Below the pieces are notes generated by a model. It saw only the letters and a list, made by a program, of their open reading frames with translations. It made no database searches and had not been told where the DNA came from. Both the position numbers and the translations under genes were made by a program. This document shows positions 1-64,000 of a stretch of 64,000 nucleotides of DNA, piece by piece (position 1 is the stretch's first letter; each line of letters starts with the position of its first letter). This DNA comes from Nitrospira sp. (GTDB lineage: Bacteria > Nitrospirota > Nitrospiria > Nitrospirales > Nitrospiraceae), in assembly GCA_024760545.1 (NCBI GenBank), contig CP060501.1, positions 62,001-126,000 of the forward strand, written 5' to 3'.

Positions 1-2
1 GG

Positions 3-3000
3 ATGCGCGCCTTCGATTTCTCTACGACGCCATTGGGGCCTGTTTCGGCCTGGCCACAAAGCTTGCGCTCGGCCGTGAGTATCTGCCTGAACAGCCGCTT
101 TCCCATCGTCCTTTATTGGGGCAAAGAATTTGTCTCGCTCTACAACGATGCCTATATTTCTATTTGGGGAGAAAAGCATCCCTGGGCGCTCGGTAAACCG
201 TTTGAAGTGGCCTGGGCCGACATCTGGGACGCATTGGGGCCCGTGCTCAAAGGTGTCATGGAGACCGGGATTCCTTCCTGGTCCGACGATCAACTGCTCG
301 TCATGCAGAGGCATGGCTATGTAGAAGAGACCTATTTCACCTTTTCCTTCGGGGCCGGTCGCAACGAACAAGGAGAGGTTGCCGGTATTTTTTGCGCCGT
401 GGCCGAGACAACGCAGCGCGTGCTGCATGAACGCCGTCTCGCCGTCCTGAGAGAGCTGACCGGTGCTGCGAAAAGTCCTCAGGAGGCGGCTACGCTGGCT
501 GCTCAGATCCTCGACGGACAGGCCGACATTCCGTTTGCATTGGTATATCTGTTGGAGCAAGAGGGCCGAACTGCGCGGCTCGCCGCCCACACGGGAATTC
601 CGTCCAACAGTTGTGCTGCGCCGCCGGTCGTGGATATTGCCACCGACGATGCCGGTGCCTGGCCGTTGGCGCTGGCCATCACGGCCGGCGCGCCGACGAT
701 TGTGACGGACTTGGCCCGGCGATTCGCCCCGCTGCCGGGCCGACCATGGCCTGAACCTGCGCATACCGCCATCGTGTGGCCTCTTCAAAAATCAGGACAA
801 TCGGAGTCGGCGGGGCTGCTCATCCTCGGAGTCAGCCCGCGACGACGGCTTGATGAGTCGTATCAGCGGTATTTCGAACTGGTCGCGGGCCACGTCGCAA
901 CCATGCTCGCCAACGGCCGCGCCTACGAAGATGAGAAGAATCGCGCCGAAGCATTGGCCGAGATCGACCGCGCCAAGACCGCATTCTTTTCGAACGTGAG
1001 CCACGAATTGCGCACGCCGCTCACGCTGATGCTCGGACCACTGGAAGATTTGAAAGCGCGGTTTGGCCGATCAACGTCCTCGCTCGACGCCTCGCAGTAT
1101 CAACAGATCGATTTGGTTCATCGCAACGGGCTGCGTCTTCTCAAACTGGTAAACACCCTGCTGGATTTTTCGCGGATCGAGGCCGGCCGGGCGCAGGTGG
1201 TGTATGAAGAGACAGAGCTCGCCGCGTTCACGACCGACCTCGCGAGCGTATTTCGCTCCACCATCGAGAAGGCCGGTTTATCGCTGATTGTCGATTGTCC
1301 TCCCCTGCCTGAGCCCGTGTTTGTGGATCGCGACATGTGGGAAAAGATCGTCTTGAATCTGTTGTCCAATGCCTTCAAGTTCACGTTCAGCGGCGAGATC
1401 GAGATTGCGCTGCGACCAAGCGGAAAACATGTGGAACTTTCCATTCGCGATACAGGAACAGGCATTCCGGACGACCAACTCGGAAAGATCTTCGAGCGGT
1501 TCCATCGCGTCTCCGGCTCACAAGGCCGTACCCACGAAGGCACGGGCATCGGTCTGGCTCTCGTTCAGGAGCTGGCGCAACTTCATGGCGGCTCCGTCTC
1601 AGTAGACAGCGCCTATGGGAAGGGGAGCACGTTCAGAGTGTTCATTCCCCTAGGCAAGAGCCATCTACCGTACAAACATATCGGCGCCGCTCGAGGCAAG
1701 ACATCGACGGCTATGGGCGCTACGCCCTTCGTGGAAGAAGCTGCGCGTTGGCTGCCATCCGAGGAAGTTTCTGAGTCAGGAAGTCAGAATGCTGAGCTCT
1801 CGATCGGGTCTGACTTCTCTCACTCATCACTCACCGCTCGTTCGCGCGTCCTCCTGGCCGACGACAATGCCGACATGCGGGAGTACGTGAGCCGATTGCT
1901 GCGTAGCCGATTCGAAGTACAAACGGTTGCCGATGGACAGGCCGCATTGGACGCGGCGCGTGCCAATCCGCCGGAGGTGGTCCTTACCGACATTATGATG
2001 CCTCGGCTGGATGGCTTCGGTTTGCTCCGTGCGTTGCGTGATGATCCAGCGACCAAGACCATTCCGGTCATTCTGCTGTCGGCGAGAGCCGGCGAGGAAT
2101 CCCGTGTTGAGGGTTTAGAGCAGGGCGCGGACGACTATCTCATCAAACCGTTTAGCGCCCGCGAATTGCTGGCGCGCGTCGAGACGCATGTGAAAATGGC
2201 TCGCATGCGGCGGCAAGCCATGGCCTTGCTTCACGAGAGTGAAGTTCGTTTTCGCAATTTCGCTGATACCGCGCCGGCCATGCTGTGGGTCACCGAGTCC
2301 GATGGGGCCTGCTCGTTTCTCTCGCGCGTGTGGTACGAATATACGGGACAAACCGAAGCGGAAGGACTCGGAGTCGGCTGGTTGAAAGCCGTACATCCTG
2401 ATGATCGTAAAGAATCCGGGCGCATCTTTCTGGACGCGATTCGGAGGCATGTGCCGTTCACCTTGGATTATCGGCTGCGCCGGGCCGATGGCGAATACCG
2501 CTGGTGCATCGATACCGGCCGGCCGCGCTTCGATGATCAGGGTACGTTTCTTGGTTACGTCGGCTCGGTCATGGACATCACCGAACGGAAGCTCGTCGAA
2601 GAGGAGTTCCATCGGTTGAATAACGAGCTGGAGACCCGTGTACGGGAACGGACGCAAGAGCTGTGGACCTCACAAGAACGGCTGCGGGCACTGGCCACGG
2701 AATTGAACCTTACCGAACAACGAGAACGGAAACGGGTGGCGGCTGAACTCCACGACCATCTGCAGCAGACGTTGGTGCTGGGCAAATTGAAAGTGGGACA
2801 AGGCAAACGGGTTGCGGCCGGGATACCGGCTGTGGCGAAGATTTTGGACGAAACGGACGCCGTTTTTTCCGATGCGCTGCAATACACCCGAACTCTCGTG
2901 GCGGAACTGAGCCCTCCGGTGCTGCGCGATAATGGGCTTGTGGCCGGCCTGAAGTGGCTGGGTGAATCCATGCGAGAGAAGCATGGCATCGCGGTGACTG

Positions 3001-3824
3001 TCACCATGTCTGATGACAGTCGCCTCCGGCTTCCGGAAGACCAGACCCTGCTCATGTTCCAGTCAGTGCGCGAACTGCTGATCAATTCCTGGAAGTATGC
3101 CGGGACGGGAGCAGTGGCCGTTTCACTCGAGCACAGCGACGGAGTACTGAGGATTACGGTCAGCGACAATGGCCCGGGGTTCGATCTTGCTGCGGCTCTT
3201 GCTGGTACATCGAGCGGCGCTGTCTCGTCAAAGTTCGGACTGTTCAGTATCCGAGAACGTATGAAAGCACTTGGTGGAAGCTTTGAGGTCCACTCGGGTG
3301 CAGGGCAGGGTACCAAGGCGACCCTCGTGCTGCCGCTCATCTACAAAGACATTGAAGGGCGTCCGGTCCTGAATGCCCAGGCAAGCAGAAAAGAACTCAT
3401 AGGGCAGCAGAAGTACGCGCATGATTCAGCGCGTCATGAGGGGCCATCTATTCGTGTGCTTCTCGTCGACGACCATAAGATGGTGCGTCAGGGGTTGAGA
3501 ACTATCTTGGAAGGATATGCCGACATTAACGTAGTCGGCGAAGCGATCAATGGAGAAGAGGCCGTCGCGTTGGTCGATCAGCTTTATCCGGACGTGGTGG
3601 TGATGGATCTCAACATGCCGAAGATGAATGGGATCGAAGCGACGCGGCTCATCAAAGCGTCCCATACTCAGGTCCAAATAGTGGGCCTTTCGGTCAATAT
3701 GGATGGAGAGGCGCATGCTGCTGTAACGGTGGCCGGAGCCCATGCCTTGCTGACGAAAGAGGCGGCCGCGGACCAGCTGTATGACGCTATCCATCAGGCG
3801 CATATGACCTTGAATAAGACATGA
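3..3824 (+). CDS. Double hybrid sensor histidine kinase (PAS-GAF-HisKA-HATPase-REC-PAS-HisKA_3-HATPase-REC), 5' end possibly outside window
   Basis: This is a cytoplasmic-looking two-component kinase with no membrane segment. Domains in order, by eye: PAS about 1-140, GAF 150-310, HisKA with phospho-acceptor His334 in a HELRTPLT motif, HATPase 440-560, receiver 617-735 with phospho-acceptor Asp663, and a second PAS 748-870. A short coiled coil follows, then a HisKA_3 core with His917 (AAELHDHLQ), a second HATPase 1010-1115, and a NarL-type receiver 1150-1268 with Asp1202 but no helix-turn-helix. Two kinases of different classes are thus fused through a receiver and a PAS domain. The N-terminus begins inside the usual start of this PAS family, and only two bases precede the first ATG, so the true start may lie upstream. 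The last ~390 residues closely match the C-terminal part of the protein at 12678-14279. Function as a phosphorelay hub is inferred. Confidence 0.85.
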   Translation: MRAFDFSTTPLGPVSAWPQSLRSAVSICLNSRFPIVLYWGKEFVSLYNDAYISIWGEKHPWALGKPFEVAWADIWDALGPVLKGVMETGIPSWSDDQLLVMQRHGYVEETYFTFSFGAGRNEQGEVAGIFCAVAETTQRVLHERRLAVLRELTGAAKSPQEAATLAAQILDGQADIPFALVYLLEQEGRTARLAAHTGIPSNSCAAPPVVDIATDDAGAWPLALAITAGAPTIVTDLARRFAPLPGRPWPEPAHTAIVWPLQKSGQSESAGLLILGVSPRRRLDESYQRYFELVAGHVATMLANGRAYEDEKNRAEALAEIDRAKTAFFSNVSHELRTPLTLMLGPLEDLKARFGRSTSSLDASQYQQIDLVHRNGLRLLKLVNTLLDFSRIEAGRAQVVYEETELAAFTTDLASVFRSTIEKAGLSLIVDCPPLPEPVFVDRDMWEKIVLNLLSNAFKFTFSGEIEIALRPSGKHVELSIRDTGTGIPDDQLGKIFERFHRVSGSQGRTHEGTGIGLALVQELAQLHGGSVSVDSAYGKGSTFRVFIPLGKSHLPYKHIGAARGKTSTAMGATPFVEEAARWLPSEEVSESGSQNAELSIGSDFSHSSLTARSRVLLADDNADMREYVSRLLRSRFEVQTVADGQAALDAARANPPEVVLTDIMMPRLDGFGLLRALRDDPATKTIPVILLSARAGEESRVEGLEQGADDYLIKPFSARELLARVETHVKMARMRRQAMALLHESEVRFRNFADTAPAMLWVTESDGACSFLSRVWYEYTGQTEAEGLGVGWLKAVHPDDRKESGRIFLDAIRRHVPFTLDYRLRRADGEYRWCIDTGRPRFDDQGTFLGYVGSVMDITERKLVEEEFHRLNNELETRVRERTQELWTSQERLRALATELNLTEQRERKRVAAELHDHLQQTLVLGKLKVGQGKRVAAGIPAVAKILDETDAVFSDALQYTRTLVAELSPPVLRDNGLVAGLKWLGESMREKHGIAVTVTMSDDSRLRLPEDQTLLMFQSVRELLINSWKYAGTGAVAVSLEHSDGVLRITVSDNGPGFDLAAALAGTSSGAVSSKFGLFSIRERMKALGGSFEVHSGAGQGTKATLVLPLIYKDIEGRPVLNAQASRKELIGQQKYAHDSARHEGPSIRVLLVDDHKMVRQGLRTILEGYADINVVGEAINGEEAVALVDQLYPDVVVMDLNMPKMNGIEATRLIKASHTQVQIVGLSVNMDGEAHAAVTVAGAHALLTKEAAADQLYDAIHQAHMTLNKT

Positions 3825-3925
3825 AGGAGCTAACCCCGGACAGCCAGGGGGAGATTTTGACAAAACGGTCTGGGTGGGGCGGTTATGGCGGTCGTTGATC
3901 GATCGCGGTAGGAGGGGATAGAAAT

Positions 3926-3955
3926 AGCTCCGCTCTCTTTCGAAACGGAGCTTTT
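3926..3955 (+). terminator. Rho-independent terminator of the first kinase gene
   Basis: AGCTCCG (3926-3932) pairs with CGGAGCT (3946-3952) around a 13-base loop, and the 3' arm runs into TTTT. It lies about 100 bases after the stop codon. It suggests the first kinase is transcribed separately from the HAMP kinase that follows. Confidence 0.7.
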
Positions 3956-4243
3956 CAGAACCTACAATCTTTACCTTGGAGTCATAACGTTTCCGTTATG
4001 TGTTCACAATGTTTCCATCGCAAGTTCTGATCTTACTGTAGTACGCTGTATGTCTTGTTGATACTGGGTCATGCCCTGGAACGTTTACTCTAGAAACCCC
4101 AGCCTAGCCACGTAAGCTGGGGATTACCCTAGTTTTATTCCGTCTCTCAGTCGACTACAACGCCAGTGCCGCGATTTTGGAGGTAGAGCTGTGCACGCTT
4201 CAATACGCCATTCATCCCCACCTCGCCATAGAGGAGGAGCAGA
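3956..4243 (+). promoter_or_regulatory. Intergenic region upstream of the HAMP-array kinase
   Basis: About 290 non-coding bases separate the terminator from the next start codon. They include a hairpin CCCCAGC/GCTGGGG at 4097-4122 with a 12-base loop, followed by a mildly T-rich stretch, and a strong purine-rich ribosome site (GAGGAGG) just before the ATG at 4244. I could not identify a convincing -35/-10 pair. The hairpin could be a leader structure or a second terminator. Confidence 0.4.
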
Positions 4244-7200
4244 ATGTCCATGGTGAATCGCTCACTCGTTAAGGAAGATCTGGACCCGAAAGTCCTTTTG
4301 CAGGTCTTGAAGTCCGTGAGAAGAGGAGATTTCACGGCTCAGGTGCCCGTTGAGTGGACAGGGATCGGCGGTAAGATAGCCGACGAACTGAACGCCATCA
4401 TTGAGCATAACGGAAAAATCATCGACGAGATCAAGCGAGTCAGTCATGTCGTCGGTAAAAAGGGACGACTTTCCGAACGTGTGTCTATTCCTGACGCGAC
4501 CGGTGCGTGGAAGTTGGAGATCGAAGCCTTCAACGGGCTGATCAATGACCTTGTTCGCCCCATGAATGAAATGGCGCGCGTGATCGGTGGTGTGGCAAAG
4601 GGAGATCTGACACAAACTGTCGCGTTAGAAACGGAAGATCATCATCTTAAAGGGGAATTCCTCAAGACCGCCAGAACCGTCAATGAAATGGTCCGTCAGC
4701 TCGATGCCTTCGCCGCGGAAGTCACCCGAGTGGCGCGGGAGGTCGGCACAGAAGGGAAATTGGGCGGACAGGCGGTGGTGCCGGGTGTCGCCGGGACCTG
4801 GAAGGACCTGACGGAAAACGTCAATTCCATGGCGAGCAATCTGACGAACCAGGTGCGGAATATCGCGGACGTCACGATCGCGGTGGCCAGCGGCGACCTG
4901 TCGAAAAAAATCACAGCCGACGTGCGGGGGGAGATCCTTCAGCTCAAAGAAGCGATCAACACGATGGTGGACCAGTTGCGGAGCTTCGGGGCGGAAGTCA
5001 CCCGAGTGGCGCGCGAGGTCGGCACAGAAGGGAAATTGGGCGGACAGGCGGTGGTGCCGGGTGTCGCCGGGACCTGGAAGGACTTGACCGACAGTGTCAA
5101 TGCCATGGCCAGCAACCTCACCGGTCAAGTGCGGAATATTGCGGACGTCACCACGGCGGTGGCGAACGGCGACCTGTCGAAAAAAATCACCGTCGATGTG
5201 CGCGGGGAAATTCTTCAGCTCAAGGACACGATCAACACGATGGTGGACCAGTTGCGGAGCTTCGCCGCGGAAGTCACGCGGGTGGCGCGCGAGGTCGGCA
5301 CAGAAGGGAAATTGGGCGGACAGGCGACCGTGCCCGGCGTCGCCGGCACGTGGAAGGACTTGACGGAAAACGTCAATTCGATGGCGAGCAATCTGACGAA
5401 CCAGGTGCGGAACATTGCGGACGTCACCACGGCGGTGGCGAACGGCGACCTGTCGAAAAAAATCACGGCCGACGTGCGGGGGGAGATCCTTCAGCTCAAA
5501 GAAGCGATCAACACGATGGTGGACCAGTTGCGGAGCTTCGGGGCGGAAGTCACCCGAGTGGCGCGCGAGGTCGGCACAGAAGGCAAATTGGGCGGACAGG
5601 CGGTCGTGCCGGGGGTCGCCGGGACTTGGAAGGACTTGACCGACAGCGTCAATTCGATGGCGAGCAATCTGACCGGCCAGGTGCGGAACATCGCCGATGT
5701 GACGATTGCCGTGGCGAACGGGGACCTGTCGAAAAAAATCACCGTCGACGTCCATGGCGAGATCTTGCAATTGAAAGAAGCGATCAACACGATGGTGGAT
5801 CAGCTGCGCAGCTTCGCCGCGGAAGTCACCCGGGTGGCACGGGAAGTCGGTACGGAAGGCAAATTGGGCGGGCAGGCACAAGTGAGCGATGTGAGTGGTG
5901 TCTGGAAGGATCTGACCGACAGCGTCAATTCGATGGCCAGCAACCTCACCGGTCAGGTGCGGAACATCGCCGAGGTGACAATTGCCGTGGCGAAGGGCGA
6001 CCTGTCGAAAAAGATCACCGTCGACGTACACGGGGAAATTCTTCAGCTCAAGGACACGATCAACACGATGGTGGATCAGCTGCGCAGCTTCGCGGCCGAA
6101 GTCACGCGGGTGGCGCGGGAGGTCGGCACAGAGGGTAAGTTGGGCGGGCAGGCGCAGGTTCGCGACGTGAGCGGTGTGTGGAAGGATTTGACCGAAAGCG
6201 TCAATCTGATGGGAGGCAATCTCACCGCGCAGGTCAGAAACATCGCGGATGTGACGATCGCCGTGGCCAATGGCGATTTGTCCAAGAAAATTACGGTCGA
6301 TGTACGGGGGGAGATTCTCCAGCTCAAAGAAGCGATCAACACAATGGTGGACCAGTTGCGCAGCTTCGCGGCGGAAGTCACCCGGGTGGCGCGCGAGGTC
6401 GGCACGGAAGGCAAGTTGGGTGGACAAGCGACCGTTCCCGGCGTGGCCGGCACGTGGAAGGATTTGACCGACGGCGTGAATTCCATGGCCAGCAACCTGA
6501 CCGGCCAGGTGCGGAACATTGCCGAGGTCACTACCGCTGTGGCCAATGGCGACCTGTCGAAAAAGATCACCGTCGACGTGCGTGGGGAAATTCTTCAGCT
6601 CAAGGACACCATCAATACAATGGTGGACCAATTGAACGCCTTCGCCGCGGAAGTCACGCGGGTGGCGCGGGAGGTCGGCACGGAAGGCAAGTTGGGCGGA
6701 CAAGCGACCGTTCCCGGCGTGGCCGGCACGTGGAAGGATTTGACCGACAGCGTGAATTCCATGGCCAGCAATCTGACCGGCCAGGTGCGGAACATCGCTG
6801 AGGTCACATTTGCCGTGGCCAGCGGCGACCTGTCGAAAAAGATCACGGCCGACGTGCGAGGGGAAATCCTCCAACTTAAAGAAGCAATCAACACGATGGT
6901 CGATCAGTTGCGGAGCTTCGGAGCGGAAGTGACTCGTGTTGCCAGGGAAGTCGGGACAGAAGGCAAGTTGGGCGGTCAGGCGGTGGTGCCGGGCGTGGCC
7001 GGGACCTGGAAGGACTTGACCGATAACGTCAACGCGATGGCCAGCAACCTGACCGTGCAGCTGAGGGACATGTCCAAAGTCGCGACGGCGATCGCCAACG
7101 GCGACCTGACCCGCAAGGTCACGGTCGAGGTGCGGGGAGAAATTCTGCAGATCAAGGACGTCATCAATCGCATGGTCGACCAGCTTGGCGGATTCGCATC

Positions 7201-10200
7201 GGAAGTCACGCGGGTGGCGCGCGAGGTCGGCACGGAAGGCAAGTTGGGCGGGCAAGCGGCTGTTCCCGGCGTGGCCGGCACGTGGAAGGACTTAACGGAA
7301 AGCGTCAACCTTCTGGCCGCCAACCTGACGACGCAGGTCCGAGCCATTGCGGAAGTCGCAACTGCGGTGACTCAAGGAGACCTCAGTCGGTCCATCCAAG
7401 TTCAAGCCCGTGGAGAAGTGGCGGAGTTGAAGGACAATATCAACGCGATGATTCGGACGCTGCGCGCCACCACCGATCAAAATACGGAGCAAGATTGGCT
7501 GAAAACCAATTTGGCCAAGTTTACCCGCATGATGCAAGGACAACGGGATCTGGTGACGGTCGGGCAGATGTTATTGTCGGAGTTGACTCAATTGGTGAAC
7601 GCCCAGTACGGCGTCGTGTATCAGATGCAAACAATAGACGGCGCGTCGGTGCTGAAACCGTTGGCGAGTTTCGCGTCCGATCGCCCGCTCAAATCGGTGT
7701 GCGATACCTCTGAGGGGAATGGGCTGGTGGGCCAGTGCGCCGTGGAAAAGCGCCGGTTACTGTTGACGGACATTCCTCCGAACTACGTGACCATCCGTTC
7801 CGGGTTGGGGGAGGCGGTACCACGGACGTTGGTCGTGTTGCCCGTCTTGTTCGAAGGACAGACCAAGGCGGTGATCGAGTTGGCGTCCCTTTCGGAGTTT
7901 ACGCCGACCCACCTGGCGCTGATCGGACAATTGACGGAGACCATCGGGGTGGTCGTGAATACGATCGAAGCCACGATGAGGACCGAGGGACTGTTGCAAC
8001 AATCGCAAAAATTGGCGGGTGAGCTGCAAACGCAGCAGCGCGAGTTGCAGCAAACCAACGAAGAGTTGGCCAATAAGGCACAACAGTTGGCGGAGCAGAA
8101 CGCCGAAGTGGAGCGCAAGAATCGGGAGATTGAACAAGCCAGGCACGCGCTGGAAGAAAAAGCGGGCGAACTCGCTCTCGCCTCGAAGTATAAGTCGGAG
8201 TTTCTCGCCAATATGTCGCATGAACTGAGAACACCCCTCAACAGCATCCTCATCCTGGCGCAGCAGCTCGGCGACAATCCTCAGCACAATCTCACGATGA
8301 AGCAGGTGGAATTTTCAAAGAATATCCATGCGGCCGGCGCCGATTTGCTCAACCTCATCAGTGACATTCTCGACCTCTCGAAGATCGAATCGGGCACCGT
8401 CACGGTGGAGCCCGAACAGGTGTCGTTCGTGAAAGTTCGCGAAGCCGTGGAGCGGAGCTTCCGGCACGTGGCGGAGTCCCGGCATTTGGCGTTCAATGTG
8501 GACATCGACTCCACACTACCGCGGGGTATGGTCACCGATTTCAAACGGTTGCAGCAGGTGTTGAAGAATCTGCTGTCCAATGCGTTCAAATTCACTTCGC
8601 AGGGGAATGTGACCTTCCGAATCAGGCGGGCGACAACGGGGTGGACCCTTGACCATCATATTCTCACGAGCGTTCCTTCCGTGCTCGCATTCGAGGTGCA
8701 AGACACCGGCATCGGTATCCCCCAAGAAAAACAAAAGATCGTCTTTGAGGCCTTTCAACAAGCCGAAGCCGGGACAAGCCGGCGGTATGGAGGCACCGGT
8801 CTCGGTCTTGCGATCAGCCGAGAATTGGCCATGCTCCTTGGGGGTGAAATTAGACTCAACAGTGTGCCCGATGAAGGCAGCACATTTACGTTGTACCTGC
8901 CGGAAATGTACATGGGAGACGCGGTGAGTTCAGTCCGTGTGACTCCCCGAATGAATCAACCGGCCGCTTCGCTGGTCCAGCAAGTCTTGGTCCAACAGGC
9001 TGAGCGATTCGACGACATCCCCGATGACCGCGAAACCCTGGTGCCCGGCGAACCGACCATCCTGATCGTAGAAGACGACGCCCACTATGCGAGAGTCTTG
9101 CTCGGTTTGGCCCGTGAGAAAGGCTTCAAGGGAATCGTCACCGCGCACGGACGGTTGGCGCTCTCGTTAGCGCGCCAGTACAACCCGGTCGCCGTCACGC
9201 TCGATATCTTCCTTCCCGACATGTTGGGGTGGACGGTGCTGAGCCATCTGAAACAGGATCCGGAGACGCGACATATCCCGGTTCAGATTCTGAGTGTCGA
9301 GGAAGAGCGGATACACGGCCTGGGCCATGGCGCGTATGCCTATATTCTGAAACCGCTCACGACTCAAGGCTTGGGGGATGCGTTCGATCGATTGGTGACA
9401 TTTGCGCAATTGCGCCGCAAGAAATTGTTGCTCGTGGAGGACAATGAGATCGAACGGCAGAGTTTGGCGCTGCTCCTCGGACATGACGATGTGGATATCG
9501 CAACCGCTGCCAATGGAGCTCAGGCATGGGAGGCGCTCACCCAGCAATCGTTCGACTGCGTTGTGCTCGATTTACGGCTACCGGACATGTCGGGATTCGA
9601 TATCCTTGAGCGCATCCGCCAAGAATCTTCATTGCAGAATATGCCGGTCATCGTATTTACCGGGAAGGAACTGACCCAGGATGAAGAACTGCGGCTTCGA
9701 GATCTCTCCCAAAGCATCGTGCTCAAAGGCGTTCAGTCGCCTGAACGGCTGTTGGACGAAGCGACGCTCTTTCTGCATCTCCTCACGGCACAATTGCCGC
9801 CTGAAAAGAGGGAGATGCTCGAACGGGTCCGCCGGAGCGACGACTCCCTCATTGGAAAAAAGATTTTAGTCGTGGATGACGATGTGCGGAACATTTTCGC
9901 CCTAACGAGTCTGCTCGAGTTGCACGGCATGGCGGTCACGAGTTGTGAAACGGGTCGGGAGGCCATCCAACGCGTCGAATCGGATTCCGATCTCGACATG
10001 GTGCTCATGGATATCATGATGCCTGAAATGGACGGCTATGAAACCATGCGCACGATACGAAGCAATCCTGCACATCGATTGCTCCCGATCCTGGCCTTGA
10101 CGGCGAAGGCCATGAAGGGAGATCGGGAGCGCTGCCTGCACGCGGGAGCCTCCGATTACATCGCCAAGCCGGTCAACACGGACGAGCTGTTGTCGCTCAT

Positions 10201-10240
10201 GCGCATTTGGCTCTTTGGAAAGAAAAAAGTGGTGCGCTGA
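4244..10240 (+). CDS. Poly-HAMP hybrid histidine kinase with three receiver domains
   Basis: A soluble 1998-residue kinase. Residues 1-158 are two divergent HAMP-like segments. Residues 159-1078 are ten tandem 92-residue units, each carrying the [19 protein letters not shown] motif and a GDLSKKI...GEILQLK motif typical of HAMP arrays. A GAF domain (about 1095-1240), a Gln/Glu-rich coiled coil (1245-1315), HisKA (His1326 in SHELRTPL) and HATPase follow. Three receivers end the protein, with phospho-acceptors Asp1654, Asp1776 and Asp1923. The layout resembles the group III (Nik1/Os-1) osmosensing kinases of fungi and related bacterial proteins, which also lack membrane segments and sense through HAMP arrays. 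A GAGGAGG ribosome site supports the ATG. The array is unusually long, and its DNA copies are very similar, which suggests recent duplication or gene conversion. The stimulus is unknown. Confidence 0.9.
4718..7477 (+). repeat. Ten tandem 276-bp coding repeats (HAMP units)
   Basis: Units begin at 4718, 4994, 5270, 5546, 5822, 6098, 6374, 6650, 6926 and 7202, an exact 276-base period with no indels. Codon-level identity between many units is high, and units 1/3 and 2/4 share unit-specific words ([13 protein letters not shown] against [12 protein letters not shown]). This hints at duplication of a two-unit block. The last two units are the most divergent, as expected for the array edge. Confidence 0.95.
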
Positions 10241-10272
10241 CACCCGTGTGTGAGGCACCGGTAAACTGATCC

Positions 10273-12234
10273 ATGAAAACGACCAAACCGACTGGGGATG
10301 TGCCCGACGTCACGGCGCTGACGGAGATCCCCGCTAATATTCTTCTCGTCGATGACGACCCCAGCATCCTGATCGCCATGGAAGCGCTTCTTGAAGGCCC
10401 CGGCCGCACCATCCTGACGGCACAAACGGGCCAAGATGCCTTGAGATGGCTGCTACGTCATGATTGTGCCGTCATTATTCTTGATGTGCGGATGCCTCAG
10501 ATGGATGGTTTGGAATTGGCCAAGTTGATCAGGCAGCGGGAGCGGTTGCGTTTCACGCCCATCATCTTTCTCTCGGGCGTCGACACCATGGATGCGGATG
10601 TGGTGCGAGGACTCTCAAGCGGGGCCGTGGACTATTTGGTCAAACCGGTCTTGCCCGAGATTCTTCGGCACAAAGTGGACGCGTTCGTCGAGTTGTTTCA
10701 GCTCCGTGAATGGGCCAAACAACAGGTCGAGCGGCAGAGCGAGGAACGCTTTCGCCTGTTGGTCGAGGGAATAGAGGATTACGCAATTGTCCTGCTGGAC
10801 CCAGACGGCAAGGTGGCCACCTGGAATCGGGGGGCCGAGCGCCTGACGGGCTATCAAGGGGAAGAGATTCTTGGTCAGCCGTACTCTTGCTTTTATCCGT
10901 CCGAAGATGTCGTCTCGCGTCAACCTGAGAACGACTTGAATAAGGCGATGGATGTGGTGACGGGACAAGCGGCGCGGGTGGATATCGATCGCCAAATGGT
11001 AAAAAAAAGCGGCTCGCGGTTCATCGCGAATGTCATGGTGACCGCCCTCAGGGACGAACGAGCGGCATTGCAGGCCTATGCCGTCGTCATCCGCGACGTG
11101 ACGGAACGCAAACGCGCCGAGCAGGCTACGGCCCGCCTCGCTGCGATCGTCACGTCTTCTACCGATGCCATCCTCAGCAAGAGTCTCGACGGCATCATCA
11201 CCACCTGGAACAGCGGTGCCGAACGGTTGTTCGGGTACCGATCGGAAGAAGTGATCGGGACTTCGGTGACCCGATTGCTCTTTCCTGATCGTGCCCAGGA
11301 GGAGGCTCAAATTCTGGACAGTATTCGCCGAGGCGAACGTGTCGAACAACGCGAAACCGTGCGCAGGCACAAGAACGGGCATCCGATCGAGGTCTCGCTG
11401 ACGGTGTCGCCGATTATGGATGCGTCGGGGACGATTTTCGGCGCATCGTCCATCGCGCGCGATATCAAGGATCGGAAGCGGTTCGAGCGTGCGCTGCGTG
11501 AGGCCAACAAGGAATTGGAAGCGTTCAGCTATTCCGTCTCACACGACCTGCGCGCGCCGTTACGGTCAATCGATGGTTTCGCCAAAGTGCTGGTTGAAGA
11601 TTTCGGTCCGTCATTGCCTTCGGAAGCACAACGATGTCTGGGCATCATTCAAAAAAGTGCCGGTCGCATGGGCGAGTTGATCGACGATCTCCTGGAGTTT
11701 TCACGGGTCTCGCGGTCCGAGCTTGAACGACATGCGGTGGATACTGAGCGTCTCATTCGAGAGGTCTGGTTTGACTTGCGCCGGCCGGATCAAGATCGGA
11801 CCGTGGAATTGATCTTGGGAAATTTGCCGAAATGTTGGGCCGATCGCCGACTGATCAAGCAGGTCTGGGTCAATCTTCTCTCCAATGCCTTGAAGTATTC
11901 CCGCCCGCGCCAGGAACCCCGCATCGAGATCGGATGGCAGGACGACGAACAGCAGCCAGATGACGTGGTGTATTGGATTCGCGACAATGGCGTTGGATTC
12001 GATCAGCAATATGTGGGCAAGCTATTCGGTGTCTTTCAACGGCTGCATCGGGCTGATGAATTTGAGGGGACGGGTGTGGGGCTAGCGCTCGTAGACCGGA
12101 TCGTTCAGCGCCACGGAGGACGGGTCTGGGCTGAAGGACGGCTGAACGAGGGAGCGACGTTTTATTTCACGCTTGAAAGGGTACAGGAACATGATAGTAC
12201 CGGAAGACATCTCGGTCTTGTTGGTCGAGGATAA
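10273..12234 (+). CDS. Receiver-PAS-PAS histidine kinase
   Basis: 653 residues. An N-terminal receiver (about 18-135) has phospho-acceptor Asp71 in LDVRMP. Two PAS domains (about 160-285 and 290-410) precede a HisKA domain with His424 (SVSHDLRAPLRS). The C-terminal HATPase ends in the usual GVGLALV...GATFYFTLE block. This is the bacteriophytochrome/light-type kinase architecture in which the kinase is often paired with an Rcp1-like receiver, and such a receiver overlaps its 3' end by 44 bases. The two are therefore likely translationally coupled and a cognate pair. No membrane segment is visible, so the PAS domains probably sense a cytoplasmic ligand or redox state. Confidence 0.88.
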   Translation: MKTTKPTGDVPDVTALTEIPANILLVDDDPSILIAMEALLEGPGRTILTAQTGQDALRWLLRHDCAVIILDVRMPQMDGLELAKLIRQRERLRFTPIIFLSGVDTMDADVVRGLSSGAVDYLVKPVLPEILRHKVDAFVELFQLREWAKQQVERQSEERFRLLVEGIEDYAIVLLDPDGKVATWNRGAERLTGYQGEEILGQPYSCFYPSEDVVSRQPENDLNKAMDVVTGQAARVDIDRQMVKKSGSRFIANVMVTALRDERAALQAYAVVIRDVTERKRAEQATARLAAIVTSSTDAILSKSLDGIITTWNSGAERLFGYRSEEVIGTSVTRLLFPDRAQEEAQILDSIRRGERVEQRETVRRHKNGHPIEVSLTVSPIMDASGTIFGASSIARDIKDRKRFERALREANKELEAFSYSVSHDLRAPLRSIDGFAKVLVEDFGPSLPSEAQRCLGIIQKSAGRMGELIDDLLEFSRVSRSELERHAVDTERLIREVWFDLRRPDQDRTVELILGNLPKCWADRRLIKQVWVNLLSNALKYSRPRQEPRIEIGWQDDEQQPDDVVYWIRDNGVGFDQQYVGKLFGVFQRLHRADEFEGTGVGLALVDRIVQRHGGRVWAEGRLNEGATFYFTLERVQEHDSTGRHLGLVGRG

Positions 12235-12634
12235 CGAGGATGACGTCGAGCTGACCATACGGGTATTTCAGCAGTATCATCTCGCCAACCATATCCATGT
12301 GGTTCGCGACGGCGCAGAAGCTCTGGACTGTCTGTTCAAGAAGGGTGCCTATGCCGAGCGCAATGTATGCGCGCAAACGCGCTTGATTCTCTTGGACCTC
12401 AAACTGCCGAAAGTCGATGGATTGGAAGTCCTCCGCCGCTGTAAGAGCGAAGAGCGGACGAAATCCATTCCCGTCGTCGTGCTGACTTCCTCGCGTGAAG
12501 AGCAGGACGTGATCGAAAGTTACAAGTTGGGCGTCAATAGCTATATCGTGAAGCCGGTGGACTTTCATCAATTCGTCGAGGCGGTGAGGCAGCTGAATCT
12601 ATACTGGTTGGTCTTGAATCAGGGGCCGGCGTAA
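12191..12634 (+). CDS. Rcp1-like stand-alone response regulator
   Basis: A single receiver domain of 147 residues with the acidic pair ED near residue 11, phospho-acceptor Asp69 in LLDLKLP, the switch Thr/Ser in VLTSS and the KP motif in YIVKPVDF. There is no output domain. The start is placed at ATG 12191, directly before the MIVPEDISVLLVEDN opening; an ATG six codons earlier is possible. The gene overlaps the end of the upstream kinase, so it is probably that kinase's phosphotransfer partner. Rcp1 proteins act as dimeric phosphate acceptors; the downstream target here is not evident. Confidence 0.88.
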   Translation: MIVPEDISVLLVEDNEDDVELTIRVFQQYHLANHIHVVRDGAEALDCLFKKGAYAERNVCAQTRLILLDLKLPKVDGLEVLRRCKSEERTKSIPVVVLTSSREEQDVIESYKLGVNSYIVKPVDFHQFVEAVRQLNLYWLVLNQGPA

Positions 12635-12677
12635 ATTTAAGAAAGCTTTGAACCGGCCTGGTGCATGAGGAGGTCGT

Positions 12678-14279
12678 ATGGCTCAACCGTTGCGCGTCTT
12701 GTTGTTGGAAGATCAGGAAACGGACGCTGAATTGATGATGCGCGAGCTGGCGCGAGCCGGTTTTGATCCCACCTGGAATCGGATCGATACGGAAAAGGAA
12801 TTGCTCGAATGTGTGAATCGGTCATATGACCTGATTCTCTCCGACAATACGATGCCCTCATTTGACGCGCTGACTGCTCTTGACTGGCTGCAGAAACTCC
12901 AGGTCGATATTCCTTTCATTATTGTGTCCGGCTCCATCGGCGAGGAGCAAGCCGTGGCGTTGCTGCGTCATGGCGCGGCAGACTACATCATGAAGGATCG
13001 TCTCGATCGATTGGGATCCGCTGTGGAACGCGTACTCGAACAAAAGCGATTGCGGGACGACAATCGAATCGCCCATGCTGCGCTGCAAACGCGGACGAAA
13101 GAGCTCATGCTTTCCCAGGAACGGTTGCGCGCGCTCGCCAGCGATTTGACACTCACGGAACAGCGGGAACGGCGCAAGTTGGCGGGCGATCTCCACGACT
13201 ATTTGGCCCAGCTGCTTGTTGCGGGGCGCATGAAGTTGCGACAAGCCTCGACGTGCGTCGCCAAGGAACCCGGCACGCGGCTCGTTGCGGAGCTCGACCA
13301 AATTCTGGACGAATCCCTCCGCTATACGCGTACCCTCATCGCCGATCTCGCTCCTCCGGCGCTGCAGGAATTCGGATTGTCTCACGCGCTTCGATGGCTG
13401 TCCGAGCACATGCAGACTCGCGGACTCACCGTGGAAGTGCAGGTCGGATCGGGCCGCCTCAATTTACCGGATGATCAAGCGATTTTGGTTTTTCAATCCG
13501 TTCGAGAACTCCTGCTCAACATCCTGAAACATGCGGGGACGAATCACGCCAAGATCGAAGTTGCCAAGACCTCCACAGAATTGCGCTTAACGGTCACGGA
13601 TAATGGACAAGGTTTCGATCACGCGTCGATGACTGTCGCTCCGGATTCGGCATCCTCCAGATTCGGATTATTCAGCATCACTGAACGCATGATGGCGATG
13701 GGAGGTCGGTTGGAAATCGATTCGTCGCCGGGTTGTGGGACCCGGGTGACGATGGTTTTGCCGTATTGGCCCGTCTCGGCGACACCCGAACTTCAGGAGG
13801 AGTCTTGCGGCGAAGGCCTCCGTACAAGCAGTGTGGACCATCCTGGCCACTATTCGAGAGTCACAGAACAGCCCTCCGCGCAATCAGCACCGATCCGGGT
13901 CGTGTTGGTCGATGATCATGTCATGGTTCGACAAGGGATCAAAAGCCTTCTGGATGGGCATGAGAACCTTCGTGTGGTTGGAGAGGCGTCCGATGGTCAG
14001 CAGGCCGTAGATTTAACTGCAGACCTGCGGCCGGACGTCGTCATCATGGATGTCAATCTGCCGGTGATGGATGGAGTCACGGCTACGAGCCGGATTCATA
14101 AAGACTACCCGGATGTCATCGTGATTGCATTGTCCGTCCAAGGCGATCGCCAGATTATCCAAGCGATGGCGGAGGCCGGCGCCGCAGCCTTCGTTTCGAA
14201 AGAGTCTGTGACGGAAGAGTTGTACGCGGCGATCCATCGTGCCGTGATCGCCAAGCAGCCCCTGCCCAGCACTTCTTGA
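12678..14279 (+). CDS. Receiver-HisKA_3 kinase-NarL-type receiver protein
   Basis: 533 residues. A receiver at 4-120 (Asp56 in LSDNTMP) is followed by a short coiled coil, a HisKA_3 core with His173 (AGDLHDYLA), an HATPase (about 265-365), a low-complexity linker and a C-terminal receiver 410-525 with Asp458 (MDVNLP). The C-terminal receiver is NarL/FixJ-like but has lost the helix-turn-helix. The start follows a strong GAGGAGG site. From about residue 140 onward it is paralogous to the C-terminal third of the first kinase of the window. This gene closes the signalling cluster. It probably takes phosphate from, or passes it to, the other members; that is inference. Confidence 0.87.
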   Translation: MAQPLRVLLLEDQETDAELMMRELARAGFDPTWNRIDTEKELLECVNRSYDLILSDNTMPSFDALTALDWLQKLQVDIPFIIVSGSIGEEQAVALLRHGAADYIMKDRLDRLGSAVERVLEQKRLRDDNRIAHAALQTRTKELMLSQERLRALASDLTLTEQRERRKLAGDLHDYLAQLLVAGRMKLRQASTCVAKEPGTRLVAELDQILDESLRYTRTLIADLAPPALQEFGLSHALRWLSEHMQTRGLTVEVQVGSGRLNLPDDQAILVFQSVRELLLNILKHAGTNHAKIEVAKTSTELRLTVTDNGQGFDHASMTVAPDSASSRFGLFSITERMMAMGGRLEIDSSPGCGTRVTMVLPYWPVSATPELQEESCGEGLRTSSVDHPGHYSRVTEQPSAQSAPIRVVLVDDHVMVRQGIKSLLDGHENLRVVGEASDGQQAVDLTADLRPDVVIMDVNLPVMDGVTATSRIHKDYPDVIVIALSVQGDRQIIQAMAEAGAAAFVSKESVTEELYAAIHRAVIAKQPLPSTS

Positions 14280-14399
14280 ATGTTGAAGCGGACAACTAAT
14301 CCGACAGACCTGTTGCGATTTGATCATAAATGGCAGCGGCGCTCGTTCTGCCTCACTCATATTTGTGAGGAAGTTCAACACTGCGCAATTGAGTAGCTG

Positions 14400-14906
14400 C
14401 TAATATCCACCTCCTCCGCCCGATGAACCTGTCCCACCCGATGATCCTTTCTCGGGTGCTCCCATGCTGCCGGAGCCTGTCCCTGGTGCTCCCATACTGC
14501 CCGAACCCGTTCCTGGAGTTCCCATGCTCCCAGAACCCGATCCCGGTACTCCCATGCTGCCGGAACCTGTCCCCGGTGTTCCCATGCTGCCCGAACCCGT
14601 TCCTGGAGTTCCCATGCTCCCAGAACCCGATCCCGGTACTCCCATGCTGCCGGAACCTGTCCCCGGTGTTCCCATGCTGCCCGAACTCGTTCCTGGAGTT
14701 CCCATGCCGCCGGACGATCCCGCTCCAGGTGCGCCTGTTCCGCTGGATGATCCCGTCAGGCTAGGTGAACCCACCCTTCCAGACGGTCCCACCGCGCTGT
14801 TGGCTTGGGGGCCGGTCCTCAATTGATCGGCTTGGGCTGTGCCGGTGCCGAACAACAGTAATCCTCCGGCTATCATTAAGTAGGCACTGCTAAATCGAAT
14901 CCTCAT
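14400..14906 (-). CDS. Secreted Gly/Ser/Pro-rich repeat protein
   Basis: A 168-residue protein with an N-terminal signal peptide (MRIRFSS... ending TAQA) and then an almost wholly low-complexity mature chain. It contains repeats of the ten-residue unit GSGSMGTPGT and variants (MGVPGS, MGAPGT). The start is set at ATG 14906 because a GGAGGAG site lies just upstream; an ATG 13 codons earlier lacks one. Its signal peptide resembles that of the next minus-strand gene, so the two are likely paralogues that diverged in the mature part. No catalytic domain is visible. An extracellular, cell-surface or matrix role is only a guess. Confidence 0.75.
   Translation of the reverse strand: MRIRFSSAYLMIAGGLLLFGTGTAQADQLRTGPQANSAVGPSGRVGSPSLTGSSSGTGAPGAGSSGGMGTPGTSSGSMGTPGTGSGSMGVPGSGSGSMGTPGTGSGSMGTPGTGSGSMGVPGSGSGSMGTPGTGSGSMGAPGTGSGSMGAPEKGSSGGTGSSGGGGGY
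14461..14700. repeat. 30-bp tandem repeat inside the Gly/Ser-rich gene, with 90-bp higher-order period
   Basis: Eight contiguous 30-base units start every 30 bases from 14461, each beginning CCCAT on the plus strand. Units at 14521, 14551 and 14581 are repeated almost base for base at 14611, 14641 and 14671, giving a 90-base higher-order repeat. Such arrays typically vary in copy number between strains by slippage or recombination. Confidence 0.9.
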
Positions 14907-14991
14907 AAAACTCCTCCTGCGATACGTTTGCGGCGTTAACCCCAATCATATGCGGCGCTTGCGATGCGCTGTCATTACTGAGCATCGAACA

Positions 14992-15336
14992 TTAGGATGG
15001 CTTATCCTTTTTCAGTGTCGCGGGCGAATCATCCTTGCTGTCAGACGGCGGGGGTCCGAAACATCTCGGACTGTCCGATGGGTTTTGCCGTTCTTTGTCG
15101 GATTCCATGGTTTCTTTTTTCATCGACCCCTTGGACGGCTCCTGCCCTTTCTTCGTGGCTGAGTCGCGCCCTTGCTTCATGGATCCACTCGATCCTCCGG
15201 GACTTGCCGATTGACTCTCCATAGTACTATCGGATTGGGACCCACTCTTGGATTGTCCGGCTTGAATTGCACCGTCAGCGAATAACAGCAATCCTCCTGT
15301 CATCAATATGTAGGCACAGGTCTGTAGTATTCTCAT
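14992..15336 (-). CDS. Small secreted charged/serine-rich protein
   Basis: 114 residues with a signal peptide (MRILQTCAYILMTGG... ending AIQA) like that of the neighbouring repeat protein. The mature chain is hydrophilic and probably disordered, rich in Ser, Lys, Asp and Gly. An AAGGAGGATT ribosome site precedes the ATG. It lies upstream of the Gly/Ser-rich gene on the same strand, separated by about 85 bases, so the two may be co-transcribed. No family recognised. Confidence 0.65.
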   Translation of the reverse strand: MRILQTCAYILMTGGLLLFADGAIQAGQSKSGSQSDSTMESQSASPGGSSGSMKQGRDSATKKGQEPSKGSMKKETMESDKERQNPSDSPRCFGPPPSDSKDDSPATLKKDKPS

Positions 15337-15656
15337 AGGAATCCTCCTTCAATAAAAATAAACTTCAGCGGACCTCTACAGCTCTACTAGGTTGTGCAAG
15401 ATGCAGACCCTCCTCATGGCGGCTGACTGAAGCACCATGCGAATCTATGCGGGTATTTGTGCGCCACTCTTCAGTATAGATGGAGCGTGATGGTTGGCTG
15501 ATAAGACACGATGTCTCGACATGGACAAGACTTCCTTCCTAGTGCATGAGGACATTCGATGTGAAATGAGGGAAAGTCCTAGATCAACAAATCCTCCCAG
15601 CGGCATATGCTGTAGTTAGGAAACAGACGTATTCTTAGTTTAACCAAGGAGGGTTT
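15337..15656. promoter_or_regulatory. Divergent intergenic region
   Basis: About 320 bases between two divergently transcribed genes for small secreted proteins. It must hold promoters for both directions, but I could not pick out a clear -35/-10 pair or operator. A strong AAGGAGGG ribosome site stands at its right end. Confidence 0.45.
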
Positions 15657-16010
15657 ATGGGCTCGTCCAAACAAGTGATTGCTCTGATGTGTGGTGTCGT
15701 GCTCGGGCTATGTTTTCTCAATAGCACTTCATGGGCCAACGAGCTCCGCCCATCCCCTCAGCTGATCAGCGACGCGGTCGGCGACTCAAAGCCCGGCAAA
15801 ACGATCAAGGGCGAAGTTGTCCGGGTCGAAAATGAGGGTTACTTTCATCTCCGGGAGGAGAATGGGACCGTCACACGCGTGCACGTCGATAAGACAACGA
15901 TCAATGTGAAGACCCCATTAAAAGTGAAGGCAGGAGATTTTGTCGAGGCCAAGGTGGATGATCGAGGACATGCCATCTCGTTCGTCTCCGATCAGCCTAT
16001 GTCTCATTGA
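15657..16010 (+). CDS. Small secreted beta-barrel-like protein (paralogue A)
   Basis: 117 residues with a signal peptide (cleavage probably after SWA) and a compact mature domain of alternating short strands: KTIKGEVVRVENEGYFHLREENG, then VHVDKTT, then GDFVEAKVDDRGHAISF. The domain recurs in the next gene, including the invariant K-T-I-K-G-E, H-x-DKTT and VEAK elements. The fold suggests a small OB/SH3-like barrel that could bind a ligand or metal; no function is assigned. Strong ribosome site AAGGAGGG. Confidence 0.7.
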   Translation: MGSSKQVIALMCGVVLGLCFLNSTSWANELRPSPQLISDAVGDSKPGKTIKGEVVRVENEGYFHLREENGTVTRVHVDKTTINVKTPLKVKAGDFVEAKVDDRGHAISFVSDQPMSH

Positions 16011-16107
16011 TGCGTGAGTGTTCTTGGCGTCGCGGACAATCGCATAGATGCGAACGTGACGCGATCGTCGCTTAATTCACAATCGCGGATAAACGAAAGA
16101 GGTTCCC

Positions 16108-16521
16108 ATGCTATCCATTTACAAATTCGCAGCTGTCCTATCGTGTAGTTTCCTGTTGTCCCTGAGTCTGTCACACGGAGCACGCGCCGAGCATTCACCA
16201 GGGCCCGGAGATGTCATGAAAACCGACTCCTTAACCGATGCTAAGAAATTTGGTTTCAAATCGGATGATGATAAGCAACAGAATACGGACGATGGAAAAG
16301 GGAGCACCCGGGCGGGCGAAGGCAAGACAATCAAGGGCGAATTGTTTCGGGTGGAAGACGGAAATTATTTTGTCAAGGTCAAGGGAGGAAATGAGGTCCG
16401 ATTACATACGGATAAGACAACCAAGATGGTGGGAGAAATTAGGAAAGGGGATCAGGTCGAGGCCAAGATCAATGACCAGGATCATGCCCTCTCAATTCGA
16501 TCAATCCCCAGAAAGCCGTAA
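16108..16521 (+). CDS. Small secreted beta-barrel-like protein (paralogue B)
   Basis: 137 residues: signal peptide (cleavage near ARA), an acidic and Ser/Lys-rich linker, then the same C-terminal domain as the preceding gene (KTIKGELFRVEDGNYF, LHTDKTTKM, GDQVEAKINDQDHALSI). The tandem arrangement indicates local duplication. It lies about 100 bases after paralogue A and likely shares its transcript. Function unknown; export to the periplasm is supported by the signal peptide. Confidence 0.7.
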   Translation: MLSIYKFAAVLSCSFLLSLSLSHGARAEHSPGPGDVMKTDSLTDAKKFGFKSDDDKQQNTDDGKGSTRAGEGKTIKGELFRVEDGNYFVKVKGGNEVRLHTDKTTKMVGEIRKGDQVEAKINDQDHALSIRSIPRKP

Positions 16522-16575
16522 CGCAGCAGAGTTCATTAAATCCGAGTCGTATTAAGGACCAGCTATAGGTCCGCC

Positions 16576-17130
16576 ATGCTCACTGTTGCCCCTCGCTCTC
16601 GTTCCGGCATTGCGGCAGAATCGACCAATGATGAGGCCTATGGAGTCCTTCCAGGCGAAGATCGCCTCGTGAAAGACATCATGACCCGTGAAATAGCGAA
16701 GGCCGATACCTCCATTCTCATCAGACATGCGATTAAGATTATCCGAGATCAGAATGTCGCCGTCCTAATCGTTTGCCAAGATAACGAGCCGGTCTTCGCG
16801 CTGACGGAAGATGACGCGGCTCAGATCACCTTTGCGTGCGAAGATCGCGGTGAGACAACCACCATGCATGAACTGATCAACAGAAGTATGGCAATTCGGT
16901 GTCGCGAGGATGCTATCTTGGCCGATGCCATACGTGCAATGGTCGACCATCGCGTCCGCCATGTTCCGGTGGTGGATGCGAAGCATACCCTGGTTGGGGC
17001 GCTTTCGCTGGTGAATGCGGTAGGCGCTCTCACGCCGGATGCCGCGGCAATTTGGCTGGCGAAGATACAACATTGGTCGGACAAGGATCGAGATGATGCT
17101 CTCAGTCTCCGGAGGTCAGAAGGGTATTAA
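16576..17130 (+). CDS. Tandem CBS-domain protein
   Basis: 184 residues containing two CBS motifs (about 30-90 and 95-160). The first opens VKDIMTREIAKADT and the second has HRVRHVPVVDAKHTLVGALSLVNAV. Stand-alone CBS pairs usually bind adenine nucleotides and act as energy or redox sensors for partner proteins. No signal peptide. No clear ribosome site precedes the ATG, and a GGACC/GGTCC hairpin (16556-16572) sits immediately before it and might influence initiation. Partner unknown. Confidence 0.8.
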   Translation: MLTVAPRSRSGIAAESTNDEAYGVLPGEDRLVKDIMTREIAKADTSILIRHAIKIIRDQNVAVLIVCQDNEPVFALTEDDAAQITFACEDRGETTTMHELINRSMAIRCREDAILADAIRAMVDHRVRHVPVVDAKHTLVGALSLVNAVGALTPDAAAIWLAKIQHWSDKDRDDALSLRRSEGY

Positions 17131-17320
17131 GCTCAGGCGGGAAAGCCGTATGTTTACCGACATTGCCGTCGGTACTCCGGTTACGATCGTCCTGAACGAC
17201 ATGGGAGAGGTCATTGACGTCCATGTTGATAGCAAATCAGATGCGTCGCGTAACGGGTTGCATGATCCTGAGAAGGACAGCGCCCTGAAAGATTTCAGAC
17301 ACTTAGGCTCACCGGAGTAA
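17093..17320 (+). pseudogene. Truncated copy of the small secreted beta-barrel protein
   Basis: A 75-codon frame overlapping the end of the CBS gene by 38 bases. Its translation aligns along its length with the C-terminal domain of paralogue B: SVSGG..GIKL with KVKGG.EVRL, and VGTPVTIVLNDMGEVIDV with KGDQVEAKINDQDHALSI. It lacks a signal peptide and the first strand (KTIKGE). It may be a remnant of a third tandem copy, or a short cytosolic protein starting at ATG 17150. The alignment is by eye. Confidence 0.4.
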
Positions 17321-17544
17321 TCGTCGACTCATGTGTGGGCGGCTGTAGCGTTGATGTAGAGACGGACGAAAAACTCAGAATTTGAGAGCCGTTAGTCCCC
17401 ATGTTCTGGGGATAACCTTGTGAACAAGTCGAGTCGGGCACGAGAATCGCTGCGAACAATGCTATTGCCTGACACACTGCCTACTTTTTAGGCGTCTGCA
17501 GTTTCAGGATCAGACCGCAACTAATTGTGGCAGGCTCGTACCTC
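17321..17544. other. Intergenic region with small hairpin
   Basis: About 220 bases between convergent genes. CCCCA (17397-17401) and TGGGG (17407-17411) form a five-pair hairpin with a five-base loop and no T run. Nothing else recognised. Confidence 0.35.
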
Positions 17545-19485
17545 TCATGTCGCCTTCGCTCGGTTGGACCACAACCCACCTGCGATTAACGCCAGCGTCA
17601 GCGCTTGCAGCACGAGGCTCTGCGCGGTTGGGTGGACGCCCAGTAACGGCAGCGAAATGAAACGCACCGTCGTCGTCTCGAGTACTCCTGCTTCCTGCAG
17701 CGCCGCAACGCCGTTACCGACAAAGACCACAGCCATCAGCGCCAGAAGGATCGAGGAGACCGTGAAAAACGGTCCGATCGGCAAACGCACGCTGTAGCGA
17801 AGGATTGCGCCGCCGAGCAATACCAACAGTAGCGCCGCCGCGGCGATGCCCCAGACCACCGCACTATGCCCGTCGGCACCGACCTGGGACCACAGTGTTT
17901 CGTAGAACAGAATCACCTCGAAGATCTCGCGGTACACGACGAGGAACGAGACGCCGGCCATCGTCCATAGCGTGCGCTTGCCTAGCGCAACACTGACCTG
18001 TTCGCGGATGAATCGGTTCCAGGCTTGCGCGTTCGAGCGGCTGTGCAACCACCACCCCACGTAGAGCAGCATGGCAGCGGCCAGCAATGCCGTAATGCCT
18101 TCGGTTAGTTCGCGGCTGGCGCCCGAGATGTTCAGTGTGTAGCTGGCTATGGCCCATGTAATCCCGCCTAACACCACGGCTCCGATCCAACCTGTATGAA
18201 TGTAAGGTAAGGCATCATGCCGCTTAGTCTTGACGGCGAAGGCCACGATGGCTGACACCACCAGGATCGACTCCAATCCTTCACGTAACAGGATCACAAG
18301 AGAACTCGCGAAGGCCGCATTCGGTGACAGAGTACTGCCGGAGAGCGCAGCATCGGCGCGGTCGAGCAGCGCGATGACTTTTATCGACTGCGCGGTCACT
18401 GCGTCGGACGATTTACCTTCGCCGATGGCTGCCCGTAGCGCGATCATCTCACGCTCGGTTTCCAAGCGCAGCGGCGAGTCCACGTGGTCCAGTGTTTTTT
18501 CGACCAGTTCGAACCCTTCCAGGTAGGCCGCGATCGCTAAACGCCGCGCAGCGTCTCGATCGCCCTGCGCATAGGACCGTGATGCCTCTTCGAGCTTGGA
18601 GCGTGAGAAGGCCAGGGGTGTCTGGGCACTGGCCTGTAGCGCATCCGGATGCTGCGTCAGATAGGCGCGCACGGCGTCCATTGTCGAGCCGGCGGCGGCC
18701 TGTTCCGCAGGGGCCTTTATCACGAGGGTGCGAAGGCTATCGAACGCTGCGTTGCTCTCGCCCTGCTGCCACAAGGCCTCGCCCTTCGCCACCGCTTTCG
18801 AGTCGGCTCGCAGGCTGCCGACAAAGAAGGCCAATGCCCAGCGATCGGTCTCGGAAAATTCAGTGAAGGCGCGCATCGGTGTGCCGCCCACGCCGAGCGT
18901 GATGGTGTTGTAGAGGCCGTACAGACTGCGCTGGCGCATGCGCGCCTCGTCGTGAAAATCGCTGGGCGCTGGTTCCAGCCCCTTGGCCAGTGGCCCATCT
19001 CCGCGGCCTTGCGCCCCGTGGCACGCGGCGCAGTGCTGCGCGAACATCTTCCCGCCCTGCTGGAGATCAGGAGCGCGCCGTGGTGCCACGCTCAGCTTCC
19101 ATGCCTGGATCACGTCGAGGCGGAGCCGGCCGGCGAGCGCAGAAATCTCGCTGCCCGATGCCTTGGCCTCAATCTGCGCGAGCAGTCTGCTGGCGTGCTG
19201 GAGCAGCGCAGGCTGTTCGGGCACGTTGGGGAGCTTGCCGAGAAGTGTGATGGCTTGAACGGCAAAATCGCGTTGCTCCGCGTACTCATCGGCGTTGAAC
19301 ACCTTGCCGTCTTGCACGGCGTCCGGGTAGTCCACAGCGACATAATCGAGCATGTGGACGACGGTCTGTGCCCGCTCATCGTCAGCCGGTGACGCGATTG
19401 CCATGTCGAGTGGGCCCGTGGTCAACAAGACCATGGTCAGCCACCATGGGAGCGTGTTTGGCAAGGAGATATGTCTAGGCTTCAT
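17545..19485 (-). CDS. Cytochrome c-FTR1 family iron permease fusion
   Basis: 646 residues. A signal peptide is followed by a helical region and a class I cytochrome c domain with heme motif C152-AAC155-H156 and likely axial Met204 (GGTPMRAF). A long helical periplasmic part follows (about 220-385), then a seven-helix FTR1/EfeU permease (about 392-646). The two signature acidic motifs are present: REGLE (401-405) and REIFE (519-523). FTR1 proteins move ferric iron across the inner membrane using these glutamates. The fused cytochrome suggests that iron is oxidised, or electrons are disposed of, at the permease. Related fusions exist in other bacteria. No EfeO or EfeB gene is adjacent. No obvious Fur box was found upstream, though this was not tested by computation. 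Confidence 0.88.
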   Translation of the reverse strand: MKPRHISLPNTLPWWLTMVLLTTGPLDMAIASPADDERAQTVVHMLDYVAVDYPDAVQDGKVFNADEYAEQRDFAVQAITLLGKLPNVPEQPALLQHASRLLAQIEAKASGSEISALAGRLRLDVIQAWKLSVAPRRAPDLQQGGKMFAQHCAACHGAQGRGDGPLAKGLEPAPSDFHDEARMRQRSLYGLYNTITLGVGGTPMRAFTEFSETDRWALAFFVGSLRADSKAVAKGEALWQQGESNAAFDSLRTLVIKAPAEQAAAGSTMDAVRAYLTQHPDALQASAQTPLAFSRSKLEEASRSYAQGDRDAARRLAIAAYLEGFELVEKTLDHVDSPLRLETEREMIALRAAIGEGKSSDAVTAQSIKVIALLDRADAALSGSTLSPNAAFASSLVILLREGLESILVVSAIVAFAVKTKRHDALPYIHTGWIGAVVLGGITWAIASYTLNISGASRELTEGITALLAAAMLLYVGWWLHSRSNAQAWNRFIREQVSVALGKRTLWTMAGVSFLVVYREIFEVILFYETLWSQVGADGHSAVVWGIAAAALLLVLLGGAILRYSVRLPIGPFFTVSSILLALMAVVFVGNGVAALQEAGVLETTTVRFISLPLLGVHPTAQSLVLQALTLALIAGGLWSNRAKAT

Positions 19486-19855
19486 CGTGTCTCGACTTTC
19501 TACGCGCTTGGGCCTCTTTGGGTTATATGCAGACTACACGTCGATCGCGGCCCCTCCGAGGTCGGGAAACGGCAGTGAGCTGAAAGGTATTTGTAAATAA
19601 GAGCTTGTGCGGGCCAGAGAAATGTCAGGGTTCCCACAAGCCCAGCGAAGACTCACTTCATAACTCTATAGGCCGCTGTGCCGCCAGCTGTACTCCACCT
19701 TCAGGACACTACGAACAAGATGATAAATGATAGCCAAACACCGAGGCCGGTGTCCACCGAACGGATACAGGAAAACCATGTCACGTATATAGATGGAGAC
19801 CCTAGAAACCTGTTATGGTTTTGTCATTTGGATTCTCCGTATTCATGGAGGGAGT
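19486..19855. promoter_or_regulatory. Divergent intergenic region between iron permease and dehydrogenase
   Basis: About 370 bases. It contains an inverted repeat GCTTGTG (19603-19609) / CACAAGC (19635-19641), flanked inside by GGG/CCC. It should carry promoters for both flanking genes, but no confident -35/-10 pair was found. Short open frames here have no ribosome sites or recognisable products. Confidence 0.4.
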
Positions 19856-20719
19856 ATGCCTATCGGGGACAATCGGGCGGTGGTTATCACCGGAGCGTCC
19901 ACTGGAATTGGAGCGGCTTGTGCCAATCATCTTGATCGACTAGGATTTAAAGTTTTTGCAGGAGTGAGGAGGTCCGAGGATGGCGCGGCCCTTCAAAAGG
20001 AAAGTTCAGATCGGCTCGTGCCGATTGAGTTGGATGTGACAGACCACTCGACCATTGAAAAAGCTAAACTATTAGTTTCAAAGTCAGTTGTAAGCAATGG
20101 ACTTTTTGGACTAATCAACAATGCCGGTATTGCGATCGTTGGACCCGTGGAAGCTGTCCCTATTCCGGACCTCCGACAGCAGCTCGATGTCAACGTCATC
20201 GGGCAGGTCGCTGTCACCCAAGCGTTTCTTCCATTGATCCGACAGGCGCGAGGACGAATCGTCAACATGGGTTCGATCGCCGGGCTCTCAACCATGCCGC
20301 TCATGGGACCCTATTCGGCATCAAAGTTCGCGCTGGAAGCGATTACCGATGCGCTCCGCTTGGAGGTCCGGCAATGGGGTATTCATGTCTCCATCATCGA
20401 GCCGGGTGCGATTGCGACGCCCATTTGGAACAAGTCGGCGATCGAAGCGGCAGAAAGAGAAGCGGGAATAGAAAGTGAGCTTCGCGCTCTTTATAAACCG
20501 ATGGTCGCTGCGGTGCGAAAGGTTGTTGGACAAGCCTCAAAGCGCGCGATCGCCCCGGAGGCCGTCACAAAGGCGGTTGAAGCGGCGTTGACGGCACCTT
20601 CTCCAAGAACACGGTATCTCGTCGGAACGGACGCGAAGTTCCGCGCACTCATGGCCAATGTGTTGCCTGACCGCATTTCGGACCGGCTCTTGACCTGGGT
20701 CCTCAAACTGCCTCATTGA
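19856..20719 (+). CDS. Short-chain dehydrogenase/reductase (SDR)
   Basis: 287 residues of the classical SDR fold, an NAD(P)-dependent oxidoreductase. Cofactor motif TGASTGIG at 12-19, NNAG at 88-91, and catalytic Ser140, Tyr153 and Lys157 (YSASK). The start is put at ATG 19856, preceded by GGAGGGAGT; a start 21 codons earlier would add residues before the nucleotide-binding strand and lacks such a site. RR at 38-39 after the second strand favours NADP(H). The sequence resembles retinol/17-beta-hydroxysteroid-type SDRs, but the substrate cannot be read from sequence. It overlaps the convergent gene by seven bases. Confidence 0.85.
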   Translation: MPIGDNRAVVITGASTGIGAACANHLDRLGFKVFAGVRRSEDGAALQKESSDRLVPIELDVTDHSTIEKAKLLVSKSVVSNGLFGLINNAGIAIVGPVEAVPIPDLRQQLDVNVIGQVAVTQAFLPLIRQARGRIVNMGSIAGLSTMPLMGPYSASKFALEAITDALRLEVRQWGIHVSIIEPGAIATPIWNKSAIEAAEREAGIESELRALYKPMVAAVRKVVGQASKRAIAPEAVTKAVEAALTAPSPRTRYLVGTDAKFRALMANVLPDRISDRLLTWVLKLPH

Positions 20720-21627
20720 ACGGTTGCTGCTGGTTTTCTCACCCCGATGCCGAGCTGTCGTTTCGAAATGTCAAAGGAGAAACGGAGTTGGACCGCGAGG
20801 TATTTTTGGACCAACCCTTCTCGGTCCAATGGCTGGTCCTGTTCATGATACACGGCTAATTCCACGTTCTGCCAGCGCGCGGCGAGTCCGATGATCCAAT
20901 CCAATTCCGTTGGATTGACCGCGTTGGCGGCCTGCCGGTCTGTAAACACATTCACGTCGCCATACAGCACGATCTTGTTCTTATAGAGGTCCAGGTCGGC
21001 ATGCGCGACATACCGAAAGAGAGCCCGACCGGTATTGTCAGGCCTCGCGAAGTAGTTGTTGTTATGAAAGAGCCATCCTGCCCCGGCATAGACAGACAGG
21101 TTTTGATTTGGAAAGTGACGTTGCCATCCCGGAAGATCCTGGACCGCCTGGAATTTGGCCGTCACGAGTCCATCGCCATATTCCTGCGTGACGCCTTTGC
21201 GATCGATGGGTACATCACGCTCATACTGCAGACGCCAGTTGAAATGGCCAAGTACACCGGTTAGGGCATAGGTGCCGTCCCATTCGCTCAGCTCAATCCA
21301 GCCGTTGGTGCGGTCAGAGAAGAAGTTCTGATCCGTATAAAAGGTGAGATATTGCTTATAGAGATCGGTTTCCAGATGAAGCATGTGGCGTAAGCCCACA
21401 AGGCCCGTGTTATCCGGTCTGGCGGCAAAGGAGGGGTTTGAAGCGAATACACCGGTGAGGAGATAGCCGGCGAAGAGCGATTCTTCCGCGTCTCGACCGT
21501 TCGCGTCCTCCAAAGAGGGAAGCGGGCGTCCGTATTTTTCCAATGCCGGCGCATCACTTGGCCAGATGATGAAGCTCAAAAAAAGAGCATGAGGAATGAA
21601 TAATGCCCAGCTTCGCGTGAGACTCAT
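20713..21627 (-). CDS. Secreted, probable outer-membrane beta-barrel protein built from two repeats
   Basis: 304 residues with a signal peptide (cleavage near APA). The mature protein consists of alternating amphipathic strands rich in Tyr, Trp, Phe and Asn with periodic turns, as in outer-membrane barrels. Its two halves align: FAARPDNTG...DLYKQYLTFYTDQNFFSDR with YFARPDNTG...DLYKNKIVLYGDVNVFTDR, and YERDVPIDRKGVTQEY with YHEQDQPLDREGLVQKY. The protein is thus an internal duplication. No family recognised. The lipoprotein gene that follows on the same strand is separated by about 470 bases. Confidence 0.65.
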   Translation of the reverse strand: MSLTRSWALFIPHALFLSFIIWPSDAPALEKYGRPLPSLEDANGRDAEESLFAGYLLTGVFASNPSFAARPDNTGLVGLRHMLHLETDLYKQYLTFYTDQNFFSDRTNGWIELSEWDGTYALTGVLGHFNWRLQYERDVPIDRKGVTQEYGDGLVTAKFQAVQDLPGWQRHFPNQNLSVYAGAGWLFHNNNYFARPDNTGRALFRYVAHADLDLYKNKIVLYGDVNVFTDRQAANAVNPTELDWIIGLAARWQNVELAVYHEQDQPLDREGLVQKYLAVQLRFSFDISKRQLGIGVRKPAATVQ

Positions 21628-21699
21628 GGTTTCAAACGCTGGCCGATTTCCGATTTCGGGCTACGGAGAAAAGCGACTGAATGTGGACGTTGACGGATG

Positions 21700-22098
21700 C
21701 TACGGTATACAGGGCTCAAAAATTTCTTCGCAATCATTGGAGGCGTCAAAGGTTGGAGGAACAAAACGGTAATGCACATCAACGATCCGGTCATCGGCCA
21801 GAATAACCGTGGCCCAGCAGCCATGGCGAATAGTGGCAAAGCTGCTTTTCCCAACCGGCCGTGATTCTTCGAGAATCGGAGCCTCTCGATAGTATCGAAG
21901 GAATGTCCACTGGTCTTCGGTTCGTTCCTCCACGGGCTTGCCCGCGCAGGAAAGGATCTTCGACTTGGATTGTCCGACCATCTGCTGTTGATTCGGATAT
22001 TCCCTCACTTGTGCGAGGGGACTGCAACCCATCAACAATAACATTAATAACATTCCAAAGAGTGCCGGTGTGAGCACGCACAGATACAACCTGTTCAT
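21700..22098 (-). CDS. Predicted lipoprotein, hypothetical
   Basis: 132 residues from ATG 22098. An N-terminal hydrophobic stretch ends in the lipobox LLMGC, predicting lipid anchoring. The mature part carries QSKSKILSCAGKP, reminiscent of the short helix-turn motif at the start of SmpA/BamE-like periplasmic domains, and four further cysteines near the C-terminus. A TTG start 12 codons upstream is possible. Function unknown. Confidence 0.65.
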   Translation of the reverse strand: MNRLYLCVLTPALFGMLLMLLLMGCSPLAQVREYPNQQQMVGQSKSKILSCAGKPVEERTEDQWTFLRYYREAPILEESRPVGKSSFATIRHGCWATVILADDRIVDVHYRFVPPTFDASNDCEEIFEPCIP

Positions 22099-22181
22099 GA
22101 AAACCCATTGTATGCGCTGAATCGGAAAATGCAATCGCCTGAGATGGAGGTATGAAGGTTGGAAAAAACCAAGGGGCTCGA

Positions 22182-22628
22182 TCAGCCGACGAGATCAGGG
22201 TTCAACCGGGTCAGAGGCGTGACGGAGAGGGCCTTGATCTCATTGTAGACGATCGTACGGCCCACTTGGCGGAGGCGGCTGAAGACACCTTCCACGATGA
22301 CCTGGTCACCTTCACGGACCTCCAGCTGACCGAGGCTGACGACTTTCAACGTTCCGGCATGGTCTTGCAGCAGAAATCCATAAGCAGGCTGCCCTTGACG
22401 ATTGGTAGCTAGCTGCACGTTCATGACTTTTCCGGTGACCACGACATCTTGACGGTCGTAGAGCTCAGGATGTGCCAAGAGCTCCGATATCTCAATCAAG
22501 CTGACGGCCATTGCCGGACTCGCGGTGCCGAGCATCACAGTAGAGAACGAATAGATGGGCAAGAAAAGAAGAAAGACGACCGCCCATGCGGGAAGAGACT
22601 GTCGGATGGTAGGCTGCGTCGTCATCAT
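22182..22628 (-). CDS. Periplasmic OB-fold-like protein
   Basis: 148 residues from the first of two adjacent ATGs at 22628. A signal peptide or anchor (AWAVVFLLFLPIY..., possible cleavage at AMA) is followed by an OB-fold-type domain of about 100 residues: DRQDVVVTGKVMNVQ, GFLLQDHAGTLKVVS, EGDQVIVEGVFSR. Similar domains occur in exported OB proteins and in cytochrome maturation-type chaperones, but the ligand here is unknown. A promoter-like pair lies so close to this ATG that the mRNA may be nearly leaderless, which argues against an ATG 18 codons further upstream. Confidence 0.65.
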   Translation of the reverse strand: MMTTQPTIRQSLPAWAVVFLLFLPIYSFSTVMLGTASPAMAVSLIEISELLAHPELYDRQDVVVTGKVMNVQLATNRQGQPAYGFLLQDHAGTLKVVSLGQLEVREGDQVIVEGVFSRLRQVGRTIVYNEIKALSVTPLTRLNPDLVG

Positions 22629-22637
22629 TGATGTGCA

Positions 22638-22665
22638 ATTATACCGAACTGCCGGCGATTGGCAA
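22638..22665 (-). promoter_or_regulatory. Putative sigma-70-type promoter of the OB-fold gene
   Basis: Read on the minus strand: TTGCCA (22665-22660), a 16-base spacer, then TATAAT (22643-22638). The expected transcription start falls within a few bases of the ATG at 22628, giving a leaderless or near-leaderless message. No ribosome site is visible, which is consistent. Confidence 0.5.
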
Positions 22666-22675
22666 GGCTGAAAGT

Positions 22676-23860
22676 TTACCATTTATCGGAGGCCCTGCCG
22701 CTGACGTCCTCTCCAAAAAAGTTGTGAAGAATATGCCGCTGTAAGTCGGTCAGTTCACCTTGAGCCGCTTCACCTGCTCGTGAGGGGAGGGCATCGGACT
22801 CCTTGGGTGCCGGCGCCGAACGCTTCAGTAACTCTTCATCGAGCGCCTCGTCGCTCGTATCCACGTCATGTTGGATAGATACTAGTCGTTGGAGTCCAAA
22901 CAATGTTCTGGTCGTTTCGGTATGTACGGCGTTGGAACTGGCTCCGTAGACGAGCGAATTCCACAATTTCGTCTCCGCCGATTCGGGTATACGAACCATT
23001 GTGTAGATTCCCAGTTTTTCGATCAAGGCGGTCTCCGTCCCTTCGAGCCCATCATAGGTGGCGATTGATCGTTCGATGGGAGTATGGGAGAGCACGCGCA
23101 TGGTCTCCTTCCACATGTCCGGTGAAGGAATATGGGGGTCGGCTGCGTGAGATCCGGAACATTTGGCTTGGATGGCGAGCAAGTATTGAGACAGAAATTT
23201 TACCTTCCTGGCCGCGAGGGTACCGGCTGGAATGCCCCAGATATGGCCGATCTCATGGTCCTGGAGAGTCGTCTGATCGGACGTCTGGCGTTCACGTTCC
23301 GCAAGAGAGAGGCGTTTTCTGAACCGTTCGGCAAAGCGAAGCTGGGTCTGCATCTCGACGACCAAACGGTGTTTCTGGTATTCCTCCGCACTGATTTCGT
23401 TCTTGTCCCAAGCTTCGTCCAACAGCCGCAATGTCGTCGATGGAACGGCAGAACGAGCGCGTGCCTTGAAGTCTTCAATTCTATCGGCAGGAACTCCACG
23501 AGCCGCAAGAAGTGCGGCGGCCCGAGCGGCAAGCGCGTCCGCCGTGCGGATAAAATTCTGAAGGGCGACACATTGGAGCCACGTCCGTTCTCGGCGAAGT
23601 CGAACCCGCTTGCGGTACTCGTTCCGTCGATCGATCATTGCCGTGATCGACTCCTGGGTCATCGTGGTGACAGGTTTTTTCCCCGAGACACACCGAGGAT
23701 CCGGTCGATCTGCGACCATGAACAGAATTTCGTCGTGTGTGACATCAAGAGACTGCAACAGCAAAAGCCTAAGAATAATGCGGCCTTGTATCGGCAAGCC
23801 CGCAATAATCTCTTCAATCATCTCTGTGGTAAGAGGCGGCGAGATCAGTGCTGGTGTCAT
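22676..23860 (-). CDS. Conserved-looking hypothetical protein, helical
   Basis: 394 residues, no signal peptide or membrane segment, largely helical and charged. It has an Arg-rich stretch (about 75-100) and Ala-rich helices (about 105-140). The section QDHEIGHIWGIPAGTLAARK contains H-E-x-G-H, which is not a zinc-protease HExxH. A His- and Asp-containing acidic tail ends the protein. I do not recognise the family. It is followed on the same strand by the OB-fold gene after about 50 bases, but that gene appears to have its own promoter. Confidence 0.6.
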   Translation of the reverse strand: MTPALISPPLTTEMIEEIIAGLPIQGRIILRLLLLQSLDVTHDEILFMVADRPDPRCVSGKKPVTTMTQESITAMIDRRNEYRKRVRLRRERTWLQCVALQNFIRTADALAARAAALLAARGVPADRIEDFKARARSAVPSTTLRLLDEAWDKNEISAEEYQKHRLVVEMQTQLRFAERFRKRLSLAERERQTSDQTTLQDHEIGHIWGIPAGTLAARKVKFLSQYLLAIQAKCSGSHAADPHIPSPDMWKETMRVLSHTPIERSIATYDGLEGTETALIEKLGIYTMVRIPESAETKLWNSLVYGASSNAVHTETTRTLFGLQRLVSIQHDVDTSDEALDEELLKRSAPAPKESDALPSRAGEAAQGELTDLQRHILHNFFGEDVSGRASDKW

Positions 23861-23949
23861 GGTTTCCCGATCAGGTCGTGAAGGTCCAGTTGTTGGATGA
23901 GGCGGGGATGTACTGCACTTCTCTGGCCCATGGCTTCCAGTCTGCGGTG

Positions 23950-24171
23950 CTAGGCGGTCCCGGCCCGCTGCTGTTGATGCTGTTCAAGTTGAAGCGCAAC
24001 GTATTCACGAACATCCTGAACGGTGCCGCTGATGAACATTTCTCTCGGGATTTCTACCCGCACAAGCCGTGAAGGATCGATGCCTCGTTCTTGGGCGTAA
24101 TGTTCATCGATGTAAAGGCTCAGAGAGCCGTCAGGAAAACGTAGGGCATAGAGGGCGGTTGTATCAGCCAT
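23950..24171 (-). CDS. Small hypothetical protein
   Basis: 73 residues, soluble and acidic, with a beta-rich N-terminal half (LYALRFPDGSLSLYIDEHY) and a helical, Gln-rich C-terminus. A GGAAGGA ribosome site precedes the ATG by a suitable distance, which is the main support that it is real. It lies about 90 bases upstream of the 394-residue hypothetical gene on the same strand and may be co-transcribed. Confidence 0.5.
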   Translation of the reverse strand: MADTTALYALRFPDGSLSLYIDEHYAQERGIDPSRLVRVEIPREMFISGTVQDVREYVALQLEQHQQQRAGTA

Positions 24172-24258
24172 GCGAGGTCCTTCCTATCATCATGGTACCT
24201 CGTAGAGGTAACACAGGGCTCGTCAGGCTGTCAAAGTTGGCCTTCCGTGTGCGATCCC

Positions 24259-24915
24259 TTAGTTCTCAGGAGCCTGCAGCAAGACTCGGCGACGCCACAG
24301 GACATAGGCTGTAGAGAGCACGATGACAACGAGCAATGTGTTCCGTATGCGGCCCGGTCCAAAACAGGTGAGGTTCACGATGCCATTCGTAAACCCGTAT
24401 CCGGCATAGGCAAAGTAAAGGAATAGCGCCCAGCGACGGAGTCTGAAAAACCCGTATCCGACCGCTAGGTGAAGGGCGGGTGAGATGGCTTTGGTCAGGA
24501 AACCGGGAACCCCATCGGGCTTTGTGCAAAAAATAGGAAGCAGGTAGTCCAGGTTCTTTAGGATGATCCATGCATCATTAAGCGCGCTGAGCAAGAGCAA
24601 CAGACCTAAAAAGCGGATGTCGTGGCCCTGCCGCCAGACCAGTTGCCATGTTCGCCGCCAGCTGGAAACGTCCGGACTTGCTCCAAGATAGGCGTCATAA
24701 CCTTGCATGGCCCAGTAAGGAAGGGTGAGTATCATGAAGGCGAGGACTTCGACGGCGCGGTCAGTGATACGCCCGAGCCACATCGTGAGTGCGACAAGAA
24801 CTACGGCGGCTAAACAGGTGGCGAGTGCGTGCGGCACACGCCCCTGTGAGAGTTGTCCTAACCCCGGGAGGAGGAGTGACAGGAGTGCGGCGCGGGGATC
24901 TGTCTTCGGAGGCAT
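24259..24915 (-). CDS. Polytopic membrane protein, hypothetical
   Basis: 218 residues from ATG 24915 (a TTG three codons earlier is also possible). It has about five to six hydrophobic segments, and the N-terminal RAALLSLLLPGLGQLSQGR resembles the GLGQ/Y turn of TM2-like small membrane domains. No transport or catalytic motif is visible. It lies downstream of the ChdC-like gene on the same strand, with a perfect hairpin between them. Confidence 0.6.
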   Translation of the reverse strand: MPPKTDPRAALLSLLLPGLGQLSQGRVPHALATCLAAVVLVALTMWLGRITDRAVEVLAFMILTLPYWAMQGYDAYLGASPDVSSWRRTWQLVWRQGHDIRFLGLLLLLSALNDAWIILKNLDYLLPIFCTKPDGVPGFLTKAISPALHLAVGYGFFRLRRWALFLYFAYAGYGFTNGIVNLTCFGPGRIRNTLLVVIVLSTAYVLWRRRVLLQAPEN

Positions 24916-24931
24916 TGCGCACAAAGCGCAG

Positions 24932-24959
24932 CGGCTTTCGGTCGGGAGACCGAAAGCCG
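24932..24959. other. Perfect 12-bp hairpin between the ChdC-like gene and the membrane protein gene
   Basis: CGGCTTTCGGTC (24932-24943) and GACCGAAAGCCG (24948-24959) are perfect complements around a four-base loop. No T run follows in either direction. It may stabilise an upstream mRNA end, act as a processing site, or occlude the start of the membrane-protein gene 17 bases downstream. Confidence 0.7.
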
Positions 24960-25020
24960 TTCAGCAGCACGGATGATTGTGAAACCGAGGACTCGAGGAG
25001 GTTCTCGCTCCGGGCGTGGT

Positions 25021-25743
25021 TCAGCCCCCCAACGTATCGAGAGTTTCCTTGAGACTTCGTCGGATACATGTGAAGATCGGGGTGTCCCGCAAGGTATACC
25101 GGGACCCTTCCGTCTCTCGCAGCGCCATCACCAGGTCCAGGAAGTCCTCCGGCTTGTCGCTCTCAAAGGCCACCACCCACTCTTGATCGTCTAACCCGAA
25201 GGAATAGGTCGTGTTCAGCTTGACGGACGGGAACCGATGTCCCACTTCGATGTGCTCATCCATCATTCCCTGGCGCGCCGCCTTCGTCAGCAAAAACCAC
25301 TCGCGCGTTTTGAGAAATGGATACACAAAGATGTACTTGCCTTTTCCCGGCACCACTGTGAGCCGTTTCCCTTCCTGCCCTGCGTGCGCATGGTGGTCGA
25401 CATAGACGGATCGCTTGGTCATTGCCAGATAGGAATACGGAGTTGAGAGATACTGTCCGAGACCTGAGGCGAGCATCTTGGCACTCATGTCTTGGAACAG
25501 GTCCAGGTCATAGCTGATGCGCCACAGCATGAAGTCGCAGTCGCCCCGGATACCGACGGTGGAATAGGGGACCATCAGCACCTTGCCGTTGAAGTCCTCC
25601 GCAGCGCGCAGGAACTCCTGCTTGCCCTGGGTGCGCACGTCTTCCGGGAGGCGCCGCCATGCGGGGTCCACTTTATAAAACACGAAGTTCACGTACTGCC
25701 GCCGGGGTGTCGGTGCGGCGGGGGGTGTGTCCGGAGTCGACAT
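25021..25743 (-). CDS. Chlorite dismutase-superfamily heme protein, probably coproheme decarboxylase (ChdC/HemQ type)
   Basis: 240 residues, no signal peptide. The ferredoxin-like Cld fold is recognisable, with the family segment EHIEVGH containing the proximal heme ligand His164. True chlorite dismutases carry a distal Arg seven residues before the GLDD turn; here that place is Leu176, so chlorite detoxification is unlikely. A Tyr at 141 (VYPFLKTREWF) matches the catalytic Tyr of coproheme decarboxylases, which convert coproheme III to heme b with peroxide. Heme biosynthesis is therefore the better assignment. The start follows an AAGGAGCT site. Assignment rests on motif alignment by eye. 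A heme-sensing or peroxidase-like role remains possible. Confidence 0.75.
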   Translation of the reverse strand: MSTPDTPPAAPTPRRQYVNFVFYKVDPAWRRLPEDVRTQGKQEFLRAAEDFNGKVLMVPYSTVGIRGDCDFMLWRISYDLDLFQDMSAKMLASGLGQYLSTPYSYLAMTKRSVYVDHHAHAGQEGKRLTVVPGKGKYIFVYPFLKTREWFLLTKAARQGMMDEHIEVGHRFPSVKLNTTYSFGLDDQEWVVAFESDKPEDFLDLVMALRETEGSRYTLRDTPIFTCIRRSLKETLDTLGG

Positions 25744-25877
25744 TCAAAGCTCCTTTAGTAGAGTGACAAGAAACACTTCCTCAGTTTTTGTTCGTTTAGC
25801 ATTTCCCCTTCGGCCTTGTCAACGGGAGACGGGTTCATCCATTGACAGGCTATGAGGGTTCTGTTAGTCGCAATCGC

Positions 25878-26474
25878 ATGCATCACGCTTGTCATGGATC
25901 TATGGGGCTTGCTGTGACCTGCATGCTTGGCATCGCGTGTCCCTCGGCTGCGATTGAGGTAGACCCGGCGCACGCACAAATCCAGGCCGCACTCGACCGC
26001 GGAACAAGAGCGGCGGCACACCGTCAGCCGCCCGAAACCTTCTATGCGCGGTTTGGAGGCGCTGATGAGTTGCATGCCGGCGGGTTTCTGATCACAAAGC
26101 TCGGAGCAATATCCGTGATGGCGACACACATGGCGTTACGTGGACTTGAACCGAGCGCGGCCGATGTTGCCCAAGTGACGCAGGCCCAGACGATGCTCGT
26201 CAACACCGTCATTTTCGGGGATAGTCCTTCTTTCGCGGTGAACAGTTATGTGGTGCTCGATCAGGGGGGAAAGGTCATCAAACCCATTACCGTGCGAGTC
26301 GATGGGCAAGCCAGTCGGAGTGCGGTCTGGCCCAACTCGCCTAAATTTCGGGCCAAAGTGGTTGCCGCATTTGGGTACGCCGATTTCGACCCAAAAGCGC
26401 AGACAACTCTTACCGTGTTTCCGGCAACCGGTGGAGAGGTTCGATTTTCGCTCGACTTCGGGCAGATAGAGTAG
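25878..26474 (+). CDS. Secreted hypothetical protein
   Basis: 198 residues from ATG 25878. The N-terminus (GLAVTCMLGIACPSAA) looks like a signal peptide but lacks a basic n-region. The mature part begins IEVDPAHAQIQAALDRG and ends in a beta-rich region (TTLTVFPATGGEVRFSLDF). No family recognised. The start is uncertain because no ribosome site precedes any of the candidate ATGs (25842, 25878, 25902). It runs into cinA after 15 bases. Confidence 0.55.
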   Translation: MHHACHGSMGLAVTCMLGIACPSAAIEVDPAHAQIQAALDRGTRAAAHRQPPETFYARFGGADELHAGGFLITKLGAISVMATHMALRGLEPSAADVAQVTQAQTMLVNTVIFGDSPSFAVNSYVVLDQGGKVIKPITVRVDGQASRSAVWPNSPKFRAKVVAAFGYADFDPKAQTTLTVFPATGGEVRFSLDFGQIE

Positions 26475-26489
26475 GGGTTTCATTCCGCT

Positions 26490-27785
26490 ATGCGCAGGTT
26501 TCCCGCATCGGACCGTCTATATCTCGCTGAAACGATTGCGATAGGGTCGGAACTTCTCGTGGGAGGCCGGTCTGACAGCAATTCGTTATTCATCACCGAC
26601 TCGCTGGCAGCGATCGGTATCGAAGTCAGGTTTAAGTCAATCGTCGGGGACGATGAGTCGGACATTGCGGACGTGTTGAAGACAGCCGGTCGCCGGGCCG
26701 GAATCGTCATCATCACCGGAGGGCTAGGCCCGACGGTCGACGACTGCACCAGGGAAGCTGTCGCAGCGGTCACCGGCTCCCGTCTAGCACGCCGGAAAGA
26801 AGCGCTTGACGGCATGAGGGCCAGGCTGGCTCAGTGGGGGCGAATACCGAATCGCGGACAATTGCGACAGGCACTCATTCCGTCTCGCGCGGCGGTCTTG
26901 CCGAACCCGGTGGGCTCCGCGCCGGGCTTCGCGTTGGTGTGGCGGGGGACACGTATCATTGCATTGCCAGGTGTTCCGGGTGAGATGCGCGCAATGGTAG
27001 AGCAGTCGGTTCTACCGCTCTTAACCTCCCAAGTTGAGCGATCAAAAGGGCCACGCCCACATCCAATCACGAGGGTGGTCTTTCACACGTGGGGATTGCC
27101 TGAGGCTGACGTGGACGCCAAGTTACAGGGACTGATGACAAAACGGACACCGGTCGCGTTAGGTCTGCTTGCTTCACCGACCGGAGTGCTGGTGTCGTTG
27201 ACAACGAAGGCACAATGTCCCATCAAGAATGAGAGTCTCTCCTCGCTGGTCAAGGAGGTTCGTGCGAGATTGCAGGAGTGGATCTATGCGGAAGGTCACG
27301 ACACCTTGGAAGAGGTGGTCGGTCGAATGTTGCGCGAGCAGAAACTGACCGTCGCGGTTGCCGAATCGTGCACGGGAGGTCTGATCGGGCACCGTCTTAC
27401 GCAGGTGCCGGGAGCTTCGGCCTATGTTGATCGGGGAGCCATCTGCTACAGCAACCAGGCAAAAACGGAGATGCTTGGAGTGCCGGCAAGTGTCATAGGG
27501 CAATATGGAGCGGTGAGCCGGGAAGTTGCTGCGTCGATGGCCAAGGGCATGCGTGAACGGGCGGGTGTGTCGGCGGCGTTGAGTGTGACGGGTATCGCTG
27601 GACCCGGAGGCGCGACGGAGACCAAACCCGTCGGGTTGGTGTACGTCGGGCTCGACGATGGCAGCGGCAAGACGATCATGAAGGAATTGCGATTCCATGG
27701 GGACCGATCCGTCATTAAACAGCGCGCCGCTCAGGCAGCCCTAGATCTGCTTCGTCGATGGTTGGTCGACAGAGTCAGGACATGA
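26490..27785 (+). CDS. cinA: CinA: nicotinamide-nucleotide amidohydrolase/competence-damage protein
   Basis: 431 residues, the normal full length. The N-terminal MoCF/COG1058 domain (about 10-175) carries TIAIGSELLVGG and the ITGGLGPTVDD loop. The C-terminal amidase domain (about 270-425) has VAESCTGGLIGHRLT and SVTGIAGPGG. The C-terminal domain deamidates NMN to nicotinate mononucleotide in the pyridine nucleotide salvage cycle, and the N-terminal domain has ADP-ribose pyrophosphatase activity in characterised members. The stop overlaps the start of thpR (ATGA), indicating translational coupling. Confidence 0.93.
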   Translation: MRRFPASDRLYLAETIAIGSELLVGGRSDSNSLFITDSLAAIGIEVRFKSIVGDDESDIADVLKTAGRRAGIVIITGGLGPTVDDCTREAVAAVTGSRLARRKEALDGMRARLAQWGRIPNRGQLRQALIPSRAAVLPNPVGSAPGFALVWRGTRIIALPGVPGEMRAMVEQSVLPLLTSQVERSKGPRPHPITRVVFHTWGLPEADVDAKLQGLMTKRTPVALGLLASPTGVLVSLTTKAQCPIKNESLSSLVKEVRARLQEWIYAEGHDTLEEVVGRMLREQKLTVAVAESCTGGLIGHRLTQVPGASAYVDRGAICYSNQAKTEMLGVPASVIGQYGAVSREVAASMAKGMRERAGVSAALSVTGIAGPGGATETKPVGLVYVGLDDGSGKTIMKELRFHGDRSVIKQRAAQAALDLLRRWLVDRVRT

Positions 27786-28396
27786 TTCGCGCATTCCTCG
27801 CTGTGGAAATCGACGATGAGGTCCGAGCAGGTCTCTCCCACGTACAGCAAGATCTCAAACGGCGGCTGTCACCTCATCTTTCAAAAGCTATCCGTGTTAC
27901 CTGGGGACAACCCAATTCGTTTCATCTCACGATCAGGTTCCTCGGAGATACGGATGAACAGCTCCTCGGCCAAATGCGTGACGCCATGGCGATTGTTAGG
28001 CAGTCGCACCCGACGATTCAGATTCCCCTCGATCAACTGCAAGCGTTCCCAAACGTTCGACAGCCGCGCGTCCTATGGGTAGGGCCGTCTGAGCAGTGGC
28101 AGCAAAGCGGTGCAGCAACCCAGTTGACTGCCTTCCATCAGGCCATCGAGTCTTGCTGTCGCTCATTCGGTTTCGCACCGGATGACAAACCCTTCACGCC
28201 GCACCTGACACTGGCACGGATCAAAGCAGGCGAGCGACAAGTGGGTCAGTTCCTGGCGCAAAGCGGCGTCTGTGACCGCCCGCTCTCGTTAGGAGGGATT
28301 ACAGTCGGAGCGCTTGTGATGATAAAAAGCGAGCTGCGTCCTACCGGGTCTGTGTATACGAAACTGTGGGAAGTGGAAGAAGGTAACCGCGGTTAG
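27782..28396 (+). CDS. thpR: RNA 2',3'-cyclic phosphodiesterase (2H family)
   Basis: 204 residues with the two 2H phosphoesterase motifs H48-L-T50 and H141-L-T143, spaced as in ThpR/LigT. The family hydrolyses 2',3'-cyclic ends to 2'-phosphates on RNA. The start is chosen at ATG 27782, overlapping the cinA stop by four bases, and it opens with MIRAFLAVEI as in other members. An in-frame ATG eight codons earlier lies within cinA. The cinA-thpR-recA order is a common neighbourhood in bacteria, although here accessory genes intervene before recA. Confidence 0.9.
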   Translation: MIRAFLAVEIDDEVRAGLSHVQQDLKRRLSPHLSKAIRVTWGQPNSFHLTIRFLGDTDEQLLGQMRDAMAIVRQSHPTIQIPLDQLQAFPNVRQPRVLWVGPSEQWQQSGAATQLTAFHQAIESCCRSFGFAPDDKPFTPHLTLARIKAGERQVGQFLAQSGVCDRPLSLGGITVGALVMIKSELRPTGSVYTKLWEVEEGNRG

Positions 28397-28416
28397 CAGC
28401 GATCCATTTGCTGCGC

Positions 28417-28436
28417 TCGGGTGCACTCGGACCCGA
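28417..28436. terminator. Hairpin between convergent genes, possible bidirectional terminator
   Basis: TCGGGT (28417-28422) pairs with ACCCGA (28431-28436). It lies in the 42-base gap between thpR and the convergent ankyrin gene. There is no T run, so termination activity is uncertain. Confidence 0.35.
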
Positions 28437-28438
28437 TG

Positions 28439-28984
28439 TCACGGTTCGAGCAGTGGAACGAGTGCCGTGTGGCCTTGCTGAAGAGCCAGGTCCACCGGAC
28501 GTTCTCCCGTCGACAGCCTGGCATTCTTATCCCCTCCGTGTTTCAGCAGCAGTTCGATAATCGTCTGATCGCCTCGATACGCCCCAACATGCAATAGAGT
28601 CACGCCGCCCATCCGCACCTGGCCGTTCACATCCGCGCCCTTGTTCAGGAGGAGGGTCACCACGTCTCGATGTTCCTGTTGCACGGCGAGGGAGAGCGGC
28701 GTCATTCCATCCGTCCTCCGCTGATTCACGGCCGCTCCTTGGTCCAACAAGAGCGCCACCACCTCTCGATGTCCATTCTTCACAGCCAACAGCAGCGGTG
28801 TCATCCCACGTGCATGGGCTGCCTGCACGCCGACCCCCTGCCCAAGGAAGGTCTCCACTCGGAGGAGATTGCCGTCCGCTGCAGCCTGCTGTAACTTCTC
28901 CTCCGGCGCCGTCGTGCAGCCGCTCAGGAGAATGAGCGCGAGCGTACAGAAGGTTGACAGACCAGAGCACCGACCCCAATCCAT
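28439..28984 (-). CDS. Ankyrin-repeat lipoprotein
   Basis: 181 residues from ATG 28984 (another ATG is 12 codons upstream). The signal sequence ends in lipobox LLSGC, so the protein is probably lipid-anchored. Four to five ankyrin repeats follow, with TPLLLAVKNGHREVVALLLDQGAAVN as the clearest. The last two repeats closely match the end of the larger ankyrin protein at 29417-30655, showing that the genes are paralogues. Ankyrin repeats bind proteins; the partner is unknown. Confidence 0.82.
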   Translation of the reverse strand: MDWGRCSGLSTFCTLALILLSGCTTAPEEKLQQAAADGNLLRVETFLGQGVGVQAAHARGMTPLLLAVKNGHREVVALLLDQGAAVNQRRTDGMTPLSLAVQQEHRDVVTLLLNKGADVNGQVRMGGVTLLHVGAYRGDQTIIELLLKHGGDKNARLSTGERPVDLALQQGHTALVPLLEP

Positions 28985-29043
28985 CAACTGGTGGACCTTA
29001 GCTTTGCCATGGAACGTCATGTGAAGGAATTGTCGGCAATAGA

Positions 29044-29313
29044 TTAGACGCGGTGGGTTTCGAGGCGATCCATCCTGGCCTTGAGCATGGAAATGTCTGT
29101 TTCGAGTGTGTGAATTCGCTGGTCGAGCTGTGAAAAAGAGAGCCGCATGAGGGCCCGCATTTCTTTGAATTCATCTCGCAATTCGTCTCGAACCTCTCGC
29201 AATTCATGCCGAATGTCCGAATGCCCCTCAGCAATTTGGCGGATGTCACTCCGAAGGGCCTCTGTCACTACTCCGAAGTGTCGCTTGATCTCTTCGACCT
29301 GCGCATCATTCAT
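29044..29313 (-). CDS. Small coiled-coil protein
   Basis: 89 residues from ATG 29313, wholly helical with heptad-like spacing (DIRHELREVRDELRDEFKEMRALM, then LDQRIHTLETDISMLKARMDRLE). No signal peptide. It sits between two ankyrin-repeat genes on the same strand. Probably an oligomerising protein; no function known. A start 19 codons upstream would add a Cys-rich segment and is less likely. Confidence 0.6.
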   Translation of the reverse strand: MNDAQVEEIKRHFGVVTEALRSDIRQIAEGHSDIRHELREVRDELRDEFKEMRALMRLSFSQLDQRIHTLETDISMLKARMDRLETHRV

Positions 29314-29416
29314 AGGGAGCTTGTATAGCCTGATCAAACAGGAAAAGCAACGCTCCGGCCGGCGTTGCATCTTCTGGGAGAGAGAACAGATAAACCTAAC
29401 TCTTCAGTCATCATGC

Positions 29417-30655
29417 TCATCCGGCCTTTCGCGGCTGCAGCAGCGAAAACAGCGTTGTGTGGCCTTGCTGGCGAGCCAGATCTATAGGGCGATCTCCTGA
29501 TTTCGTTTTGGCATTCTTGTCTCCTCCGTACTTGAGCAACAAGGTAATGATCTCCCGATTGCCATGATAGGCTCCCACATGCAAAGGCGTCATTCCGTCG
29601 TTCGCCTGTGCTTTCACGTCCGCTCCTTGTTTCAGGAGGAGGACGACCATGTCGCGATGGCCTGCCGCCGTCGCGACATGAAGCGGTGTCGCGCCGTCAG
29701 GCGCCGGCTGGTTCACCGACGCGCCCTTTTCCAACAACAACGCGACGACGTCGCGATGATCGTTTTGCACCGCCATGAAGATCGGCGTGGCGCTGTTCCT
29801 CGCTTTCTGATTGATCGATGCGCCCTGCCGCAACAAGAGCTCGACTACCTCCCGATGGCCGTTCTGCGCTGCAACGAGAAGCGGTGTCACCCCATTCTGT
29901 ACCGCGTGGTTTACTGCGGCCCCTTTTCCTAACAAGAGCGCCACGACTGCCTGATGCCCGTTCTGGGCCGCGACGAGAAGCGGAGTTGTGCCGTTCGCCA
30001 TCGCCTGATTCACCGCCGCTCCCGCGTTCAGCAACAACGCCACGACTGCCTGATGCCCGTTCTGGGCCGCGACGAGAAGCGGCGTCGCACCGTCTGCCAT
30101 GGTCTGGTTGACCGCGGACCCCTGTTGGAGCAAAAGCTCAACGACATCCCGATGCCCTTTCTGCACGGCGATGAAGAGCGGCGTCACGCCGTCTTCTGCA
30201 GATTGGTTCGCTGGGGCCTTGTGCTGAAGCAAGAGTGCCACGACGTCTCGATGGCCGTTCTGGGCTGCGATGAAGAGTGGTGTCACGCCGCCTTTGGTCG
30301 TCTGATTCACCGGCGCGCCTTTGTCCAGAAAGAGCGCTACCACATCACGATGGCCGTTTTGCGACGCGATGTAGAGCGGCGTCGCGCCGTCATTGGTTGC
30401 CTGATTCACTAACGCCCCCTTATCCAGCAAGAACGCCACCGTGTCCCGGTGTCCGTTCCACGCCGCGGCATGAAGCGGCGTCGCGCCGGTCTGATTGGCC
30501 GCGTGCACGTCAGCGCCTTCCTCGATCAATGTTTTCACCTTGCCGAGATCCCCGTCCATTGCGGCAGTCAGTAGCTTTTCATCCACCGGGCGCATGGCCA
30601 TCAACAGCGGCAGCAGGGCGCAGATCACGCCGAACCTCGCCCATCGTGAGATCAT
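29417..30655 (-). CDS. Secreted ankyrin-repeat protein with about twelve repeats
   Basis: 412 residues. A signal peptide (MISRWARFGVICALLPLLMAM) is followed by about twelve 33-residue ankyrin repeats covering nearly the entire mature chain (about 24-405). Central repeats share a strongly conserved form, (V/A)TPLLVAAQNGHQAVVALLL..GAAVNQ. The gene starts after a GGGAGG site. The C-terminal cap (GDKNAKTKSGDRPIDLARQQGH) is nearly that of the adjacent smaller ankyrin lipoprotein. Periplasmic ankyrin proteins are known in catalase-associated and envelope-stress roles, but nothing here points to a specific partner. Confidence 0.85.
   Translation of the reverse strand: MISRWARFGVICALLPLLMAMRPVDEKLLTAAMDGDLGKVKTLIEEGADVHAANQTGATPLHAAAWNGHRDTVAFLLDKGALVNQATNDGATPLYIASQNGHRDVVALFLDKGAPVNQTTKGGVTPLFIAAQNGHRDVVALLLQHKAPANQSAEDGVTPLFIAVQKGHRDVVELLLQQGSAVNQTMADGATPLLVAAQNGHQAVVALLLNAGAAVNQAMANGTTPLLVAAQNGHQAVVALLLGKGAAVNHAVQNGVTPLLVAAQNGHREVVELLLRQGASINQKARNSATPIFMAVQNDHRDVVALLLEKGASVNQPAPDGATPLHVATAAGHRDMVVLLLKQGADVKAQANDGMTPLHVGAYHGNREIITLLLKYGGDKNAKTKSGDRPIDLARQQGHTTLFSLLQPRKAG
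29530..30520. repeat. 99-bp tandem coding repeats (ankyrin units)
   Basis: Units of 99 bases, with words such as GATGTCGCGATGG and CCGTTCTG recurring at the same phase. Central copies around 29940-30110 are the most alike, including a near-identical block GCCACGACTGCCTGATGCCC at about 29940 and 30039, exactly one unit apart. This indicates expansion by unequal exchange. Confidence 0.75.
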
Positions 30656-30874
30656 GTCAGCCTCCCATCACGTATTCGCGAAAAGGAATAATTATGAACT
30701 GATTTGAGTGACTGCTTCCTGTCTTAGTGTCGCATAGCCTTGTTGTCGTCCACATTGCTCTGGGAGCGGATATCACCCTGCGCATCAACATGTCTGCATC
30801 TATTCGATCGGATGACCACGGGAGGTGGTAGCTGTGACACGTTGGAAAAGCAAGTTGAGGTGTGTCAGCGATGC
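30656..30874. other. Intergenic region, nothing recognised
   Basis: About 220 bases between two minus-strand genes, upstream of the large ankyrin gene. It should contain that gene's promoter, but no clear elements were seen. Confidence 0.3.
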
Positions 30875-31435
30875 TTAGAGTTTGGGGAGCAGCATGACAG
30901 CGATCTTTCGAAGTGAGGCTTTGAGTCGGTCTGCGGGAAGTATGTCCTTATCCGCTGTGAGGGCGTAGTACCGAGCTCCTTTGAGCACGGCCACGCCGAG
31001 GCTCTCCTCGTCAACGAGTACGAATGTACGATCGCCGATTCCTTTGTCTTCGATCACTTGGACCTCCGCCTCCTTGAGTTCCCTGAGAAGGTTTTCCAAT
31101 GTGATGTACTTCTTGGCTGCGCTGGTCGAGGCAAACTCTGCCACGCTCACGACCAGGGTCCCATCGGTCAAATCGTAGGTACACGTCCACGTCTGGGAGC
31201 CGGTGTCTGTATCCTGATCCGGGCCGTCGAGATTGACTGAGGAAATCGGCTGGCCGATGGCAGCGCCGATTTCTGATCGAGAAATCAGCGAGCAGACATC
31301 AAGAGCCTGGACCGGAGAAATGACGACCAGACTTGCGACGACGAGAGCGAAAACAGCAGATGCCTTTACACTCTTCAGGAATCGCAACGTATTGCACTCG
31401 TCGCGTGCGAAGGCCAGGTATTCAATGTGTGACAT
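30875..31435 (-). CDS. Secreted hypothetical protein (DUF3558-like)
   Basis: 186 residues. A long n-region and hydrophobic segment (KASAVFALVVASLVVI, cleavage near VQA) are followed by LDVCSLISRSEIGAAIGQPIS...TWTCTYDL. The paired cysteines around a variable loop and a C-terminal alpha/beta part are reminiscent of DUF3558-type secreted domains. The first ~18 residues are hydrophilic, so the start may be further in. Function unknown. Confidence 0.6.
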   Translation of the reverse strand: MSHIEYLAFARDECNTLRFLKSVKASAVFALVVASLVVISPVQALDVCSLISRSEIGAAIGQPISSVNLDGPDQDTDTGSQTWTCTYDLTDGTLVVSVAEFASTSAAKKYITLENLLRELKEAEVQVIEDKGIGDRTFVLVDEESLGVAVLKGARYYALTADKDILPADRLKASLRKIAVMLLPKL

Positions 31436-31625
31436 GGCGTACGGCTCATTCTAGGATGTCAAGGCACAAAGGTCCAGGTGAAAAATGTCGACGCGACGCG
31501 ATAGGAGAAGGGAACATGGGTGGGTCGGTCAGAGACTGGTCGGCTCGTGCACGCAACTTTCGGTTGTATTGCCTTGAACGCGTCCTTGCCTGAGTTCAGA
31601 CTAGGTTTTCTCCGTGCCCCTTGGG

Positions 31626-31631
31626 TATAAT
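31626..31631 (+). promoter_or_regulatory. Putative -10 box of recA
   Basis: A perfect TATAAT 39 bases before the recA ATG. No good -35 is found at 16-18 bases upstream, as expected of an activated or weak promoter. No textbook LexA palindrome was recognised nearby. A TGTAGGAGA ribosome site follows. Confidence 0.5.
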
Positions 31632-31669
31632 CCCCCGATCATCATTCTTTTACGTTGTAGGAGATTCGT

Positions 31670-32743
31670 ATGTCAGAGAAGGACGACAAGAAGCGCGCGC
31701 TCGACTTAGCCCTTTCCCAGATTGAGAAACAGTACGGGAAGGGAGCGATCATGAAGCTCGGGGACGAGGATAAGAACGCCGACGTGCCGGCTATTTCGAC
31801 CGGGTCGTTGGGGCTGGACATCGCTCTCGGGGTGGGAGGGCTTCCACGAGGACGCGTAATTGAAATCTTCGGACCGGAGGCCTCCGGGAAGACCACGATG
31901 ACGCTGCACTGCATCGCTGAGGTACAGAAGACGGGCGGGGTTGCCGCATTCATCGATGCGGAGCATGCGCTGGATTTGACTTATGCCAAGAAGCTTGGCG
32001 TGCAGGCCGACGATCTTCTCGTCTCCCAGCCGGACACGGGCGAGCAGGCATTGGAGATCGCTGAAACATTGGTGCGGAGCGGCGCGATCGATTTGATCGT
32101 GGTCGATTCAGTCGCGGCGTTGACCCCTCGCGCGGAGATTGAAGGCGAGATGGGGGATGCCCATATGGGCCTTCAAGCCCGGCTGATGTCGCAGGCCCTG
32201 AGAAAGCTTACCGCCGCCATTGCAAAGTCATTGACCACGGTGATCTTTATCAATCAAATCCGCATGAAGCTGGGTGTGATGTTCGGGAATCCTGAGACGA
32301 CCACCGGCGGGAACGCCCTCAAGTTTTATTCGTCCGTCCGGCTTGATATTCGCCGCATTGAATCGATCAAAGAAGGTCAAGAGGTCATGGGAAGTCGTGT
32401 CCGCGTGAAAGTCGTCAAGAATAAGATGGCGCCGCCGTTCCGCCAGGCGGAGTTCGATATCATGTTTGCGGAAGGTATTTCCAAGACCGGCGAATTGGTC
32501 GACATGGGGGTGGACAAGAAGATTATCGAAAAATCAGGCGCCTGGTATTCCTACAAAGGCGAACGGATCGGTCAAGGCCGCGACGCCGCTCGGGAATTCC
32601 TGAAGAATAATGTTCCTGCGGCTCGAGAGGTCGAAGCAAAACTTCGTGACCTAGCCGGAGTACCGGGCCGAAGTGAGAAGAAAGCAGAGGCCAAGGAAGA
32701 GAAGCCGGCGCCACGCAGCGATGAAAAGCGGGCGCATCGGTAG
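31670..32743 (+). CDS. recA: RecA recombinase
   Basis: 357 residues. Walker A GPEASGKT at 68-75, Walker [11 protein letters not shown] near 140, and the L2-region sequence [15 protein letters not shown] are all present. The C-terminal tail is Lys/Glu-rich. RecA forms ATP-dependent filaments on single-stranded DNA for homologous recombination and triggers LexA cleavage. It is followed by an overlapping recX and by alaS, an arrangement common in bacteria. An AGGAGA ribosome site supports the start. Confidence 0.98.
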
Positions 32744-33245
32744 CGGCCGGCGTGTGGGAGTGCGGACGCGGAGAAACCGATCGTCCCCTGAAGATTGGAT
32801 ACAGCTCGCGGTAAGGTTTCTCGCTCGTCGAGACCGTACCGTTGCTCAAGTCGAGCAGTTTCTGGCATCCAAAGGAGCCTCGCCCATTCACATTAGGCAA
32901 GCGGTCCGCCGGTTGTCCGACCTCAAGTATCTCAATGATCAGGTCTATGCCCAACGATGGGTGGACAATCGGTTGGCGTCTCGGCCGGTCGGGCAAGAGC
33001 GGCTGAAGGCGGAATTGCAGGCCAAGGGAATTGCGGAGACTCTGGCAGATCAAGTGGTAGTCCAGGCGTTCCATGAGCATGATGAAGCGACATTGGCTCA
33101 TCGAGTGGTGAAGGGGAAGAACCGTCAGGGCCGAAGATTGACGCGGGTCCAGATCGTGCGCCTCTTACGTCAACGGGGCTTCGGCGAGGAAACGATCGAC
33201 CATATGATCGGGGGGCTCGTCGATCGAGAGGGATCGGATTCATGA
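32721..33245 (+). CDS. recX: RecX, regulator of RecA
   Basis: 174 residues with three tandem three-helix repeats typical of Rec[24 protein letters not shown], then [16 protein letters not shown], then a third ending [11 protein letters not shown]. RecX limits RecA filament growth. The start is set at ATG 32721, overlapping recA by 23 bases; an ATG further inside recA would add a basic tail. The stop overlaps the alaS start (ATGA), so recA, recX and alaS are probably one transcript. Confidence 0.9.
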
Positions 33246-35875
33246 CACAGAGCGCACAGGAACTCAGACAGTCGTTCATTCGCTACTTCGAGCAGCAGGG
33301 GCATCAGGCAGTGCCCAGCTCGGCCTTGCTTCCCCAGGCCGACCCGACGTTATTGTTCACCAACGCCGGCATGAACCAATTCAAGCGGGTCTTCCTCGGA
33401 GAAGACACGCGGCCTTACACGCGGGCCGTGTCCGTGCAAAAATGCCTGCGCGCCGGAGGCAAGCACAATGACCTCGAAAACGTGGGCTACACCAGGCGCC
33501 ACCACACGTTCTTTGAGATGCTGGGCAACTTTTCCTTCGGCGACTACTTCAAGGAAGAGGCGATCCGATTCGGCTGGGAATTTTTGACGCAGACGGTCGG
33601 GCTGGCGAAGGACCGGATGTGGGTGACGGTATTCCGCGAGGATGACGAAGCCGATCGGTTTTGGAGGCAGATCGGTGTGTCGCCGTCACGCATCGTGCGG
33701 TGCGATGAAAAAGATAACTTCTGGCAAATGGCGGACACCGGCCCCTGCGGCCCTTGCTCGGAGATTCATTTCGATCAGGGTCCTGCAGTTCCCGGCGATG
33801 ATGGGCCGAACGGGGCGGGCGATCGCGTGATCGAAATCTGGAACCTCGTCTTCATGCAGTACAACCGGGATGCGTCCGGTACGTTGACTCCTTTGCCGAA
33901 GCCGAGCATCGATACCGGGATGGGCCTCGAACGGCTGACGGCGGTCGCGCAGGGCGTCTTCAGCAATTATGACACCGATCTGTTCACACCGCTGCTGGCG
34001 GCAGTCGCCAGGCGGGCGGGCACCGAGTATGGCGTGAAAGAGACGGCGGATCGCTCCATGCGCGTCATTGCCGACCATCTGCGGGCGATCACTTTTCTCA
34101 TGGCCGACGGCGTGTTGCCGTCGAACGAAGGGCGTGGGTATGTGTTGCGGCGCATTCTGCGCCGCGCCGCGCGGCACGGCAGGCTGCTCGGCATCGTCGA
34201 GCCCTTTCTGCATGAACTCAGCGTGGTCGTCGTCGAGCAGATGACCGGCGCCTATCCGGAAGTGCGCATGGCGGCCGGCACGATCACTGAGGCAACGAGG
34301 GGCGAAGAAGAACGGTTTATCGCGACACTCGATCAGGGGTTACCGATCTTGAACGACATGATCGAAAAGACGCGAGGGGCTAGCCGGACGGCCTTGGCGG
34401 GTGGGGACGTGTTCAAGCTCTACGACACGTATGGATTTCCCATGGACCTGATTACAGAGGCTTGCCGAGAGCAGGGGATGACGGTCGATGAACCAGGCTT
34501 CGATGCGGCGATTGAGGAGCAGCGGACCCGCGCGCGCAAGACCGGCGGGTTTGAGCAGGACACGACTCGCCCGGCGGTGGCCGAGTTGACCAAGCGGATC
34601 GGGGGTACGCAGTTCGTCGGTTATGACCGGTTGGAGAGCGACAGCGTGCTACGCGCGATTCTCAAGGGCGAGCAGTTGGTGAAGGAAGCGGCGGAAGGCG
34701 ACGAAGTCGAAGTCGCGCTGGATGTGACGCCTTTTTATGCCGAAGGCGGTGGACAGGTCGGGGACCGAGGAACATTGGTGGGGCCAGAAGGGCTGGTGGA
34801 TATCACGGATACGACGAGAGCGGCGCCGGCCCTCATCCTTCATAAGGGGACTGTCCGCAAAGGGCGCATCCGGGAAGGCGAACAACTTCGCATGACGGTC
34901 AACCCCTCGACGCGCCAGGACGCCGCGCGCAATCACACGGCCACGCATCTGGTCCATGCGGCTCTGCGCGATCTCCTCGGCCCGCATGTGAAGCAGTACG
35001 GGTCGCTGGTCGGGCCGAACCGGCTCCGGTTCGACTTTGCCCACTTCCGGCCGCTGTCGTCCCGCGACATCGACGACATCGAATCGACGGTGAACGGGGA
35101 AATCCGTAGGAACGAGGCGGTTCGTACCGAGGTCATGAGTATTCAGGACGCGGTGGAGAAAGGGGCCCTGGCATTCTTTGGCGATAAGTATGGCGAGCAG
35201 GTGCGTGTGGTCAGCGTCGAGTCGTTCAGCAAGGAACTTTGCGGCGGCACCCACTGCCGGCAGACGGGCGACATCGGACTTTTCCGCATCGTGTCGGAGG
35301 CAGGCGTCGCCGCCGGCGTGCGTCGGATCGAGGCTCAGACCGGCAGCGGGGCCTATGGGCTCATGAAGAAACTCGAGGCCGATGTCAGAGAACTGTCGGA
35401 GTTGTTGAAGGTGGGACAGTCCGAACTGGCCGCCAAGACCCGTAAACTCCTGGTCCAGCTCAAGGACAAGGAACGGGAGCTGGAAGAAGTGAAGCTCAAG
35501 ATGGCCGGTGGCTCAGCGGCGGCATCGAGCGCCAAAACCATCGCCGGAGTGACGGTCCACGCGCAGCGGACGGACGGGCTGGATGTGAACGGCATGCGGG
35601 CGTTGGCGGATCAGCTTCGGGACAAGCTGAAGAGCGGCGTCATCGCGCTGGGAGCGGCTTCCGGTGACGGAAAGGTTTCATTGCTGGTCGTGGTGACGAA
35701 GGATTTGATCGGCACACTCAAGGCCGGTGAACTCATCAAAGCGATGGCGTTGGAAGTAGGCGGTACCGGCGGTGGCCGCCCGGAAATGGCTCAAGCCGGC
35801 GGGAAGGACCCTGCCAAGCTCGATACGGCGTTGGAAAAAGTTTTTGGCCTAGTCGAAAGCACCCTCCGGCGGTAG
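33242..35875 (+). CDS. alaS: Alanyl-tRNA synthetase
   Basis: 877 residues, standard length. The class II catalytic domain opens with QSFIRYFEQQGH and contains TDPTLLF-like motif TLLFTNAGMNQFK. The editing/SecAD domain carries zinc ligands His565, His569 (HTATH), Cys667 and His671 (CGGTH). The C-terminal C-Ala region begins with a coiled coil and has GGGRPEMAQAGG. It charges tRNA-Ala. It is translationally coupled to recX by a four-base overlap. Confidence 0.98.
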   Translation: MTQSAQELRQSFIRYFEQQGHQAVPSSALLPQADPTLLFTNAGMNQFKRVFLGEDTRPYTRAVSVQKCLRAGGKHNDLENVGYTRRHHTFFEMLGNFSFGDYFKEEAIRFGWEFLTQTVGLAKDRMWVTVFREDDEADRFWRQIGVSPSRIVRCDEKDNFWQMADTGPCGPCSEIHFDQGPAVPGDDGPNGAGDRVIEIWNLVFMQYNRDASGTLTPLPKPSIDTGMGLERLTAVAQGVFSNYDTDLFTPLLAAVARRAGTEYGVKETADRSMRVIADHLRAITFLMADGVLPSNEGRGYVLRRILRRAARHGRLLGIVEPFLHELSVVVVEQMTGAYPEVRMAAGTITEATRGEEERFIATLDQGLPILNDMIEKTRGASRTALAGGDVFKLYDTYGFPMDLITEACREQGMTVDEPGFDAAIEEQRTRARKTGGFEQDTTRPAVAELTKRIGGTQFVGYDRLESDSVLRAILKGEQLVKEAAEGDEVEVALDVTPFYAEGGGQVGDRGTLVGPEGLVDITDTTRAAPALILHKGTVRKGRIREGEQLRMTVNPSTRQDAARNHTATHLVHAALRDLLGPHVKQYGSLVGPNRLRFDFAHFRPLSSRDIDDIESTVNGEIRRNEAVRTEVMSIQDAVEKGALAFFGDKYGEQVRVVSVESFSKELCGGTHCRQTGDIGLFRIVSEAGVAAGVRRIEAQTGSGAYGLMKKLEADVRELSELLKVGQSELAAKTRKLLVQLKDKERELEEVKLKMAGGSAAASSAKTIAGVTVHAQRTDGLDVNGMRALADQLRDKLKSGVIALGAASGDGKVSLLVVVTKDLIGTLKAGELIKAMALEVGGTGGGRPEMAQAGGKDPAKLDTALEKVFGLVESTLRR

Positions 35876-35879
35876 AATC

Positions 35880-36464
35880 ATGCCTGGCCGTATTCTCGCA
35901 CTCGATTACGGGACCAAGCGGATCGGCGTTGCTCTCAGCGACGAGCTGAGATGGACGGCGCAACCGCTCGAAACCTTGGAGCGTCGGACGCTGGACCGTG
36001 ACATCGCCCATATCCAACACTTGGTGAATCTTCACGATGTCCGGGAGGTGCTGATCGGGCTTCCATTGCGCCTCAACGGCGAAGCAGGACCGGCGGCTCA
36101 GGCCGTTCAGGGCTTTGTAATCCGGTTAGGGGAAACGCTCTCAGTCCCGATCGTGACCTGGGACGAGCGCATGACGACGAAAGCAGCGGAAGACTTGTTG
36201 ATCGCTGCCGACGTCAGTCGAAAGAAGCGCAAGGGGGTCGTGGATCGTGTGGCCGCTGCCATACTCTTACAAGGGTATCTTGAGGCACAAACCTCTTCTT
36301 CCGTTCAGAGTGGAACCGACAGTGCAGTTACTGAGACGGGGGAAGAGGAGATAGAGTCGTCTCCGAACGACCAATCTTATGAAGTTGCGCCTGATCTTCA
36401 TCGTAGCCATCACCATCGTCGCTCTCGCCGGGGCGGTCGCTTATCAGATGATTCGATGGGCTGA
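35880..36464 (+). CDS. ruvX: RuvX/YqgF family Holliday junction resolvase-like nuclease
   Basis: 194 residues. The RNase H-like fold shows its acidic residues in ALDYGTKRIGVAL (Asp9) and TWDERMTT, plus KKRKGVVDRVAAAILLQGYL. Family members process Holliday junctions or 16S pre-rRNA 5' ends. It has an unusual ~50-residue acidic, His/Arg-ended extension, and the last 86 bases overlap mltG in another frame. The gene begins four bases after alaS stops. Confidence 0.9.
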   Translation: MPGRILALDYGTKRIGVALSDELRWTAQPLETLERRTLDRDIAHIQHLVNLHDVREVLIGLPLRLNGEAGPAAQAVQGFVIRLGETLSVPIVTWDERMTTKAAEDLLIAADVSRKKRKGVVDRVAAAILLQGYLEAQTSSSVQSGTDSAVTETGEEEIESSPNDQSYEVAPDLHRSHHHRRSRRGGRLSDDSMG

Positions 36465-37461
36465 GGCCCCGGTCCTTTCCGAGTCCGATCATCCTCAGGA
36501 GAAACTCGTGGTGATCGCCGAAGGGACTCCGTTCAACCAAGTCGCGACCTTACTGGAACGGGAGCGGTTGATCAGGAGCCGCTTGGCATTTCTGCTTTTG
36601 GGAAAGTTTCAGGAAGCTGACCGCAAGATTCACCCCGGAGAGTACGAGCTCAATGCCGCCATGCGGCCGGCCGAGATCCTATCCAAGTTCCTTGCCGGTC
36701 GAGTGGTGCTACATGCCGTCACGATTCCCGAAGGGTATACGATCACTCAAATCGCCGATGTGCTGGATGAACAGCGTATTACGAATAGGGCGGAGTTCGT
36801 CAAATTGGCGTCCGACAAGTCCTTCATTGAGACCTTGGGAATTTCTGCGGATACCGTGGAAGGGTATCTGTATCCGGACACGTATCGTTTTGCCAGATCG
36901 ACGGCGGCGAAAGACGTCATCAGAGCGATGATGGATCAACTCGGGCGTGTGATGACCCCGGAGTGGCAGGCACGGGCCAAAGATATCAACATGACGCTGC
37001 ATGAGGTTTTGACGCTGGCCTCAGTCATCGAAAAAGAAACCGGTTCCGGAGACGAGCGGCCTCAGATCTCATCCGTGTTTCACAATCGACTGAAGAAGCG
37101 CATTCCCCTGCAGAGCGATCCGACCGTCATCTACGGGTTGGAGAATTTCGACGGAAACCTTCACAAAAGAGATCTCTCCCATCCCAGCCCCTACAATACC
37201 TACCGTTGGACCGGTTTGCCGCCTGGTCCCATTGCGAGCCCGGGGGCACAATCGATCCGTGCCGCGTTATATCCGACGCCTTCCGCATACCTGTATTTTG
37301 TCTCCAAGAATGATGGGACACACCAGTTTTCCGCCACGCTCGTGGAGCATAATAAGGCCGTGGAGCGATACCAGAAACGGCCTTTTCGGCGAGGAACTCA
37401 TTCCCAAACGTTTGTGGTTCCATGCGATACGAACGTTATTTCCCAGAAAGGAGTAGCCTAG
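36379..37461 (+). CDS. mltG: Endolytic murein transglycosylase MltG
   Basis: 360 residues. One N-terminal membrane anchor (LIFIVAITIVALAGAVAY) leads to a LysM-like region and the YceG catalytic domain with Glu218 in SVIEKET, and the downstream DPTVIYG motif. The enzyme cleaves nascent glycan strands and helps terminate peptidoglycan polymerisation at the inner membrane. It overlaps ruvX by 86 bases and is followed after three bases by deoC. The last ~25 residues are not part of the conserved domain. Confidence 0.93.
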   Translation: MKLRLIFIVAITIVALAGAVAYQMIRWAEAPVLSESDHPQEKLVVIAEGTPFNQVATLLERERLIRSRLAFLLLGKFQEADRKIHPGEYELNAAMRPAEILSKFLAGRVVLHAVTIPEGYTITQIADVLDEQRITNRAEFVKLASDKSFIETLGISADTVEGYLYPDTYRFARSTAAKDVIRAMMDQLGRVMTPEWQARAKDINMTLHEVLTLASVIEKETGSGDERPQISSVFHNRLKKRIPLQSDPTVIYGLENFDGNLHKRDLSHPSPYNTYRWTGLPPGPIASPGAQSIRAALYPTPSAYLYFVSKNDGTHQFSATLVEHNKAVERYQKRPFRRGTHSQTFVVPCDTNVISQKGVA

Positions 37462-37464
37462 AAG

Positions 37465-38136
37465 ATGTCAGCCTGGAATCTTCCGGAACTCATCGATCAC
37501 ACAGTGCTGCGGCCGGATGCCTCGAAGTCCGACATTATCCGGCTCTGTCAGGAGGCAAAGGACAACGGCTTCATGGTCATTTTTGTTCCTCCATGCTACA
37601 TCGATGAGGCGGTTGCGGCCGTGGCCGGCACGAAGATTCGTGTCGGGATTCCGATCGGCTTTCCTTTAGGCGGGCACAGCACGCACACCAAAGTCGCCGA
37701 AGCGATTGAAGCGGTGTCACGCGGTGCCAGGGTATTGGACATGGTCCTGAACGTGAGCCGGCTCAAGTCGGGCGATCACGACTCTGTGCGGAAGGATATT
37801 GCCGAAGTGGTGAAATCGACGCCCGGGGTTGAGCACAAAGTCATACTCGAGACGTGTTATCTGACACAGCAGGAGAAGCGGACCGCCTGTCATTTGGTCG
37901 TGGAAGCCGGGGCGGATTATGTCAAAACCTCGACGGGTTTCGGTGCAGCGGGGGCAACGATCGAAGATGTTCGATTGCTGAAGGAAACCGTCGCAGGGCG
38001 GGCCAAGGTCAAAGCTTCCGGCGGTATTCGAGATTGGAAAACGACCCTCGCGATGCTGGAAGCCGGAGCCGACCGGATCGGCACCAGCGCCAGTCTCTCC
38101 ATCATCCACGAGTGGCGCACGGAGTCCTCCAAGTAG
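37465..38136 (+). CDS. deoC: Deoxyribose-phosphate aldolase
   Basis: 223 residues. It is a class I aldolase with Schiff-base Lys154 (VKTSTGFG), proton-relay Lys183 (VKASGGIR) and Asp92 (LDMVLNV). It cleaves 2-deoxyribose 5-phosphate to acetaldehyde and glyceraldehyde 3-phosphate in nucleoside catabolism. A GAAAGGAG site precedes the ATG. The functional partner deoB follows about 175 bases downstream. Confidence 0.96.
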   Translation: MSAWNLPELIDHTVLRPDASKSDIIRLCQEAKDNGFMVIFVPPCYIDEAVAAVAGTKIRVGIPIGFPLGGHSTHTKVAEAIEAVSRGARVLDMVLNVSRLKSGDHDSVRKDIAEVVKSTPGVEHKVILETCYLTQQEKRTACHLVVEAGADYVKTSTGFGAAGATIEDVRLLKETVAGRAKVKASGGIRDWKTTLAMLEAGADRIGTSASLSIIHEWRTESSK

Positions 38137-38312
38137 GTATCCAAGAAAATCATTGCGGATGACCTCCCTTCAACGTGTGTAATGATCTGTCGCTTCAACG
38201 CACAGCCGTGTTCACTGTGTTCTCTTGGCGATCTGCCGACAGGGTATCCTGCACATTACGGGTTGCGTAGAAGAACCTATGCCGCATCGATCCTATTTGA
38301 TATAGTGCGCGA

Positions 38313-39470
38313 ATGATCAATCGGGTCATTCTTCTCGTCATTGATGGGTTCGGCATAGGCGCATTGCCGGATGCGGGGGCTTACGGCGATGACCAGGCCG
38401 ATACCATCCGCCATTTGGCCGATGCGGTCGGTGGACTGAGTCTGCCCAATCTTGAGTCGCTTGGTCTTGGACATGTTGCGCCTATTAAAGGGGTGCGCTC
38501 CATGGCGCAACCAAGCGGCTGTTTTGGCCGCCTCGGTTTTTCATCGAGGGGGAAAGACTCTGTGGTAGGGCACTGGGAGCTCAGCGGGGTCATTGTGAAC
38601 GATGAGACGACCGTCTGTCGATCGGGTATTCCGGCCGCGATGATGGCAGTGATCGAGAGGATCGTGGGTCGAAAGACGATCGGGAACACCATCGCGTCCA
38701 TGGCTACCGCGTTACGGGAATATGGCCCGTCGCACGTCACCACAAAATCTCCAATCATATGGACCGATGGGGATAATACGTGCTTTCTGGCGGTTCATGA
38801 AACGATGATGTCCACAGCCGACTTACAGCAGCGCTGCCGCGAGATTCGGAAGGCGCTGAAAGATGCCGGAGTGCGGATTCGTGTCGTTGCGCAACCGGTG
38901 ACAGGTGAGCCCGGCGCGCTTCAGGCTTCCAAGGGCCGGAGAGATTTTGTGTCGGAACCATCGGGTTTGACGATGTTGGACGTCCTGAATCGATCAGGCC
39001 AGATTACGATGGGGATTGGGAAAGCCTACGACCTGTTCAGCGGTCGTGGATTTACGAAATCGTTCGCGGTCTATTCCCCCATGGCGGCTTTCGATGAAGT
39101 AATCGGCATGTTGAACAAGGTGCCGCGAGGTCTTCTCTATGCGACGCTCGATCTGTTTCCTGAGGAGCTGACGCGGGCTTCAACGGCATTGGAAGCGTTC
39201 GATCGCCGGTTGCCTGATCTCTTCGAGAAGTTGCGCGTCGGAGACTTGGTGATCGTGACCGGTGATCATGGGCGTGATCTTTCACTCCCGGGGAAGATGC
39301 CGACTCGAGAATATGTGCCCGTGTTCGTGACCAGCCCTAAACTGGCGCAAGGCGTAGACTTAGGAAGTAGACAGACGGCCGCGGATGTGGCGCAGACGGT
39401 GGTCGAGGCGCTTCGAGCCGAACGGTTGCCTGTAGGTGACAGTTTTTTGGATGCCCTTAGGCCGGGATAG
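38313..39470 (+). CDS. deoB: Phosphopentomutase
   Basis: 385 residues of the alkaline phosphatase superfamily. Metal motif VIDGFGIGALPDA at the N-terminus, DSVVGHWELSG in the core and VTGDHGRD near the C-terminus supply the two-metal site. It interconverts ribose or deoxyribose 1- and 5-phosphates, feeding DeoC. It lies downstream of deoC with a 176-base gap in which I see no terminator or promoter of good quality. Confidence 0.95.
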   Translation: MINRVILLVIDGFGIGALPDAGAYGDDQADTIRHLADAVGGLSLPNLESLGLGHVAPIKGVRSMAQPSGCFGRLGFSSRGKDSVVGHWELSGVIVNDETTVCRSGIPAAMMAVIERIVGRKTIGNTIASMATALREYGPSHVTTKSPIIWTDGDNTCFLAVHETMMSTADLQQRCREIRKALKDAGVRIRVVAQPVTGEPGALQASKGRRDFVSEPSGLTMLDVLNRSGQITMGIGKAYDLFSGRGFTKSFAVYSPMAAFDEVIGMLNKVPRGLLYATLDLFPEELTRASTALEAFDRRLPDLFEKLRVGDLVIVTGDHGRDLSLPGKMPTREYVPVFVTSPKLAQGVDLGSRQTAADVAQTVVEALRAERLPVGDSFLDALRPG

Positions 39471-39492
39471 CGAAGAGAGAGAAGGAGAAGCG

Positions 39493-39954
39493 ATGTCCTC
39501 TGAGCAACGATTAAAGCAGTTAGGTCTGGAGCTGCCGGCTCCGCCGAAACCTGTGGCGAACTATGTGCCGGTGGTCAAGAGCGGTAACCTGTTGTTTCTC
39601 TCCGGGGTACTGCCCTCGCGCGACGGCCAGCTCATGATGACCGGCAAGCTTGGGGAAGGCCTCACGGTCGAGCAGGGGATGGAGGCGGCGAAAGCGGCGG
39701 TGTTGAACGGCTTAAGCATTATTCGAAGCGTGACCGGATCACTGGATCAGGTCACACAGATCGTCAAGATGGTCGGCTATATCGCCTCTGCTCCTGGTTT
39801 TGCCGATCAGCCTCAAGTACTCAACGGCGCGTCGGACCTACTTGTATCGGTGTTCGGGGACGCAGGCCGTCACGCGCGCGTCGCCGTCGGTGCCGCGGAA
39901 TTGCCGCGACATGCTCCGGTTGAGATCGAATTGGTCGTCCAAGTCGCTTCCTAA
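39493..39954 (+). CDS. RidA/YjgF family protein, probable enamine/imine deaminase
   Basis: 153 residues. The start at ATG 39493 follows AGAAGGAGAAG and gives the usual length for the longer RidA subfamily. The core NLLFLSGVLPSRDG, the helix GMEAAKAAVLNGLSII and the final ELPRHAPVEIELVVQV match the trimeric fold. Canonical RidA uses an Arg near residue 105 to position the imine; here the equivalent part reads KMVGYIAS, as in the COG0251 subgroup with uncertain substrate. It begins 22 bases after deoB. Confidence 0.88.
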   Translation: MSSEQRLKQLGLELPAPPKPVANYVPVVKSGNLLFLSGVLPSRDGQLMMTGKLGEGLTVEQGMEAAKAAVLNGLSIIRSVTGSLDQVTQIVKMVGYIASAPGFADQPQVLNGASDLLVSVFGDAGRHARVAVGAAELPRHAPVEIELVVQVAS

Positions 39955-40048
39955 GTCAGCCTTGACTCTTTAAAAAATCACTTGTTAAAGTCGAGCATGT
40001 TTCAGGTAGAGCTGTTCGACCACTCTTTCGTTCGCCCATAGGCTATCC

Positions 40049-41773
40049 ATGACCATCATGCGAAACAGATACACGACGATGCTTTTTGTCTGGTTCTCGC
40101 TCCTAACATTGGAAGGAACCGCAGTATCGGCTGCCGCCGGCAAGGCCTCGATAGAATTGTCCTCCCAGTCAGCCACGCTCGGCGCAACAGTGACTCTCAG
40201 TGGAAAATTTGGAAATTTCAAATCCACCCAATTCAACAAAGTGACGTTTAATGGGGTGCCTTCGCTGGTACAGCGATGGGAACCGGACCTCATCGAGGTG
40301 AAGGTCCCATTCAAAGCGACCACAGGTCCTGTGGAAGTGCTGATAGGAAAGAAAAAGTTGCCGGCCGGACTGATGACCATTGTTGCTCCTCGGATTGAAG
40401 CCGTTACACCCGGGGAAGTCGAGCGTGGTGCCACACTTCTGATCACCGGTCACCATTTCGGCCTTTCGGCCGGCGCACGCGATCCCAACACGATGTTCGG
40501 CGTGAATGACGTCACAGTCGGCGGGGTCGTGGTACGGCCGCGCCGATGGAAAGACGACAAGATCGAGCTTGAAATTCCGACGAACGCCGTAAGCGGAGAG
40601 GTGGCCGTTCGGCTGGCCTCGTCTGATCCGCTGCCTGACGGGTCGTGTTGCGCGCCGGTCGAGTATCTCGTGAGCAACGCTGTCCCCCTGACGCTGATCC
40701 CATCCGTACGAGTGGATCCGGTCGCCGGGCCTGTCGGGACGAAAGTCGTGTTGTTCGGCCACGGATTCGGGAATGCAAAAACGTCGAATGATGCCGTGCT
40801 GATCGGTGGGCAGCCGGCGACGATCGCTCAGTGGAAAGAGGACGTCATCGTTCTCCATGTGCCGATCGGCGCCAAATCCGGTCCGCTGACTCTCAAGCAA
40901 GGTGGACGAGAGCGGGTGCTCGCACAATTTACCGTCCATGTTCCCCGAACCACCTCTATAAGTCCGGCGAGCGCTCCCATCGGGACGTTGCTGCGCATCA
41001 ATGGCGAGCACTTTGGGTTTTACTCCGAGAGCGGGTCGACGCCGTACAACTTCATGGATTTCAATACCGGTGAGAATCGAGTCGAAATCGGCGGTGTGCC
41101 GGCGGTCATCTATCGCTGGAACGACGACCGTATCGATGTCTGGGTCCCGTACAGCGCAAAGAGCGGCAAGGTCGTCATTTACCGCAGCGCCAACAAGCCG
41201 AATGCGGAGGGTCTCTGTTGCGCCGAACGGGGAACCGTGGAGATCGAGGCCGGGGAGTTCAGCCTCGTCACGCCGGTCATCGAGTCGTATGATCCGAAGG
41301 CAGCCGGGTTGGATGCTACCGTAACGATAAAGGGAAGCGGGTTCGGGACCTTTCTGAAGACAGCAGAACATGCCGATCTGGGGCTCAACCAGAAGGCCTA
41401 TAAGCGGCGATCCGACATAGAAATCAACGAGCCTGATGAGAATACCACGGTTGTATCGAACGTCTCACGGACTGAAGTCCTGTTCAATGGCACAGCGGCG
41501 GTGGTGCAGTCCTGGACCGATCAAGAAATCGTGGTTAAGGTTCCGCATCGCAATCTTTACGGAATCGGAAAGAAGGGTGAGTTTTTTGATAACCTGGCGA
41601 CCGGTCCGCTGGTCGTTCGCCGGGGGTCGTGGGACGTGCTTTCCGACGGGACCTGCTGCTCGCCGAAGAAATGGCTGACGCTCGAGGCCGGCGAATTCAC
41701 GATCGAAGCGAAGGGCCTTCCTGACACAGGCTACTGGGATAACAACAGACCCGATGCGAGCACCAATCAATAA
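40049..41773 (+). CDS. Secreted IPT/TIG-repeat protein with repeated Cys-Cys motifs
   Basis: 574 residues. A signal peptide (ending VSAAAG) is followed by about five IPT/TIG immunoglobulin-like domains (roughly 30-115, 117-215, 222-305, 307-405, 410-550). Each has the pattern P..G..G..V.I.G..FG and V.V. In three of them an identical-looking loop G-(S/L/T)-CC-(A/S) appears (Cys200-201, 390-391, 536-537). Vicinal cysteines are rare in secreted proteins and could form structural or metal-binding loops. The stop overlaps the start of the propeller gene by one base (TAATG), suggesting joint expression and perhaps a complex. Confidence 0.8.
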   Translation: MTIMRNRYTTMLFVWFSLLTLEGTAVSAAAGKASIELSSQSATLGATVTLSGKFGNFKSTQFNKVTFNGVPSLVQRWEPDLIEVKVPFKATTGPVEVLIGKKKLPAGLMTIVAPRIEAVTPGEVERGATLLITGHHFGLSAGARDPNTMFGVNDVTVGGVVVRPRRWKDDKIELEIPTNAVSGEVAVRLASSDPLPDGSCCAPVEYLVSNAVPLTLIPSVRVDPVAGPVGTKVVLFGHGFGNAKTSNDAVLIGGQPATIAQWKEDVIVLHVPIGAKSGPLTLKQGGRERVLAQFTVHVPRTTSISPASAPIGTLLRINGEHFGFYSESGSTPYNFMDFNTGENRVEIGGVPAVIYRWNDDRIDVWVPYSAKSGKVVIYRSANKPNAEGLCCAERGTVEIEAGEFSLVTPVIESYDPKAAGLDATVTIKGSGFGTFLKTAEHADLGLNQKAYKRRSDIEINEPDENTTVVSNVSRTEVLFNGTAAVVQSWTDQEIVVKVPHRNLYGIGKKGEFFDNLATGPLVVRRGSWDVLSDGTCCSPKKWLTLEAGEFTIEAKGLPDTGYWDNNRPDASTNQ

Positions 41774-42768
41774 TGCGGCTCCGGTTCCATCTCGGTAGTG
41801 TGCATGGGTATCCATCCCTTTCTTCCATTTTCCTCCTCGCCGCGACGCTGACGATTCCTCAAGTAGCCGGGAGCGCAGACTCCAATCTTTTCGTCACGAC
41901 TCAAGCCAGCAACACGAAGTCAACGTTGATGAGTATTCAGTTTCGTACACCACAACATGGTTGGGCTGTGGGGAGCGGGGGGACGATACTGAAGACAACC
42001 GACGGCGGGAAGAAATGGAAGCGAGTGACGAGCGGAACCGCCGCTCTATTGACCTCCGTGTTGTTCATCGACTCATCCAAGGGCTGGGTCACCGGTGCAG
42101 GAGGACTGCTACGATACACGGTGAATGGGGGAGAGTCATGGGGCACACAGTCGCTCGACACTCAACAGCCTTTGTACGGAGTTTATTTCCCATCTCCCAG
42201 TATCGGTTGGGCGGTGGGCGGAGGCGGCACGATTTTACACACGGTCGACGGCGGTGAACATTGGGTTGAGCAAGTAAGCGGTACGACAGCGGCCCTCTAT
42301 GCGGCGCACTTTCTCAATGATCGGAAGGGGACGATCGTCGGCGCGTTGGGGACCGTCCTTTCGACAGACGATGGGGGTACTACTTGGAGACCACAAGCCA
42401 CGCAAGATGCCGTCACGCTTTTTGATGTCTTCTTCACGGATCCTTCGACGGGCTGGGCAGTCGGCAACGCGGGCGCCTTGTTTCAGACGACGGATGGCGG
42501 GGCCAAGTGGGTTGATCAAACCTTGCCGTGCGGTAAGACCTGCACAAAGATCATCGATCTGTTGAAGATTCGATTCGTAAGTCAGCAAGAAGGTTGGATT
42601 GTTGGTGAGCGCGGAATGTTGTACCGGACTACCGACGCCGGCCTCACTTGGAGCGAAGGGAAATCAATTGCCCCTGCCTCGCTCTTCGGTCTCAGTTTCC
42701 CTGATGCCACGCGTGGATGGGCCAGTGGAGAGAACGGGATCATCGTTCAGCTGCGCCTAGGACGCTAG
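41773..42768 (+). CDS. Secreted Ycf48/BNR-type seven-bladed beta-propeller
   Basis: 331 residues with a signal peptide (cleavage near AGS). Seven tandem repeats of the form GWAVG..GTIL.T.DGG..W occur, one per blade, and the last lacks the DGG. This is the photosynthesis-system assembly-factor (Ycf48/HCF136-like) propeller found in many non-photosynthetic bacteria, where it is exported. It is coupled to the IPT/TIG gene upstream. Its role is unknown and probably structural or in assembly at the envelope. Confidence 0.85.
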   Translation: MRLRFHLGSVHGYPSLSSIFLLAATLTIPQVAGSADSNLFVTTQASNTKSTLMSIQFRTPQHGWAVGSGGTILKTTDGGKKWKRVTSGTAALLTSVLFIDSSKGWVTGAGGLLRYTVNGGESWGTQSLDTQQPLYGVYFPSPSIGWAVGGGGTILHTVDGGEHWVEQVSGTTAALYAAHFLNDRKGTIVGALGTVLSTDDGGTTWRPQATQDAVTLFDVFFTDPSTGWAVGNAGALFQTTDGGAKWVDQTLPCGKTCTKIIDLLKIRFVSQQEGWIVGERGMLYRTTDAGLTWSEGKSIAPASLFGLSFPDATRGWASGENGIIVQLRLGR

Positions 42769-42937
42769 TCGCTTATCTTATAGTCGAGGTTCCACGCTCC
42801 TCCCGTCAAAGAAACACTTCTCACAGCGGGAAGTCCAGTACCGCGTATCAGTTCGGTCGCTATCTCCAACCCGGTTGTTTAAAATACTACCCAACGTGTC
42901 AAGAAACAGTCCCGGTCGTGAGTAGCAGCCTACCCCT
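42769..42937. other. Intergenic region, nothing recognised
   Basis: About 170 bases with no clear promoter or terminator. It lies upstream of a secreted protein gene. Confidence 0.3.
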
Positions 42938-44176
42938 GTGAACGATTCAGGAATGAACGATCTGTTGTCCAATGTTTGCCCTCTGGCGCGGCAAGCGCCA
43001 AGAGCAGGCTTTTGTATCAAACAAGATCTGCTGATCCTGTTCCTGGGTCTTGTTGCTGTGTGTTTCGCTGGCGATGCAAGAGCGGCGCATGAAGGCCATG
43101 ACGGGAAGCTTGAGGTAGAACGCCATGATCCCTCCGGATCGGGCTATGAGATTTCGGGTCTCTCCTTCCGAGTATTTGTGGATCGAGGCACGGAAGGGGC
43201 GGTCGGTGGATCTCTCGATGAGGCTGGAGCCAATTCGGCTCTCCGGACGGTCATCGAGACCTTCGCCTATCTCAATCAGCGTCGACACAACTATCCACGA
43301 TTCGACGAAGCGGTGAGCAGAGGCTTGCTCGATCGTGTCATCATTCAACCGAGTGTGCGCAATCATGAGGGAAGATCCTTTCCTTTTCTGGTTGTGCGAA
43401 CAGTGGAGCCTGGTCGGGTCAGACTGTTGGTCAGTGCCTCGTCCATGAAAGAAGGAGGGTTCCTCGGAGCGGCTGAACAGTTTGCGCCGGTGGTGGCGCG
43501 AGAGTTTCAATGGGTGGTCAGTAAGGCAGATACCGCTCAGAAGCCGAAGTCCGCCTTCATCGAACGAGATCTCCCGCATGCACCTATTGGGACAGACCAG
43601 AACATCAAGATACTCTCCGGTGAAGAACGGGTACGGCTACTGCAGCGGCTCTTCGAGACATACTTGCGGACGGTAGACGATTTGCGGAGTCTGGAGGGGC
43701 AGCCTTACTACGAGATCGGCAGCACCGCCTTGGTTGCTCCAAGTCAGCCGGACTCCACGGCGAGGTTCTACGATATCCGGATTCGCGAAGCCCTGCAGAA
43801 GATCGTGCGTGACCCCTTATTTTTGGATCGCACGCCATTGGCCGTGACGAGCCTCCTGAACGGAACGATCTGGAATGTGGCGTTCGTCAAGATCGATCAG
43901 CGCGATTGGGCCACCAGGACCAGAGTGTTGCCTGCTGATAAGGCCGTGAAGGTTGGGGAATCCGGACGGGTGATTCAACCTGCAGCGGTCCTGGTCAATC
44001 TCCATAGAGCGGCGGCGCCGGACGACCTCTATTATGCCGACACGAAGCAGCTCCCGATGGGCGCGCTGTCCACCGACCAATTGGCGCTCGTCATTGCCAA
44101 GGAGATCCAGCAGAACATCGTGGAGAAATCACAGACCGGTCATGTCGCTCAAGATGCGCTCACCGCACCACAATAG
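42938..44176 (+). CDS. Secreted hypothetical protein
   Basis: 412 residues if started at the GTG. An ATG five codons later, preceded by TCAGGA, is equally likely. A hydrophobic segment (LLILFLGLVAVCF, cleavage after ARA) predicts export. The mature protein opens HEGHDGKLEVE and is mixed alpha/beta with several Tyr- and Arg-rich stretches. I recognise no family. The next gene is separated by about 260 bases. Confidence 0.6.
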   Translation: MNDSGMNDLLSNVCPLARQAPRAGFCIKQDLLILFLGLVAVCFAGDARAAHEGHDGKLEVERHDPSGSGYEISGLSFRVFVDRGTEGAVGGSLDEAGANSALRTVIETFAYLNQRRHNYPRFDEAVSRGLLDRVIIQPSVRNHEGRSFPFLVVRTVEPGRVRLLVSASSMKEGGFLGAAEQFAPVVAREFQWVVSKADTAQKPKSAFIERDLPHAPIGTDQNIKILSGEERVRLLQRLFETYLRTVDDLRSLEGQPYYEIGSTALVAPSQPDSTARFYDIRIREALQKIVRDPLFLDRTPLAVTSLLNGTIWNVAFVKIDQRDWATRTRVLPADKAVKVGESGRVIQPAAVLVNLHRAAAPDDLYYADTKQLPMGALSTDQLALVIAKEIQQNIVEKSQTGHVAQDALTAPQ

Positions 44177-44440
44177 TACCGCGTCAGGGCGCAGTCGGAA
44201 GAACGACTTAAAGTAGATAGGGCACACCAAGAACTCCTCCAAACTTGATCATTGTTACATCGGTGTTAACCGGCGTCAGTTCTAGGCTGACAGCCATTCT
44301 TCATCTTCCAAGATTCACGCCTTTCGATCAGTCTTATGGTATAAGACAAACGTGTCACCTTCGCCGTCCTCGTCTGCGATGAAGCATGCATAAGGCGATG
44401 CAGGGTCGGCGATTCCTCCAATCATGAGAGGGGATTCACG
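44177..44440. other. Intergenic region with small hairpin
   Basis: About 260 bases containing GTCAG/CTGAC arms around 44276-44293 that could form a five-pair stem, with only a weakly T-rich tail. It includes an AGAGGGG ribosome site for the next gene. No firm promoter found. Confidence 0.3.
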
Positions 44441-46087
44441 GTGTCTGACGTGACAAGGATGGTTCGGCACTTTCGCCAGATCCTGCTCTGGCCGATGCAA
44501 TTGACACCCATCCGTGAGGATGCGCCGATCCAAAAACACTGGGAGCTGTTGCAGGCCACCGATTCGGGCAATCCCTGGCGAGAGGTGGTTGATGAATTCA
44601 CCGGCGATCCCCGCCAGTTTCAGGAACGACATTACAGCGAGTTCGTGACATTCCTGCCCTATGTGCAGCGATTCCTATACGGAGAGGGTAAGGGGACCAG
44701 CTTTGATGTGCATGAGGAGTCGGCGATCCGGGTCTTTCGTCGAGATGACGTCGCCAAGGTGCGGATGACATTTCCCGGTTCCGATGCGGCGCCCGAGACC
44801 TTTACCGTGGCGCACGTGGACCTGTATTTTTTTTACGATATCGATGTGGCGATCCTGGTGGTGGAGATCTACGCCGACGATCTGCCGTTGTCGCGGGTCC
44901 AGAACTCGCTCTTTCGCTTCGGCCGGTGTTATCCCACCTATTGGGAGCCGGATGGGCATGGCGGTCATTGCCCGAAGCACGTGGAATGGCTCTCCTCGGA
45001 CGGCAAGGTGCTCGCGGTCTCGGACTATGATGACCGAGAAAAATACCTTTCCTTCGTGTGCCGGCATCGCTCGCTCAGTCTGGCCTCTCATTGGGAATTT
45101 CTGCTCGAACCGCTGGTGCTTCACCATTCGGAGAAAAAGGGCCTGATTCGGTATCGACAGATCGAATACCATCTGATGCCGGTGATGGCCTATCTCACCA
45201 TGGACGACCCGGGGGCGCTGACGAGAGCGGAGTTCACACGAGTGGGATTGGCCGCGGCCCCTGGCCGATCCGACGTGTTGCCCTTTTCAGAACGCTATCT
45301 CCACGACTTCGAGGAGCGACATTGTTACGATCGTTATTGGAACGGGCAGGGGAAGGATTCGTCGGGCGCCCGCTTCATGTGCACCGGCCGCGTGTTTACG
45401 ATGGTGGGGGAGTCCGGAGAGCCGGCATTTGAGGACCGTAAGACCAATCTTGAGCAGTTCCGCCATGAATATTTTCTGCTGTTCCTGATCCCGCATTTTC
45501 ACAAGGCCGCGCTCTTGATGCTGACGAATCGTCTGGTGGAGGCGATGAATCAGCTCGACATCACGAAGCTCGATTCGGTTCGGCAGTTCCGCCGCGTGAT
45601 TCGCCAAACGTTGGGCATTTTTTTGCGGTTCACCCATCGCTACTGGTCCCACCAAGTTTCGGATCACGGGCAAGTGAAGGAACTGTATCGTATGATCAGC
45701 GAGCATCTGGGCACCGATCGGCTGTATGCCGAACTCCGATCGGAGCTTGAGGATATGAGCCAGTACCTCGACAGCGATGCGTTGCGCCGGCAAGGCGAGA
45801 CGATGGTGCGCCTGACCGTCGTGGCCACGGTCGGATTGATCGGTGTGGCGACGACCGGTGTGCTCGGTATGAACCTGTTTGCGCTCGGAGAAGAGCCGCC
45901 CATGCTGCGGCTCGGGTATTTTTTGCTGGTCCTGATTCCCGTCATCGGCGTGACGCTGTATACCGTGCTGAAGTCGAGACGGCTGTCGGATTTTCTGGAG
46001 ACCCTTGCCGCGGAGCATCGGTCGTCCAGAGAGAAGTTGGCGGCCGTGCTGGCAGTGTGGAAGACCAAACACGGACGGGATTCCTAA
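44441..46087 (+). CDS. CorA-like membrane protein with GMN motif and large cytoplasmic domain
   Basis: 548 residues from a GTG with AGAGGGG upstream. Residues 1-440 form a soluble domain. The C-terminal part carries a long helix and two membrane segments (about 459-480 and 492-512). The first ends in G476-M477-N478, the CorA selectivity signature for Mg2+ or divalent metals. CorA proteins are typically about 320 residues, so this one has an enlarged cytoplasmic region with many Tyr, Phe and His residues. Probable divalent cation channel; the substrate is not determined. Convergent with the hydrolase gene that follows. Confidence 0.72.
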   Translation: MSDVTRMVRHFRQILLWPMQLTPIREDAPIQKHWELLQATDSGNPWREVVDEFTGDPRQFQERHYSEFVTFLPYVQRFLYGEGKGTSFDVHEESAIRVFRRDDVAKVRMTFPGSDAAPETFTVAHVDLYFFYDIDVAILVVEIYADDLPLSRVQNSLFRFGRCYPTYWEPDGHGGHCPKHVEWLSSDGKVLAVSDYDDREKYLSFVCRHRSLSLASHWEFLLEPLVLHHSEKKGLIRYRQIEYHLMPVMAYLTMDDPGALTRAEFTRVGLAAAPGRSDVLPFSERYLHDFEERHCYDRYWNGQGKDSSGARFMCTGRVFTMVGESGEPAFEDRKTNLEQFRHEYFLLFLIPHFHKAALLMLTNRLVEAMNQLDITKLDSVRQFRRVIRQTLGIFLRFTHRYWSHQVSDHGQVKELYRMISEHLGTDRLYAELRSELEDMSQYLDSDALRRQGETMVRLTVVATVGLIGVATTGVLGMNLFALGEEPPMLRLGYFLLVLIPVIGVTLYTVLKSRRLSDFLETLAAEHRSSREKLAAVLAVWKTKHGRDS

Positions 46088-46152
46088 CCGCGCTTATTCT
46101 ACTCCCAAAATATGCCGCCCCACCTCAACGAATGACGTCATGTTCGATTCGA

Positions 46153-47040
46153 TCACTCTGTTGCTGTCCGGCGACATGACACGAAGAACTTCTCGATGTC
46201 GTCCATGACCGACACTTGCTGTGGGTTCCACCATGTCAATGCTCCGAGCAGGTCCGTGTGATCGACGCCAGGGTAGATGATTGATCGTACGCAACCGCCT
46301 CGTTCTCTGATGCGTTGCTCAAGTTTTTCAAGATTGGTGGGTTTCACCGCCGTATCTTTGTCGCCGTATAACAGCAGCATCGGCGGTTGTGTTCCGTCAA
46401 TGAAAGTGGTGACCTGCATGCTTGGGTAGTTGTTCGGCGGGCCGAACATATCTTCCAGGTCCGGCTCATCCGGCGTAAAGGCATAGGGGCCTGCCAGACC
46501 GATAAAATCATGAATGATAAGGGAGCGATCTTTCCCTTCGTCGGCCAAGTAAGAGGGAGCGGCCGCGACCAACGCGCCGATATGAGCTCCGGCGGAATGC
46601 CCCATCAGATGAATCCGTGCAGGGTTGCCTTGCCACTCGGCGATATGGTCGTAAACCCAGGAGAGAGCCTTGGCGCTGTCTTGGACGAACGCTGGAAAAC
46701 GCACGTGGGGATACTTTCTGTAGTCGGGAATGACGACCAGGAATCCTCTGGCGGCAAATGTCGCCCCGATGAACCGATAATCCTCCTTCGTCCCATATGT
46801 CCAACGTCCACCGTAGAGGAACACGATCACATCGAATTGCTTCCCATTGGTATCGGTAGGCAGATACAGATCGAGTTTCTGCAAAGGCTCAGAGCCATAT
46901 GCCAGATCATGCTCAACAGTCATCTCGGCTAAGTGGGTGGGAAGATTGGCGGCGGTGAAGGCCGCTTGTGTGCAGGCCGAGGTCGCCAGGAGTGAGCCAA
47001 AAACCATGATTCGAAACCACCCGCCGTTCAAGCCTCTCAT
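46153..47040 (-). CDS. Secreted alpha/beta hydrolase (lipase/esterase-like lipoprotein)
   Basis: 295 residues. The N-terminus ends in a lipobox-like ATSAC, suggesting lipid anchoring. The catalytic nucleophile lies in GHSAGAH, an Asp in LLYGDKDTAV and a His in GVDHTDLL, and FLYGGRW supplies the oxyanion-hole position. The sequence resembles the kynurenine formamidase/carboxylesterase branch (HSL/esterase-like), but the substrate is unknown. It is convergent with the CorA-like gene. Confidence 0.82.
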   Translation of the reverse strand: MRGLNGGWFRIMVFGSLLATSACTQAAFTAANLPTHLAEMTVEHDLAYGSEPLQKLDLYLPTDTNGKQFDVIVFLYGGRWTYGTKEDYRFIGATFAARGFLVVIPDYRKYPHVRFPAFVQDSAKALSWVYDHIAEWQGNPARIHLMGHSAGAHIGALVAAAPSYLADEGKDRSLIIHDFIGLAGPYAFTPDEPDLEDMFGPPNNYPSMQVTTFIDGTQPPMLLLYGDKDTAVKPTNLEKLEQRIRERGGCVRSIIYPGVDHTDLLGALTWWNPQQVSVMDDIEKFFVSCRRTATE

Positions 47041-47100
47041 TGAATCATCCCGTTAGGTCACGCGATTCGAGGTTCTTCATTGATCTCATACACCACGACC

Positions 47101-47117
47101 GAGGTCGCACCGACCTC
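47101..47117. promoter_or_regulatory. Perfect 7-bp palindrome upstream of the pyr promoter
   Basis: GAGGTCG and CGACCTC are perfect inverted repeats separated by CAC. The site ends six bases before the -35 of the pyr promoter, where a dimeric activator or repressor would act. It could equally be the tip of an mRNA hairpin from neighbouring transcription. Confidence 0.5.
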
Positions 47118-47123
47118 GAGTGC

Positions 47124-47152
47124 TTGACACTGATAGAGTGGTTCAGTACAAT
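47124..47152 (+). promoter_or_regulatory. Near-consensus sigma-70 promoter of the pyr cluster
   Basis: TTGACA (47124-47129), a 17-base spacer, then TACAAT (47147-47152). It is one mismatch from full consensus. Transcription is expected to start near 47159, leaving a leader of about 110-150 bases before pyrR. Confidence 0.75.
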
Positions 47153-47196
47153 TTGTAAACCTTTAACGCTCATCCAGTGAGGTGAGCAAGGAGTAA

Positions 47197-47876
<680 letters not shown>

Positions 47877-47923
47877 GGGTTAGGAGAGTGAAACGGAATT
47901 CTCATGCAAGGAAGAATCATCCG

Positions 47924-48048
47924 GCAGAACGTTCAAAGAAGTCGATGCCGAGGCCGCAGTGAGCGAAGCGGCGAGGCGTACGTTGTTCTGTACGTTGAGC
48001 CTGTGAGCGATGCGAGAACGAAGCCGGCGGCTTCTTTCAACGTCCTGC
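47924..48048. repeat. 125-bp intergenic element with 18-bp terminal inverted repeats
   Basis: GCAGAACGTTCAAAGAAG (47924-47941) and CTTCTTTCAACGTCCTGC (48031-48048) match as inverted repeats at 16 of 18 positions. Inside are two direct repeats: GTGAGCGA.GCG at 47959 and 48003, and GTACGTTG at 47979 and 47990. The shape is that of a palindromic dispersed repeat or miniature transposable element. No target duplication is obvious. It occupies most of the pyrR-pyrB gap. Confidence 0.7.
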
Positions 48049-48064
48049 GAGAGCGGAGGATCTC

Positions 48065-48985
48065 ATGAGCCTCAAACGCAAAGACCTGTTGAGTCTCGCA
48101 CCGTTATCTGTGGATGAGATCACCCTCATCCTGGAAACGGCGGATTCCTTCAAGGAAGTGACCGGCCGCGAAATCAAGAAAGTGCCGGCTCTCCGAGGCA
48201 AGACGGTGGTGAATCTTTTCTTTGAGCCGAGTACGAGAACCCGTACGTCTTTTGAGCTGGCGGCCAAGCGACTGAGCGCCGACGTGATCAACTTTTCTCC
48301 CTCCTCCAGCAGCGTAGTGAAGGGGGAGACGCTGCTCGACACGGCTCGGAATATCGAAGCGATGCAGGCCGACATCATCGTCCTGCGTCATTCCTCGGCC
48401 GGTGCCGCTGAAACGCTGGCGCATGGCGTCAAGTCATCCGTCATCAACGCTGGCGATGGGTGGCATGAACACCCGACACAGGCGCTGCTCGATTTGTACA
48501 CGATCCGGCAACGAGGAATGAATTTTCGGGGGCTGCGTGTGGCGATCGTTGGAGATGTGTCGCACAGTCGCGTGGCGCGCTCCAACATTTATGCGCTCAC
48601 CAAGCTTGGCGCCGAAGTTCGGCTGGTGGGCCCGCCGACGATGATGCCCTGCGGCGTCGAAAAGCTGGGAGCGAAAGTGTACTACGATATGGATGAAGGT
48701 CTTCGCGGGACGAACGTCATTATGATGCTTCGTCTCCAGTTGGAGCGACAGGGACGCGCCCTGTTTCCCACGATCCGGGAGTACTCCCGGCTCTATGGCT
48801 TGACCGCCGAACGAGTGCGGCTGGCCGACACCGGAGCTATCGTCATGCATCCGGGTCCGATTAATCGGGGAGTGGAAATTGCGCCGGATGTCGCTGATAG
48901 CTTGTCTTCGGTGATTCTGGACCAGGTGGCGAACGGGGTTGCGGTGCGAATGGGAATTTTGTACCTCATGTCAGGAGTAAATTGA
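48065..48985 (+). CDS. pyrB: Aspartate carbamoyltransferase catalytic subunit
   Basis: 306 residues. The carbamoyl-phosphate loop STRTRTSFE lies at 56-64 and the [11 protein letters not shown] motif follows. It condenses carbamoyl phosphate and aspartate in pyrimidine synthesis. There is no pyrI, so the enzyme is probably a trimer or a complex with the dihydroorotase encoded next. A GAGCGGAGGA ribosome site precedes the ATG. Confidence 0.97.
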
Positions 48986-49077
48986 GGATGCCGCAAAAGC
49001 CCTCCACCATGGTCCTCACATCTATCAAGCCTTACATTAACTTATGCTGATAACCAATTAAGAGTGAGGATTGTATT

Positions 49078-50364
49078 GTGTCGATCCTGATCAAGGGTGG
49101 TCGTGTCATTGACCCAGATAGATTCGTCGGAGTAGCCGACGTGCTGATCGATAGCGGCAAGATTGCCGCGCTGGGTCCGAATCTTTCGGCGCCGGTAGGT
49201 AGCAAGACTTTTCAAGCCGACGGGAAGCTTGTGATGCCCGGGTTCGTTGATTTGCACGTCCACTTTCGGGAGCCTGGATTCGAGTACAAGGAAACGATTC
49301 AGAGCGGCAGTGCCGCAGCCGTCGCGGGTGGATTTACGACCGTCTGTTGCATGCCCAACACGAACCCGGTGAACGACAATCAAGCCGTCACCGAATTTAT
49401 TCTGGAACGGGCTCGGCTGGCTGGTCTGGCAAACGTGCTGCCGGTCGGCGCCATTACGAAAGGGTCGGAAGGCAAGGAACTGGCGGAGATCGGTGACTTA
49501 CGGCGGTCCGGCTGCGTTGCGATTTCAGACGACGGCAAGCCCGTGATGAACAGTCTGGTCATGCGGCGAGCGATGGAATATGCCCTGGCATTCGATCTCA
49601 CAGTCGTGGACCATTGCGAAGATCTGCACCTGGCAGAGGGCGGTTGCATGAATGAGGGGTTGATCTCGACCGAGCTCGGATTGCCGGGTATTCCCGCAGC
49701 GGCCGAGGATGTGATGGTTGCGCGCAATCTTTCGCTGTCGGAATTGACCGGGGCGCGTCTGCATCTCGCGCATATCAGCACCGCCGGGTCGGTCCGAATG
49801 GTACGGGAGGCAAAAGCGCGTGGCATCCATGTGACGGCGGAAGCCTGTCCCCATCACTTCATGCTCACGGAAGAGCTGGTGCGCGGCTACAACACTCACG
49901 CGAAGATGAATCCGCCGCTTCGCACATGGGCTGATGTTCAGGCGATCAAGGAAGGATTGCGAGACGGCACCATCGATGTCATCGCGACCGACCATGCGCC
50001 CCATGCCACGCAGGAGAAGCAGCAGGATTTTACCGAGGCCCCATTCGGGATTGTCGGACTCGAGACGGCACTGCCGTTGACGTTGGGATTGGTGGAGGAA
50101 GGGGTTCTGTCGCTGGAGCAAGCGGTGCAGAAGCTGACCTCCGCTCCAGCCGCGGCGTTCGGACTTAAGAAAGGCACCCTGGCCGTCGGCGCGGATGCCG
50201 ATGTGGTGATTGTCGATCCGCAGGAGCAATGGGAGGTAGACCCGGCCAAGTTCCGTTCAAAGAGCCGAAATACACCCTTTGCAGGGTGGAAGGTGAAGGG
50301 GCGGGTGACGACCACCATCATCGGTGGTCGACTCGTGTTCGAGGCTGGTGCCGGGGAGCGATAG
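49078..50364 (+). CDS. pyrC: Dihydroorotase (class I)
   Basis: 428 residues from a GTG preceded by AGTGAGGA. The amidohydrolase metal ligands His60 and His62 (DLHVHFREPG), the bridging region and ATDHAPH near 303 are intact, indicating an active enzyme and not a PyrX-like pseudo-dihydroorotase. It cyclises carbamoyl aspartate. It lies about 90 bases after pyrB. Confidence 0.96.
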   Translation: MSILIKGGRVIDPDRFVGVADVLIDSGKIAALGPNLSAPVGSKTFQADGKLVMPGFVDLHVHFREPGFEYKETIQSGSAAAVAGGFTTVCCMPNTNPVNDNQAVTEFILERARLAGLANVLPVGAITKGSEGKELAEIGDLRRSGCVAISDDGKPVMNSLVMRRAMEYALAFDLTVVDHCEDLHLAEGGCMNEGLISTELGLPGIPAAAEDVMVARNLSLSELTGARLHLAHISTAGSVRMVREAKARGIHVTAEACPHHFMLTEELVRGYNTHAKMNPPLRTWADVQAIKEGLRDGTIDVIATDHAPHATQEKQQDFTEAPFGIVGLETALPLTLGLVEEGVLSLEQAVQKLTSAPAAAFGLKKGTLAVGADADVVIVDPQEQWEVDPAKFRSKSRNTPFAGWKVKGRVTTTIIGGRLVFEAGAGER

Positions 50365-50368
50365 CACG

Positions 50369-50890
50369 GTGAGGCGCGTGCCCCGTTGGGGGATGGTCGG
50401 CTGTCGCACGCTGGAATGGTTGGCGCTCGCTGTCTGGGTCGGAGGAATGGTCGTATTGAGTGGAGCGGTGATCCCGGCCGTGTTCAATACCTTCGGAGGG
50501 CAGGATTCCGGAGGGATGTTTTTGACACGAGCGTTCGAAGGGTACCATCGTTTCGTCATCGGAGCCGGCGTCATTCTCTGTGCCGCCGCATGGCTTCGAT
50601 GGTGGAGCGGGGATCCAACGGTCGCGGTCAGCCGGAGTGAGATGATTGTGTTGGCCGTCATGGTGGTAATTGCCGGAGGCATTATCGTGGTGCTGCACCC
50701 AAACGCCGCCGCTCTTCAAGCGCAGGCATTCGCGGCGAAGGATGAGACAGCTAAGAAGGCGGCGTTGGAGGCGCTGTTTCGTGTGCTGATGCCGATTCGG
50801 ACGCTGTATATGATCAATCTCGTATTGGGCCTGTTGCTCATCGGCATCAGGGCGAAGTACTCGCTCGACCAGGATGGAAGAGGGCTATGA
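50369..50890 (+). CDS. Four-helix membrane protein (DUF4149-like)
   Basis: 173 residues from GTG 50369, with a GGGGAG site; ATG 50393 is an alternative. Four hydrophobic segments are visible, the first being [25 protein letters not shown] with the GG-M turn typical of DUF4149 proteins. It is embedded between pyrC and carA and overlaps the latter by four bases, so it is co-expressed with pyrimidine genes. No enzymatic motif. Its role is unknown. Confidence 0.75.
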
Positions 50891-52065
50891 AAAAAGCATT
50901 GCTGGCACTGGCAGACGGAACCGTGTTCGAAGGCCGTGCGCTTGGCTTTGAAGGCGAAGCGCTCGGAGAAGTCGTCTTCAACACGGCCATGACCGGCTAT
51001 CAAGAAATACTGACTGATCCGTCGTACAAAGGGCAGATCATTACGATGACCTGTCCGCAAATCGGCAACTATGGCGTGACGCCGGAAGACGTGGAATCCC
51101 GTCGATCATGGGCGGAAGGGTTTGTGGTCATGGAAGCCAGCCGCCTTGTCAGTAACTGGCGGAGCAAGCACACTCTTCAAGAGTCATTGATGGAGGCGAA
51201 GGTCGTCGCGATCGAGGGAATCGATACCAGAGCCTTGACGAGACACCTGCGCGAACATGGGTCACAACAGGGAGTCATCACACATCTTGATCTCGATCAT
51301 GAACGGGCGGTCGGCCGAGCTCGGCAGGCTCCAAGCATCATCGGTCGGGATTTGGCCGCCGAAGTGACATGCACGCACGCATATGAGTGGACGGCGGGAA
51401 CCGAGGATTGGGTACCGGTGCCCACTGCGAACGGTCGGGATAAGGAAAGCTCTCGGAGATGGCACGTCGTTGCCTATGACTTCGGTATCAAACACAATAT
51501 CCTCAGGCGATTGGTCGATGTCGGTTGCCGCGTGACGGTCGTGCCCGCCGCAACATCTGCGGCAGAAGCCGAGGCACTCCAGCCGGACGGCATTTTCCTC
51601 TCAAACGGTCCGGGTGATCCTGAGGGCGTTCCCTATGCGGCCCGGGCGGTGGAGCAGCTGATCGGGCGCTATCCGATCTTCGGCATTTGTTTGGGGCATC
51701 AGATTCTCGGTTTGGCGTTCGGCCTCAAAACATACAAATTGAAATTCGGTCACCATGGAGCCAATCATCCCGTCATGGATCTTCGCACGAGAAAGGTCGA
51801 AATTACCTCGCAGAACCATAATTTCGCGGTGCACGGTCCTGCGTCTCTGCTGGAAGTCCCGAAGGTTCCTCCGGTGATCGACACGCGGTTCGGAACACTC
51901 TCGCTCACCCACGTCAGCTTGAATGATCACTCGGTTGAAGGGATGGTGTGTCTCGATCATCCGGTCTTTTCGGTCCAATATCACCCGGAGGCGGCACCGG
52001 GTCCGCATGATGCCGCCTACTTGTTCGATGAATTTGTGCGACTCATGGAGAATCATCATGCGTAA
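50887..52065 (+). CDS. carA: Carbamoyl-phosphate synthase small subunit (glutaminase)
   Basis: 392 residues. The class I glutamine amidotransferase nucleophile Cys268 lies in GICLGHQ, with the HPE triad partner near the C-terminus. It releases ammonia from glutamine and channels it to CarB. The start overlaps the upstream membrane-protein stop (ATGA). carB is not adjacent; sppA and an M48 protease gene lie between them. Confidence 0.97.
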
Positions 52066-53008
52066 TCATATTGTGATGGGAGTGTTTGGACTGTTGCTGT
52101 CCGGCTGTACGTTCAACTTTCCACTGTTTCCCGGTCCCGGGCCTTTGCAAGAAGCCCAGGTGGATGGAACGGGAAAGGCCAAGGTGCTGCTGGTCGAGAT
52201 CTCCGGAATGATCAGTTCTCAGGAGAAGGAGGGATTCCGGCCCATCCCCAGTATGATTGCGAGCGTGAAAGAACAGCTGACACGCGCGGCAAAGGATGAG
52301 AACGTCAAAGCCGTCGTGCTCCGCATCAACACGCCTGGGGGAACGGTGACGGCGTCGGATATTATTTATCACGAACTCAAGACGTTCAAAGCGACTCGGA
52401 AGATCCCGATTATCGCCTCTATCATGGACCTGGGGACGTCGGGCGGGTACTATATTGCAGCAGCCGCTGACACGGTGATGGCCCACCCTTCGTCCGTGAC
52501 CGGGAGCATCGGCGTCATCATGCTCACGATGAACGCGCGGGGGCTGTTGGAAAAAGTGGGAGTCGAGGCGACGGCGGTCACATCGGGACCACGCAAGGAC
52601 ATGGGCTCACCGTTTCGGACCATGACGACGGAAGAACGGGCGATCTTTCAGGGATTGATCGATTCGTTTTATCAGCGATTCTTGACCATCGTGCAGGAGG
52701 GCCGCTCCAACTTGCAGATGGAGCAGATCAAGCGCTTGGCGGACGGGCGGATTTATACCGGCGAGCAGGCAAAAGCGGCTGGTTTAGTCGATGAAATCGG
52801 CTACCTGGAAGATGCCGTTGAGTTAGCCAAGAAGAAAGCCGGGCTGACGGAAGCCCGGGTCGTGACGTATCAACGTCCCGGTGAGTATTCCAACAATATG
52901 TATTCCAAGATGCTGGCGCCCGGCGGATTGGCGGGTCTCGCCGATCTCGACCTGATGTCGTTCGTCAAAGGGGGAACCCCGCAATTCATGTACTTGTGGA
53001 TGCCGTAG
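52058..53008 (+). CDS. sppA: Signal peptide peptidase SppA-like lipoprotein
   Basis: 316 residues. The N-terminus ends in lipobox LLLSGC. The Ser-Lys dyad is Ser128 (TSGGYYIA) and Lys180 (GPRKDMGSP), with [13 protein letters not shown] before it. SppA-type proteases degrade cleaved signal peptides in the membrane. The gene overlaps carA by eight bases. The usual membrane anchor is replaced by a lipid anchor. Confidence 0.88.
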
Positions 53009-53071
53009 GAAAGAGCGCCGATCTCATGCCTGGTACTATAATGATGATCGGCTTCGATGTAGGGAATTGGG

Positions 53072-54031
53072 ATGGCGCAGCACGAAGGTCAGGAGACCGA
53101 CATCGTATTCTCGAGATCCATCGGTCGGCGCGCGCTGATTCTGCACGGCGTTCGAGGGATACTGGGGTTGTCTTGCCTCCTGAGGATGGGGGCAGCAGGC
53201 GGCCTATTCTCGGCCCTGGCGGGGTGTGTTCGCGCCCCGGGAACGGCGCGTGATCAGTTTATCTACATCTCCGAGGAGAAAGAAATTGCGATGGGTATTG
53301 GCGCATATAGGGAGTTGCTGCGCCAAGCTCCGGTCAGCGAGGACCTTGAATTGAACGAGGTGGTCAACCGGGTCGGCAATCGCATTGCCGCCGTCGCCCA
53401 TAAACCCGAATATCAATGGGAGTTCGCTGTCATTCGGGATGATCGCACGATCAACGCATTCGCTCTCCCGGGCGGCAAGGTGGCCGTCTTCACGGGGATT
53501 TTGAAGATCACCAAGAATGAAAACGGCTTGGCGACCGTGATCGGGCACGAAGTGGCGCATGCGCTTCAGCGCCACGGGGCGGAGCGCTACAGTCGGGGGA
53601 TTCTCGAAACGGTCGGACAACTCGGCGCCCTTGCCGCCGGGGCTGCCGCCGGCCGTCCGGACGCCGCCATGGCTGCCATGAGCGCATATGGGGTAGGGGT
53701 GTCATTACCGTTTGGCCGAAAACAGGAATCGGAAGCCGACTACATCGGACTCCGATTGATGGCGCAGGCCGGTTATGACCCTCGTGAGGCGGTGCCTTTT
53801 TGGGAACGGATGAGCGGGTGCCCCCGGCAAATGATCGACAAGGTCTGCTTTCGATCGCAGCACAATATCCCGGAATTTCTATCTACTCACCCTTCCGATC
53901 TGGCGCGCATCAACCAGATCGAAAGCTGGCTCCCTGAGGCCTTGAAATATTACCACGCAGCGCACGGGGACGAGGGGCCCTCTCCGACTCCCTATCAGCC
54001 GAAGATTGGGCCTGTGCTTCCATCCAGCTGA
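53072..54031 (+). CDS. M48-family zinc metalloprotease lipoprotein
   Basis: 319 residues. Signal region ending in lipobox ALAGC (Cys52). The active site HEVAH at 159-163 has a third ligand Glu221 in ESEADYIG, as in BepA/LoiP-type periplasmic proteases. The family quality-controls outer-membrane proteins. The first 25 residues before the hydrophobic segment are long, so a start further in is possible. Confidence 0.88.
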
Positions 54032-54051
54032 TCCGACTATCACGAGACACT

Positions 54052-57000
54052 ATGCCAAAACGGACGGACATTCAGTCAATCCTCATGATCGGTTCCGGTC
54101 CGATCGTCATCGGTCAAGCGTGTGAGTTCGACTATTCCGGTACCCAGGCCTGCAAGGCGCTCAAGGCGGAAGGCTATCGCGTCATCCTTATCAACAGTAA
54201 TCCGGCGACGATCATGACGGATCCGGAAATGGCCGATCGAACGTATGTGGAGCCGATTACCTTGGATGTGCTTGAAAGGGTGATCGACCGCGAGCGCCCC
54301 GATGCGTTGTTACCGACGATGGGCGGGCAAACGGCTCTCAATGCCACCATGGGGTTGGTCAAGCGAGGGGTGCTTGGGAAGTATAACGTCTCGCTCATCG
54401 GCGCCTCGGCGGAGGCCATTCATAAAGCAGAGGATCGGGAAGCGTTCAAACAGGCGATGCAACGAATCGGTCTGCGAGTACCGAAGAGCGGGACCGCGCA
54501 CACTCGACAGGAGGCCGTCGCCATCCTGGAAACGGTCGGTTTTCCGGCGATCATTCGGCCATCGTTTACGATGGGGGGGACCGGGGGAAATATCGCCTAC
54601 AATCGGGAGGAATTCGAGAAGCTGATCGATTGGGCGCTGGCCATGAGTCCGGTCAGCCAAGTGCTGATCGAGGAATCGGTCATCGGGTGGAAAGAGTATG
54701 AGCTCGAGGTCATGCGCGACCTAAAAGACAATGTCGTGATCATATGTCCCATTGAGAACTTCGACCCGATGGGCGTGCACACGGGAGACAGCATCACCGT
54801 CGCGCCTGCGATGACGCTGACCGACAAAGAATATCAACGGATGCGGGACGCGGCGCTTCGAATCATCCGAGAGATCGGGGTCGATACGGGAGGATCGAAC
54901 ATTCAGTTCGGCATCAATCCGGCAAACGGCGAGATGGTGGTCATTGAAATGAATCCACGGGTGTCTCGGAGTTCCGCATTGGCGTCGAAGGCGACCGGAT
55001 TTCCGATCGCCAAAATCGCCGCCAAGCTCGCGATCGGTTATACGTTGGATGAGATCACCAACGACATCACCGGAGTGACCAAAGCGTCTTTTGAACCGGC
55101 GATCGACTATGTCGTGGTCAAGATTCCGCGCTTTGCGTTTCAGAAGTTTAAGGGAGCCGATCCGACGTTGACCACGCAGATGAAGTCTGTCGGTGAGGTC
55201 ATGGCGATCGGGCGCACATTTAAGGAGTCCTTGCAGAAGGCCATTCGCTCTCTGGAGTTGGACCTCGACGGATTAGTCTCACGGTTCGGACTCGATCGAG
55301 GTATCCCGGCTGAGTTTGACCGTCAAGCCGCGGCCGACAAGCTGGGCCGTATGCTGCGCACACCGCTTCCGGAACGACTCTGGTACCTGGCCGACGGCAT
55401 GCGGATGGGATTGACGAATGAAGAGCTGTTCGCGACGACAAAGGTCGACCCCTGGTTTCTGGAGCAAGTGAGAGAGTTGGTCGATTTCGAGCGGAAGCTG
55501 GTCGAGCATGCCGCCATCCCTGATGTCGTTCTGAGCGGTGGATTACTCTGGAACGCCAAGGAACTTGGATTCTCCGATGATCGGATCGCGCGGTTGCTCG
55601 GATGCGAGGCGGAAGCGGTCAGAAAAGCGCGTACGGAGCAAGCGGGGCGAGGGGTCACCTATAAGCGCGTCGATACCTGCGCCGCGGAATTTGAGGCGCA
55701 GACGCCGTATCTCTATTCCACCTACGGGCGTGAGTGTGAAGCCCGGCCGTCAGACCGGCAAAAGGTGGTGATTCTCGGTGGAGGTCCCAACCGAATCGGT
55801 CAGGGGATTGAATTCGACTATTGTTGCGTCCACGCGGCGATGGCACTTCGAGAGGAAGCCATCGACACGATCATGGTGAACTGCAACCCGGAAACCGTGA
55901 GTACCGATTATGACACGTCGGATCGGCTGTACTTCGAACCGCTGACGCATGAGGACGTGCTCAATATCATCCAGCGCGAACAACCGATCGGAGTGGTCCT
56001 GCAGTTCGGGGGGCAGACGCCGTTGAAACTTGCGCTTCCGCTCTCAAGAGCGGGGGTGAAGATTCTCGGGACCAGCCCTGATGCCATCGATCTGGCAGAA
56101 GACCGGGAACGCTTTCGAGAGCTTCTGAATAGGCTGGGCTTACGCCAGGCCGAAAGCGGGACGGCTCGATCAGTGGACGAAGCCGTGCAGATTGCCGAAG
56201 GGATCGGCTATCCGGTCATGGTACGTCCTTCCTATGTGTTGGGTGGACGGTCGATGCAGATCGTTTACGACCGAGCGGGTCTCCTGGAATACATGCACTC
56301 GGCGGTCAAGGCATCACCCAATCATCCCGTGTTGATCGACAGGTATCTCGCGGATGCCATCGAAGTCGATGCCGACGCGATTTCGGACGGTGAAACCGTG
56401 GTCGTGGCAGGCATTATGGAACATATTGAGGAAGCCGGCGTCCATTCCGGCGACTCGGCTTGCTCGCTGCCTCCGTATACCTTGGATAAGGATATTGTGC
56501 GCGAGATCGAGCGGCAAATGTGCGTGCTGGCGAGGGAACTCGGCGTCGTTGGGCTGATGAACGCGCAGTTTGCCGTTAAGGGCCGGACCATATATGTCCT
56601 TGAGGTGAATCCTCGAGGGTCCCGCACTGTGCCCTTCGTCAGTAAAGCGATCGGCGTGCCATTGGCGAAATTGGCCATGAAGGTGATGATGGGAAGAACC
56701 CTCACGGAACTGGGCTTTACCGACGCTCCACCGCCGAAGCACTTCTCGGTCAAAGAAGCCGTGTTTCCGTTCAATAAATTTCCCGGTGTCGATGTGCTGC
56801 TGGGTCCGGAAATGAAGTCGACCGGGGAGGTGATGGGCATCGATGGTGATTTTGGGTGGGCCTTCGCGAAATCGCAAGCAGGGGCCGGGGCGGTGCTGCC
56901 GACGTCGGGTACGGCGTTCATCAGCGTGAAAGAATCCGATCGTCCAGCCGCGCTTGAAGTGGGGCGACACCTGAGTAAGCTTGGGATGCATATCCAGGGG

Positions 57001-57303
57001 ACCAGCGGGACGGCCGAATACTTGCGTCACCATGGTCTTGATGTGGAGGTCGTCAACAAGGTAAACGAGGGGCGGCCGCATATCGTGGACCATATTAAGA
57101 ACGGTTCGGTGGCCCTTGTGGTCAATACCGTACGGACCGCTTCGGCGCATGTCGACTCATTGTCGATCAGGCGGGAAGCGCTACATCGCGGCATCCCGTA
57201 TTTTACGACGATGCGAGGAGCCTATGCGGCGGTGATGGGAATCGAAGCGATCATGAAAAAGGATCTGGCGATTCGCACATTGCAAGAATATCATCGGGCG
57301 TAA
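54052..57303 (+). CDS. carB: Carbamoyl-phosphate synthase large subunit
   Basis: 1083 residues, full length. There are two homologous synthetase halves with ATP-grasp domains ([18 protein letters not shown] near the start, [15 protein letters not shown] at about 575), an oligomerisation segment between them, and a C-terminal MGS-like domain (about 940-1083) where UMP or IMP usually acts. It makes carbamoyl phosphate for pyrimidines and arginine. It follows the M48 gene after 20 bases. Confidence 0.98.
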
Positions 57304-57325
57304 GTCGTTCAGGAGCAAGTAGAGC

Positions 57326-57802
57326 ATGCCGACACCGATTACCAAGAAAGGCTATGACGCGTTAAAGGCGGAACTGGACCGCTTGCGCAAGATCGAGCGG
57401 CCCAAAGTGATCGAAGCGATCGCGGAAGCCAGAGCGCACGGCGATCTCAGCGAAAACGCCGAATACGACGCCGCCAAAGAACGTCAAGGATTTATCGAGT
57501 CGCGCATTTCCGAGCTCGAGACCAAGTTGGCCGAGGCCCGGGTGGTGGAAGTTGCGGGACGTACCAGCGAGACCATCGTGTTCGGCGCGACCGTTCTGGT
57601 GATCGAGCAGGAATCCCAGGCAACGAAGCAGTATACGCTGGTCGGTCAGGACGAAGCCGATATGAAGTTCAACAAGATCTCAGTCCAGTCCCCTGTCGGT
57701 CGTGCGTTGATCGGGAAGCGGGTCGGAGATTTTGTTGAAGTGAAGACTCCCGTCAAGATGGTCGAATATGAGGTAGTGGAGATCAAGTTCGAGGAATGCT
57801 GA
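57326..57802 (+). CDS. greA: Transcription elongation factor GreA
   Basis: 158 residues. An N-terminal coiled coil with the acidic tip DLSENAEYDAAKE is followed by a C-terminal FKBP-like domain. GreA rescues backtracked RNA polymerase by stimulating transcript cleavage. It follows carB by 22 bases, with an AGGAGC site. Confidence 0.97.
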   Translation: MPTPITKKGYDALKAELDRLRKIERPKVIEAIAEARAHGDLSENAEYDAAKERQGFIESRISELETKLAEARVVEVAGRTSETIVFGATVLVIEQESQATKQYTLVGQDEADMKFNKISVQSPVGRALIGKRVGDFVEVKTPVKMVEYEVVEIKFEEC

Positions 57803-57803
57803 C

Positions 57804-58604
57804 GTGCCCGAGGCACGCCCTCTCATTGCCCTACTGACAGACTTTGGCGAGCACGATTGGTTTGTCGCCAGCATGAAGGGTGTGATCCTGAGCATGAATC
57901 CCAACGCCAAGGTCGTCGATATCTCCCATCAGATTCCTTCTCATCAAATCGACGAGGCCGCCTATGTGCTGGAGGCCTGCTACCGCTATTTTCCGGAAGG
58001 GACGATCTACGTCTGTGTCGTGGACCCCGGCGTAGGAAGCGCCAGGCGGGCGATCCTTGCGACAACGTCGCGCTATAGTTTCTTGGCGCCGGACAATGGA
58101 TTGCTGAGCCGAGTGTTGCAGAACGAACACCATGTGAAGATCCGGCAGATCGAGCATGAGCGGTATCGTCTTCCTTCGGAGGGGACCACGTTTGACGGCC
58201 GGGACCTGTTCGCGCCGGTCGCCGCGATGCTTGCGAACGGCGAGCCCGCGTCGTTTTTTGGCCCCGTCATCAGTGATCCGGTGAAGAGCCTCATTTGGAT
58301 GCCTCAACAAGACGGTCACGCCTTAATCGGACGGATCGATTACGTCGACCGATTCGGCAATCTCATATCCAATGTCACCGCGAAGCAGGTGCGGGAATTT
58401 CAATCGACCATGGGAGTCTCGAAGATCGAGATCCATATCGGAACGCACGTCATCGGCGAATTGGTGGGAAGTTACAGTCAAGGGGACTACGAGAGTCCAT
58501 CCGCCCTGATCAACAGCAGCGGCAACCTGGAAATCTTTCTGCAGGAAGATAACGCGGCCCGTTATCTGCAAGTGGGCGTGGGCGAAGAGATACGGCTCTG
58601 TTGA
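57804..58604 (+). CDS. S-adenosyl-L-methionine hydrolase (adenosine-forming), DUF62 family
   Basis: 266 residues from a GTG that follows greA by one base. The family sequences LLTDFGEHDWFVASMKGV, VVDPGVGSARR and LAPDNGLLS supply the Asp-Arg-His hydrolase site. The enzyme splits SAM to adenosine and methionine using water; chlorinase/fluorinase relatives use halides. It closes the pyrimidine cluster, so cluster expression may link SAM turnover to purine/pyrimidine supply. Confidence 0.88.
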   Translation: MPEARPLIALLTDFGEHDWFVASMKGVILSMNPNAKVVDISHQIPSHQIDEAAYVLEACYRYFPEGTIYVCVVDPGVGSARRAILATTSRYSFLAPDNGLLSRVLQNEHHVKIRQIEHERYRLPSEGTTFDGRDLFAPVAAMLANGEPASFFGPVISDPVKSLIWMPQQDGHALIGRIDYVDRFGNLISNVTAKQVREFQSTMGVSKIEIHIGTHVIGELVGSYSQGDYESPSALINSSGNLEIFLQEDNAARYLQVGVGEEIRLC

Positions 58605-58610
58605 CGCAGG

Positions 58611-59810
58611 TCAGCTGACCGCCCGGTCGATGTGATCGCAGACATAGCTTGCAAAGGGGAGTGAACAGGTAAAGGCCGGAGAGACGGCATTGAGCACGTG
58701 CATGGATCGGTCGTCTCCCTCCAAGACGAAATCCATTTCAAGCTTTTTCTTGGTGATGTCGAGCAGTTGGGCCCTGATTCCCGGACGACCCCATTTGCGA
58801 TAGTTCCGCTCCTCCACTCCTTCCGCAAGTACCGAGGCAAGCGATACCATTTTGCTCATCGAGTATTTGGCGATTTCTTCAATCGCCAATCGTCGGTAGT
58901 CAAATCCCGCTCCCGTCATCAGACCGAGCCCTCGGCTCGCAACCTCGATCAGCTCACCCAGGTTGAAATTCCCGAACCCTTCGTAGTTTTCGCGCCACAG
59001 CGCCGGAATCGCCGTTGGGCCAATTTTGGCCTTTCCGTCGGCTGTGATGGTGAAGTGGACACCCAGGAACGGGTTTCTGAGATCCGGAACAGGGTAAATA
59101 TTGGTGCGAATGGCGCCAGGCGGCTCGTCAGAGTACAGATAAAGTCCCTTGAAAGGCAGAATCCGATACTTCTGTGAGAAGCCATAGTCCATGGCAATCT
59201 TATCAGCGTAGAGACCTGCGGCGTTCACGACGTACCCGGCTTCAATGGTGTTATGGTCGGTACGAACTCGTTTGTCGTCTCGCCCTCGATAGGCTCTGCC
59301 GCACTGAACCTGAATGCCTTCACGGATCGCATCCTGCTGCATCGCTTCGATGACCTGGAGCGGGTTGACCGTCGAGGTGCGGGGTGAGAACAGAGCTCTT
59401 TGGTATGTCTTGACGCGAGGTTCAATAGACTTGGCCTCTGCTTCTGTGATGGCTTGCAGTTCAATCCCATTGGCTTGGCCGCGGCGGAGCAATTCGTCGA
59501 GAGAAGGCAAGTCGGCTGCATCCTTCGCGACGACGAGCTTCCCGCACTTATTGAGCGCAATTCGTTTCTCGTCACAGTAGGCGGTCAGCCGCTCGTTTCC
59601 AAGACGCGTAAACCTCGCTTTAAGGCTGTCGGGGGAATAATAAAAGCCTGCGTGAAGTACGCCGCTATTGCGCCCACTGGCGTGGGCACCGCACGCCGGC
59701 TCCTTTTCAATCAATAACACACGGGTGTCAGGACGGCGTCTGCGGAGTTCACGGGCGACGCTGAGGCCGATGACTCCGCCACCGATGACGAGAAAATCAC
59801 AGGTTTGCAT
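58611..59810 (-). CDS. lhgO: L-2-hydroxyglutarate oxidase
   Basis: 399 residues. FAD-binding GGGVIGLSVARELRRR at the N-terminus and HASGRNSGVLHAGFYY match LhgO. It oxidises L-2-hydroxyglutarate to 2-oxoglutarate, passing electrons to the quinone pool. It is convergent with the SAM hydrolase and lies downstream of bioA on the same strand with a 35-base gap. Confidence 0.92.
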   Translation of the reverse strand: MQTCDFLVIGGGVIGLSVARELRRRRPDTRVLLIEKEPACGAHASGRNSGVLHAGFYYSPDSLKARFTRLGNERLTAYCDEKRIALNKCGKLVVAKDAADLPSLDELLRRGQANGIELQAITEAEAKSIEPRVKTYQRALFSPRTSTVNPLQVIEAMQQDAIREGIQVQCGRAYRGRDDKRVRTDHNTIEAGYVVNAAGLYADKIAMDYGFSQKYRILPFKGLYLYSDEPPGAIRTNIYPVPDLRNPFLGVHFTITADGKAKIGPTAIPALWRENYEGFGNFNLGELIEVASRGLGLMTGAGFDYRRLAIEEIAKYSMSKMVSLASVLAEGVEERNYRKWGRPGIRAQLLDITKKKLEMDFVLEGDDRSMHVLNAVSPAFTCSLPFASYVCDHIDRAVS

Positions 59811-59845
59811 GGGGCCGGTTTTGGTTCACACGACTTCCGAGGAGG

Positions 59846-61225
59846 TCACAGTGATGCTCCATCGCTGAGCAGAGTGTCTATGGATTCTTGCAGAATTTCT
59901 ACCATTTTCTTCAAATCCTCGGAGGTCGTTGATAGTGGCGGCATGAGCACGAGCACGTTTCCGATGGGTCGGGTGATGAGTCCTTTCGAGCGGGCGATCG
60001 ATGCGACACGGTGACCGACTTTGGCATCCAACGGATACGGCTCTTTGGTCTTCTTATCTCGGACCAATTCGATTCCCACCATGAACCCTTGCTGACGGAT
60101 GTCGCCGACATGAGACGTCTCGGCCAGTCGCTTCATCCAGAGCGCCAGTGCTTTGATCTTGGGCGACAATTTGAGGAGCGTCTTTTCCTGGCGAAAGACT
60201 TGGAGATTTGCGAGGGCCACGGAACAGCCCAGCGGATTGCCGGTAAAACTATGTCCATGAAAGAAACTCTTGAACTCAGCGTAGGTTCCGAAAAAGGCTC
60301 GGTAGATTGTATCCGTCGTTAATGTCGCGGCGAGCGGCATGTATCCGCCGGTAAGCCCCTTGCTGATCGCCATCAGATCCGGGGTGACTTCCTCGTGCTC
60401 GCACGCGAACATCTTGCCGGTGCGACCGAACCCCGTCGCGACCTCGTCGGCAATCAACAAGACATCGTATTTGGTGCAGAGCTCGCGGATGCGTTTCAGG
60501 TAGCCGGGCGGCTGAGGAATCATGCCGGCCGCCGCTTGCATCAATGGTTCGATGATGAAGCCGGCCAACTCGCGGTGGCGGGTCTTGAGGATTCTCTCGA
60601 TCGGGTCAACGCAGGCCAAGCGGCACGACGGATAGGTGAGGTTCAAGGGACAACGGTAGCAATAGGGCGGTTCCGCCTCTAAGGTCGAAAAGAGCAACGG
60701 TTTGAACCGCGAATGGAAGACCTCGATGTTCCCGACGCTCACGGCGCCGATCGTATCTCCGTGATACGCCAGTTTCAGATGAAGAAAGGTGTTCTTTGGG
60801 CCGGCATCAGGGTGTCCCTGCTGCCAGTATTGAACGGCCATCTTGAGCGCGACCTCGACCGCCGTAGAACCGTTGTCGGAATAGAAGACGCGGGTAAGTC
60901 CTTTCGGCGCGATCCGGATCAACTCGCGGGCCAGCTCGATGGCCGGGGGATTGGAGAGGCCGAGGAACGTCGAGTGGGCGATGTTGTCGAGTTGCTGCTT
61001 GAGGGCACGGTCAAGGACCGGATGTCGATGCCCGTGCAGATTCACCCAGATGGACGACGTACCATCGAGGTATGTCTTGCCCTCTGTATCGATGAGATAG
61101 GACCCCTTGCCGCGCTCGATGATGAGGGGTGCTTCCTGTTCCCATTCCTGCATTTGCGTGAACGGATGCCAGACGTATCGATGGTCCCATTCGACGAGTT
61201 GCCGGGTTGAGGGTTTTCGTGCCAT
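59846..61225 (-). CDS. bioA: Adenosylmethionine-8-amino-7-oxononanoate aminotransferase
   Basis: 459 residues, class III PLP aminotransferase. Schiff-base Lys289 lies in AISKGLTGGY, and DEVATGFGRTG is the cofactor loop. Motif WHPFTQMQEW at the start is typical of BioA. It uses SAM to aminate KAPA in biotin synthesis. It contains a clustered set of cysteines (C189-x2-C192...C201-x3-C205) that could bind a metal. No other bio genes are in the window. Confidence 0.93.
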   Translation of the reverse strand: MARKPSTRQLVEWDHRYVWHPFTQMQEWEQEAPLIIERGKGSYLIDTEGKTYLDGTSSIWVNLHGHRHPVLDRALKQQLDNIAHSTFLGLSNPPAIELARELIRIAPKGLTRVFYSDNGSTAVEVALKMAVQYWQQGHPDAGPKNTFLHLKLAYHGDTIGAVSVGNIEVFHSRFKPLLFSTLEAEPPYCYRCPLNLTYPSCRLACVDPIERILKTRHRELAGFIIEPLMQAAAGMIPQPPGYLKRIRELCTKYDVLLIADEVATGFGRTGKMFACEHEEVTPDLMAISKGLTGGYMPLAATLTTDTIYRAFFGTYAEFKSFFHGHSFTGNPLGCSVALANLQVFRQEKTLLKLSPKIKALALWMKRLAETSHVGDIRQQGFMVGIELVRDKKTKEPYPLDAKVGHRVASIARSKGLITRPIGNVLVLMPPLSTTSEDLKKMVEILQESIDTLLSDGASL

Positions 61226-61368
61226 GGAGATCGAAAGGCGTCAGGCGTCAACGGTCATTCGTGGATAGTAAAGGATATCGTCTGGTTCATAACACGGTTG
61301 ATGCGTGACGGATGATGGACGAGAGCTTCGTCGGGCGTGGCGCGTGATTATAAGGGCGGGCGATTACT

Positions 61369-61397
61369 TTGACAACCTGGGAGGCAGTATTTATAAT
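61369..61397 (+). promoter_or_regulatory. Fully consensus sigma-70 promoter of lepA
   Basis: TTGACA (61369-61374), 17 bases, TATAAT (61392-61397): identical to the textbook consensus in both hexamers and spacing. The predicted transcript starts near 61404, about 22 bases before the TTG of lepA. Confidence 0.85.
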
Positions 61398-61425
61398 AAA
61401 CCGATTTTCACGAATGAGCTAGGAT

Positions 61426-63225
61426 TTGCAAAGCCTTATACGCAATTTTTCAATTATCGCTCATATCGATCACGGCAAATCAACCCTCGCTGACCGGTTC
61501 CTAGAAGCTACTGGCGCAGTCACTGCTCGAGAGGCGAAAGACCAGATCCTCGATGCCATGGACCTCGAGCGGGAACGTGGCATTACGATCAAGGCCCACG
61601 CAGTGGCGATCCGGTACAAGGCCGAGGATGGGATGACGTATGCCTTGCATTTGATCGATACGCCGGGGCATGTCGACTTTACCTATGAAGTCTCCCGGAG
61701 CTTAGCGGCTTGCGAAGGTGCGCTGTTGCTGGTGGATGCCACTCAAGGTGTGCAGGCACAGACGATCGCCAATGTGAATTTGGCGATGGCCAACAACCTC
61801 GCCATTATTCCGGTCATCAACAAAATCGATTTGGCAAGCGCGGACGTCGAGGGGACGAAGCATTCCATCTCGGAGGTGTTGCAACTCGAAGCTGCCGATG
61901 CCCTTCCCATCAGTGCAAAGGAAGGGAAGGGTGTACCGGCCGTTTTGGAGGCGATCATTGCGCGCGTTCCTCCTCCCTCCGGTGATCCGCAGGCCCCCTT
62001 CAAAGCGCTCATCTTCGACTCCTGGTTCGACAATTACCAGGGTGTGATCGTCTTGATTAGACTCGTGGACGGGTCGATCCGGCCGGGAATGAAGATCAAG
62101 GTGATGTCGAATGACCGGACGTTTGAGGTGATGGAAGTCGGCCAGTTTACTCCCAAACGCACGAAAAAGTCCGAGCTGATGACGGGCGAGGTCGGATACT
62201 TGTGTGCCAACATGAGAGAAGTGGCCGATGTCAAAATCGGCGATACGTTGACGGATGCCGTCACTCCCACCGCCGCTCCGTTTCCCGGTTACAAAGAAGT
62301 CAAGCCGTTGGTGTTTTGCGGCCTCTACTCAACGGACACCGCAAAGTACGAGGATTTGCGTGATGCGCTCGTTAAACTGCGATTGAACGACTCCTCGTTC
62401 GTCTACGAGCCTGAAACCTCGCTGGCGCTCGGCTTCGGGTTTCGCTGCGGGTTCCTAGGCTTGCTGCACATGGAAATCATCCAGGAGCGATTGGAGCGGG
62501 AGTACGGCCTGACGCTCATTACCACGGCTCCTACCGTGGTCTATCATGTGACCACGACAAAGGGCGATAAGCTGGAGATTGACAATCCATCTGAATTGCC
62601 CCCTCCAAACAACATCACTACATTTGAAGAGCCGTTCATTCTGGCGACGGTGATCACGCCCGAACGGTATATGGGCGCAATTCTCCAACTGTGCCAAGAG
62701 CGACGTGGCATTCAGCGGGACATCCACTTTCTCGATCCGACGCGGGTCGTAATCAGCTACGAGCTGCCGCTCAATGAAGTGATTCTCGACTTCTACGATA
62801 AGCTCAAGTCGCGCACGCAGGGCTATGCCTCGCTCGACTATGAACTGATCGGGTATCGCGAGTCCGAACTCGTCAAGCTCGATATCTTGTTGAATGGCGA
62901 GGCTGTCGATGCTCTGTCCTTCATCACGCACAAGGAGCGCTCGTATCAGCGAGGGCGTCAACTTGCGGAAAAGATGAAGGAGCTGATCCCGCGTCAGATG
63001 TTTGAAATCGCAATACAAGCGGCGATCGGCAACAAGATTGTTGCGCGCGAAACGATTGGGGCGATGAAAAAGAACGTGACGGCGAAGTGCTACGGCGGCG
63101 ACATTACGCGCAAGCGAAAGTTGCTCGAAAAGCAGAAGGAAGGGAAGAAGCGTATGAAAGCGGTCGGCAGTGTCGAGGTTCCGCAGGAAGCCTTCTTGGC
63201 CATCTTGAGAGTCGGAGACGAATGA
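61426..63225 (+). CDS. lepA: Elongation factor 4 (LepA)
   Basis: 599 residues. GTPase motif AHIDHGKST is followed by the rest of the translational-GTPase core and the LepA-specific C-terminal domain. EF4 back-translocates ribosomes and helps assembly under stress. The start is TTG 61426, because the in-frame TAG at 61420-61422 excludes anything earlier and the conserved NFSIIAHID begins seven codons later. The GGA before TTG is too close for a normal ribosome site. Confidence 0.97.
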
Positions 63226-63992
63226 GCCTCGAACAGAATCAGAGGAATGCTGAGAAGTTGCCCGGTTCTCCGCGTGCCGGAGAGCAGGCCTCGCTTTCCG
63301 GAACCAAGCTCGAGGACAACGCGAGCCGAGCGGAGCGTAAGTCCATCGTCCGCGAGTATGCGGAAGCCATCGTCGTGGCCATGCTGCTGGCATTCGCGAT
63401 CCGCGTGTTCGTGGTACAGGCATTCAAGATTCCCTCGGGATCGATGATTCCGACCTTGCTGATCGGCGATCACATCTTAGTGAGCAAGCTCTCGTATGGG
63501 CTTCAGTGGCCGACGGACTGCAAGCTGCAATGGAATTTTCCTCCGGTCAATTGTTATACCTCTCAGACGGTCATCACGTTCGGCAAGCCGCAACGCGGGG
63601 ATATCGTCGTATTCCGTTTCCCCGAAGACGAAGAAAAAGATTTCATCAAACGCATCGTGGGGCTGCCGGGCGATACCGTGCAGCTTCGGAACAAAGTCGT
63701 GCTCGTCAATGGCCAGCCGCTCGACGACAAGGCCTTTACACAACGAATCGACCCCGGCATCATCGACAGCACCATCAACCCCCGTGATAATTTTGGGCCG
63801 GTCTCGGTCCCCGAAGGATCCTATTTCGTGATGGGCGACAATCGCGACCAAAGTCTGGACAGTCGGTTCTGGGGATATGTGCGTGAAGAAAAGATTCGAG
63901 GGAAGGCGTTCCGTATCTATTGGTCCTGGAACGGTCAGGGAAATTGGACGGAGTGGGTCCGGTGGGAACGATTCGCCAAGGCCATTCAGTGA
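63222..63992 (+). CDS. lepB: Signal peptidase I
   Basis: 256 residues. A soluble, charged N-terminus leads to one membrane segment ([17 protein letters not shown]), then the catalytic Ser74 in PSGSMIPTL and Lys143 in [11 protein letters not shown]. An insertion holding Cys100 and Cys111 lies between them and may be a disulfide in the periplasm. It removes signal peptides from exported proteins, which are abundant in this window. The ATG overlaps the lepA stop (ATGA), so the pair is coupled, as in many bacteria. Confidence 0.96.
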
Positions 63993-64000
63993 AGAAGAGC

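Follow-up and report, generated by a model that had tools for sequence, protein, structure and literature searches.

Plexins and Met present a seven-bladed sema propeller head joined to an IPT stalk, and Ycf48 and HCF136 help to assemble a membrane redox complex. The C-loop of the nicotinic acetylcholine receptor is a vicinal-disulfide hairpin. Likenesses to all three meet in two adjacent genes, ORF1 and ORF2, of the window (the whole stretch of DNA that was analysed, 64,000 nucleotides of the Nitrospira sp. contig CP060501.1; Table 1). By oxidising nitrite, Nitrospira drives one of the main steps in the nitrogen cycle; the assembly of its periplasmic nitrite-oxidising machinery is, to our knowledge, poorly known.

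The modelled IPT array of ORF1 matches the stalks of plexins and Met at Z 13.8-14.0 (Met over 156 residues at 2.9 Å; plexin A1 over 266 residues at 6.0 Å), whereas in Nitrospira head and stalk are two genes and the propeller is of another family. We know of no counterpart in plexins or Met of the hairpins with adjacent cysteines (CC hairpins) of ORF1. By sequence, the solved structures closest to ORF2 are Ycf48 (E 3.5e-38) and HCF136 (5.2e-31), and ORF2 is a member of PSII_BNR (PF14870; 8.8e-41, 140.5 bits against a gathering cut-off of 27). It falls outside the Ycf48 equivalog NF010237, with 142.9 bits against a cut-off of 326, and differs from Ycf48 and HCF136 also in its Nitrospira host and its coupling to an IPT rod. 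TIG domains and propeller-type repeats share one chain at two loci of the same class, where a TIG array is fused to RCC1-type repeats (L218) or Kelch-type repeats (L220); the type of repeat differs from that of ORF2, and such CC hairpins were absent from the parts compared, the L220 frame being incomplete. Since these fusions occur within the class, rod plus propeller appears a natural partnership. The nicotinic receptor C-loop resembles the predicted ORF1 hairpins in placing adjacent cysteines on the tip of a beta-hairpin that belongs to a beta-sandwich domain, a likeness offered solely as an analogy of how such a hairpin might work. The kinds of domain in ORF1 and ORF2 are known; their arrangement is new and clade-specific, with an unusual invariant cysteine pattern.

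As the preliminary description had proposed, ORF1 is an IPT/TIG protein. It matches the Pfam TIG model PF01833 at 2.2e-34 (117.7 bits, gathering cut-off 20.9), covering five stretches at E<=1 (four at E<=0.001), and all 38 members of the ORF1 alignment (A1) match that model at E<=0.001. The predicted model (pLDDT 81.9, pTM 0.65) places a helix at residues 8-23. Profile comparison aligns domains 2, 4 and 5 mutually over 104-109 columns (E 8e-28, 6e-23 and 4e-22), CC on CC. The CC-less domains 1 and 3 align at 9e-24 over 77 columns, and domain 1 also aligns with domain 4, at 1e-23 over 70 columns; in these profiles type A is set apart less sharply than type B. The comparison suggests an A-B-A-B-B rod with three equivalent hairpins. 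Both ORF1 and ORF2 start with a hydrophobic helix that would suit a Sec signal, and both are probably exported.

Table 1 Features of the ORF1-ORF2 locus, with positions in the window
Feature	Positions	Strand	Basis or conservation
Upstream block alaS-ruvX-mltG-deoC-deoB-ridA, syntenic in many named Nitrospira loci	33242..39954	+	putative names; only ridA checked by Pfam
ORF1, five-domain IPT/TIG protein, N-terminal hydrophobic helix, 574 aa	40049..41773	+	Pfam, predicted model, alignment
TIG domain 1, type A, without CC, residues 32-111	40142..40381	+	model and profile comparison; boundaries are ours
TIG domain 2, type B, predicted CC hairpin, residues 112-217	40382..40699	+	model and profile comparison
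Cys200-Cys201 codons, predicted tip of first hairpin, context LPDGSCCAP	40646..40651	+	invariant 67/67
TIG domain 3, type A, without CC, residues 218-296	40700..40936	+	model and profile comparison
TIG domain 4, type B, predicted CC hairpin, residues 297-407	40937..41269	+	model and profile comparison
Cys390-Cys391 codons, predicted tip of second hairpin, context NAEGLCCAE	41216..41221	+	invariant 67/67
TIG domain 5, type B, predicted CC hairpin and long low-confidence insertion, residues 408-554	41270..41710	+	model and profile comparison
Cys536-Cys537 codons, predicted tip of third hairpin, context LSDGTCCSP	41654..41659	+	invariant 67/67
ORF2, Ycf48-type (PF14870) propeller, N-terminal hydrophobic helix, 331 aa	41773..42768	+	Pfam, AlphaFold2 model
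CxxxC (Cys253, Cys257), propeller insertion before blade 6, low-confidence loop	42529..42543	+	53/57, gapped in 4

The most striking feature of ORF1 is its cysteine pattern. The preliminary description had placed vicinal cysteines at residues 200, 390 and 536 in a G-x-CC context, and the sequence confirms all three loops. The alignment started from 83 loci, of which 16 were set aside as duplicates, as fragments or for want of a full-length ORF1; the 67 proteins left come from three families of the order and include close relatives, and are not 67 independent tests. All six cysteines (200, 201, 390, 391, 536 and 537) were retained in every one of them, and further cysteines from residue 32 onward were absent in all 67. 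G-x-CC occurs at loops 1, 2 and 3 in 67, 67 and 63 of the 67 proteins, and the consensus DG[ST]CC in 63, 39 and 47. The lowest identity to the ORF1 of the window is about 40% (38-sequence alignment). The pattern exceeds chance. Second copies, which make up ten of the 67 proteins, retain it too. Selenocysteine was considered for three second copies with one in-frame TGA and rejected, the TGA being an ordinary stop after the C-terminal NRPD. In the predicted model each CC sits between the last two strands of its own domain (loops 192-204, 384-392 and 528-540), with a block-mean pLDDT of 75 to 89 at these loops.

A metal-handling complex, also raised in the preliminary description, is not supported. 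No invariant His or Met was found among the 67 sequences, and from residue 32 onward the further conserved Cys, His or Met ligands taken as the mark of a soft-metal site are missing beside the CC pairs; the hairpins, moreover, are predicted to lie on three different Ig-like domains. A hard metal such as calcium may be compatible with ORF1, because four Asp and one Glu are invariant in the same sequences.

ORF2 completes the pair. All 33 members of the alignment of ORF2 relatives (A2) match NF010237 at E<=0.001. The AlphaFold2 model (pLDDT 90.1, pTM 0.84) contains a helix at residues 17-27 and, in our reading of its strand list, is a propeller of seven blades whose ring is closed by strand 39-44, which agrees with the seven blades of the preliminary description. 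Its best structural match is a seven-bladed designed propeller, and the 50 chains listed give Z 30.8-32.9 at an rmsd of 2.1-3.0 Å, with 277-295 residues matched; the WD40 and lyase chains among them we take to be seven-bladed. No Ycf48 chain stands among these 50 listed chains, a result not counted as evidence. ORF2 has a cysteine motif of its own, CxxxC, which is gapped in four of 57 ORF2 proteins whose ORF1 partners retain all CC pairs, and it is therefore not tied to the latter.

The two genes behave as a unit. The ORF1 stop TAA (41771-41773) lends its last base to the ATG of ORF2, so that the one-base overlap described earlier is correct, and it was seen again in all six same-genus loci tested. 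In distant relatives the two genes overlap or stand as much as 213 bases apart (starts estimated). At each of the 30 loci L001-L030, ORF2 comes directly after ORF1. A two-peptide scan gave 192 relatives, of which the best 80 constitute the named loci; ORF2 adjoins ORF1 in 69 of them, two end at a contig edge (L107 and L141) and nine are extra ORF1 copies. Frequent occurrence of either gene alone had been named at the outset as the result that would speak against coupling. On this point the outcome is mixed. ORF1 does lack a neighbouring propeller in those nine loci, but it does so as an extra copy: for eight of the nine genomes, contig names, lengths or coordinates identified a main copy that adjoins ORF2. 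In the ninth (L113, with the same start as G145:C471), ORF1 matches twice and an ORF2 ortholog lies on another contig. ORF1 is present in 25 of 29 chosen genomes, with ORF2 adjacent in 22 and on a different contig in three (G054, G189 and G227).

The distances tell the same. Measured to the open frame and not to the start codon, ORF1 and ORF2 are at most 326 bases apart in all 69 measurable named loci, and the ridA-ORF1 junction exceeds 600 bases in 14 of 64 loci. The junction above the pair has therefore often widened and the pair itself has not. ORF1 and ORF2 are a co-inherited two-gene unit, a conclusion that is well supported. Of the exported two-component assembly first put forward, the coupled pair stands, and export is read from the hydrophobic helices.

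The pair occupies a recurring place among genes of apparently ordinary function. We take the upstream genes to be alaS, ruvX, mltG, deoC and deoB, and the convergent downstream genes to be rsmE-dnaJ-dnaK-grpE. Genes read as rsmE, dnaJ, dnaK and grpE were found in 42, 34, 31 and 23 of the 80 named loci, counts limited by 8-kb flanks and contig ends. The pair also lies between ridA and an rsmE-like gene in two genomes of family f4 (L184 and L185) and one of family f2 (L182); in a further f4 genome (L183) the downstream genes are present and ridA is absent from the stretch compared. In the window species a CorA-like gene, below its Pfam cut-off, lies 1.7 kb downstream of the pair. This gene, ORF3 (42938) and an esterase were considered as partners and rejected, since, of the 80 named loci, none but the window and L084, its near-twin, has them within 8 kb. 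No recurring metal transporter was recognised by eye among the shared neighbours. A promoter and terminator scan gave no more than shuffles give.

The best 80 of the 192 relatives carry the titles Nitrospira, Nitrospiraceae, Nitrospirae, Nitrospirota and, once, Nitrosospira; the nearest among the relatives listed is Nitrospira sp. BO4 (99%). Across the order, ORF1 matches were found in 212 of 235 genomes and in 148 of 153 good ones. By family the counts are 161 of 175 in f1 (E<=0.001, fragments included; 111 of 114 good genomes), 7 of 8 in f2, 44 of 48 in f4 and none of 4 in f3. The good genomes without ORF1 are G076, G166, G174 and two of f3. G076 and G174 also have no ridA match, and so the whole block is missing or unassembled there; the lack of a match in G166 may reflect its contig, which breaks off shortly past the ridA region. 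G054 is counted as a match, although all it contains is a fragment at a contig edge. Of the 395 genomes in a phylum sample, 140 match ORF1 at 1e-20, all but three of them inside the order, and those three are weak matches to generic TIG proteins without CC loops in the parts compared. Bacteria outside the phylum were covered by the two-peptide scan alone, as its best 80 of 192 relatives.

The complete N. moscoviensis chromosome is among these best 80. Genes were counted there from a ferritin gene (Pfam 1e-27), taken as NITMOv2_2541, on the assumption that tags rise along the contig, and the identity of ORF1 with NITMOv2_2496 was rejected: by this rough counting on a home-made gene model, that tag lies some ten genes away and is probably a 135-residue exported protein. 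NITMOv2_2496 is given, in the accessible part of PMC6606698, as an exported protein whose gene ranks with the most highly expressed in N. moscoviensis. No description of the pair was found among the titles listed for Nitrospira with TIG/IPT or propeller proteins, no paper came up that joins TIG-domain proteins with Ycf48, and where Nitrospira and Ycf48 were searched together, the mention in the accessible excerpt concerns Ignavibacteria, Flavobacteriales and Saprospiraceae, not Nitrospira.

Family f3 deserves a closer look. In its four genomes alaS, ruvX, mltG and ridA lie close together, and ORF1-ORF2 is absent there; two of them, queried with ORF2, gave weaker partial propeller matches (38-40% identity) on contigs other than that of ridA. 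Three of the four have a molybdopterin oxidoreductase and a short CxxCH gene near ridA (PF00174 was tested for the oxidoreductase of L177 only), and the contig stretch of the fourth ends first. This content of the ridA locus fits the sulfite-oxidase-type enzymes that the accessible part of PMC12342949 reports for UBA2166.

In the AlaS tree, f3 is sister of f1, f2 and f4 together (support 91/83) and sits on a long branch; three of the eight f2 genomes were used, and the root is midpoint-drawn, with the outgroups on its other side. For nitrite oxidation we relied on a 429-residue protein of the same genome, present in two copies, which we take to be NxrB; it scores 115 bits against the narH model, below the cut-off. 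The two putative nxrB copies lie at 2.27 and 4.09 Mb and the pair at 0.10 Mb of the contig, so that they are not neighbours. The putative NxrB matches 142 of the 235 genomes at 1e-60 (f1 107/175, f2 6/8, f4 29/48, f3 0/4) and is missed in 93. Misses in such numbers are no surprise, since nxr genes occur in several copies and assemble poorly according to the accessible part of PMC12342949, and with misses so common, the lack of a match in all four f3 genomes says little on its own. According to the same portion of that paper, UBA2166 alone among the Nitrospirales clades lacks NXR, the deepest clade that bears it is NS-4, and 140 genes are diagnostic of NXR-bearing Nitrospirales and of nitrite oxidation. 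We infer that f3 is UBA2166, f2 NS-4 and f4 UBA8639. Presence in f1, f2 and f4, absence from f3 and, in the phylum sample, no more than weak generic TIG matches outside the order fit the pattern of the 140 diagnostic genes as far as the accessible text describes it, and the pair may be among them. The co-distribution of pair and NXR amounts to one branch and one evolutionary event, and therefore points to a functional link without proving it. These results suggest that, within the order Nitrospirales, the pair is a feature of the nitrite-oxidising branch.

The explanation we tentatively prefer, at somewhat less than even confidence, is an exported rod-propeller complex acting as an accessory factor, for assembly or as a scaffold, of periplasmic machinery in nitrite-oxidising Nitrospirales. 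The five IPT/TIG Ig-like domains would form the rod, which the separate seven-bladed Ycf48-type propeller would join as an exported complex. In the oxidising envelope the adjacent cysteines of each B-domain hairpin probably form a vicinal disulfide. Such disulfides would stiffen three equivalent contact sites for partner proteins or ligands, and make the rod trivalent. The pair would then most likely assist periplasmic machinery as Ycf48 and HCF136 assist photosystem II. A narrower form of this proposal seems to us rather improbable: here the pair would be a dedicated scaffold or assembly complex of nitrite oxidoreductase itself, gained once when Nitrospirales became nitrite oxidisers, with the rod docking clients through its three vicinal-disulfide hairpins and the Ycf48-like propeller as a chaperone head.

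Of the alternatives, a general structural pair of the envelope or cell surface (a spacer, or a cell-wall or matrix component) with no special link to nitrite is unlikely, and still the one that survives best. The modelled rod matches surface proteins as well as the plexin and Met stalks, the neighbours look like housekeeping genes, and a figure legend of PMC4070959, as far as that source was available, names a wide periplasmic space. Such a pair leaves unexplained both the invariance of the three hairpins and, by the single-event argument, the absence from f3, the family without NXR matches. A binder of surface glycan or matrix in the style of SusE or SGBP-B, in which the CC hairpins and neighbouring insertion loops would be sugar sites and the propeller a second binding head, we consider improbable. 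Surface glycan-binding proteins are found among the structural matches at Z 9.1 to 10.5, but with an rmsd of 7.8 to 10.3 Å, and the class also holds the fusions of TIG arrays with propeller repeats; near-universal presence at a fixed main locus is unlike variable adhesins. Least probable is soft-metal binding, for instance of copper, by each vicinal dithiol, with the propeller as acceptor or scaffold, for although CC and CxxxC motifs and the downstream CorA-like gene invite it, the ligands missing from ORF1, the separated hairpins, the CxxxC gapped in four ORF2 proteins, the confinement of the CorA-like gene, among the 80 named loci, to the window and L084 and the want of a recurring metal transporter recognised by eye all count against it.

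The pair is a near-universal, locus-stable feature of the nitrite-oxidising Nitrospira lineage, and its invariant triple vicinal-cysteine pattern provides a sharp experimental handle. In ORF2 it also offers a Ycf48-type propeller whose work, alongside a named partner, may lie outside photosynthesis.

Neighbors of the ORF1 (IPT/TIG)-ORF2 (propeller) pair were compared among the 80 named loci, the best 80 of 192 relatives. The 412-residue protein encoded downstream in the window gave no Pfam match at E ≤ 0.01. Among these 80 loci, its gene and that of the CorA-like protein lie within 8 kb of the pair only in the window and in its near-twin, L084.

Genes near the ORF1-ORF2 pair
Feature	Location	Context	Remark
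412-residue protein	window 42938-44176	downstream of pair	
CorA-like protein	window 44441-46087	downstream of pair	score under Pfam cut-off
Small exported protein	L227:9946-10350	N. moscoviensis	

Additional copies of ORF1 occur away from the pair, without a propeller gene (L035-L044, L112, L113, L118, L125, L129, L138-L140 and L143), and all CC pairs are retained in the ten of ten that were aligned (L035-L044). Gene-by-gene listing of their surroundings covers L112, L129 and L138, which share a gene that we take to be Sua5-like; a phosphodiesterase-like gene is present in two of these three (Pfam run on one). Single proteins combine TIG domains with RCC1-type repeats (L218, genome G368) or with Kelch-type repeats (L220, genome G429).

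The region around ridA, which holds the pair in other families, contains in family f3 (L177, L178 and L179), whose genomes gave no NxrB hit, a sulfite-oxidase-type molybdoenzyme gene (Pfam run on L177) and a small CxxCH-motif gene.

In N. moscoviensis the pair lies ~9 kb downstream of the small exported protein gene, which by rough gene counting is probably NITMOv2_2496, a gene given as highly expressed in this organism in PMC6606698. Relatives of this protein are found at eight other loci (L122, L130, L131, L132, L134, L136, L137 and L154), with the match beginning 214-250 bases 3' of ORF2 in six of them. The small exported protein is a possible third partner of ORF1 and ORF2.
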